NCBI GenBank assembly: GCA_013372845.1
Contig: JAALOD010000019.1
Location: 1-36,691 of the forward strand
DNA length: 36,691 bases
Direction of reading: 5' to 3'
Source of the DNA: Candidatus Udaeobacter sp.
GTDB lineage: Bacteria > Verrucomicrobiota > Verrucomicrobiia > Chthoniobacterales > UBA10450
The notes under the pieces are model-generated. The model did no database searches. It worked only from the letters and a program-made list of their open reading frames with translations, and was not told the origin of the DNA. This document shows, in pieces, positions 1-36,691 of this stretch; positions within the stretch are counted from its first letter, which is position 1; each line of letters begins with the position of its first letter. The translations under genes were made by a program, and so were the position numbers.

Positions 1-155
1 TCGACATGGACCGAGTTGAACGTAATGCTCGGTTCTTCCGGCGTTGCTCGAATCTCTCGTGCTGCAGCTCGCTTTGCTGGCGTAGGTTCTGCTCCAAGCC
101 CAAGTGCAAAGCTTAACGTGGCGAAACAAAAGAACAGCAAACGGTAACCAGACAT
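1..155 (-). CDS. partial secreted protein, N-terminal part only
   Basis: This reading frame is open from an ATG at 155 to the left edge of the window and gives about 51 codons. It begins with a short polar stretch, a hydrophobic core of about 15 residues (LLFFCFATLSFALGLG) and an Ala/Pro/Arg-rich segment, which is a typical Sec signal peptide followed by a low-complexity linker. The mature domain lies outside the window, so no function can be given. It is on the same strand as the thioredoxin-like gene upstream of it (127 nt spacer) and could be co-transcribed. No clear ribosome binding site precedes the ATG, so the start is provisional. Confidence 0.55.
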   Translation of the reverse strand, partial: MSGYRLLFFCFATLSFALGLGAEPTPAKRAAAREIRATPEEPSITFNSVHV

Positions 156-282
156 AACTGGGAACTTGGCGAAGGTGAATGCGTATCTAGCAGAGGCTGC
201 CGGTTACGCAAGGCACGACTGCCTTTGCGCCAAAGCGAGAAATCCGCAGCCGATTTTATTCGCGACAGAAGTCAAGGCCGAT

Positions 283-735
283 TCAGCCTTTTCGCAATTT
301 CTGCAGTTGCGCGATGAATGCGGTCGGACCGTCGGGAAAGTAACCGTCGTACCGCCAAAGCTTCTGTCCGTCGGCGCTAAGGATAACAATCGTGGGAAAC
401 CCTACAATCTCGTACTGCATCGCAAGTTCGCGGTTTTGTTTTTTCAGCTCAGGGGTTTGCGGTTTGCCACGTGGGAAATCGAGTTCTACGACCACTAGGT
501 TATCCCGCGCGAAGTCCTTAAATTCCGGCTGTAACAGAACCTCCTTGTCGAACTTTTTGCACCAGCCGCACCAATCTGAGCCAGTAAAATCAAGCAGCAG
601 GAATTTGTTACCCGCTTTGGCCTCTTGCTGCGCTTTCTTGTAATCGGTGAGCCAGCCAGATTCTGCACTCGCGAACGACCCGGAGATAAGAACGGAGGCC
701 GCAACGGCGAAAAGAAAAAAACGGTAGGTTTTCAC
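283..735 (-). CDS. periplasmic thioredoxin-family protein
   Basis: This is a 150-residue exported thioredoxin-fold protein. Residues 1-24 form a signal peptide with cleavage likely after SFASA. The redox motif Cys-Gly-Trp-Cys is at residues 56-59, inside the WCGWCKK context typical of the Thioredoxin_7/DsbD-C-terminal-like group. The cis-proline loop is at VGFPT (Pro114). The family reduces or exchanges disulfides of envelope proteins, but the partner here is unknown and no DsbD/CcdA-like membrane reductase is in the window. The long charged helix between the active site and the cis-Pro, containing the segment KPQTPELKKQN, is common in Thioredoxin_7 members. The start fits because the signal peptide begins immediately. 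Confidence 0.88.
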   Translation of the reverse strand: MKTYRFFLFAVAASVLISGSFASAESGWLTDYKKAQQEAKAGNKFLLLDFTGSDWCGWCKKFDKEVLLQPEFKDFARDNLVVVELDFPRGKPQTPELKKQNRELAMQYEIVGFPTIVILSADGQKLWRYDGYFPDGPTAFIAQLQKLRKG

Positions 736-817
736 GTCACCATCTTCGATGGAAATACTACCTAGCGCAAGAGCGGTACATCACCGCCTGCGCGGCACTT
801 ATTTTCTCAGTCCGCAA

Positions 818-845
818 ATAGCCCGGCGAACGAACGCCGGGCTAT
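818..845 (-). terminator. hairpin downstream of the SWIB gene
   Basis: A perfect 11-bp inverted repeat (818-828 and 835-845, GC-rich core GCCCGGCG) encloses a 6-nt loop and begins 16 nt past the stop codon of the SWIB gene on the minus strand. Read in that direction it is followed by TTTGCGG, so the U-tract is weak. It is best read as a transcription terminator or 3'-end-stabilising hairpin. Confidence 0.6.
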
Positions 846-860
846 CGACGGGTTTGCGAT

Positions 861-1145
861 CTACGGCCGCAGATGCTTCGAGACGAGCTTGGTCATCTCG
901 AACATACTCACCTGGCTCTTACCATTGAATACCGGCCGGAGTGAGTCGTCGGCGTTGATCATGGTTCGTTTCTTTTTATCCTGGCAACCGTGCTTCTTGA
1001 TGTAGTTCCAGAGCTTTTTGGTAAGCTCCGAGCGTGGTAGCGGCTGCGACCCGACAATGGCAGCAAGCTTATCGTCAGGCTGGACCGGTCTCATGAAGGC
1101 GGGATTCGGTTTGCGCTTGGAAGTTTTCTTTTTGGTTTTCGGCAT
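861..1145 (-). CDS. SWIB/MDM2 domain protein
   Basis: This 94-residue basic protein has a Lys-rich N-terminal tail (KTKKKTSKRK) followed by one SWIB domain covering about residues 20-92. The recognisable core reads LPRSELTKKLWNYIKKHG, then a hydrophobic C-terminal part ending MFEMTKLVSKHL. SWIB domains are best known from eukaryotic SWI/SNF chromatin remodelers. Stand-alone bacterial forms occur notably in Chlamydiae and relatives, where a nucleoid or topoisomerase-linked role has been proposed. Here the basic tail suggests nucleic-acid binding, which is inference. The gene is monocistronic in appearance, with a hairpin after its stop and a 65-nt spacer to the upstream phosphatase gene. Confidence 0.9.
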   Translation of the reverse strand: MPKTKKKTSKRKPNPAFMRPVQPDDKLAAIVGSQPLPRSELTKKLWNYIKKHGCQDKKKRTMINADDSLRPVFNGKSQVSMFEMTKLVSKHLRP

Positions 1146-1210
1146 GCAGGCTGATTAACGTTTCGCCTGCGAGAGAGCAACACTAATTTTAAGCAAACGA
1201 CAAAATTTAT

Positions 1211-2383
1211 TCAGGGGGCCATTCGGCGCACAGCCAGAGCTGTCAGATCATCGGACAAGGAGTCTTCGGCGTTATTTGGCGTTGCTCGCTCTAAAACTCT
1301 CCTGAGTAATACTTCGGCAGTCGGAGCGGAATGATCCAGCATCTTCTCTAACTGCTGTGGCGTCACTCGGCGCTCGTTATTTTTTGAGGAGCCAAACAAG
1401 CCGTCGGTATAGAGAAGGAAGGCGTCTCCTGGTTTGAAGTCGAGCGCGGTTTCTACAAATTTGGAGCGTTCGAGACCCAACGGAGGTGCGACCGATGCGA
1501 TCGATTCGGTTGCACCGTTATGGCGAACGATGAGAAGCGGCGGATGACCCGCTCCTACAGCGTGCGCGCTTCCGTTTGTGTGATTGAGCGCAACACACAT
1601 CGCTGTCATGAAAGAGCGCCCGCCAAAAATGCTGCGAAAGTCGTCGTTGACTGCCTCCATCACGGTGGCTGGCGAGCTGTGTTCCACATTGCCATGGTGA
1701 AAGAGAAGCTTTGCCAGCGTTGTGAGCAGTGCAGCAGCGGCCCCGTGACCGGAGCCATCAGCGATCCAGAACAATATCCGGCCATCCTTCATTCGCAGCC
1801 AGCCGTAGATATCCCCGCCCACCTGGATCACGGGGCGATAACAGGTTGCAACCTCCCATCCGGGCAGCACCAGGGGCTTTTGGGGAATTAGCGATTGCTG
1901 CGTCAGACGCGCTGCCGCCAGGTCGCGCTCGAGGTCGTGGCGCCATCGTTCGAGTTCGTCATTTTGCCTCTCCAATTGCCGCCTCATGGAACGGAGTCGA
2001 AGCTGGGTCTCGATTCTCGCACGCAACACTGCGGTATTGACTGGTTTTGTCACAAAATCATCTGCGCCGGCGTGTAAACAAGAGACTTCGCTTTCCTCGC
2101 TTCCGTGCGCGGTCAACATAATCGCCGGTACCTGTGCGACTGCCTGGTGTTGATCCGAGCGAAGCTCTTTTAACACCTCCGCCCCATTTGCCCCTGGCAT
2201 GTCGAAGTCGAGCAACAGAAGCGAAGGCGGCTCGGCGTGAATCATCTCCAATGCTTCGGCGCCGTTCCCGCACACCTGGCAGTTGTAGCCGGCAGACGTC
2301 AGTACCTGCGCCAGGATTTTGCGGCTCAAAGCATCATCATCTACTATCAAGATTTCTGCGTGGGAGTTGTTGGACGTCGACAT
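1211..2383 (-). CDS. response regulator with SpoIIE-type PP2C phosphatase output
   Basis: The N-terminal receiver domain (about residues 8-125) has the acidic pocket IVDDD at 13-17, phospho-acceptor Asp59 (LLLLDFD) and the conserved VTKPV lysine. A coiled-coil linker (about 130-175, RRQLERQNDELERW) leads into a SpoIIE/RsbU-type PP2C domain with the metal-binding motifs VGGDIYG, IADGSGHG, YTDGLFG and SDDLTA. Proteins of this layout (RssB/RsbU-like) dephosphorylate an anti-anti-sigma STAS protein when the receiver is phosphorylated. The target could be the STAS protein encoded at 10313, but that link is inference. The frame is open upstream to 2560, overlapping the divergent lipoprotein gene. 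I chose the ATG at 2383 because the receiver begins a few residues later; an ATG at 2419 is the alternative. Confidence 0.88.
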   Translation of the reverse strand: MSTSNNSHAEILIVDDDALSRKILAQVLTSAGYNCQVCGNGAEALEMIHAEPPSLLLLDFDMPGANGAEVLKELRSDQHQAVAQVPAIMLTAHGSEESEVSCLHAGADDFVTKPVNTAVLRARIETQLRLRSMRRQLERQNDELERWRHDLERDLAAARLTQQSLIPQKPLVLPGWEVATCYRPVIQVGGDIYGWLRMKDGRILFWIADGSGHGAAAALLTTLAKLLFHHGNVEHSSPATVMEAVNDDFRSIFGGRSFMTAMCVALNHTNGSAHAVGAGHPPLLIVRHNGATESIASVAPPLGLERSKFVETALDFKPGDAFLLYTDGLFGSSKNNERRVTPQQLEKMLDHSAPTAEVLLRRVLERATPNNAEDSLSDDLTALAVRRMAP

Positions 2384-2479
2384 CTCTATCTTGGAATCGG
2401 ATGGAAGGCGGACCGTCATTGTATCCGCACCAATTTTTGCGAAAGCATCTCCGAGTGTGAACAAAAAGCGATTTAATGA

Positions 2480-2508
2480 TTGGCAACCACTCTGACTGCG
2501 GATACGAT
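2480..2508 (+). promoter_or_regulatory. candidate sigma70-type promoter for the lipoprotein gene
   Basis: TTGGCA (2480-2485) and TACGAT (2503-2508) are separated by 17 nt, 20 nt before the lipoprotein ATG at 2529. Matches to the consensus are 5/6 and 4/6. It lies in the divergent spacer between the phosphatase and lipoprotein genes. This is a sequence match only. Confidence 0.35.
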
Positions 2509-2528
2509 TGTGACAGTATTTTCCATTT

Positions 2529-2921
2529 ATGAAATTCTCATTGTCGCTTGCTCTATTCACGGCCTTCCTGGTCGCCTCATGCAGTGAAGAGCCGCAGCCG
2601 CCACCCTCCCGACATCGGGCCGCCAGCTATGGGCCCACCCAGCCTGGACAGTACCCGCCGCCGCAACAACCATTCAACCCGAATGGCCCGGTTCAACCTA
2701 CAGGTACACCGCCCGTGGAAACCGCAGCAGCGCCACCTCCTCCACCAGCCGCGCCGACGAAGGTGGCAAAGGGGGATTATCCATACGGAATCCCCGTTCC
2801 CGGCAAACCTCACCTGGTAGAGAGTCCGTATTCACCTGGCAAATATATCGATGTGGAAGGATTCCCTCCGGGAACGGAAGTAAAGGATCCGTACACGGAC
2901 AAAATCTTTCTGGTTCCGTAA
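2529..2921 (+). CDS. proline-rich lipoprotein
   Basis: This 130-residue precursor has a short signal peptide ending in the lipobox LVASC, with Cys18 as the lipidation site. Residues 19-80 are a Pro/Gln/Ala-rich, presumably extended linker (PPPQQP, PPPPPAAP). A compact C-terminal segment (about 82-130) contains the motifs YPYGIPVPGKP, SPYSPGKYIDVEGFPPGTEV and KDPYTDKIFLVP. The linker would hold the small C-terminal module away from the membrane. I do not recognise a characterised family, though the C-terminal motif looks like a conserved domain and resembles sequences I associate with Verrucomicrobiota. It precedes aroA by 109 nt on the same strand and is divergent from the response-regulator phosphatase. 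Confidence 0.85.
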   Translation: MKFSLSLALFTAFLVASCSEEPQPPPSRHRAASYGPTQPGQYPPPQQPFNPNGPVQPTGTPPVETAAAPPPPPAAPTKVAKGDYPYGIPVPGKPHLVESPYSPGKYIDVEGFPPGTEVKDPYTDKIFLVP

Positions 2922-2983
2922 CGGGTTGCCTTGAGGGTGTTCGAGGCTGATGCTGGGTGCTGAATTGGCGCGGCGCCTGCCTT

Positions 2984-3011
2984 TATTGAGCATCCCGTAT
3001 TGAGTATCCAC
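2984..3011 (+). repeat. 14-nt tandem direct repeat (2 copies) before aroA
   Basis: Two adjacent units, TATTGAGCATCCCG (2984-2997) and TATTGAGTATCCAC (2998-3011), match at 11 of 14 positions and sit 20 nt before the aroA ATG. The unit could be read as two 7-mers, in line with 7-nt arrays elsewhere in this window. Confidence 0.5.
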
Positions 3012-3030
3012 CAACGGTTTCTTCTTATCT

Positions 3031-4386
3031 ATGGAGTTACGGGTAAAACGGGCACCTCGAATTGACATCGAGATTACTGTACCCGGCGATAAAAGCATCT
3101 CGCATCGTGCGGTAATTATCGCCGCCTTATCGAATGGAGTGTGCACTCTGCAAGGGTTTCTTCCCAGCGAAGATTGTATGCATACGGTGAACGCGCTGCG
3201 CGCGCTCGGGATCAAGATCGAACAACCCGAGCCGGCCACGTTGATCGTGCACGGGAAAAAGCGGGTTCTTACGCCGCCTAAAAGCGAAATCAATTGCGGC
3301 AATTCCGGCACGACCATGCGCCTTCTCGCCGGGCTGCTTGCTGGGCAGACATTTGAAAGTCGGCTTGTCGCGGATGCCGGGCTGTCAAAACGCCCGATGG
3401 AGCGAGTCATCGCGCCACTTCGTCAGATGGGTGCGAATATTGTCGCGGAAGGTCCCGAAGAGACGCCACCGCTGCGGATCCAGGGCGGTTCCTTGCGTGG
3501 TATTCGTTATCGACCGCCTGTGGCAAGCGCGCAGGTGAAAGGCGCGTTGCTGCTGGCCGGCCTCTTTGCCAAGGGCAAGACCATCGTGATCGAGCCAGCA
3601 CCGACTCGGAATCATATGGAGATGATGTTTGATTATTTTCTGGTTCGAACAGCGGTGGACGGAAATGGCAGCGTCACCGTGTTCGGCGACCAAGTGCCAG
3701 AGTCGCGCGACTTTGGCATTCCAGGGGACATTTCTTCCGCGGCCTTTTGGCTGGTTGCCGCTGCGGCGCAGCGACGAGGTCATCTGCTCATTCGCGATGC
3801 TGGTTTGAACCACACACGAACGGCTTTACTCGGTGTTCTACTTCGGATGGGTGCGCAAGTGCGCGAGGCCATTGAAGACACCGATCAAGTCGAACCGCGC
3901 GGAATTGTCGAAGTCACCGGTTTCCCGCTCAAGGGCACTGTCATTCAGGGTAAAGAAGTACCGCAGCTCATTGATGAACTGCCGATCCTTGCAGTCGCCG
4001 GCGCCCTTGCGGAAGGCAAAACGATTATTCGCCACGCAGAAGAATTGCGCGTGAAAGAAAGCGATCGCATCGCCGCAATCGCGCACAATTTGCGTGCCAT
4101 GGGAGCGCAGGTAGCTGAAATGAACGATGGCCTTGAGATACTTGGTCCGGCTCCCCTGCACGGGGTCCGCGTGCCAAGTTTTGGCGACCATCGTATTGCG
4201 ATGGCCTTTGCCATTGCGGGCTTGTTCGCTGATGGCGAAACCGTTGTCCAGGAAGCTGAATGTATTCGTGAATCTTATCCTGGATTTGAAGCCGTCCTTG
4301 AAGAGTTCACAAATCCAAAGCGGATGCAAATCAGCACGCCTGTGATCGGTTCACTTACTCCCGGGCCCGTCGAGGAAGAAGCATGA
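3031..4386 (+). CDS. aroA: 3-phosphoshikimate 1-carboxyvinyltransferase (EPSP synthase)
   Basis: This enzyme joins phosphoenolpyruvate to shikimate-3-phosphate in the sixth step of the cytoplasmic shikimate pathway. The 451-residue protein has the full set of family motifs: GDKSISHR at residues 19-26, GNSGTT at 90-95, the SAQVKGALLLAG segment at 166-177, the catalytic pair Asp315-Glu316 in LIDELPILA, the signature RVKESDR at 340-346, and FGDHRIAMA at 385-391. The GNSGTT form is like that of Bacillus-type enzymes, not the GNAGTA form of E. coli. The length is at the upper end of normal because of a short C-terminal tail rich in Glu/Pro. The ATG at 3031 fits the family N-terminus, although no ribosome binding site is evident. 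cmk follows at 184 nt. Confidence 0.96.
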   Translation: MELRVKRAPRIDIEITVPGDKSISHRAVIIAALSNGVCTLQGFLPSEDCMHTVNALRALGIKIEQPEPATLIVHGKKRVLTPPKSEINCGNSGTTMRLLAGLLAGQTFESRLVADAGLSKRPMERVIAPLRQMGANIVAEGPEETPPLRIQGGSLRGIRYRPPVASAQVKGALLLAGLFAKGKTIVIEPAPTRNHMEMMFDYFLVRTAVDGNGSVTVFGDQVPESRDFGIPGDISSAAFWLVAAAAQRRGHLLIRDAGLNHTRTALLGVLLRMGAQVREAIEDTDQVEPRGIVEVTGFPLKGTVIQGKEVPQLIDELPILAVAGALAEGKTIIRHAEELRVKESDRIAAIAHNLRAMGAQVAEMNDGLEILGPAPLHGVRVPSFGDHRIAMAFAIAGLFADGETVVQEAECIRESYPGFEAVLEEFTNPKRMQISTPVIGSLTPGPVEEEA

Positions 4387-4425
4387 GTCGCTGCAATTGA
4401 GCCCATGGCGCAATGTCTCATACTT

Positions 4426-4467
4426 CAACGCGCAACGTTTAACGCTCAACATCCAATGTTCAATTTA
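4426..4467 (+). repeat. degenerate 7-nt tandem array (6 units) after aroA
   Basis: Six heptamers related to CAACGTT run head to tail: CAACGCG, CAACGTT, TAACGCT, CAACATC, CAATGTT, CAATTTA. The segment 4441-4450 can also pair with 4479-4488 (10 bp, one G-U), followed by TTCCCTCATTTT, so the array may contribute to a weak terminator between aroA and cmk. The spacer contains no gene. Confidence 0.5.
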
Positions 4468-4570
4468 GATCGTTGAGGGTTGGGCGTTTTCCCTCATTTT
4501 GCCATCGACGTTACGCACGGCACCCGTTGCATACCCGCGCGTTCGCCGGCTAAAGTGAAGGCCTCAATTT

Positions 4571-5233
4571 ATGCACGCTTCCCAGCCACGTTGTCATCGG
4601 GTAATTGCCATTGATGGCCCGGCGGCCTCCGGAAAAAGCAGTGTCGCGCGAGAGCTCTCCCGGCGCCTGGGATTTGTGTACGTTAATTCTGGCGCCATTT
4701 ATCGAGCAATCACCTGGCACATCCTGCAAAAGAAGATCCATCCGGAAGAAAGCGATCGTATCGCGGGAGCCCTTCGGGTGGCCGGCATCACGTGCCGCCT
4801 GCAAGACAATGAGTCGCGCATTCTGATTGGTGGCGTGGATCCCGGGGAGCACTTGCGTGATGATCCTGTGAACAAAAGCGTTGCAGGCGTCAGTCAGTTC
4901 CCTGTGGTTCGCCAGCTTGTCGCGAAGAAACTGCACGAGGACGCACAAAGCCACGATCTGATCGTGGAAGGCCGGGATATTGGATCGGTCGTTTTTCCCG
5001 ACACGCCCTACAAATTTTACATTGATGCTTCGCCTGAGGTGCGTCTCCAGCGTCGGGCCGCACAAGGAGAGCGCGACGAAATCGCGATTCGTGATCGCGC
5101 TGATTCTTTACGCCCCGTCTCACCGCTGGTGATCGCGAAAGATGCGCATGTCATCGACACGTCACATCTTACGATTCAGCAGGTCATCGACCAGATCATC
5201 GGCCTACTCAAGAAAATGGGCCTGCCGATTTAG
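4571..5233 (+). CDS. cmk: cytidylate kinase
   Basis: This kinase phosphorylates CMP and dCMP with ATP in pyrimidine nucleotide salvage and supply. The 220-residue length is normal. The P-loop is GPAASGKSS at residues 16-24. The NMP-binding part includes VNSGAIYRAI, followed by VEGRDIGSVVFPD and the LID region with RRAAQGERDEIAIRDRADS. The C-terminus carries the family-typical VIDTSHLTIQQVI segment. A good ribosome binding site (GAAGG, 9 nt before) supports the ATG at 4571. The cmk-plsC order is common in bacteria, and the acyltransferase gene follows after a 57-nt spacer that is mostly an inverted repeat. Confidence 0.95.
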   Translation: MHASQPRCHRVIAIDGPAASGKSSVARELSRRLGFVYVNSGAIYRAITWHILQKKIHPEESDRIAGALRVAGITCRLQDNESRILIGGVDPGEHLRDDPVNKSVAGVSQFPVVRQLVAKKLHEDAQSHDLIVEGRDIGSVVFPDTPYKFYIDASPEVRLQRRAAQGERDEIAIRDRADSLRPVSPLVIAKDAHVIDTSHLTIQQVIDQIIGLLKKMGLPI

Positions 5234-5273
5234 CGGTTCAAAGATTGAGTGAAAACAAATCGCTGAACCGCTA
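5231..5273 (+). repeat. inverted repeat spanning the cmk stop codon
   Basis: The perfect 10-bp arms TAGCGGTTCA (5231-5240) and TGAACCGCTA (5264-5273) enclose a 23-nt loop. The left arm begins with the cmk stop codon TAG, and plsC starts 17 nt after the right arm. There is no U-tract, so this could be an mRNA-processing or attenuating hairpin and is less likely a simple terminator. Confidence 0.55.
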
Positions 5274-5290
5274 ATTCGTTTACTCGTTAA

Positions 5291-5905
5291 ATGAATTTCT
5301 ATTACTGGCTCGGTTATCATCTTAGCCGCCTTGTTGGCCGCTTGTTTTTCCATTTTCGTGTAATTCATCGGGAGCGCATGCTTCAGAGTGGGCCCGTCAT
5401 TCTCGCGATGAACCATCAGAGTTATCTCGATCCACCGCTTGCCGGTACCGCGTGTGATCGGGCCGTTTACTTTTTGGCGCGGCGAACATTGCTGGACGTG
5501 CCGCCGCTCGGCTGGCTTTTGCCGAAGCTCAATGTAATCCCGGTCAATCAAGAGGGCATCGACCGCAGCGCGCTGAAGGCTTTGATTCGTGTTCTAAAGG
5601 CTGGGAACGCGGCCCTGGTCTTTCCGGAAGGCTCGCGCACTGTCGACGGTAACTTGCAGCCGGCCGAGGCGGGATTGGGTCTCGTCATTGCAAAAACCCT
5701 GGCGCCAGTCGTGCCTATGCGGATCTTTGGCGCCCACGAAGCCCTGCCACGCGGTGGCGGCGGTTTGCACTTTGTCCCAATTACTATTGTAATCGGAGAA
5801 CCGATTTTCTTTACGGCTGCCGATCTAAATCCACCAGGGAAAGATCTCTATAACCGGCTAAGTCAGCGAGTCATGGATGCAATCGCGGCTTTGCAGTGGA
5901 ACTGA
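5291..5905 (+). CDS. 1-acylglycerol-3-phosphate acyltransferase family (PlsC-like)
   Basis: This 204-residue lysophospholipid acyltransferase-like membrane-associated enzyme would transfer an acyl chain to lysophosphatidate in phospholipid synthesis. The catalytic HX4D motif is His42-Asp47 (NHQSYLD), and the glycerol-phosphate binding block is FPEGSRT at 111-117. A further conserved segment, PVVPMRIFGA, lies near residue 153. One N-terminal hydrophobic stretch (YYWLGYHLSRLVGRLFF) probably docks it to the membrane. It follows cmk, an arrangement seen in many genomes. The acyl donor and exact substrate cannot be told from sequence, so plsC is given as the family only. Confidence 0.9.
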   Translation: MNFYYWLGYHLSRLVGRLFFHFRVIHRERMLQSGPVILAMNHQSYLDPPLAGTACDRAVYFLARRTLLDVPPLGWLLPKLNVIPVNQEGIDRSALKALIRVLKAGNAALVFPEGSRTVDGNLQPAEAGLGLVIAKTLAPVVPMRIFGAHEALPRGGGGLHFVPITIVIGEPIFFTAADLNPPGKDLYNRLSQRVMDAIAALQWN

Positions 5906-5984
5906 TGCAGGTCGTTGCCTTCGTCGAGTAAGGAAACGAATAAGGCGTCCTTGCGCGCGTGAAATCGATATCGATACTTCACAC

Positions 5985-6179
5985 GTGAATGCGCCGCAGC
6001 AACCTGCCGAAAAACTTCGATCACCTCAGGTCCCAAGAAGCGCTGTTGTGCTGATGATCGTCATCGTCGCATCACTCGCGCTAGTGGCCGTCTTTGCCAA
6101 TATTCAGCGCCTTCGCCGTGGTCAGATTGAGACAATCGTCGTCGTGCCGGCAACTTCCACCACGCCGCAGCCGCGTTAA
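5985..6179 (+). CDS. small single-pass membrane protein
   Basis: From a GTG at 5985 the frame gives 64 residues: a short Pro/Gln-rich N-terminus, a strong transmembrane helix (VVLMIVIVASLALVAVFA), a positively charged flank (RLRRG) and a Thr/Pro-rich tail ending TTPQPR. The frame is open further upstream to an ATG at 5877, but that would overlap plsC and add an Arg/Cys-rich stretch unlike a real N-terminus. I do not recognise a family. It lies between plsC and the coiled-coil gene on the same strand, 79 nt after plsC. Confidence 0.5.
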   Translation: MNAPQQPAEKLRSPQVPRSAVVLMIVIVASLALVAVFANIQRLRRGQIETIVVVPATSTTPQPR

Positions 6180-6316
6180 CTTTCATTTGACTAGCAGCTG
6201 CCGCCTCGGTTTGGTTTGCTCTGCCAAAAACAGGATGCAGGGCCGAACAACGACTCGCTCAGCGGAATGCCGAGCTGGATAGCCGTGAGAAAGCATTAGA
6301 CGAACGAGAGAAGGCA

Positions 6317-6688
6317 TTGGCCGAGAAGGAAAAAGCAATCGCACGTGCGGCCATGATTCCAGCCGACGCTCAATTGCGAGCTCTGAAAAGGGACGGCTCT
6401 TCGGGTGGTCCGCCTTCAGCAACAATCCCTCCCGGTTTAGCGCCGCCCGACAACTCACAACTCAAGGCCAGCAGGGAAAAGAGAATTGAAGAGCTGCGCG
6501 CTGTAAGGCAGCGCAGGATGGAGGCAATACAGAAAATGCGATCCATGAGGCCACAACCCAATTCCGGCGCCGGGGCGCCTGCCGACACGAGCGCGTCTGC
6601 CAACACCAGCGGGTCTGCCGATACCAGCACCTCCGCCGGCACTGGCGCGGAGGCGACTCCACCATCTCCGTCGTCCACGCCCCAGTAA
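6317..6688 (+). CDS. coiled-coil protein with low-complexity tail; 5' end uncertain
   Basis: The only standard start in frame is a TTG at 6317, giving 123 residues. The same frame is open back to 6191, and that upstream part reads like real protein: an Ala-rich hydrophobic stretch, then the coiled-coil repeat LAQRNAELDSREKALDER. No ATG, GTG or TTG exists between the stop at 6188-6190 and 6317. Either the gene has lost its start by a small indel or substitution, or translation starts late. The remainder holds a second charged helix (REKRIEELRAVRQRRMEAIQ) and a Ser/Thr/Ala/Gly repeat tail (DTSASANTSGSADTST). The coiled coil closely matches the N-terminus of the porin encoded at 28275. Function unknown. 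Confidence 0.55.
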   Translation: MAEKEKAIARAAMIPADAQLRALKRDGSSGGPPSATIPPGLAPPDNSQLKASREKRIEELRAVRQRRMEAIQKMRSMRPQPNSGAGAPADTSASANTSGSADTSTSAGTGAEATPPSPSSTPQ

Positions 6689-6721
6689 GTACGAGGCGTT
6701 GACCAATCCGTTTAGCGCGAA

Positions 6722-9454
6722 CTAGCCGTTGAATTTTGCGCGTTGCGCTGCCAGCTCGCGGGCGTATTGCAGTGTGTCGATTGAATCGACATTCTTGTCG
6801 CGCCGGATCGCCTTGATTCTCGGGAAACGCAGTGCCAGTCCACTGGCGTGGCGTGAGCTGGGCTGAATTGAATTGAAAGCGACTTCGAGGATCACGTCCG
6901 GTTTCACTTCGCGATATCGGCCATGGTCTGTGATCGTGTTCTGCATGAAGCGCTCAGTCAGCTCTGCAATCTCCATGTCGGTTAAACCGCTGTAAGCCTT
7001 ACCAATCGGGAGGAGCTTACCAGTAGTTTCATCGCGCACAGCAAATGTGTAATCGCTCAACACATTATTGCGTTTGCCGTGCCCAAACTCGGCACCCACG
7101 ACCACGACATCCAGAGTCGCCAGTTCTTTCTTGAGTTTGAACCAAAACATGCCGCGGTTACCGGGTAGATAGAAACTCTCCGGGTCTTTGATCATTAGCC
7201 CTTCATTTAAGCGCTGCCGCGCCTGTTGAAACGTTTGTTCGATCTCAGCAGCAGAATGTGCAGGCATGACCCTGGCAATTTGAAAATGCGAGGGCAATCG
7301 CACGTTACTCAGATGTCTTCGCCGCTCGTGCAGCGGAGCCTTTAACAATGACCGGCCGTTCAACCAAAGAAGATCGAAGATCACAAACGCGACTGGCACG
7401 TCTGCCGCCGCACGCGCGAACAAATCGGCGCCGTCGTTCCTTCGCCCTAGCCGCTTCTGCAGATCGAAGAAGGTGAGTCCGCGGTCCTTCTCGAAGGCAA
7501 TAATTTCGCCGTCTATGATCAGTTCCTCCTGGAAATTCCTGGCTTCATCGGCCAGCTCCGGGAATTGACCTGTGATACGCCGCAAATCGCGAGAGAAGAT
7601 CTCGACCTGTTGCGCACTGCGGTGCAACTGTGCGCGAATACCGTCGAACTTGTCTTCCAGATAAACGGCAGTCGGCGCGGACGACGCCAGTTCCCGGCTA
7701 GTCCACCCAGCTTCGGCGAACCGTTCCCACACGGCTTCGGCTGTCGGTTCAGCAGTCGCAAGCATGCATTTAATTGGCCGAAAGAGTGACAGCTCCGCAC
7801 GTGCCAGCTCGTTTCGCGAAGCGAGCAGGGCGGTTTGACCAATGTCGCCTAACAACATGTTGGCCTCCCTTACCTGCTCGAGCGAAGCGCCGAATGCTTT
7901 CGCGATCGCCTCCTCGACCAAACCCTCGCGCAATCCGATGCGCAGATCTCCAGTGAGAATCTTAACGACGTACTGACCTTCGCGCGCAGACAATTTTGAG
8001 AATCGATTTCGCAGCAGTTCGGCCTTGGCGATCGGACCGCGTGCACGGTGGAGATTTTCAAACAAGTCGTCCGATTCACGGATGGTGAACGGTTGCGGTG
8101 TCGTTCTTCCATCGAGAACGTCGAACGCGGTTTTCGCTGCATCCCCGTGAGTACTCGCGGCGCGATGAAACTCCGCGTCGCTGATTTTGGTGGCCGCTTG
8201 CAGTGCGCGGAAGATTACGGCCCAGCCGATCTGCAGGGTGCGCGGATCGCTCTGGGCAAACGCTTTGCCGGTGAAGTAGCGTGTCACGATTGGAAGTTGC
8301 TCACTCGTTAGGCAGCGGAGATAATCGGCAAGCAGCCGAATTTTTTCTAGTTTGGCCGGAGTTGCAGCGATGGCTTCACCAACATTCGCGAACCCGAGGA
8401 ATTCGGATGTGGCAGGGCAGCTGGCTCCCGTGCGGAGTTCGGAGCCCGATGCACCAACGGAAGGACCGGCAGGAAGTTGTGCCAGCATAAACTCCATCTG
8501 GTTTTCTTCGCTCAACGCCCAGGCTTCAATGCCGCGTTCGCGCAAATCACGCGCAAACGAAGCAGCGAAACCGTGGAGCGTAAACACGCGTCGCGGCCCT
8601 ACGAGTTCGACATAGCGAAGCAGATCGTTGTAGTCAGCGTGATCGGAAAGTGCAAACGCCGCGTTAACCTGATAGCGATAGATTGCGTTTGGATCGACAG
8701 CCCAGCCACTGATCATCGCGACCCGTTTGCGTCCAATCTTTTCCAACATCTGCGAATGGTTCGCGCTGGGTGGGCAGATCAAAACTTTTCCAGCAACATC
8801 CTTTGGGTTGTAGCGAAGATATTTGCAAAAAGATTGACCAAACTGCTCGTAGATTCGGGTGATCTGATAAACCGAACCGTGGAGCATCGGCGTCAACCCA
8901 GCTCCATCAAGCGAACAGAGAATCTCCTGTGCTTTGCCTAACGAATACCCAAGGAGCACGGGTACTCCACCCTCATCAATTGTTTCCCGGCAGAAAGCAA
9001 TTATTTGGTCGATGACTTGTTCCGCCGGCGGGAATTGATAGCGTGCCAGGCCGAATGTCGTCTCCATGATGAGTGTATCCGCCTTGCGCCACTCGGCTTG
9101 CTCCGCGGATTTACCGGGACGCAGCTTAAAATCGCCGGTGTAAAGCAACGTCTCGTTGCCGGCAAAAAGGAAGCATTGGGCCGAACCAAAGATATGCCCG
9201 GCTGGCAATAGCATAAGGTCGATCCAGTGCACCGTTCGTCTTTCACCGAACGGCAGAATGTGCTCCACGCGGTAGCCTGGCAGCCGGCTTTGCATCAGGC
9301 GTGCTGTCCGCTCGGAAACAATGATTTCCTCGTGTGGTGCAATGTGATCGCTATGCGCGTGCGAGACGAAAGCGAATCGCTTTGCGTCCCACGGATCGAG
9401 CCATAAATCCTGATGGGGCAGATACACCCCGCGCGCATAACGAACTTCAATCAT
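6722..9454 (-). CDS. fusion of MBL-fold DNA exonuclease and ATP-dependent DNA ligase
   Basis: One 910-residue polypeptide carries two enzymes. Residues 1 to about 325 form a metallo-beta-lactamase/beta-CASP exonuclease with the metal motif HAHSDH at 32-37, then PAGHIFGSAQ and YTGDFK, resembling the ligase-associated exonuclease family (TIGR04122). A low-complexity linker (about 325-352, Gly/Ser/Ala/Pro-rich) leads to an ATP-dependent DNA ligase resembling the cisplatin-damage-response ligase family (TIGR04120). Its N-terminal DNA-binding domain is followed by the nucleotidyltransferase core with adenylated Lys602 in EDKFDG, IDGEIIAF, GLMIKDP and FKLKKE, and an OB domain. These enzymes are usually separate adjacent genes with an Lhr-type helicase and a PdeM-like nuclease, neither of which is here. 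The frame is open to 9541; the ATG at 9454 matches the exonuclease N-terminus. Confidence 0.92.
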   Translation of the reverse strand: MIEVRYARGVYLPHQDLWLDPWDAKRFAFVSHAHSDHIAPHEEIIVSERTARLMQSRLPGYRVEHILPFGERRTVHWIDLMLLPAGHIFGSAQCFLFAGNETLLYTGDFKLRPGKSAEQAEWRKADTLIMETTFGLARYQFPPAEQVIDQIIAFCRETIDEGGVPVLLGYSLGKAQEILCSLDGAGLTPMLHGSVYQITRIYEQFGQSFCKYLRYNPKDVAGKVLICPPSANHSQMLEKIGRKRVAMISGWAVDPNAIYRYQVNAAFALSDHADYNDLLRYVELVGPRRVFTLHGFAASFARDLRERGIEAWALSEENQMEFMLAQLPAGPSVGASGSELRTGASCPATSEFLGFANVGEAIAATPAKLEKIRLLADYLRCLTSEQLPIVTRYFTGKAFAQSDPRTLQIGWAVIFRALQAATKISDAEFHRAASTHGDAAKTAFDVLDGRTTPQPFTIRESDDLFENLHRARGPIAKAELLRNRFSKLSAREGQYVVKILTGDLRIGLREGLVEEAIAKAFGASLEQVREANMLLGDIGQTALLASRNELARAELSLFRPIKCMLATAEPTAEAVWERFAEAGWTSRELASSAPTAVYLEDKFDGIRAQLHRSAQQVEIFSRDLRRITGQFPELADEARNFQEELIIDGEIIAFEKDRGLTFFDLQKRLGRRNDGADLFARAAADVPVAFVIFDLLWLNGRSLLKAPLHERRRHLSNVRLPSHFQIARVMPAHSAAEIEQTFQQARQRLNEGLMIKDPESFYLPGNRGMFWFKLKKELATLDVVVVGAEFGHGKRNNVLSDYTFAVRDETTGKLLPIGKAYSGLTDMEIAELTERFMQNTITDHGRYREVKPDVILEVAFNSIQPSSRHASGLALRFPRIKAIRRDKNVDSIDTLQYARELAAQRAKFNG

Positions 9455-9561
9455 AAGTCCGAAATTTACTTTCACATTCGCGTGAGTTCCATAGCAGCGG
9501 AAGAACTGGGATGTACGGTTGCGCGTTGACACCCCAGTCAAAACCAGGCTTTATTAGGTGA

Positions 9562-10164
9562 ATGAGGTTTGCTGCTGCTCTCTTGGCTTTGAGCTCTTTG
9601 ACTGTTGTTGCCCCCAGCCAGGCTGCGCGTGAGCGCGTAGAACCAAGAGTCGTGGAAAAAATCTCACCACTACCGGTGGCGTTAAGCAACGATTTCGAGT
9701 TTCGAAAAACGAAGCTCTTCTTCTTGAGCGATAAACCGCCAAAACCAGGGCAGGGCGGCGGCGCTCGGCAGACGACAAGCACGCTTGGCGGAAAATCGAA
9801 TTCGCCGAGCCAGAGAACGGCGACAATGCAGGATGCTCCCATTACTTTTGAGCGCCAGTATCGGATGTTTGGGGCGGTAACGGCACTCGATCAACGTCAG
9901 CGTTTCGGCAATTACCTCGATTTCTACTGGAGGGCCAAGCGCCCTTCCGATGTCACAGTGCGTTTGGAATATCGCCAGGAGAAACTGCACGAGCACGTGC
10001 AGGCGCAGGAGATTTCATATCGAAATGTGCGCGGCACTCATAAGACAGAATTCAAAGTCATTGGAGACGACTATTTGGACGATGGTCGCGTAATCGCATG
10101 GCGGTGTCTGTTAATCGAAAACGGTCGGATCGTAGCGGAAAATCGCTCCTTCATGTGGGAGTGA
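9562..10164 (+). CDS. secreted protein of unknown function
   Basis: This 200-residue protein has a signal peptide (residues 1-21, ending SQAA), a poorly conserved-looking central linker rich in Gly/Ser/Pro (about 55-90), and a compact C-terminal domain (about 93-200). The domain contains FERQYRMFGAV, YLDFYWRAKRPSDVTVRLEY and IAWRCLLIENGRIVAENRSF, which suggests beta-strands. I do not recognise a named family. An SD-like AGGTG lies just before the ATG. The gene is divergent from the exonuclease-ligase gene with a 107-nt spacer, so both promoters must lie in that spacer. Confidence 0.8.
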   Translation: MRFAAALLALSSLTVVAPSQAARERVEPRVVEKISPLPVALSNDFEFRKTKLFFLSDKPPKPGQGGGARQTTSTLGGKSNSPSQRTATMQDAPITFERQYRMFGAVTALDQRQRFGNYLDFYWRAKRPSDVTVRLEYRQEKLHEHVQAQEISYRNVRGTHKTEFKVIGDDYLDDGRVIAWRCLLIENGRIVAENRSFMWE

Positions 10165-10269
10165 GATCCAGCGGGCGCGTCTCACCCCCTCCGCTAATGT
10201 TGCCTGATGCGGCCTGTCGTGCTCCGGATTCCGAATCATTTTCTGACGTTTTCTCCAGTCTGGCAAGCA

Positions 10270-10299
10270 TTGACAGCATGGCTTCCGGGCTGGTATCTT
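10270..10299 (+). promoter_or_regulatory. candidate sigma70-type promoter for the STAS-dnaJ run
   Basis: A perfect -35 hexamer TTGACA (10270-10275) is followed after 18 nt by TATCTT (10294-10299, 4/6 match). Transcription would begin around 10306, only a few nucleotides before the GTG start at 10313, so the mRNA could be almost leaderless. This is a sequence match only. Confidence 0.4.
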
Positions 10300-10312
10300 T
10301 TAAGTAGTAACT

Positions 10313-10828
10313 GTGGATTCATCTATTCAAGTCGGGGTGAGCGGCCCAACCGTATGGGTGAAAGTGGAGGGGAAAGGTAGTTTCCTCAACAGCGGCAATC
10401 TCAAAGAGTTCGCGCGTGAGATGTTGGACCGCGGTTATCGCGAATTTGTGGTGGACTTGGCGGATTGCGCCATGATGGATTCCACATTCATGGGAACGAT
10501 GGCCAGCGTGGCACTTCGATTGAAGGAGCTAGGGCATGGACATCTTCATATCGTTCACTGTGGAAACCGCAGCCAGGAGCTTCTCTCCGGGTTGGGCTTG
10601 GATCAGATATTCGATATTCGTGGTAATGGTGCCAGTCCCCCTGACTGCGGAGCCCTTGAGCGAGCCCCTGCAGTCCGGTCGCCTGCGGATAGGAAAAAGG
10701 AACAAACGGAGACGATGCTGGAAGCGCATGAGGCGCTTTGCGAGGCCGCGCCGGAAAATATCCTTCGCTTTAAAGACGTTCTCGATTTCTTAAGACAAGA
10801 CCTTCATCACGAGACGCCTTCGAAGTAA
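10313..10828 (+). CDS. STAS-domain anti-anti-sigma factor
   Basis: This 171-residue protein starts at a GTG. Residues about 5-105 form a STAS domain of the SpoIIAA/RsbV type, with the phosphorylatable Ser57 (or Thr58) in the conserved context DCAMMDSTFMG. A C-terminal extension of about 60 residues (Lys/Glu-rich, then FKDVLDFLRQDL) is not part of the usual domain. In partner switching, the unphosphorylated STAS protein sequesters an anti-sigma kinase, and a PP2C phosphatase resets it. The PP2C gene lies 12 nt downstream, which strongly suggests they work together. No RsbW-like kinase is encoded in the window. Confidence 0.88.
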   Translation: MDSSIQVGVSGPTVWVKVEGKGSFLNSGNLKEFAREMLDRGYREFVVDLADCAMMDSTFMGTMASVALRLKELGHGHLHIVHCGNRSQELLSGLGLDQIFDIRGNGASPPDCGALERAPAVRSPADRKKEQTETMLEAHEALCEAAPENILRFKDVLDFLRQDLHHETPSK

Positions 10829-10840
10829 GCTGGCCCTTGC

Positions 10841-12280
10841 ATGATGTGGCCGACTCTTCTTCTCGGACTGCTTGTCGCGTCTGTCGCCGGATGGATTATT
10901 ACCGCTTGGTTTCAGTTACGGCGGATTCGAAGGCTGGAGCGCTCTCATGAAGAAATTCAGGTCGAGGAAACGCTTGTCTTCGATTTTTTGCACGGCCTCG
11001 GCGAGGCTTTCCAGGAAACGATTCGGCCTCAGGAGTTGCACCGGCTCATCGTCGAAGGCGCTACGCGTGTTCTGGACGCGCACGGCGGCGCGCTTTACGT
11101 GACCGATCGAACAGGCGGGAAACTTACTCCAGCGTTTATCTCCAAGGGCTGTCCGCCGCTGGTGGACGTTCCCCCAAATATCTTGCAACAAGCGGCGGCC
11201 GCTCCGATCGCGCTCGAGAGTTTTCTACGGTTGCACACGATCAGCCCGGGTCAGGGGCTCATTGGACGGGTCTGGCAGACAGGACAGTCCGTCTGCATCG
11301 CCGGATTTTCCGAGGCGCCGGAACTGGCAAAATTGCGTGGTAGCGCGTTCGGCAGCGCGTCGATCATGGCCGCGTCACTTCGGTATGGAAACCAGGACTT
11401 GGGCGTTCTGGCGCTGGCGCAGGGCCCGGCGGGCCAACCTTTTTCGCAGGGAGACTTCGTCGTTTTTAAATCGATCGCCGAACAATCTGCTTTTGCGCTC
11501 TACAACGCCATCATTTATTCCATGGCGAACGAAAAGAAGCGACTTGATCACGATCTCGAGATTGCGCGGGATATTCAGCGTATCCTCCTTCCATCGGAAG
11601 CGCCGGCCATTAAGGGCTTTCAAATTAGCGGCATTAATTCGCCCGCCCGGCAGGTGAGCGGTGATTATTTCGATTACATTCAGGTAGATGAAGAACGGCT
11701 GGGCGTGGCCATCGCAGATGTGTCAGGCAAGGGCGTCCCGGCGTCGCTTATCATGGCGATTTGCCGCAGCGTTTTGCGCGCGGAGGCGGCGCGCAATCCG
11801 TCTCCAGCCGATGTTTTGCGAAAGGTGAACCGCCAGCTTTACCCCGATATCAAGGAAGACATGTTCATCAGCATGGCCTATCTGATTCTAAATCACCAAC
11901 GCGACGGGGTCACGCTGGCGCGCGCCGGACACGATGCTCCTTTGCTTTACAAGCGACAGTCACAAACTGTTACACCAATAAAGCCGCCGGGAATGGTCGT
12001 GGGCATTGACAGTGGAAACGTGTTCGATAGGCTTACAGTCGATTTCGCCGTCCCGCTCGAGCGCGATGACTGCCTCGTTCTCTATACCGATGGCGTGACC
12101 GAAACGCTTAATGCCGAGGGAGACGAGTTCGGCCTCGATCGCATGATGCAGTCGGTGCGCGCCAGCGCGATTGATGGGGCCCAAACAATTGTAAGAAAGA
12201 TCATCGAGGACGTTCGCGACTTTACCGGGTCGGTTCCTCAAAACGACGACATCACTTTGATTGCCATTCGTAAAACATGA
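10841..12280 (+). CDS. membrane-anchored GAF and SpoIIE-type PP2C phosphatase (RsbU-like)
   Basis: The 479-residue protein has one N-terminal transmembrane helix (about residues 4-24), a GAF sensory domain (about 50-225) and a C-terminal PP2C phosphatase of the RsbU/SpoIIE group (about 240-478). The phosphatase motifs are QVSGDYFDY, IADVSGKGVPASL, ARAGHDAPLL, YTDGVTE and QNDDITLIAIR, so the metal-binding aspartates are present. The expected role is dephosphorylation of the STAS protein encoded directly upstream, in response to a signal sensed by GAF. Its last codons overlap the grpE start, so phosphatase and chaperone synthesis are probably coupled. Either of two adjacent ATGs (10841, 10844) could start it. 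Confidence 0.92.
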   Translation: MMWPTLLLGLLVASVAGWIITAWFQLRRIRRLERSHEEIQVEETLVFDFLHGLGEAFQETIRPQELHRLIVEGATRVLDAHGGALYVTDRTGGKLTPAFISKGCPPLVDVPPNILQQAAAAPIALESFLRLHTISPGQGLIGRVWQTGQSVCIAGFSEAPELAKLRGSAFGSASIMAASLRYGNQDLGVLALAQGPAGQPFSQGDFVVFKSIAEQSAFALYNAIIYSMANEKKRLDHDLEIARDIQRILLPSEAPAIKGFQISGINSPARQVSGDYFDYIQVDEERLGVAIADVSGKGVPASLIMAICRSVLRAEAARNPSPADVLRKVNRQLYPDIKEDMFISMAYLILNHQRDGVTLARAGHDAPLLYKRQSQTVTPIKPPGMVVGIDSGNVFDRLTVDFAVPLERDDCLVLYTDGVTETLNAEGDEFGLDRMMQSVRASAIDGAQTIVRKIIEDVRDFTGSVPQNDDITLIAIRKT

Positions 12281-12849
12281 AAAAAATTCCTGTTACCGAA
12301 CAAAATAAACAAATGAAACAATCCGTGGCGGCGGATTCGAACCCTTCATCTGTGGCGCGCGGGGCCGATGCCGCGCAAGAAGAAGCAGAAGATCCAATGG
12401 CCGGCTTGCAAGGCGACCTCGACCGGTTTCGCGATCTCGCGTTGCGGAGTCAGGCCGACTTCGAGAATTTCAAGAAACGTTCCGCGCGCGAAAAGGAAGA
12501 AGCGATCAAATATGCCAACAGCTCTTTGCTGGAGCGCTTGGTGGGAATCATTGACAATTTTGAGCTCGGCCTTGCGGCAGCAAAAGAGCAAGGCGCGGAC
12601 TCTCCTATTTATTCCGGAATGGTTCTCGTCCAAAAACAACTCAACGACTTGCTGGCTGAAAATGGACTGCAACCGATCGAGGCTGAGGGGAAAACGTTCG
12701 ACCCGAACGTGCACGAAGCAATCGCTCATGAGCCGAGTGATCGAGTTCCCGAAGAAAGTGTGGTGCGCCAGACCCGGCGCGGTTACCGGTTGAAGGACCG
12801 TTTGCTGCGGCCTGCGAAAGTGGTTGTTTCCAGTGGCCCAGCAAAGTAG
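12277..12849 (+). CDS. grpE: nucleotide exchange factor GrpE
   Basis: GrpE releases ADP from DnaK in the Hsp70 cycle in the cytoplasm. The 190-residue protein has a disordered acidic N-terminus, a long coiled coil beginning near residue 45 (LDRFRDLALRSQADFENFKKR, matching the family consensus) and the C-terminal beta-wing with FDPNVHEAIAHEPS, ending in RRGYRLKDRLLRPAKVVVS. The ATG overlaps the stop of the upstream phosphatase gene in an ATGA arrangement, implying translational coupling; a second in-frame ATG at codon 13 is an alternative. dnaJ follows after 97 nt. No dnaK or hrcA is in the window, and I see no CIRCE element. Confidence 0.95.
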   Translation: MKKIPVTEQNKQMKQSVAADSNPSSVARGADAAQEEAEDPMAGLQGDLDRFRDLALRSQADFENFKKRSAREKEEAIKYANSSLLERLVGIIDNFELGLAAAKEQGADSPIYSGMVLVQKQLNDLLAENGLQPIEAEGKTFDPNVHEAIAHEPSDRVPEESVVRQTRRGYRLKDRLLRPAKVVVSSGPAK

Positions 12850-12860
12850 CTCTGGAACTC

Positions 12861-12896
12861 CTCCTGCTCTTGCTCGTGCTTTTACTCTTGCTCTTG
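12861..12896 (+). repeat. 6-nt tandem array in the grpE-dnaJ spacer
   Basis: Six hexamers related to CTCTTG run head to tail: CTCCTG, CTCTTG, CTCGTG, CTTTTA, CTCTTG, CTCTTG. The array starts 12 nt after the grpE stop and ends 50 nt before the dnaJ ATG. It has no coding potential in context. Confidence 0.6.
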
Positions 12897-12946
12897 TCGA
12901 TCTATCGAGCCGGAGCATCAGCGTGAGTGAGAGTAGGATTTAGAAA

Positions 12947-14086
12947 ATGGCTACTGAAAAACGCGATTACTACGAAGTTCTGGGCGTTGAGCGAGGCGCC
13001 ACCGATGAGGAGATCAAACGCGCCTATCGCAAGCTGGCGGTCAAGTTTCATCCAGATAAGAATCCGGACGACCCGCACGCTGAGGAAAAGTTTAAGGAGT
13101 TAGGCGAAGCGTATGATGTCTTGATCGATCCCAACAAACGCGCTGCCTACGATCGCTTTGGCCACGCGGCGTTTGCGCCAGGTGGCGCTGGCTTCGGCGG
13201 CGGCGTTTTCCACGATCCGTTCGAGATTTTCCGAGAGGTGTTCGGAGGCGGCGGATTCGGCGGCGGAATTTTCGAGACATTCTTCGGAGGCGGCGAACGT
13301 GCAGAAGATCGGAGGCGCGGATCCGATTTGCGTTACGACATGCAGATCAAACTCGAGGAGGCAGCTTTTGGCGCAGAGAAAGAGATTGAGATCGCGAAAC
13401 TCGACACTTGCGACAAATGCAAGGGCAGCGGCGCAGAACCAGGCTCGCGCACGATTACGTGTTCTACATGTGGCGGCCGTGGACAGGTGATTAGTTCCCG
13501 CGGATTTTTTCACGTTTCGCAGACGTGTCCTCACTGCCGCGGTGCTGGTGAAGTCGTTGAGAAACCGTGTCAGAAATGCCGGGGCGAAGGGCGCGTGGAA
13601 AAATTGAGCCGCGTTAAACTGAAAATACCGGCTGGAATCGGGGAGGGCTCGCGGTTGCGCTCGTTAGGCAACGGAGAGGCGGGCACACGCGGCGGTCCTC
13701 CGGGCGACCTTTATGTCGTCATACACATTAAGGAGCATAAGATTTTTCAGCGCGAAGGCGATGATCTGTATTGTGAAGTACCGATCCCTTTTTCTGTTGC
13801 GACCTTGGGCGGCGAGATTGATTTGCCGACTCTTGAAGGCAGGGCGCACCTGAAAGTGCCCTCCGGCACGCAAAGCGGGCAAATCTTTAAACTACGAAGT
13901 AAAGGGATTGCAAACGTCAACGGGCGCGGGCGTGGCGATTTGTTCGCACGTTTAATTGTCGAAGTGCCATCGCGCCTAAACGCGCAACAACGTCGCAAGC
14001 TTGAGGAATTCGCAGCGCTTTGCGGTGACGAAAATACGCCTCTGCGCAAGAGTTTTTTCGAACGCGCGAAGGAATTTTTCAAATAG
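12947..14086 (+). CDS. dnaJ: chaperone DnaJ (Hsp40)
   Basis: DnaJ stimulates DnaK ATPase activity and delivers unfolded clients. The 379-residue protein has all domains: J domain (1-70) with HPD at 35-37, a Gly/Phe-rich region (about 75-115, repeated GGGFGGG-like units), a zinc-finger domain starting at Cys155 with four CxxCxGxG repeats ([32 protein letters not shown]), and the C-terminal substrate-binding domains. It is a normal type-I DnaJ in length and content. A possible SD (AGGA) lies 11 nt before the ATG. The gene continues the run from STAS and phosphatase through grpE, and the lyase-like gene starts only 14 nt downstream. Confidence 0.97.
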
Positions 14087-14100
14087 GCCCCGGTGTCTCT

Positions 14101-14964
14101 GTGTTTCACAATGCTGTCAAACTGATCGAGTGTCCGCGTGACGCGTGGCAGGGTCTCAAGCGACAAATCCCAACGAAACTTAAGGCGCGTTACCTTCGTG
14201 CTTTGATCGCTGCAGGCTTTAAGCACATCGATGCTGTAAGCTTTGTTTCTCCCAAAGCTGTTCCACAGATGGCCGGTAGCGAGAAGGTCCTTGAGCAACT
14301 CGAGGTGCCAGGCAATGTTGAAATCATCGGCATCGTGGTAAACGAGAAGGGAGTCGACCGTGCCATTGCAACCGGAGCTGTTACGACTCTGGGCTATCCT
14401 TTTTCCATTTCTGAGACATTCCTGCGCAAAAATCAAAACCAAACATTCGAAGACTCATACAAAGCGTTGGAATCGATTAAGACAAGAGCTGATGCAACCG
14501 GGCTGGCCATGGTCGTTTATATTTCGATGGCGTTCGGAAATCCGTACCGCGACCAGTGGGATGAAAACGAGCTGCGCCAGGCGGTAGGGAAACTGGCGGC
14601 GCTCGGCGTCCGATCAATTTCGCTGGCTGACACCGTGGGCGTTGCTGGCCCTGATCTGATTCGCCGTGTGGTACAATCGATCACGAACCAGTACGCCGAT
14701 TACGATATTGGCGTGCATCTTCACAGCGCGCCAGGGGAAGCCGCGACCAAAGTGCTCGCTGCCTACGATGCAGGGTGTCGGCGAATCGATTCGGCCATCG
14801 GTGGTCTTGGAGGATGCCCCTTCGCGCAGGACGCGCTGGTCGGAAACATTCCCACCGAGAGCGTAATTGCAGCGCTTCAAGAGCGCGGGATAGAACTGCC
14901 GATAAGCCAATCGCTGACGGATGTGCTGGCGATGAATTCGCTCATCGCCTCCGACTACCAGTAA
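14101..14964 (+). CDS. hydroxymethylglutaryl-CoA lyase family protein
   Basis: This 287-residue TIM-barrel enzyme belongs to the HMGL/DRE-TIM metallolyase family; true HMG-CoA lyase cleaves HMG-CoA to acetyl-CoA and acetoacetate in leucine catabolism. The metal ligands and catalytic residues are present: Asp in ECPRDAW near residue 14, His206 and His208 in GVHLHSAPG, Cys239 in the signature GLGGCPFA, and Asn249. The first beta-strand segment (PRDAWQGLKRQIPT) and HSA in place of the usual HDT differ from well-studied lyases, so a related acyl-CoA substrate is possible. It starts at GTG, 14 nt after dnaJ, which is an unusual neighbour for this enzyme. No other leucine-degradation gene is in the window. 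Confidence 0.85.
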   Translation: MFHNAVKLIECPRDAWQGLKRQIPTKLKARYLRALIAAGFKHIDAVSFVSPKAVPQMAGSEKVLEQLEVPGNVEIIGIVVNEKGVDRAIATGAVTTLGYPFSISETFLRKNQNQTFEDSYKALESIKTRADATGLAMVVYISMAFGNPYRDQWDENELRQAVGKLAALGVRSISLADTVGVAGPDLIRRVVQSITNQYADYDIGVHLHSAPGEAATKVLAAYDAGCRRIDSAIGGLGGCPFAQDALVGNIPTESVIAALQERGIELPISQSLTDVLAMNSLIASDYQ

Positions 14965-14980
14965 GGAAATCAGGTTGCTT

Positions 14981-15016
14981 GTCCCATCGGTCCTATTAGT
15001 CCTATAGGTCACATGC
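14981..15016 (+). repeat. 9-nt tandem array overlapping the rsmE start
   Basis: Four 9-mers run in phase: GTCCCATCG, GTCCTATTA, GTCCTATAG, GTCACATGC. The last unit contains the rsmE ATG (15013-15015). A related array in the opposite sense lies at 17795-17830. Confidence 0.6.
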
Positions 15017-15765
15017 ATCGCTTCTATATTTCGCCGGAAGATTGGAATCCTGGCGCACTCGGGTTAGCTGGGGCGGAAGCACACCACGCGCGCGACGTCC
15101 TGCGCATGAGAGTGGGTGAGAAACTTGTCATCTTCAATGGACGGGGACACGAAATCACCGCGGAAATCGTCGATCTTGGCAGCAATGAAATTGGATTGAG
15201 AAAGCTGCACGAAGCGGAAACACCACCGCTGCAGTGCCGGATCGTTCTCGGACAGGCAATCCCAAAGGGAAAAAACATGGACCTAATTGTGCAAAAGGCG
15301 GTCGAGATCGGCGCCACTGAAATTGTGCCGATCATTTCCGATCGCACGATTGTGCAAGTCGGTTCCGAAAGCGCGGCGCAAAAACAATCGAAATGGCAGC
15401 AAATCGCAGTTGAGGCGGCCAAACAATGCGGCCAGAACTGGCTGCCGCACGTACATGCGCCGAGAAAACTTTCAGAATTGTTTTCCGTGGTAGCCGCGGA
15501 GTCATTCGACCTGCAACTGATCGGATCGCTCCAGCCGGGTGCGCGGCACTTAAAGCAGGTTCTCGCAGACCACTCGAATGAGCATCAACGTCCTCCTCGC
15601 AGTGTCTTGATGCTTGTCGGGCCCGAAGGCGATTTCACGCCTGCGGAACTCGCGCTCGCGCGTCGTCACGGCTGCCAGCCAATTACGCTCGGCCCGATCA
15701 TCCTGCGAGTGGAAACCGCAGCGATCTATTGCCTGAGTATTCTCTCCTACGAATTGCTGATCTAG
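15013..15765 (+). CDS. rsmE: 16S rRNA (uracil(1498)-N(3))-methyltransferase
   Basis: RsmE methylates N3 of U1498 of 16S rRNA, using SAM. The 250-residue protein has the family N-terminus MHRFYI with a PUA-like domain (1-70, including HHARDVLRMRVGE), then the SPOUT methyltransferase domain with GQAIPKGKNMDLIVQKAVEIG, the knot motif LMLVGPEGDFTPAE and the terminal LGPIILRVETAAIYCLSIL. Length and order of motifs are normal. The gene is the last of the run that begins with the STAS protein and is convergent with the long greA gene. Its start codon lies in the last unit of a 9-nt tandem array, and no ribosome binding site is visible. Confidence 0.95.
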   Translation: MHRFYISPEDWNPGALGLAGAEAHHARDVLRMRVGEKLVIFNGRGHEITAEIVDLGSNEIGLRKLHEAETPPLQCRIVLGQAIPKGKNMDLIVQKAVEIGATEIVPIISDRTIVQVGSESAAQKQSKWQQIAVEAAKQCGQNWLPHVHAPRKLSELFSVVAAESFDLQLIGSLQPGARHLKQVLADHSNEHQRPPRSVLMLVGPEGDFTPAELALARRHGCQPITLGPIILRVETAAIYCLSILSYELLI

Positions 15766-15886
15766 CAACGAGTTGAAGTTGAGAAGGATCCCGAAAACTT
15801 TTGTAGCCGGCAACGTTGGCCTGCCCGCCAACTCTGCTCTGCCTGGCCGGGATCATCGATCCGAGCTAGACGTGCTCGCGTCGCGC

Positions 15887-17782
15887 CTACTCGGCTATGG
15901 CTGTTTCAACAGGGGACTCGCGAGGAGGGACAGGCGTTGCTGCACCCTGATCCGGCGGCGCTGCCTGGATTGAAGCAATCGTGAATTGAGCTGAGCCATG
16001 TTCTGTGTTTAGAGAAATGGTCTCGCCGATTTCATGACCGAGTAGCGCCTGTCCAATGGCGGTTTGGTAAGAGATAATGTGTCGGTCGGGATCGCCATCC
16101 CACGCGCCTAAAATCGTGTAAGTTTCCTCCTTGTCAGTCTCCACTTCGCGCAGCGTGACAATTGTGCCAATGGAAACACGCGACGTATCGACGTTTTCAA
16201 ACGATGTACCGCGCGCGTTGTGCAGCATTTGTTCCAGCTCGGTTTTTCGTCGCATGAGCACGCTTTGCATCTGCTTCGCCGCTTTAAATTCAAAATTTTC
16301 GCTCAGATCGCCATAAGACCTGGCGAGCGCGATTTCTCTGGTGTTCTCTGGAATCTTTGTCTTTACCACCTCTTCGTATTCGGCCTTGCGTCTTTCCAGG
16401 CTGCTCCAGGAAACGATTAGCGATGCGGTCTCTCCCTGGGTCTGCGCGCCTGTGATCATGCTCTCCAGTTCTGGATACACTTTGACGAGTCGGGCGAGAA
16501 GTGAGCGTTTCGTCAGCTCATCGAACAGATGGCTTAGTTGTAGCCGCCGCATCCAATCGCGCGCGGTAGCGACGTCGCTTTTCCTGAAGATGTCCCCAAG
16601 CAGTTGCCGATCTTCGACCAATGTGCGGTACAACTTGCCGGTTCGGCCAGCAGTATTGTGTTGTTCGCGCTCCAGCGCCGCAAAAATTGCGCCAAGCAAT
16701 TCCTGCGTCACCAGTTCGCTCCATTGCTCCCGCTCGCTACAAAGCCAGGCAAGCATCTCGCTCGTGGCTGAATGTTCGCGGATGCTCCGCTCCAGCATCG
16801 TCCGAAGCTCGTCATGTTTTCCGGCTTCGCTCAAGATGCGGGGAATTTGTGCGACCATCCGGCCGTGACTCTGTTGCATCAAATCCAAACCACGTTCTGT
16901 CCAGCGCGGACCGAGCGCGGTCGGCAACGCTTGCAAGATTCGTTTCTCTTTTGCCGCCGGTAATTTCGCCAGGACCGAGATCAGGCGCTTGTCTTCCTCG
17001 AGAATCAGTGTCGAAAGGGTCAAACCGATGTGCGTCGTGTGCAACGATGGGACGCGCCCAATCAAATCGTCTCGCGCGATGATGAGCTCGAACGCGAACT
17101 CCGGGTGCATTTTCTGATTGCGCACCGTCATGTTCTCGATCGTCGTGATGATCGGCTGAAGTTGTTTTTCGGATTCCCTGAATTGGTCGCAGGATTTGAT
17201 GATCTGCTCGAGCGCTGCGATTTGCGCCTTTGGTTGCCGTGCCTTGTTGAAAGCGTCGAGCAATTCGTCAGCCTGCGACACGCCTTCGCCGCGAATTTGA
17301 ATGGGTTCGGTCTTTTTTGCAGGGACAGAAAAAACGCCGCTTGCCTTGAGCGCCTTCTTGGTCGACTCCCACCAGCGTTTCCATTCCGTCTCAGTGAAAA
17401 CATCACCCACAAGCCATTCACTGATCTGCTGCGCCGTGGCTTTACCGTCCAAGCTTTCAAGAATATTTCGCACCACGGCAGGCGGATCTTCTCTTGCCAA
17501 CTTTTTGATCGACGCAAGGTCGGTCGCTTTGCGTGCGAGGAAGTGCTCTGGCGCGAGCGGCGTGACATTCTCCGCCGCGTACTCGGCCTGCATCGGATGC
17601 GACTTTTTTCCTGCAAAATCAATTACGATCTGGTTGAGCAGCAGATTCCATTCGCTCACGCGACCGAATCCCCAGCTTTTGTGCAAACAAAATGTCCCCG
17701 GCTTTAGTTGTTCGAGTTGCTGCGCGGCGCGGGAAGTGAGTTTGCCGGCTTCGACCAGTTTTTCTAATTCGGTATCCATCAA
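15887..17782 (-). CDS. greA: GreA-type transcription elongation factor with long N-terminal extension
   Basis: GreA rescues backtracked RNA polymerase by inserting its coiled-coil tip into the secondary channel and stimulating transcript cleavage. Here the GreA part is only the C-terminal third: coiled coil about residues 465-540, with the tip acidic residues Asp492 and Glu495 in YGDLSENFEFKAAK, then the FKBP-like domain (about 545-620) with IGTIVTLREV and IGQALLGHEIGE. About 450 residues of helical repeat-like sequence precede it. Ordinary GreA is about 160 residues; chlamydial GreA has a comparably long extension, so this supports a PVC-superphylum origin. A tail of about 25 residues is Pro/Ala-rich. 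The start at MM (17782) is near the TerC gene, divergent, with a 9-nt tandem array between them. Confidence 0.88.
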   Translation of the reverse strand: MMDTELEKLVEAGKLTSRAAQQLEQLKPGTFCLHKSWGFGRVSEWNLLLNQIVIDFAGKKSHPMQAEYAAENVTPLAPEHFLARKATDLASIKKLAREDPPAVVRNILESLDGKATAQQISEWLVGDVFTETEWKRWWESTKKALKASGVFSVPAKKTEPIQIRGEGVSQADELLDAFNKARQPKAQIAALEQIIKSCDQFRESEKQLQPIITTIENMTVRNQKMHPEFAFELIIARDDLIGRVPSLHTTHIGLTLSTLILEEDKRLISVLAKLPAAKEKRILQALPTALGPRWTERGLDLMQQSHGRMVAQIPRILSEAGKHDELRTMLERSIREHSATSEMLAWLCSEREQWSELVTQELLGAIFAALEREQHNTAGRTGKLYRTLVEDRQLLGDIFRKSDVATARDWMRRLQLSHLFDELTKRSLLARLVKVYPELESMITGAQTQGETASLIVSWSSLERRKAEYEEVVKTKIPENTREIALARSYGDLSENFEFKAAKQMQSVLMRRKTELEQMLHNARGTSFENVDTSRVSIGTIVTLREVETDKEETYTILGAWDGDPDRHIISYQTAIGQALLGHEIGETISLNTEHGSAQFTIASIQAAPPDQGAATPVPPRESPVETAIAE

Positions 17783-17794
17783 TGAGGCTGATGA

Positions 17795-17830
17795 GTCACA
17801 CGTGACCTATAAGTCCGACGGGTCAGGCGC
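17795..17830 (+). repeat. 9-nt tandem array in the greA-TerC divergent spacer
   Basis: Four 9-mers run in phase: GTCACACGT, GACCTATAA, GTCCGACGG, GTCAGGCGC. The reverse complement of the array before rsmE shares GTGACCTATA with it, so the two are related inverted copies flanking the rsmE-greA pair. Confidence 0.55.
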
Positions 17831-17877
17831 GCAATTTACGTTTGCTGTGTGCCCCGGTGCATGAAAGTCTCCCCGCC

Positions 17878-18813
17878 GTGACGACGAGTATCTGGTTTTG
17901 GATCGCCTTTCACATTGGCGTGTTCATTGCGATTGGGATCGACCTCTTCACGTTCCATCAGCGCGGCCGGGAATTAAGCATGACTGCTGCCGCGCGACGC
18001 AGCGTGCTGTGGGTAATCGTGTCACTTGGATTTAACGCGCTGGTGTGGCGCATCAAAGGACCGCATCACGGGCTGGATTTTTTCACCGGCTACCTCATCG
18101 AGTACTCGCTGAGCATGGATAACATTTTTGTTTTCGTTCTCATTTTTGCGCATTTTCGCGTTCCGCCAAAGGCGCAACATCGCGTCCTTGTCTGGGGAAT
18201 AATCGGGGCACTGGTCATGCGTGGCACGATGATCTTGGGCGGCATCGCCCTAGTGCAACGCTTTCATTTCATTCTTTATCTCTTCGGTCTCTTCCTGTTG
18301 ATCACGGCGGCGCAGATGTTCTTTGGAAAACGTCCAGCGCACGATTTCGCCGAGGGTTGGGTGTTGCGGATGTGCCGTCGGATCCTTCCGATTACGCGCG
18401 AATTTCATGACGAGCACTTCAAGGTGCACGTGGATGGGCGGTGGATGTTGACCCCGCTCGCTCTAACCATGATCGTGATCGAGGTCACAGACCTGATCTT
18501 TGCGGTCGATTCGATCCCTGCGATTTTCGCTATCACGCGTGACCCATTCATTGTTTATACATCTAATATTTGCGCGATTCTTGGCTTGCGGTCGCTTTAC
18601 TTCCTGCTCGCCGGTTTGATGGACCGTTTTATTTACTTGAGAACCGGCCTCGCTTTCGTGCTCGGTTTCGTCGGCATCAAGATGATTCTCGTGGATTATT
18701 TTCCGCTCCCGCGTGCCCTCGCTCTTGGAGTGATAGCGCTCATTCTTGCAGTTACGATCGCGGTTTCGATGATTAAGACAAAGAGCGGCGGTGCACCCGA
18801 AGGCCCAAAATAA
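17878..18813 (+). CDS. TerC/Alx family integral membrane protein
   Basis: This polytopic inner-membrane protein of about 311 residues belongs to the TerC family, which includes Alx and has been linked to metal (Mn) export and tellurite resistance. The hallmark motifs with in-membrane acidic residues are present: SMDNIFVFVLIF in one helix and VTDLIFAVDSIPAIFAI in another, with about eight to nine hydrophobic helices in all. The open frame extends to a TTG at 17842 and a GTG at 17857; I chose the GTG at 17878 because the protein then begins just before the first helix, as in relatives. A small secreted protein gene follows after 45 nt. The transported ion cannot be told from sequence. Confidence 0.88.
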   Translation: MTTSIWFWIAFHIGVFIAIGIDLFTFHQRGRELSMTAAARRSVLWVIVSLGFNALVWRIKGPHHGLDFFTGYLIEYSLSMDNIFVFVLIFAHFRVPPKAQHRVLVWGIIGALVMRGTMILGGIALVQRFHFILYLFGLFLLITAAQMFFGKRPAHDFAEGWVLRMCRRILPITREFHDEHFKVHVDGRWMLTPLALTMIVIEVTDLIFAVDSIPAIFAITRDPFIVYTSNICAILGLRSLYFLLAGLMDRFIYLRTGLAFVLGFVGIKMILVDYFPLPRALALGVIALILAVTIAVSMIKTKSGGAPEGPK

Positions 18814-18858
18814 GTATTGCCTTTGCTCCTCAATATTTGTTTAACTCGATGGAGCCAC

Positions 18859-19278
18859 ATGAAACCCCTGGCTGTCTTCTCATTGGTGCTCGGCCTTGCA
18901 GGAATTTGTCTCGGAGATATTCAGGATCCGCCAGCGAATGACTATGGGCCAACGCGGAAACTCGGCCGCGGTTTTGCGAATTTTCTCTGGGCGCCGACAG
19001 AAATCATCGTGAATATCAACAAGGTTAACAAAGAAGAAGGCAATAATGCTGCGTTTGGCTACGGTGTGGTTCGTGGCTTCGGGCGCTCAGGTGCGCGACA
19101 CGTAGCAGGCCTTATTGAGATCCTAACCTGGCCTTTCCCAATCTGGCGCGATAGCTATTACCCCATCCTGCCACCAGAAATTCCCTATATTCACGCCGGT
19201 TATGCAGAATTTCCTCCTGAGATTGGCAACGAATCAAAATATCCCTACGTCCGGGATTACGATCAGGATCCGTATTAA
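18859..19278 (+). CDS. small secreted protein resembling exosortase-associated TIGR04073 family
   Basis: From the ATG at 18859, preceded by GGAG at the right distance, the protein has 139 residues. A signal peptide covers about 1-20 (AVFSLVLGLAGICLG). The mature part holds RKLGRGFANFLWAPTEIIVNI, the Gly-rich segment YGVVRGFGRSGARHVAGLIEILTWPFPIW and a Tyr/Pro-rich tail. The first motif matches what I remember of the TIGR04073 family, named for co-occurrence with exosortase/PEP-CTERM systems; this assignment is from memory and moderate. No exosortase or PEP-CTERM protein is in the window. An upstream in-frame ATG at 18817 would spoil the signal peptide. Confidence 0.78.
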   Translation: MKPLAVFSLVLGLAGICLGDIQDPPANDYGPTRKLGRGFANFLWAPTEIIVNINKVNKEEGNNAAFGYGVVRGFGRSGARHVAGLIEILTWPFPIWRDSYYPILPPEIPYIHAGYAEFPPEIGNESKYPYVRDYDQDPY

Positions 19279-19331
19279 CTTCGCTCCATCGAAAAGTATG
19301 CCGGATACCGCAGCGCGACCTCTCTGCCTGG

Positions 19332-20549
19332 TTAGCGCGATCGCAGCTCCTTGATTAATTCCAACACGTCTTCGCGGATCGCAAAAAGCTCACTCCGATA
19401 GTACGCAAACCGCTCCGCAGGGAGAAAGTCCTTCCCTCTCGCAGCGTCCGCGGCTGCGATGGTCTTGTTCAAAATCTCCAGAATCCGTTTGAGCCACGCG
19501 ATCACCATGCCCGGTTCAAAAAAATCGTCGCCGCGTGCAACTCCGCCCAAAGCGCCGGCAAGCTTAGCGCTAAGGGTCATAAAACCACTGACGAAATCGG
19601 CAACCCGGTCATCTTCTTCCTCCGGAAACCGTTCTGCTGCCTTTACCTCGTCGAGGAGGCCATGCAACGCATCATGGGCGCGTTTCTCGATGGGGTGCAA
19701 AATGTGGCCGCGCTCGTCGCGCACCCAATCAATTTCTTCACGCATCGGATCGGGCGGCGGCAATTCGTAATCCTCAATGTCGTCCTCGGACTCATCTTTC
19801 TTTTCCAGGTCCACTTTCACTTGCAAATCCTCTGCTTCGTTCTCCTGCTTGCTTTCTTCTTCTTCTTCGTCCTGCTGATCGAGCGCCTCCTCGAGCCACG
19901 ACCATCCCATCTCACGAGCAATGATCCGTTCGCTGTCGGGATGGTCCGCGTATTTCTCCAGTAACCGCCCGTATTTTTCTGTTAGCGCGTCGCTTTCGCG
20001 GAGAAATTGCTCATAGCGAACTTCGTCCCATTCTTGGGTCTCGCCGTCCTGGGTGATCGCAATAGCAAACGGGGTTTCTTCTTCAGCGATGCGGCGGTCG
20101 CGCTCGGCAATTTCTTCTTTTGTATAACGCCACGCTGGCTCGGAGATTTGCAAACGATAATCGGCGCTTTCAATGACCACCCGCCCGCTCCGCTCGCTAA
20201 ACCATTCCAGATAGACCGCGTTTGCCATGTGTTCGGGCGGTGTCTCGCCGCGTCGGGACATTGCGATTGCTTCGTCAGTTGGAACGTCGAATGCGCGCAC
20301 TTTTCGCGCGGCCGTGATATCGCCGGCAGGGCCGCGCTGCTGAGGGGCAGGCGGTTTCGTCGCCATTGGGATGGCGTCCGGATTTTCAAAGCCCAACTCG
20401 CAGCCGGCGAGGTCAGGCGCACAATCGCCGGTTAGTTCCAGTACCAGTGGCTGGTCGATGCCGGCCAGCCAAATCTCACCGGTGACCCGCCCGCGCGTGC
20501 GGTTGTCGATCCTGCCACGTAAAACATGTTCGTGAAGTCGCCAGGCCAT
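19332..20549 (-). CDS. acidic protein of unknown function
   Basis: From the ATG at 20549 the protein has 405 residues. The N-terminal third (MAWRLHEHVLRGRIDNRTRGRVTGEIWLAG) looks like a beta-rich domain. The middle has charged helices and a very acidic low-complexity stretch (DQQDEEEEE to DESEDDIEDYE). The C-terminal third is helical (DFVSGFMTLSAKLAGALGG, then AWLKRILEILNKTIAAADAARG). No signal peptide or membrane helix is seen, so it is probably cytoplasmic. I do not recognise a family. The frame is open to 20612, but the extra residues look unlike protein start sequence. It is divergent from the RNA methyltransferase gene and convergent with the TIGR04073-like gene. Confidence 0.8.
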   Translation of the reverse strand: MAWRLHEHVLRGRIDNRTRGRVTGEIWLAGIDQPLVLELTGDCAPDLAGCELGFENPDAIPMATKPPAPQQRGPAGDITAARKVRAFDVPTDEAIAMSRRGETPPEHMANAVYLEWFSERSGRVVIESADYRLQISEPAWRYTKEEIAERDRRIAEEETPFAIAITQDGETQEWDEVRYEQFLRESDALTEKYGRLLEKYADHPDSERIIAREMGWSWLEEALDQQDEEEEESKQENEAEDLQVKVDLEKKDESEDDIEDYELPPPDPMREEIDWVRDERGHILHPIEKRAHDALHGLLDEVKAAERFPEEEDDRVADFVSGFMTLSAKLAGALGGVARGDDFFEPGMVIAWLKRILEILNKTIAAADAARGKDFLPAERFAYYRSELFAIREDVLELIKELRSR

Positions 20550-20591
20550 AACAACAGGATGAAAATCCGAGCGTCGAAATTCAAAACAATG

Positions 20592-20691
20592 CTCAAATCT
20601 CAAATCTATCAAATGACGAATTGATCAAGGCGCGCGATTTTCCGCTTTGGAGATTCGACTTTGTTTGGGATTTCGGATTTCGATATTGGGT
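20592..20691 (+). repeat. 7-nt tandem arrays in a divergent spacer
   Basis: Two perfect copies of CTCAAAT lie at 20592-20605. A second array at 20664-20691 holds four heptamers (TTTGGGA, TTTCGGA, TTTCGAT, ATTGGGT), 10 nt before the methyltransferase ATG. The whole divergent spacer (20550-20701) is AT-rich and has no gene. Confidence 0.5.
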
Positions 20692-20701
20692 TTAAAAACA
20701 T

Positions 20702-21814
20702 ATGCGCGTTGTGGAGCTGAAAATTGAAGACATCGCTTTTGGCGGGAAAGGGGTCGGACGCGAGCAAGGGAAAGCTATCTTCGTTCCATACACGATCGAG
20801 GGCGAACTGGTTTCCGCTGGGATCGTGCGCGAGAAAAAACAGTTCGCCGAGGCGGAATTGGTGGAAGTTAAGGAAAGCTCGCCACATCGCGTCACACCGG
20901 AGTGCCCGTATTTTGCTCAATGCGGCGGATGCGCATACCAGCACATCGGCTACGAACATCAGCTCGCGATAAAATGGCGCCAGGTGCGCAATGTTCTCCA
21001 GCGGATCGGCAAGCTTAAAGATATTCCTCTGCGACCGATCATCCCCTCGCCGAAACAGTACGGATATCGCAACCGCATCACGGTTCATGCGCAGGATGGC
21101 GTGATTGGATTTTTCCGGCGCGATTCACATCACTTGATCGACATCGAGCGGTGCCCGATTTCGTGCGACGAAGTGAATCGCGAGTTAAGGGACCTGCGGG
21201 GACGAAATCCGCGTGATGGACATTACACCTTGCGCACCTCCTCCAGCCGGCGCGTCTTCTCTCAAACCAATGATGAGGTCGCGGATGCACTGCGCCGTTT
21301 GATTGCCGATCTTGTTCCGCCGGACCAGGATCTCCTAGTCGACGCTTACTGCGGTGCAGGATTCTTCGCCAAAGCATTGCTCAACAAGTTTGAGCGTGTC
21401 GTCGGAATCGATTGGGACAAGTTCGCAATCACAGACGCAAAAGAAGATGCGACCGAGAAAGAAATCTATATCACCGGCCAGGTGGAAGAAGAATTGCGAC
21501 GTGTAGGGGCGGTTCATCTGGGCCGCGGGCCTGTGGACGAGATCCATCTTGGGCGATTGAGGTCAATCGCCCCTACCACCATCATTGTCGATCCTCCAGC
21601 GATCGGCCTTTCTGCAAAAGTGCGCGACGCAATTCTCGATCTTTTGCCAACAACGCTGATTTACGTTTCCTGCAATCCCGCCACTCTGGCTCGCGACCTG
21701 AAGGAACTACACGAAAAGTTCACAATCGATTCCATCACACCACTCGACATGTTTCCACAAACAGCCGAGATCGAAATCGCCGCGCACCTGCAAGCCATGC
21801 CGTCGGCATCGTGA
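20702..21814 (+). CDS. TRAM-domain 23S rRNA/tRNA uracil-5 methyltransferase (RlmD/TrmA family)
   Basis: This 370-residue SAM-dependent enzyme would form 5-methyluridine in RNA. A TRAM domain covers about residues 1-56, followed by four cysteines for a 4Fe-4S cluster (Cys68, Cys74, Cys77, Cys151), the SAM motif VDAYCGAGFF at 213-222, motif IV VDPPAIGL at 296-303 and the catalytic Cys324 in YVSCNPATL. The usual DPPR arginine is Ala here. Residues about 267-292 look foreign: they are encoded by a nested palindrome at 21503-21576 and lie in a place where relatives are normally short. The reading frame is kept, so the protein may still be active. Which uridine is modified is not decidable. Confidence 0.9.
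   Translation: MRVVELKIEDIAFGGKGVGREQGKAIFVPYTIEGELVSAGIVREKKQFAEAELVEVKESSPHRVTPECPYFAQCGGCAYQHIGYEHQLAIKWRQVRNVLQRIGKLKDIPLRPIIPSPKQYGYRNRITVHAQDGVIGFFRRDSHHLIDIERCPISCDEVNRELRDLRGRNPRDGHYTLRTSSSRRVFSQTNDEVADALRRLIADLVPPDQDLLVDAYCGAGFFAKALLNKFERVVGIDWDKFAITDAKEDATEKEIYITGQVEEELRRVGAVHLGRGPVDEIHLGRLRSIAPTTIIVDPPAIGLSAKVRDAILDLLPTTLIYVSCNPATLARDLKELHEKFTIDSITPLDMFPQTAEIEIAAHLQAMPSAS
21503..21576 (+). repeat. palindromic repeat element inside the methyltransferase gene
   Basis: The outer arms GTAGGGGCG (21503-21511) and CGCCCCTAC (21568-21576) are perfect inverted copies. Inside, GGGCGATTGA (21551-21560) and TCAATCGCCC (21563-21572) form a 10-bp hairpin with a 2-nt loop. The element of about 74 bp encodes about 25 residues in frame. 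It looks like a mobile intergenic-type repeat that landed in a coding region. Confidence 0.6.
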
Positions 21815-21835
21815 AGAAGGTCGACGCGTGGCCAG

Positions 21836-21847
21836 CGTTCGCGAACG
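21836..21847. other. 12-bp perfect palindrome upstream of the antiporter gene
   Basis: CGTTCGCGAACG (21836-21847) is a perfect palindrome in the 101-nt spacer before the antiporter gene and could be an operator site. There is no further support for this. Confidence 0.25.
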
Positions 21848-21915
21848 TTCCTCGAAGCAGGCGCCACAAAGCCGAGTTTCGTTGACGGATCGTATGCGAT
21901 AAGTCCAATGGCAAG

Positions 21916-23220
21916 ATGATTTGGATCCTGGGTCTCGTCGCGGCACGTCCGAACTGGCTAATAATGGTGCCTTTTGGGATCTTGCTGGTGGCGATAGCAC
22001 TTGCTCCGCTCATCGCTCAACATCATTGGGAGCGTCATTACCACAAGCTTTGCATCGCTCTCGCCAGCATAGTTTGTCTGTATTACCTCTTCGTTGTTAA
22101 GCAGCCCGCGCGCGTCGTTCATGCGGGAATCGATTATGTCACCTTCATTGTTGTAGTCGGCTCTTTCTTCGTCGTTGCAGGCGGAATTCATTTGCGCGTC
22201 AAATCGCCGAGCGGCGCGATGAGAAACACCCTGTTCCTCTTTGTCGGCGCGCTCCTGGGCAATCTAATCGGCACCATCGGCGCATCGATGCTGCTGATCC
22301 GGCCGTGGATCGCGATGAACAGAGGCCGCCTCGCGCCGATGCATATCGCGTTCTTTGTTTTTCTAGTCAGCAACATTGGCGGCGCGCTGTTGCCGGTCGG
22401 GCCGCCCTTATTTCTTGGATTTCTCAAAGGTGTGCCGTTTGGCTGGACGCTGCAATATTGCTGGCGGCAGTGGATCATCACGGTCGCGATTGTTCTGGCC
22501 GTCTTTTTTGTTCTCGATCTTATCAATCTTCGCGCGCGCAAAAGAGCCATTCGAGAAAGTGAGATCACACAATGGCGCTGCGACGGTGCCCAGAATTTCC
22601 TTTTCCTGTTTGCGCTTCTGGCCGCGCTCATCGCCGTGCGCGCGGGCTGGCGCGAGCCGCTCATGATATTGATTGCGCTGGGATCCTATTTCGCTACGCC
22701 ACAGCGCATTCGCGAAGCCGACAATTTTAGCTTTGCCCCCCTCAAGGAAGTCGGCTGGCTCTTTCTCGGTATTTTCGGAACGATGATTCCGGTTTTGGAA
22801 TACATGGAACAATCGGCCGACAAACTGGGATTGACTTCAGAAAGGGCATTCTTTTGGGCAACCGGATTGCTCTCTGCACTGCTCGATAACGCGCCAACCT
22901 ATCTCGCTTTTTTTGCTGCAGCGCTTGGACTCCATCACTTCGAGATCAACGATCCGTTGCAGGTGGCCGACTTTATTTCCAAAAACGGCAGCGAATTAAC
23001 CGCGCTGTCGCTGGGCGCAGCATTCTTTGGCGCACTCACCTATATCGGCAATGCACCGAATCTGCTGGTGAAAACGATTGCCGAGCACGCGCACGTCCCA
23101 ACGCCAAGCTTTATCGGCTATATCTGGAAGTTCGCGCTTCCGACCCTAATTCCGGTATTTGTGTTGGTGTCGATCTTGTTTTTTCCGGGTAGTGCAAGCG
23201 TCGCCCCGGGTCAGCATTAA
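21916..23220 (+). CDS. putative sodium:proton antiporter / CitMHS_2-type transporter
   Basis: This 434-residue inner-membrane protein has about 11-12 hydrophobic helices and belongs to the ion-transporter superfamily that includes NhaD and citrate-Mg carriers; the closest family I recognise is CitMHS_2. Family-like segments are GNLIGTIGASMLLIRPWI, SNIGGALLPVGPPLFLGFL, SALLDNAPTYLAFFAAALG and GAFTYIGNAPN-like GALTYIGNAPNLL, in which polar residues break helices as at substrate sites. Many members are annotated as Na+/H+ antiporters, but the transported ion is not proven. It lies 73 nt upstream of the potassium island on the same strand, so a joint role in ion balance is plausible. The ATG at 21916 follows a 101-nt spacer. 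Confidence 0.82.
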   Translation: MIWILGLVAARPNWLIMVPFGILLVAIALAPLIAQHHWERHYHKLCIALASIVCLYYLFVVKQPARVVHAGIDYVTFIVVVGSFFVVAGGIHLRVKSPSGAMRNTLFLFVGALLGNLIGTIGASMLLIRPWIAMNRGRLAPMHIAFFVFLVSNIGGALLPVGPPLFLGFLKGVPFGWTLQYCWRQWIITVAIVLAVFFVLDLINLRARKRAIRESEITQWRCDGAQNFLFLFALLAALIAVRAGWREPLMILIALGSYFATPQRIREADNFSFAPLKEVGWLFLGIFGTMIPVLEYMEQSADKLGLTSERAFFWATGLLSALLDNAPTYLAFFAAALGLHHFEINDPLQVADFISKNGSELTALSLGAAFFGALTYIGNAPNLLVKTIAEHAHVPTPSFIGYIWKFALPTLIPVFVLVSILFFPGSASVAPGQH

Positions 23221-23293
23221 TGTTTTTTTAACACTTTCCCGAAACAGTTTAACTAACGTCTTGGCTAAAGTTCGCTCAGATTTGTAAGTTTTT

Positions 23294-23386
23294 ATGAGCG
23301 AATTCATTATTGTAGGAATCATCCTTATTCTGGGCGTGAACGGGATTTACTCGCGCTTTTGCGAGCAGCCCAAAGAGAAGCGATGA
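23294..23386 (+). CDS. micro-ORF: 30-residue membrane peptide upstream of kdpF
   Basis: The ATG at 23294 starts a 30-residue peptide with one hydrophobic helix (FIIVGIILILGVNGIY) and a polar tail SRFCEQPKEKR. Its stop TGA overlaps the next micro-ORF's ATG (ATGA at 23383-23386). Its pattern resembles that next peptide: both begin Met-Ser-acidic, share GII in the helix and have Tyr-x-Arg-Phe-Cys-Glu after it. It may be a duplicated accessory peptide of the Kdp system. No homologue is recalled with certainty. Confidence 0.6.
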   Translation: MSEFIIVGIILILGVNGIYSRFCEQPKEKR

Positions 23387-23466
23387 GCGATCTCATTTTT
23401 GCAGGCATCATCGTTGCGTTTTTTGTCGCGGGCGCTCTCTACGTGCGTTTTTGCGAGAAGCTATAG
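23383..23466 (+). CDS. micro-ORF: 27-residue membrane peptide upstream of kdpF
   Basis: This ORF starts inside the stop of the previous micro-ORF and encodes a single helix (LIFAGIIVAFFVAGALYV) followed by RFCEKL. The stop lies 9 nt before the kdpF ATG, and its last bases form part of the kdpF ribosome binding site (AGGAG). I have the impression of similar unnamed peptides before kdpF in other phyla, but cannot verify it. The overlap, the shared RFCE motif and the position argue that it is translated. Confidence 0.65.
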   Translation: MSDLIFAGIIVAFFVAGALYVRFCEKL

Positions 23467-23475
23467 GAGCACAAA

Positions 23476-23559
23476 ATGGAAACGGCCGTCGTCGGGATTA
23501 TCGCGTTACTTCTCTTCGTTTATCTGCTCGTGGCAATGATTCGACCGGAAAAATTCTAA
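23476..23559 (+). CDS. kdpF: K+-transporting ATPase subunit KdpF
   Basis: This 27-residue single-helix peptide (VVGIIALLLFVYLLVAMIRPEKF) matches KdpF in length, hydrophobicity and the conserved C-terminal R/K-P-E-x-F ending. In E. coli KdpF stabilises the KdpABC complex in the membrane. A strong AGGAG lies 6 nt before the ATG. kdpA begins 7 nt after the stop. Confidence 0.9.
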   Translation: METAVVGIIALLLFVYLLVAMIRPEKF

Positions 23560-23566
23560 GATCGAT

Positions 23567-25366
23567 ATGGAAACATCCGGTTGGATTCAACTCGCGATCT
23601 TTCTAATCGCCCTGGCGCTGATTACCAAGCCGATGGGCCTTTATCTAACGCAGGTGCTCGACCCGAACGGCAGAACGTGGTTCGATCCAGTGCTGCGTCC
23701 TCTCGAGCGCGGGACGTATCGCGTCATGGGCGTTAGGCCTGATCAAGAGCACAACTGGAAACAATACACGCTCGCGATGCTGGCCTTCAGTTTGGTCGGC
23801 TGCGTTTTCACGTACGCGATCCTAAGACTGCAAAATCTTCTGCCGCTCAATCCACAGCGATTCGCCGCGGTAAATCCCGATCTCGCGTTCAACACCGCGG
23901 CCAGTTTCACGACCAACACGAACTGGCAGAACTACGGCGGCGAATCCACGATGTCTTATTTCTCGCAGATGGTTGGCCTGGCGTTTCACAATTTCGTCTC
24001 GGCCGCGACTGGCATCGCAATTGCCGCTGCGCTCGTTAGGGCAATTGCGAGACATTCCGCGCAAACCATCGGCAATTTCTGGGTGGATCTCGTTCGCGTT
24101 ACCTACTACGTGCTGCTGCCGATTTGCCTGGTCTTAGCAGTATTCCTGGTGTCGCAAGGCATGATTCAAAATTTCAAGCCTTACACGAAGGCGACGCTGG
24201 TCGAGCCGATGAAGGTCCAGGTCGAGAAGAAAAACGATCAAGGCGAAACAATCAAAGGACCAGACGGCAAAGCGATCACGGAAGAGCAGACCATAACTGA
24301 GCAGAGCATTGTGCAGGGTCCAATGGCGTCGCAGGTCGCAATCAAGATGCTCGGGACCAACGGCGGTGGATACGTCAACGCCAACGCGGCAGATCCATTC
24401 GAGAATCCCACGCCGCTCTCAAATCTTGTTCAGATGTTGTCGATCTTCGCAATCGGCAGCGGACTCACTTACTACCTCGGCCGCATGGTTAAAAATCAGA
24501 AGCACGGCTGGACGGTGTGGGCGGCGATGGTGACCCTTTTTCTCGGCGGCGTGCTCTTGTGTTGGTGGGCGGAATCATCCGGCAATCCCATCCATCAACA
24601 TCTCGGCGTCGCCGCGGCGGATGGAAACATGGAGGGTAAGGAGGTCCGGTTCGGCATTTTCAACTCGGCGCTTTTCGCCACCGTCACCACGGACGCATCC
24701 TGCGGCGCAGTCAATTCGATGCATGATTCGTTCACTGCACTGGGCGGCTTGGTTCCGCTGTTCAACATCCAGTTAGGCGAGATCATTATTGGGGGAACCG
24801 GGGCCGGCCTCTACGGGATTCTTGTGTTTGTGGTGCTCGCGGTTTTCATCGCTGGCCTGATGGTTGGTCGCACACCGGAATATCTCGGCAAAAAAATTGA
24901 AGCCTACGACGTGAAGATGGCGATGCTCTCATTGCTCATCCTCGCGATCTCGATTCTTGGTTTCTCTGGGTGGGCGATAGTGAGCAAATGGGGTCTGGCC
25001 GGATTAAACAACGGTGGTCCGCACGGGCTGAGTGAGATTCTCTACGCCTTCAGCTCCGGCGCCGGAAATAACGGCAGCGCATTTGCTGGTCTCTCCGGAA
25101 ATACTCCCTGGTACAACACGACCCTCGGTCTGGACATGTTGTTTGGCCGGTTTCTCATGATCGTCCCGATCATGGCGCTGGCCGGATCGCTGGTGCAAAA
25201 GAAGGTCGCGCCGGCCAGTGCGGGCACGTTTCCAGTGCATGGCGGAACGTTTCTTATTCTCCTGCTCGGTACCGTTATCTTGATCGGCGCGCTCAACTTT
25301 CTTCCTGCGCTGACGCTCGGCCCAATCGTCGAACACTTCCTGATGCAAGGTGGAAAACTTTTTTAA
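23567..25366 (+). CDS. kdpA: K+-transporting ATPase subunit KdpA (first copy)
   Basis: KdpA is the K+-selective, channel-like subunit of the inner-membrane KdpFABC pump. The four selectivity-filter loops are intact: TNTNW at 116-120, TNGGG at 264-268, SCGAVN at 378-383 and NNGSAF at 501-506. The 599 residues exceed the E. coli protein (557), mainly because of a charged insert at about 209-250 (EKKNDQGETIKGPDGKAITE) between filters 1 and 2, probably in an extracytoplasmic loop. The C-terminal YNTTLGLDMLFGRF segment places it in the common KdpA lineage. It follows kdpF by 7 nt and precedes kdpB by 18 nt. A second, different KdpA is encoded at 30135. Confidence 0.96.
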   Translation: METSGWIQLAIFLIALALITKPMGLYLTQVLDPNGRTWFDPVLRPLERGTYRVMGVRPDQEHNWKQYTLAMLAFSLVGCVFTYAILRLQNLLPLNPQRFAAVNPDLAFNTAASFTTNTNWQNYGGESTMSYFSQMVGLAFHNFVSAATGIAIAAALVRAIARHSAQTIGNFWVDLVRVTYYVLLPICLVLAVFLVSQGMIQNFKPYTKATLVEPMKVQVEKKNDQGETIKGPDGKAITEEQTITEQSIVQGPMASQVAIKMLGTNGGGYVNANAADPFENPTPLSNLVQMLSIFAIGSGLTYYLGRMVKNQKHGWTVWAAMVTLFLGGVLLCWWAESSGNPIHQHLGVAAADGNMEGKEVRFGIFNSALFATVTTDASCGAVNSMHDSFTALGGLVPLFNIQLGEIIIGGTGAGLYGILVFVVLAVFIAGLMVGRTPEYLGKKIEAYDVKMAMLSLLILAISILGFSGWAIVSKWGLAGLNNGGPHGLSEILYAFSSGAGNNGSAFAGLSGNTPWYNTTLGLDMLFGRFLMIVPIMALAGSLVQKKVAPASAGTFPVHGGTFLILLLGTVILIGALNFLPALTLGPIVEHFLMQGGKLF

Positions 25367-25384
25367 GATCAACATCCAAACTTC

Positions 25385-27427
25385 ATGACACAAAAACCTG
25401 CATCGCTTTTTGACTGGAACATTATTGGTCCGGCCATCGCCGATGCGTTCAAGAAATTGAATCCGCGTCTGATGGTGAAGAACCCGGTCATGTTTGTAAC
25501 GATGGTCGGCGCCGCCCTAACGACTGTCGGTATCTTCACCACTGAGTCGGCACTACGCGGTTTCGTCGCGCAACTGGCGATCTGGCTCTGGTTCACGGTG
25601 CTCTTCGCCAATTTTGCTGAAGCAGTCGCGGAAGGGCGAGGCAAAGCGCAGGCAGCCAGTCTGCGTCGGGCGCGCAAGGATACGATGGCGCGTCGCCTGC
25701 AGAATGGCCGCGAGGTAAAAGTTCCAGCGCCTATCTTGCAAAAAGGCGACCTCGTAGTTTGCGAAGCGGGCGACACCATTCCGGCAGACGGCGACGTTAT
25801 CGAAGGAATCGCCAGCGTGGATGAGGCGGCGATCACAGGCGAATCGGCGCCCGTGATTCGCGAGAGCGGCGGCGACCGCAGCGCAGTCACCGGCGGCACA
25901 CGCGTGTTGAGCGATCGAATTGTGATCCGAATCACTGCAGACAAAGGCGCCGGTTTTCTGGATAAAATGATTGCGCTGGTCGAAGGCGCGCGCCGTCAGA
26001 AAACGCCTAACGAAATCGCGCTCACGATTCTTCTGGCCGCGTTGACGTTCATTTTTCTCCTGGTATGCGTCACGCTGAAACCGTTCGGTATCTATTCGGG
26101 CGCGGCGTTCTCCATTCCAGTTCTGGTTGCGCTGCTCGTTTGTTTGATTCCAACAACGATTGGCGGGTTGCTCAGCGCAATTGGCATCGCAGGAATGGAT
26201 CGCGTTCTTCAGCGCAATGTGCTGGCAATGAGCGGGCGCGCCGTCGAGGCAGCCGGGGATGTCGACGTCCTGCTCCTCGATAAAACCGGGACGATCACGC
26301 TCGGAAATCGGATGGCCGTTGGGTTTCATCCCGCGCCCGGCGTCGAGCCTAATGATCTGGCTGCATCCGCGCAATTGAGCTCGCTGGCGGACGAAACCCC
26401 GGAAGGACGCTCGATTGTCGTGCTCGCGAAAGAGAAGTTCGGATTGCGCGCGCGGGAAATGCACGAGTTGGAGGCGACGTTCGTGCCCTTCACCGCGCAG
26501 ACACGCATGAGCGGTGTCGATCTTCATGCCAATGGCACGCAACCGACGATGCGTGTACGCAAGGGCGCGGCTGAAGCGGTGCGCGGATTTGTCGAATCAG
26601 CGGGCGGAATGTTTCCGCAATCCGTCGCGAACACGGTTGATGAAATTTCCCATCGTGGCGGCACTCCGCTGGTCGTCGCATCGGACATGATGACGCTCGG
26701 CACGATCGAGCTCAAAGACGTGGTCAAAGGTGGAATCAAGGAGCGCTTCGCGCAGTTGCGCAAAATGGGAATCAAGACGGTGATGATCACCGGCGACAAT
26801 CCACTCACCGCCGCAGCAATCGCAGCTGAAGCCGGCGTGGATGATTTCATGGCGCAAGCGACGCCGGAACAAAAACTCAAACGCATCCGGCACGAACAAT
26901 CCGAAGGTCATCTGGTCGCCATGACCGGCGACGGAACCAACGACGCACCGGCGCTCGCGCAAGCCGATGTGGGCGTCGCGATGAACACTGGCACGCAGGC
27001 GGCGCGCGAAGCCGGAAACATGGTCGATCTCGACAGCAATCCGACGAAGCTGCTCGACATCGTTGAGATCGGGAAACAGATGCTGATCACGCGCGGCTCG
27101 CTTACCACCTTCAGCATCGCAAACGATGTAGCGAAGTATTTCGCGATCATTCCCGCAATGTTGATGGTCAGGTTTTCCGAGGTGGCGCCGCTCAACATCA
27201 TGCACTTGCACAGTCCGACCAGCGCGATTCTGAGCGCCGTCATTTTTAACGCGCTCATCATCATTACGCTTATCCCGCTGGCCCTGCGTGGCGTTGCATA
27301 TAAGCCAATGGGCGCGCTGGCGATTTTGCAGCGCAATCTTCTCATCTATGGCTTCGGCGGCCTCGTCGTTCCGTTTATCGGCATCAAACTGATCGACCTG
27401 ATCATCACAGCGCTCCATCTGGCCTGA
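25385..27427 (+). CDS. kdpB: K+-transporting ATPase subunit KdpB
   Basis: KdpB is the P-type ATPase subunit that powers K+ uptake by KdpFABC. The 680-residue length is standard. The phosphorylation motif DKTGT begins at Asp299, the actuator motif TGES is at 151-154 (its serine matches the inhibitory phosphorylation site described in E. coli), and [10 protein letters not shown] and [13 protein letters not shown] form the hinge region. The membrane segment [12 protein letters not shown] is also typical. kdpC starts 4 nt downstream, so the two are almost certainly co-translated. Only one KdpB is encoded in the window although there are two KdpA proteins. Confidence 0.98.
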
Positions 27428-27431
27428 CGAA

Positions 27432-28016
27432 ATGAAAGAATTCTTCTCCAATATACGAGGCGCAGTCGTATCGACGTTCGTGCTGGCAGTCGTCTGCTGC
27501 GGTCTTTATCCGCTCATTGTTTTCGGAATTTCTCAGACGTTCTTTCGCGACAAAGCCAACGGTAGTTTGATCCTCGATCCGGACGGAACGGCGCGAGGCT
27601 CAAAATTGCTGGGCCAGGGATTTGCGGACGCAAAATATTTTCATCCGCGACCTTCCGCCGCAGGCAACGGTTACGACGCGACCAGCTCCGGTGGCAGTAA
27701 TCTCGGTCCGACTTCGCGAAAACTGAACGACGCGATCAAGGAGCGCCTAGCCGCGTATCGGGCGGAAAATGGTTTGAGCGAATCCGCGCCGGTGCCGGCG
27801 GACGCGGTCACCGCATCGGGCAGCGGCCTCGATCCGCACATCAGTTTGCAAAACGCAGAACTGCAAATCCCCCGTGTGGTAAAAGCGCGCGGCGTGGCTG
27901 ACGAGAAGGTGCGCGAGCTGATCAGGCAAAATACAAACGGCCGCGATTTCGGCGTTTTCGGGGAGCCTGGCGTGAATGTTCTTCAACTCAATCGTGCGCT
28001 CGATCAGCTGCACTGA
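27432..28016 (+). CDS. kdpC: K+-transporting ATPase subunit KdpC
   Basis: KdpC is the single-pass periplasmic subunit that assembles with KdpA and KdpB and raises K+ affinity. The 194-residue protein has an N-terminal transmembrane helix (about residues 10-35), then KANGSLI-type beta-rich sequence, the conserved YFHPRPSAAGNGYDATSSGGSN region (residues about 72-93) and the C-terminal ASGSGLDPHIS and GEPGVNVLQLNRALD blocks. All main family blocks are there. The spacing of 4 nt from kdpB is typical of kdp operons. A 258-nt spacer follows before the porin gene. Confidence 0.97.
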   Translation: MKEFFSNIRGAVVSTFVLAVVCCGLYPLIVFGISQTFFRDKANGSLILDPDGTARGSKLLGQGFADAKYFHPRPSAAGNGYDATSSGGSNLGPTSRKLNDAIKERLAAYRAENGLSESAPVPADAVTASGSGLDPHISLQNAELQIPRVVKARGVADEKVRELIRQNTNGRDFGVFGEPGVNVLQLNRALDQLH

Positions 28017-28274
28017 TGAAAAGAATCAAAACAATCGTGTTCGTCTTCGTTCCGGTTTACATCGAAATTGCTCGAACTCGGGTGCGGAAACCGGCAGTGG
28101 TTGTTTCCTCGCAAGATCGGCACTTGCAAGACAGACGAGAAGCAATCAGCGACTGGCCGTTCTGGACTTGGTTCATTGATAACCCTCGCCCGAGATCCTC
28201 GCCTTTGTTATGAGAACTATTTCCAATCGATTTCGCATGGTTTGCGTGGCCGGTTGACTCAAAAACAAGGAAAA
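28017..28274 (+). other. spacer between kdpC and the porin gene
   Basis: This 258-nt stretch has no convincing gene. An ATG overlapping the kdpC stop (28016) opens a 65-codon frame of Arg/Ser-rich, non-hydrophobic composition that I do not accept. A short hexamer array (CGTGTT, CGTCTT, CGTTCC at 28036-28053) resembles the arrays in other spacers. A promoter for the downstream genes could lie here, but none stands out. Confidence 0.4.
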
Positions 28275-29924
28275 ATGAATATTAAGAAATGTCTGATCAC
28301 GATCGTGTCGGGGATACTTATTACTGCTGTGACGCACGCGCAGGAGGCGTCCGAAGACTTGACCGCTGAACAACACCAGCTTGCTCAACGGAAAGCCGAG
28401 CTGGACGCACGCGAGAAAGCACTGGATAGACGCGAGAAAAAATTGGCTGAAAAAGAAAAGGCCACAGCAAGTTCCACTTCGCGGTCCCGTGAGAAGGGAA
28501 AAGCCAAGGCCAAGCATCAGCAAACGATAGCCCAGAGCCAGGAAGAACAAGCGAAAGCGGCTCGTGCAGAAAAGAAACTACACGAACCGTTTGTGCAACG
28601 CTTGGGAGAAGCGTTTCTGGAACAGTTGGGCACGCCGGCATACACGCCCCCCGATCCCAACGCCCCAAACCCACGCCGTATTCCACCGGCGCCGTTCGAT
28701 TCGCCGCCTTTTCCTTCCAGCGATTGGCAAATCGGCGGAAGTCCGGTCATTGGCGATCCTGGAGAATTGGCACCGTGGCCGTTGATGCAGGCCATTTACG
28801 AAGGACCGGGCGGGCAGGCTTGGAAAGACAGCAAAATCCAGATTTACGGCTGGGTAAATTTCTCGGGAAATATCAGCACTTCGCATCCCTCAAAGCAGAG
28901 CGAAAACGGAAATTTCCCATTGGTTTATGACATTCGGCCGAACCGGATGGAGCTAAACCAGATCGTCCTCTACGTCGAGCGCCTTCCCGATGAAAACCAG
29001 ACTGATCACATTGATTGGGGGTTTCGATACTCAATGCTCTATGGACTCGACTATCGTTTCACGATTACCCGCGGCTGGTTCAGCGACCAACTCTTAAAGC
29101 ACAACAGTTACTCCGGCTTCGACATGCCGATGGTGTATCTCGATCTTTACATTCCTTACGTTTTTCAAGGCATGAACATCCGCATTGGTCGCATCATTTC
29201 CGAGCCGGACATCGAAGCGCAACTCGCGCCGAACAATCTCATGGCCAGCCACTCGATCCTCTACGGTTTCGATCCTTATTGTCAGGAGGGGATCTTCACT
29301 ACGACGAAGATTAACAACCAATGGACGATTCAAGCAGGAATTTCTGACGGCACCGACGTCGCCATCTGGCAGGAAGACCCGGGTCGGCAAGTCACCGGCA
29401 CGGTGATGATTCAATACACTACGCCTAATCAGATGGATTCCTTTTACTTTGGCGACAATGTGATCAACAACGGCCAGTTCGGATACAACAACATGCAACA
29501 GATCGTTGGAACGTGGACTCACAAATTCAACGACAAGATCTACACCGCCACCGAAGGCTGGTACATGTGGGAACACAACGCCATTGATCATCCAACGGCG
29601 GAGGTACCGTTTCAAAGCGGCTCGTTTCCGGTTCAGAACGGTTATGCGCCGGAGTGGGCTGTCGTGAATTACACAATGTTTCGGATTGCACCTAGCGCGT
29701 TTTTCACGGTGCGGAATGAATACTTTGACGACAAGGTGGGTGCCAGGACCGGGTTTGCCACACAGTATTCCGAACATTCCATCGGCATCACCTGGTGGCC
29801 GGATAAACTCATCACTATTCGCCCCGAGCTCCGATTCGATCATTCTTACGGTGATCGCGCGTACAATAACGGGACCAGGCATAACCAGTTCGCATTCATT
29901 ACCGACGTGATTTACCACTTCTGA
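28275..29924 (+). CDS. outer-membrane porin (BBP2-like) with N-terminal coiled coil
   Basis: From the ATG at 28275, preceded by AAGGA, the protein has 549 residues. A signal peptide covers 1-22 (ending AVTHA). A charged coiled coil follows (about 30-115, AQRKAELDAREKALDRREKK) together with Lys/Ala-rich sequence, then a Pro-rich linker (about 130-165). The rest looks like a beta-barrel of the putative beta-barrel porin-2 type: alternating aromatic/polar strands such as IQIYGWVNFSGNIS, IDWGFRYSMLYG, NIRIGRIISE, and a C-terminal strand ending in Phe (FITDVIYHF). It probably admits small solutes across the outer membrane, and in this operon K+ supply is a fair guess. The coiled coil may reach toward peptidoglycan. 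Upstream frame to 28068 is not accepted. Confidence 0.85.
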   Translation: MNIKKCLITIVSGILITAVTHAQEASEDLTAEQHQLAQRKAELDAREKALDRREKKLAEKEKATASSTSRSREKGKAKAKHQQTIAQSQEEQAKAARAEKKLHEPFVQRLGEAFLEQLGTPAYTPPDPNAPNPRRIPPAPFDSPPFPSSDWQIGGSPVIGDPGELAPWPLMQAIYEGPGGQAWKDSKIQIYGWVNFSGNISTSHPSKQSENGNFPLVYDIRPNRMELNQIVLYVERLPDENQTDHIDWGFRYSMLYGLDYRFTITRGWFSDQLLKHNSYSGFDMPMVYLDLYIPYVFQGMNIRIGRIISEPDIEAQLAPNNLMASHSILYGFDPYCQEGIFTTTKINNQWTIQAGISDGTDVAIWQEDPGRQVTGTVMIQYTTPNQMDSFYFGDNVINNGQFGYNNMQQIVGTWTHKFNDKIYTATEGWYMWEHNAIDHPTAEVPFQSGSFPVQNGYAPEWAVVNYTMFRIAPSAFFTVRNEYFDDKVGARTGFATQYSEHSIGITWWPDKLITIRPELRFDHSYGDRAYNNGTRHNQFAFITDVIYHF

Positions 29925-29930
29925 CAACCT

Positions 29931-30044
29931 ATGAATGACTTCTTACTCCACCTGTTTGTTCTGGCGCTATTTGTAATTCCCCTGGCTTGGCTTACGATTT
30001 TCGAGAAAAAAGCTTTGAAGAGGCGAAAGCACTTAAAGCTATAG
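29931..30044 (+). CDS. micro-ORF: 37-residue membrane peptide before the second kdpA
   Basis: The ATG at 29931, 6 nt after the porin stop, starts a peptide with one helix (FLLHLFVLALFVIPLAWLTIF) and a strongly basic tail (EKKALKRRKHLKL), giving a cytoplasmic C-terminus by the positive-inside rule. It sits before kdpA2 as kdpF sits before kdpA, though 90 nt away and with no KdpF-like PEKF ending. It may be a KdpF analogue for the second KdpA. No family recognised. Confidence 0.6.
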   Translation: MNDFLLHLFVLALFVIPLAWLTIFEKKALKRRKHLKL

Positions 30045-30134
30045 CAGCACGATCTTTCTTTGGTTGGCTAAGTGCTGCCGACACCGAAGCGGCTTTTCGC
30101 CAGTCGCGGCGGTTTTGCTCTCACAAAATGTAAC

Positions 30135-31826
30135 ATGAGCGCAAATGCCATTCAGGCTGGGCTCTTTGTTATTGTCGTGGCGCTGCTCGTGAAGCCGGTG
30201 GGCGCGTACCTGGAACACGTTTTCGAACGGCGACATACTTTCCTTGATCCGCTGCTTCTACCGGCGGAGCGACTGATCCACCGGCTCATCGGCGTTGATC
30301 CCAAACGCGAAATGGATTGGAAGCGTTATTCGTTAGCCTTCGGCGTATTTGGCATGGTTAACGTCGTTGTTCTCTATTTCGCACTGCGCTCGCAGGCGTG
30401 GTTTCCGTGGTTCTTTCCGAAAGTATTGACCACGCCGATGACGCCTGATCTCGCAGCCAATACGGCAGTTAGTTTTGCAACTACTACCACGTGGCAAGCC
30501 TATGCCGGCGAAACCACGATGAGCTACTTCAGTCAGCTCTTGCTCGCAGGACAAAACTTTTTCGCCGGCGCAGCCGGCCTTGCTGTGGGAATCGCCTTCA
30601 TTCGCGGTTACGCGCGAGAGCGCACTACAACACTTGGAAATTTTTGGAGCGACCTGATTCGCGCCATCCTCTGGGTCCTGTTGCCAACGTCGATCTTGGG
30701 CAGTCTGATGTTGATCGCGCAAGGTGTGCCGATGAATTTTCAGCCATACACGATTGCGCACACGCTAGAAGGCGCTACCCAGACGATCGCTCAGGGACCG
30801 GTCGCGGCATTGGAGCTGATCAAAAACCTTGGTACGAACGGCGGCGGTTTTTTCAATGTTAACGCTGCGCATCCATTCGAGAATCCGACTGGCCTAACGA
30901 ATTTCCTCGAACTGCTGGCTATTGTCGTCGTTCCGGCTGCGCTCACCCACACTTTCGGACGAATGGTCGGTCGTCCGCGCGACGGTTGGGTTCTTTTTTG
31001 GACAATGACTGCACTCTTTATCGCCGGGTTGGTTGCGTGCAATTTGGCAGAATCGACAATGCATCCTGCGTTCGCACGCGACATCGTCGGCGGCAACATG
31101 GAAGGCAAGGAACAACGTTTCGGTATTGCCGGTTCCGCGCTGGCGGCAGAAGTAACCTCGAACACGTCCACTGGTTCCTACAATGCGATGGATGACAGCT
31201 TTCAGCCGCTCGGTGTTGCCGTGCCATTGGTCAACATGCTTCTCGGCGAAATTATTTACGGCGGTCTCGGCGGCGGACTTTACGGAATGATCTTCGTCGC
31301 GTTGATCGCGCTCTTTATCGGCGGTTTAATGATCGGCCGCACGCCCGATCATCTTGGGAAACAAATTGGTCCGCCGGAGATGAAGATCGTCGCGCTCTAT
31401 ACATTGGTTGCGCCGGTCACAATGCTTTCACTAACAGCGATTGCGGTAGTGACAAAACCCGGTCTCGCGGGTTTGACCACGAACACTGGCACTCATGGCT
31501 TCACCGAAATTCTTTTCGCTTATGCAAGTTGCTTTGCCAACAACGGCCAAACAATGGCGAGCCTCAACGCGAACAACCTCTTCTATAATATGACAACGAT
31601 TGTCGCCATGCTGGCGGGCCGATACGCTCTGGCAATTCTAGCACTGGCGTTGGCCGGTCGATTCGCCTCGATGTCACGTCGACCGCCCGGGCCGGGCACG
31701 TTGGCTTCGGACACGATTACGTTTGGCATTTTACTTGCCGGAACCGCGTTGTTGCTCGGCGCGCTCAGTTATCTCCCTGCTCTCTCACTCGGTCCGATCG
31801 TCGAACATTTCTCAATGCATCCCTAG
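30135..31826 (+). CDS. second, divergent KdpA-like K+-translocating subunit
   Basis: This 563-residue KdpA homologue has ten or so membrane helices. Filter loops are TTTTW at 116-120, TNGGG at 234-238, STGSYN at 345-350 and ANNGQ at 468-472. Compared with the first copy it lacks the charged insert, has TGSYNAMDDSF in place of CGAVNSMHDSF, and ends in the FYNMTTIVAMLAGRY type of sequence. It therefore seems to belong to a different KdpA lineage and not to be a recent duplicate. No second kdpB or kdpC accompanies it. It may exchange with KdpA in the pump or act alone as a K+ channel or carrier. The frame opens at 30072, but the ATG at 30135 matches the KdpA N-terminus. Confidence 0.93.
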   Translation: MSANAIQAGLFVIVVALLVKPVGAYLEHVFERRHTFLDPLLLPAERLIHRLIGVDPKREMDWKRYSLAFGVFGMVNVVVLYFALRSQAWFPWFFPKVLTTPMTPDLAANTAVSFATTTTWQAYAGETTMSYFSQLLLAGQNFFAGAAGLAVGIAFIRGYARERTTTLGNFWSDLIRAILWVLLPTSILGSLMLIAQGVPMNFQPYTIAHTLEGATQTIAQGPVAALELIKNLGTNGGGFFNVNAAHPFENPTGLTNFLELLAIVVVPAALTHTFGRMVGRPRDGWVLFWTMTALFIAGLVACNLAESTMHPAFARDIVGGNMEGKEQRFGIAGSALAAEVTSNTSTGSYNAMDDSFQPLGVAVPLVNMLLGEIIYGGLGGGLYGMIFVALIALFIGGLMIGRTPDHLGKQIGPPEMKIVALYTLVAPVTMLSLTAIAVVTKPGLAGLTTNTGTHGFTEILFAYASCFANNGQTMASLNANNLFYNMTTIVAMLAGRYALAILALALAGRFASMSRRPPGPGTLASDTITFGILLAGTALLLGALSYLPALSLGPIVEHFSMHP

Positions 31827-31844
31827 CATCAGCATAATCTTTCA

Positions 31845-33281
31845 ATGGAAATCCCGGCTACAATTTTCACTATCCCCACCTATCGTCTGCGTGATGTGCC
31901 GGAAACCGTCGAACGCTACGACGAAAATTTCTGGCTAAACGGAAACGAGGTTGCACTCATCGTCTTCGACGATTCGAGCCTGGTTAATCACCACAAGTAC
32001 TACGCACAGCTCGAAGCGACGCGCACTGGCAACCCGCTTTATTATGTCGGTCCGCGGGAGAAAGAACAGTTCATCCAGCTCCTCTTGCATCGTCTGCGCG
32101 AGCCGAAACTTGAAGGGCCTGTTCGCAATCTCTTCCGCCCAAGCTACGGCGGGAACCGGAACTTCACGCTTATGTATTCGTTAGGCGCGTTCCTCGTCTC
32201 TTCGGATGACGACATGCGGCCAAGCGCATTGATCGAACACAGCCCGGAAAGTCTGGCCCCCGATGAAATTTGCCGTGGCAAGCTGATGAAAGCCAGAGCG
32301 GGAGGATTCGAGGAGAGGTCGTTCGATCTGCTCACCGCATTTAATGATGTGCTCGGCAAGACCGTCCGCGATCTGCCAGGCAACTATGAGAAAGGCGATC
32401 TCGTCACAGATACGTCGATGGACTTGGAGACGAACACGACAGAGACCTTTTCGCGCGAAAACTCGCTCATCCTCCACCGGGGAAAAGTTCCCGCCAAAGC
32501 AGTGGTCAAGATTGCGCAGACGTTCCGGACCGGCACGAACGATATCGATGCCCTCGATTACGTCGAGATGTTTCTGGATGATGAGCAGCAGCTCGATCCC
32601 TATTCCCTCAACGATGTGTATGCGCTAGTGAACTTTCGCCCGGTCGTTACGAACAACAATTGGCGGATCGATTGCGGCGTGGCTGCCTACGACAATCGGT
32701 ACGGCCTACCGCCATTCTTCCCCACGCGCTTGCGGTTTGAGGACTACATCTATCGCCTCTGGATCCAACAGTCGAAGATTGTGTCGGCGCATGTGGACGC
32801 CGCGCAACGTCACATGAAGAACAACTACATGCGGAATCCGCTGGCAATGGAGGTGTTCAATGAAGAGCTCTGCTCCCTGCTGAAACGCAGAATCAAAGAC
32901 AGCGTCTTCCACCGTGACGATCTCAGCATCGCGTTCCATTACGCTGGCGACGTAGCGCTGGAAGAATCCGAAGCAATCCTGAGGAAAGTCACTGCGGTGC
33001 ACAAACGGGTGCTTGCGGGCGCAGACCGCGCGCATGATCCAAAACGCGCGCTCGCGCTTCGTGCCTTCGCCGCCAATCTGGCAAAATCCTTCTACGGATT
33101 CGAACCCGATTTCTTTCAACAAAACGTCTCGCGGATTGTGGAGGACGTGATCAGCCAGATTCGCGGGTCACTCGAGCTGTGGCCGACGTTAGTGGAAATT
33201 TGTTATTTCCGAAAAGATAAAGCGCCCCTGCCGAGAACCCGCGTCCGGAACCAGCCGCGAAATAACGGCAAATCGCGATAA
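31845..33281 (+). CDS. GT-A-fold glycosyltransferase-like protein within the kdp island
   Basis: This 478-residue soluble protein begins with a family-2-like nucleotide-sugar binding half: IFTIPTYRLRDVPETVERY, then LIVFDDSS (41-45) and a DDD motif at 121-123 in AFLVSSDDDMRP, the expected metal/UDP-sugar site. A possible catalytic segment is RFEDYIYRLW, with Glu299-Asp300. The C-terminal part (about 330-460) is helical. No signal peptide or membrane helix is seen. It starts 18 nt after kdpA2 and ends 74 nt before kdpD. The acceptor is unknown. Synthesis of a sugar-based compatible solute or a sugar-modified envelope component under K+ or osmotic stress would fit the context, but both are inference. 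Confidence 0.7.
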   Translation: MEIPATIFTIPTYRLRDVPETVERYDENFWLNGNEVALIVFDDSSLVNHHKYYAQLEATRTGNPLYYVGPREKEQFIQLLLHRLREPKLEGPVRNLFRPSYGGNRNFTLMYSLGAFLVSSDDDMRPSALIEHSPESLAPDEICRGKLMKARAGGFEERSFDLLTAFNDVLGKTVRDLPGNYEKGDLVTDTSMDLETNTTETFSRENSLILHRGKVPAKAVVKIAQTFRTGTNDIDALDYVEMFLDDEQQLDPYSLNDVYALVNFRPVVTNNNWRIDCGVAAYDNRYGLPPFFPTRLRFEDYIYRLWIQQSKIVSAHVDAAQRHMKNNYMRNPLAMEVFNEELCSLLKRRIKDSVFHRDDLSIAFHYAGDVALEESEAILRKVTAVHKRVLAGADRAHDPKRALALRAFAANLAKSFYGFEPDFFQQNVSRIVEDVISQIRGSLELWPTLVEICYFRKDKAPLPRTRVRNQPRNNGKSR

Positions 33282-33355
33282 CCAGAACGTTCTCTGCTTC
33301 GCAGGGTCGCCCGGTGTAACTGGAATCGATTGCAACCAAAGCGTAGAATTACCGC

Positions 33356-35983
33356 ATGAGCGAGGCCGAACGGCCTGATCCAGATGCGTTGCTCGCGCAA
33401 TTGAAGCGCGAAGAAGTGAAGTCCACCCGAGGGAAGCTGAAGATTTTCTTCGGGATGTCGCCCGGCGTGGGGAAGACCTATGCCATGTTACAAGCGGCAC
33501 GGCAGAAACAAGCGGAAGGATGCGAGGTGGTGGTCGGGATTGTAGAAACACACGGTCGCAAGGAAACCGAAGCGTTGCTGGAAGGAATGCCGATCATGCC
33601 GCGGACGCAGATCGAGTATCGCGGAACGAAGCTCGACGAGATGGATCTCGATGCGATCCTCACCTGGCATCCCGGTCTCGCAGTTGTCGATGAACTGGCA
33701 CACACCAACGCACCTGGCTCGCGTCACCCGAAGCGTTACCAGGATGTGCTCGAACTGCTCGATGCCGGCATTAGTGTTTACACCACGCTCAACGTCCAGC
33801 ACGTCGCCAGCCGTAGCGATGTCGTCCGTCAGATCAGTGGTATTTCGGTCCACGAAACAGTTCCTGATACTGTTCTCGATCTTGCCGACGAAATCATTCT
33901 TGTCGATCTAACGCCGGAGCAACTGCGGGCGCGCTTAGCCGAAGGAAAAGTGTATCTCGGCGAGCGCGCAGAGTGGGCGGCGCGAAATTTCTTCCGTGAA
34001 AGCAACCTGACCGCCTTGCGCGAAATGGCGTTGCGGCTGGTGGCCGAACATGTCGATCGCGATCTGCGCGACATTATGCAGGTGGAGCGGATCGCTGGTC
34101 CGTGGAAAAGCGGCGATCGTCTGCTCGTCGCAGTCAGCGCGAGTCCTTACTCGGAGAGATTGATTCGCTACACGCGCCGGTTGGCGGCATCGATGGAAGC
34201 TTCCTGGGTCGTCGCGAACATCGAGCGACCGCGCCCGCTTTCGCAAGAGGAGCAAACACGCCTGACTCGCTACCTCGCGCTCGCGCGCCAACTGGGCGCG
34301 GAAGTAATTTCCACGCCCGGTACCGATATCGGCGGGGCCCTGCTCCGTATCGCCCGTGAACACAACGTCACTCAGATCGTTATCGGCAAGCCGCTCGGCT
34401 CGCGATGGACAAGCTTTTGGAAACGCGACCCGTTGCGCTGGCTGATGCGCAACAGCGGGAACATCGACATCCACATGATTCCGGCTGACGAATCGGCGCG
34501 GCCGCGCCATGAACCAATCGAGGAGCGTCTCGCGCGCGCACCGTGGCGCGACTTTGGCGTCGCACTCGTTATCGCGGCGGTCGTTACCGCCTTGTCCTTG
34601 TCGATCTTCGATTACACTGGCTACTGGGCCGTTTCGCTTTTCTTTTTGCTCGCCGTCGTTCTCGCCGCCACACGATTACCACGGTGGCCGACGCTTTTTC
34701 TCGCCGCGCTCAGCGCGTTCCTTTGGGATTTTCTCTTCATCCCTCCGCGTTTCACTTTTTATATCACCCACCTCCACGACTTCTTGATGTTCGGCGCCTA
34801 TTTCGTGATCGCGCTTGTCATCGGTCACCTCGCGACAAAATTACGCGAGCGCGAACAATCGGAGCGCCGGCGTGAAGAACGGGCCACCGCGCTTTACCGT
34901 TTCACACGAGCCCTCGCTGCCAGCCGCGATCTCGATGAAGCCCTGCCGAAAGTTTTGGCGCTTATCAAAGAAACTTTCGAAGCTGATGCAGTGGTTTGGC
35001 TGCACGACGAGAGCGGCCTTTCTTGTCATCCGGCGAGCACGTTCGCGCCATCGAGCAAAGATGAAAGCGTCGCCGTCTGGGCGTTTCAAAAAAAACAAAG
35101 CGCCGGAAGATCGACCGAGACATTGCCGGATGCCGACGCATTGCACATCCCGCTTGTCACCGGCGACCGCGCCGAAGGTGTGCTGACCGTGCATCTCGCA
35201 AACCCGCCAACGATGGAACAACGCGAGTTGCTCGACGCCTTTGCTGCGCAGCTCGCCCTCTTTGTGAACAAAGAGCGTGCCCTGGAAGAAAGCCGCGCCG
35301 CGCAAGTTGCCCATCAGTCGCAGAAATTGCAAAAGACGCTTTTCGATTCTGTCTCGCATGAATTGAAAACGCCGCTTGCCGCCATGACAGCGGCTTTGCA
35401 GCAGCCGCAGCCCGACCGCGCCGAGTTGCAACAAGCCGTCCGCCGTCTTACCCGCACGGTCGATCATTTGCTTGACGCAACGCGTTTGGAATCGGGCCTT
35501 CTTCAGCCCAGGCGGGAATGGTGCGAACCGGGCGAACTTGTGCGCGAGGCAGTGGCGATGTCGGGATTAAAGGAAAGCGCGGTCCGAGTAAATATCGCCA
35601 AAAATCTTCCAACTATTTCAGTGGACGCGCACTTGATTCAACAAGCGCTGGGCGCGTTACTCTCGAATGCGGCCGGTCACGCCAGGAACGACCAGCCGAT
35701 CGAAGTGAACGCGGCGCGCGACGACTCGATGCTTGTGATTTCCGTGGCTGATCACGGGGCGGGTCTTGCGCCCGGTGAGGAAAATAGAGTCTTTGAAAAA
35801 TTCTATCGCGGTCCCGGCACCGCACCTGGCGGTCTCGGCCTTGGCCTTTCCATCGCGCGCCAACTGGTCGAGGCGCACTCCGGGGAGATCGTCGCGCAAA
35901 ATCGAGAAGAAGGCGGCTCGCGCTTTTCGATTCGCCTTCCCATCGGCGAACCGATGCAATTGCCCAATGAAGCGACCGCATGA
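33356..35983 (+). CDS. kdpD: sensor histidine kinase KdpD
   Basis: KdpD senses K+ limitation and osmotic conditions and phosphorylates KdpE. The 875-residue protein has the full layout: KdpD N-terminal domain with Walker A GMSPGVGKT at 33-41 and the DELAHTN Walker B-like block at about 112; a USP-like domain (about 250-380, VIGKPLGS); four transmembrane helices of the DUF4118 region (about 398-495); a GAF domain (about 515-640); HisKA with phospho-acceptor His668 in SHELKTP; and the ATPase domain with SNAAGHARN, DHGAG and GLGLGLSIA. The ATG at 33356 has no clear ribosome binding site. Its end overlaps the kdpE start. Confidence 0.97.
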   Translation: MSEAERPDPDALLAQLKREEVKSTRGKLKIFFGMSPGVGKTYAMLQAARQKQAEGCEVVVGIVETHGRKETEALLEGMPIMPRTQIEYRGTKLDEMDLDAILTWHPGLAVVDELAHTNAPGSRHPKRYQDVLELLDAGISVYTTLNVQHVASRSDVVRQISGISVHETVPDTVLDLADEIILVDLTPEQLRARLAEGKVYLGERAEWAARNFFRESNLTALREMALRLVAEHVDRDLRDIMQVERIAGPWKSGDRLLVAVSASPYSERLIRYTRRLAASMEASWVVANIERPRPLSQEEQTRLTRYLALARQLGAEVISTPGTDIGGALLRIAREHNVTQIVIGKPLGSRWTSFWKRDPLRWLMRNSGNIDIHMIPADESARPRHEPIEERLARAPWRDFGVALVIAAVVTALSLSIFDYTGYWAVSLFFLLAVVLAATRLPRWPTLFLAALSAFLWDFLFIPPRFTFYITHLHDFLMFGAYFVIALVIGHLATKLREREQSERRREERATALYRFTRALAASRDLDEALPKVLALIKETFEADAVVWLHDESGLSCHPASTFAPSSKDESVAVWAFQKKQSAGRSTETLPDADALHIPLVTGDRAEGVLTVHLANPPTMEQRELLDAFAAQLALFVNKERALEESRAAQVAHQSQKLQKTLFDSVSHELKTPLAAMTAALQQPQPDRAELQQAVRRLTRTVDHLLDATRLESGLLQPRREWCEPGELVREAVAMSGLKESAVRVNIAKNLPTISVDAHLIQQALGALLSNAAGHARNDQPIEVNAARDDSMLVISVADHGAGLAPGEENRVFEKFYRGPGTAPGGLGLGLSIARQLVEAHSGEIVAQNREEGGSRFSIRLPIGEPMQLPNEATA

Positions 35984-36657
35984 AACCGGTCGCATTGATT
36001 GTCGATGACGAACCACAGATTCGGCGGCTGCTGAGAGTTGTCCTCGAAGGCGAGAACTACCAAGTGCAGGAGGCCGAGAATGGCCAGCAGGGCTTAACTG
36101 AGATCGCGAATCGCCGTCCCGCGATCATTCTGCTCGATCTTGGTCTTCCCGATATGGAGGGACTCGAGGTGTTGAAACGTTTGCGTGAATGGAGTGAAGC
36201 GCCCGTGCTCGTTCTTTCTGTGCGCGATGACGAACAGAGCAAAGTGGCCGCGCTCGATTCAGGCGCGGAAGACTACGTCACCAAACCTTTCAGCACGGCG
36301 GAATTACTCGCACGTCTGCGCGCTGCGCAACGTAAGACGCGGCCTGAAGAAGAAGTTTCCATCTTCAAAAGTGGCAATCTAATTGTTGATCTTACGGCGC
36401 GGGTGGTGAAACGCGCCGGTCATGAAATCAAGCTCACGGCAACCGAGTATGCGCTGCTCCGATTATTCGTTAGGCATCCTGGTCGCGTCCTCACCCATCG
36501 CTACATCCTTCGCGAAATCTGGGGCCCGAAATCGGAAGAACATCGGCAGTATCTGCGCGTTTACGTTACGCATCTGAGGCAAAAAATTGAGCCCGATCCG
36601 ACCAAGCCATCTCTAATCAGGACGGAACCGGGAATCGGGTATCGTTTCGCAGGCTAA
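35980..36657 (+). CDS. kdpE: response regulator KdpE
   Basis: KdpE is the OmpR/PhoB-type DNA-binding regulator that activates kdp transcription. The 225-residue protein has an N-terminal receiver with the acidic pair at Asp9-Asp10, phospho-acceptor Asp53 (LLDLGLPD) and the YVTKPF lysine, then a winged-helix domain (about 130-225) with LTATEYALLRLFVRHPGRVLT-type sequence and GIGYRF at the end. Its ATG overlaps the kdpD stop (ATGA), so sensor and regulator are translationally coupled. A KdpE-binding site would be expected before 23294, but I cannot point to one. The last 34 nt of the window hold no feature I can identify. Confidence 0.97.
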   Translation: MKPVALIVDDEPQIRRLLRVVLEGENYQVQEAENGQQGLTEIANRRPAIILLDLGLPDMEGLEVLKRLREWSEAPVLVLSVRDDEQSKVAALDSGAEDYVTKPFSTAELLARLRAAQRKTRPEEEVSIFKSGNLIVDLTARVVKRAGHEIKLTATEYALLRLFVRHPGRVLTHRYILREIWGPKSEEHRQYLRVYVTHLRQKIEPDPTKPSLIRTEPGIGYRFAG

Positions 36658-36691
36658 CCACTCCGATCGTTCCTGAGGGGAAGAAACCGCT

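Follow-up and report, generated by a model that had tools for sequence, protein, structure and literature searches.

An orphan KdpA with an altered selectivity filter as a candidate KdpB-independent cation conductor

Introduction

To our knowledge, KdpA has so far been described solely as the filter-bearing half of KdpFABC, the potassium pump. We analyzed a 36,691-nt stretch of a Candidatus Udaeobacter sp. genome (contig JAALOD010000019.1, assembly GCA_013372845.1; hereafter, the window), in which a second KdpA gene, kdpA2, stands apart from a complete kdp operon, raising the question of what a KdpA can do without a KdpB of its own. A search of the open-access literature, with subscription journals mostly outside its coverage, yielded no description of a KdpA that is orphan, a second copy or without KdpB. 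The answer we put forward, tentatively and at somewhat less than an even chance, is that KdpA2 represents a widespread KdpA subfamily that may work without KdpB as a channel-like cation conductor, either alone or with a dedicated KdpC2.

Results

An intact second KdpA in the kdp locus

The locus reads kdpF, kdpA1, kdpB, kdpC, porin, 37-aa ORF, kdpA2, 478-aa ORF, kdpD and kdpE (Table 1). The ORF of kdpA2 runs without interruption from an ATG at 30135 to a stop at 31826, as judged from the ORF list and comparison with homologues; a GTG start farther upstream, at 30072, found no support among the homologues. PF03814, the sole Pfam match of the protein, covers it over the whole profile (667 bits against a cut-off of 22.6), and TIGR00680 matches at 599 bits against an equivalog cut-off of 388. 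Since KdpA2 proteins pass this equivalog cut-off, databases name them KdpA, and genome annotation hides them.

Profile searches of the whole assembly (3.22 Mb, 145 contigs, 83% complete) identified two KdpA and a single copy each of KdpB and KdpC, every one inside the window. This confirms the observation of the first-pass annotation, an orphan second KdpA at 30135-31826 with neither KdpB nor KdpC of its own. Because the genome is incomplete, the orphan status of kdpA2 leans on its relatives more than on the source genome.

Table 1. Features of the kdp locus in the window and of the KdpA2 selectivity filter
Feature	Position	Strand	Basis
kdpF, ordinary operon (METAVVGIIALLLFVYLLVAMIRPEKF)	23476..23559	+	PF09604 40.8 bits, cut-off 21.2
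kdpA1, ordinary KdpA of the operon	23567..25366	+	ORF; PF03814/TIGR00680 profiles
kdpB, only KdpB of the assembly	25385..27427	+	profile search
kdpC, only KdpC of the assembly	27432..28016	+	profile search
BBP2-type outer-membrane porin	28275..29924	+	PF07642 115 bits; 80-82% identical to L039/L040 porin
3.4-kb block between porin and kdpD (sORF37, kdpA2, orf478)	29925..33350	+	blastn vs G020/G008 (L039, L040)
sORF37, 37 aa, one predicted TM helix	29931..30044	+	resembles small peptide upstream of kdpA1 in L037
kdpA2, orphan KdpA paralogue, 563 aa	30135..31826	+	ORF; PF03814 667 bits; TIGR00680 599 bits; own clade; dN/dS
filter 1, TTTTWQ (ordinary KdpA TNTNWQ), residues 116-121	30480..30497	+	alignment; coordinates from protein position
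filter 2, TNGGG, unchanged, residues 234-238	30834..30848	+	alignment
filter 3, STGSYN (ordinary SCGAVN), residues 345-350	31167..31184	+	alignment
filter 4, ANNGQ (ordinary xNNGS), residues 468-472	31536..31550	+	alignment
orf478, no family match	31845..33281	+	Pfam, NCBIfam, PHROGs; neighbourhoods
kdpD, sensor kinase	33356..35983	+	PF02702 314 bits
kdpE, response regulator	35980..36657	+	Pfam

KdpA2 forms a separate clade under purifying selection

Pairwise alignment of KdpA1 and KdpA2 gave 44% identity, whereas KdpA2 is 73-76% identical to the kdpA2 products of other genera. Among 83 genomes surveyed from the same family, an orthologue in this 73-76% range occurs in three besides the source genome, each time together with an ordinary kdpABC, and a scan of one genome per species across bacteria and archaea added nine members at 58-65%, followed by a gap down to ordinary KdpA at 51% or less. 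A profile built from 13 members split 396 Acidobacteriota genomes cleanly (members 979-1044 bits, others at most 727) and found members in 7/47 Ktedonobacteria; it detected none besides that of the window among 388 sampled Verrucomicrobiota, and none besides the query among 96 genomes from the order of an alphaproteobacterial metagenome-assembled genome (MAG). The clade thus assembled comprises 22 loci in 21 genomes of four phyla (Verrucomicrobiota, Acidobacteriota, Chloroflexota and Proteobacteria). Plasmid carriage was considered as well, and no plasmid record contained a member (best match 49.5% identity).

Trees of 61 and 51 KdpA sequences, calculated with the filter columns deleted, place the 22 members on one side of a single branch with 100/100 support. 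Phyla mostly cluster together inside the clade. KdpA1 of the window is placed close to Acidobacteriota, in one group with the other kdpA1 products of its family. The separate ancestry of the two copies, suggested by the first-pass annotation, is therefore strongly supported by their placement in different, fully supported clades, and the phylogeny with both copies that it had called for shows that they are not sister sequences from a recent duplication. Its supporting arguments fared less well. The charged insert is indeed present in KdpA1 (approximately residues 218-250) and absent from KdpA2, but many ordinary KdpA of 567-575 aa lack it too, so it does not mark ancestry; the difference in C-terminal type is trivial and non-diagnostic.

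For six pairs of clade members, dN/dS is 0.05-0.12, similar to kdpA1, indicating purifying selection. That kdpA2 is a recent duplicate or a decaying copy of the operon gene might be suspected from its position on the same contig and in the same family, and from one member broken by a TGA in Ktedonobacteria. Both the phylogeny and the rates of substitution refute this explanation, with greater identity to the kdpA2 of other genera than to kdpA1 and dN/dS of about 0.1, and we give it practically no weight. Decay, the other outcome that the first-pass annotation had named as refuting, is excluded by the same rates together with the fixation of new filter residues.

The KdpA2 filter carries fixed substitutions

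The filter strings quoted in the first-pass annotation (STGSYNAMDD, ANNGQTMASL and an unchanged TNGGG) were verified in the alignment, which revealed in addition a change that it had overlooked: filter 1 reads SFATTTTWQAY rather than SFTTNTNWQNY. With residues numbered as in E. coli KdpA (N112, G232, E370 and so on), N112T, N114T, A341N, C344T and A346S are present in 22/22 clade members and S469Q in 95%, each against 0-5% of 85 ordinary KdpA, and S343 is replaced by Ala in 86% of the 22 members. Ordinary KdpA keep N112, N114 and S469 at 96-100%, where KdpA2 has T, T and Q. G232, G345, G468 and Q116 are found in all 22 KdpA2 members, and E370, R400 and R493 are retained in the aligned clade. 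Given that new residues became fixed while the glycines, Q116, E370 and R400 stayed, the pore chemistry is altered but maintained.

Not every difference is equally informative. The H-to-D change (MDDSF) occurs in just 23% of the clade and is, hence, non-diagnostic, and a Deinococcus KdpA carries T344 and S346, so that filter 3 by itself is not unique to the clade. Very divergent plasmid KdpA (35-37% identity) still have N112, N114 and NNGS. Judged by its filter, KdpA2 is a distinct KdpA subfamily and not an ordinary KdpA, as residues 112, 114 and 469 differ, and on the alignment the most diagnostic change is TTTTWQ for TNTNWQ in filter 1. In KdpA, affinity and selectivity are determined by Q116 and G232; K+ occupies mainly site S3, and S4 is provided with side-chain oxygens (PMC12629597). 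The rearranged hydroxyl- and amide-bearing side chains around the KdpA2 filter plausibly change affinity or selectivity.

kdpA2 is separated from kdpB and kdpF

At loci with enough flanking sequence, kdpB lies directly downstream of 73/80 ordinary kdpA but 0/20 kdpA2, and a KdpF-like peptide is encoded upstream of 68/81 ordinary kdpA but 0/20 kdpA2, counts for which Fisher values are not true probabilities because the loci share kinship. At the genome level, kdpB is present in 18/21 kdpA2 genomes; the remaining three (G086, G090 and G890) lack it, probably because their assemblies are incomplete, and in G090 a kdpC lies at the extreme edge of a contig. Within the family of the window, all four kdpA2 genomes fall among the 10/83 with an ordinary kdpA (P ~1e-4), a hint of dependence on KdpB.

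KdpC presents a different picture. A kdpC2 gene (271-294 aa) precedes kdpA2 in six Ktedonobacteria loci, where all five products tested by Pfam contain the full KdpC domain, and in one gammaproteobacterial MAG kdpA2 likewise lies downstream of its own kdpC2. Thus, of the claim that kdpA2 comes without KdpB or KdpC, the first part extends to the whole subfamily, whereas the second does not hold in these two lineages. In the tree, Ktedonobacteria KdpC2 form a single deep clade, and gammaproteobacterial KdpC2 is separate and independently derived. An ancient association in which every KdpA2 was inherited together with a KdpC2 was rejected, as KdpC2 of locus L047 groups elsewhere. Compared with KdpC (PF02669), KdpC2 proteins differ in length (255-294 aa versus ~195) and in having no kdpB alongside; those of Ktedonobacteria have the full domain (206-218 bits) and form the deep separate branch. 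Two further observations concern Ktedonobacteria: one genome (G897) carries two kdpC2-kdpA2 cassettes, L181 and L182, ~0.5 Mb apart, and at L184 (G905) kdpA2 is broken by one TGA next to an intact kdpC2, through real loss or sequencing error.

A conserved partner other than KdpC was also considered and rejected, as the neighbors vary by lineage. A BBP2 porin adjoins kdpA2 in the window, L041 and L059, a DUF2254 gene in L043 and L048, and NtrC-type regulators in L035, L037 and L178; in G040 and G022, kdpA2 is flanked by an NtrC-type regulator on one side and by a histidine kinase/regulator pair on the other. This last arrangement, the adjacency to kdpDE in the window and the non-conducting behavior of E. 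coli KdpA alone (PMC6255902) would suit a regulatory or sensing paralogue that binds K+ without conducting it and either informs neighboring two-component systems or titrates KdpC. Such a role seems improbable to us, given that the neighboring regulators are inconstant across the clade and that the vestibule and filter backbone residues of a conducting path are conserved.

A separate observation concerns other K+ systems: TrkH/KtrB (PF02386) is absent from 7/7 kdpA2 genomes (G000, G022, G023, G040, G084, G356 and G906) and present in 11/14 controls. We did not adopt the idea that kdpA2 replaces Trk, since a survey of Verrucomicrobia found three K+ systems, namely, a KcsA-like channel, Kdp and Kup (PMC9543262).

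The predicted fold is that of KdpA, with partly relaxed KdpB-facing segments

The AlphaFold model of KdpA2 (pTM 0.85, with low confidence in the filter loops) contains the ten TM helices and four pore loops of the superfamily of K+ transporters (SKT) fold and matches KdpA chains at TM 0.91, followed by KtrB/TrkH at ~0.5. The published contacts of KdpA with KdpB are F386, L389, R400, I421, L422, Q513, V538 and L541 (PMC6255902). Inspection of this interface, recommended by the first-pass annotation, gave a mixed result. R400, the residue bonded to the P domain of KdpB, is conserved in 100% of the clade, and L422 and L541 are kept along with E370 and R493, whereas the F386 and I421 types are changed, K510 (100% in ordinary KdpA) is lost, and the stretch 507-551 is relaxed.

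Using sets of clade and ordinary KdpA with equal mean divergence, we found conservation of the clade reduced by 0.20 at 507-551 and by 0.10 at 372-431, the stretches with published KdpB contacts, and higher at 12-281 and 432-506. Around the eight contacts (±3 residues), the centered drop is 0.166 in the clade, compared with 0.022 in ordinary alphaproteobacterial KdpA and none in acidobacterial KdpA. Circular shifts reach the drop of the clade in ~1.5% of cases with the ±3 window and in 12.5% on the bare eight residues, which is not significant; the signal is modest and based on only eight published contact residues. The pattern favors, without proving, loss of the constraint imposed by KdpB.

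Discussion

KdpA2 as a possible stand-alone or KdpC-assisted conductor

The own clade, fixed filter residues, purifying selection, lack of an adjacent kdpB or kdpF at the sampled loci, presence of a dedicated kdpC in two lineages and relaxation of KdpB-facing segments together argue for separation from the KdpFB motor. We accordingly consider it nearly an even possibility that the KdpA2 subfamily has been freed from the KdpB motor and serves as a channel-like conductor of K+ or a similar cation, assisted by KdpC where kdpC2 exists. KdpA2 would fold as KdpA, with a four-fold pseudosymmetric SKT pore, filter, E370/R493 vestibule and D3M2 loop, and its modified filter would bind K+ or a similar monovalent cation. 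The protein would then conduct or hold the cation without KdpB, alone or stabilized by KdpC (KdpC2 in Ktedonobacteria), acting as a channel-like, membrane-potential-driven partner of the high-affinity pump with a different affinity or selectivity, and kdpA2 might be controlled by the same kdpDE or by a neighboring two-component system. Several findings count against a KdpB-free KdpA2: E. coli KdpA expressed alone gives no K+ uptake (PMC6255902), the KdpA2 sequences bear no sign that the seal below the D3M2 loop, closed in E. coli KdpA, is open, kdpB persists in most kdpA2 genomes, and R400 is invariant.

In the main competing explanation, KdpA2 would take the place of KdpA1 in the pump as a second ion-selecting subunit, with or without KdpC2, such that one shared KdpB would serve two filters of differing affinity or selectivity. 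The co-occurrence with kdpB in 18/21 genomes fits this possibility, as does the linkage of kdpA2 to a kdp operon within ~10 kb at eight loci (the window, L035, L037, L041, L059, L177, L180 and L181), most closely in L177 (G348), where kdpA2 directly follows kdpA1-kdpB-kdpC. R400, E370, R493, L422 and L541 are all kept, and a joint swap of the A and C subunits is plausible because KdpC and the KdpA filter set affinity. Conversely, the KdpB-facing segments are relaxed with loss of the K510, F386 and I421 types, no kdpF accompanies kdpA2, the operons are separate, and the members in L036, L178 and L183 are remote from every kdp gene. A replacement subunit is, in our estimate, a substantial possibility but one falling clearly short of even, and the stand-alone or KdpC-assisted role is ranked slightly above it. 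Exchange into the pump and stand-alone transport were the two functions suggested by the first-pass annotation.

Relationship to known systems

KdpA2 resembles KdpA of KdpFABC (E. coli 6hra chain A) in its full-length homology at ~45% identity, in the predicted fold and in sharing G232/G345/G468, Q116, E370, R400 and R493. It differs in N112T, N114T, C344T, A346S and S469Q, the loss of K510, the absence of an adjacent kdpB or kdpF and its own clade. KtrB and TrkH are SKT channels that operate without an ATPase pump subunit. KdpA2 shares with them the superfamily fold and, by hypothesis, independence from such a subunit, but has no PF02386 match and only 13-16% identity. No TrkA/KtrA-type gene was recognized beside kdpA2 in the neighborhoods examined, and where KdpA2 has a partner, this is KdpC rather than an RCK protein.

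If the KdpB-independent reading is correct, no KdpA before KdpA2 has been found to act outside the pump, and the subfamily would show in living organisms how a pump was assembled from an SKT channel or fell back into one. The lineage makes two questions testable, namely, the role of KdpC independent of KdpB and the way in which residues 112, 114, 344, 346 and 469 set the affinity and selectivity of KdpA.

History of the locus and additional small genes

Homology to G020 and G008 detected by blastn ends at 29924 and restarts at 33351-33353. In these genomes, the porin and kdpDE are 79-87% identical to those of the window and directly adjacent, so that the 37-aa ORF, kdpA2 and orf478 make up a 3.4-kb block at a site that is empty there; their kdpABC is of another lineage, and kdpA2 is absent. 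By this comparison, the kdp locus of the window is a mosaic: the kdpDE regulator pair is conserved, and the structural genes next to it appear to have been exchanged. The empty porin-kdpD site in these two close relatives, together with the fragmented, 83% complete assembly, might also indicate an artefact of assembly or binning that joined a foreign kdpA2 into the contig. We consider this very unlikely, as orthologues share one contig with kdpA1BC in G040 and G022, the same linkage recurs in other phyla, and the GC content of the 3.4-kb block is the same as that of its surroundings.

The 37-aa ORF was rejected as a KdpF for kdpA2, as it does not match KdpF and a KdpF-like peptide is likewise missing from the other members. 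The orf478 product has no match in Pfam, NCBIfam or PHROGs, and the gene does not lie beside kdpA2 in the neighborhoods of relatives. Upstream of kdpA2, RNA folding was no better than that of shuffled sequences (z +1.4), and promoter and terminator scans remained at chance level.

Elsewhere in the window, at 15890-17782 on the minus strand, a 631-aa ORF has a GreA/GreB elongation-factor domain only at its C-terminus, preceded by ~450 unassigned residues. Just upstream of kdpF, 42/81 ordinary kdp operons from many phyla encode an unnamed one-TM peptide of ~27 aa ending in (A/F)C(E/D)(R/K)L, with sites at 23383-23466 and 23294-23386 in the window and in L035, L038, L041, L101, L134, L065, L100 and others. 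Among those tested, this peptide had no above-cut-off Pfam or NCBIfam match; it may represent a small component of Kdp that has escaped notice.
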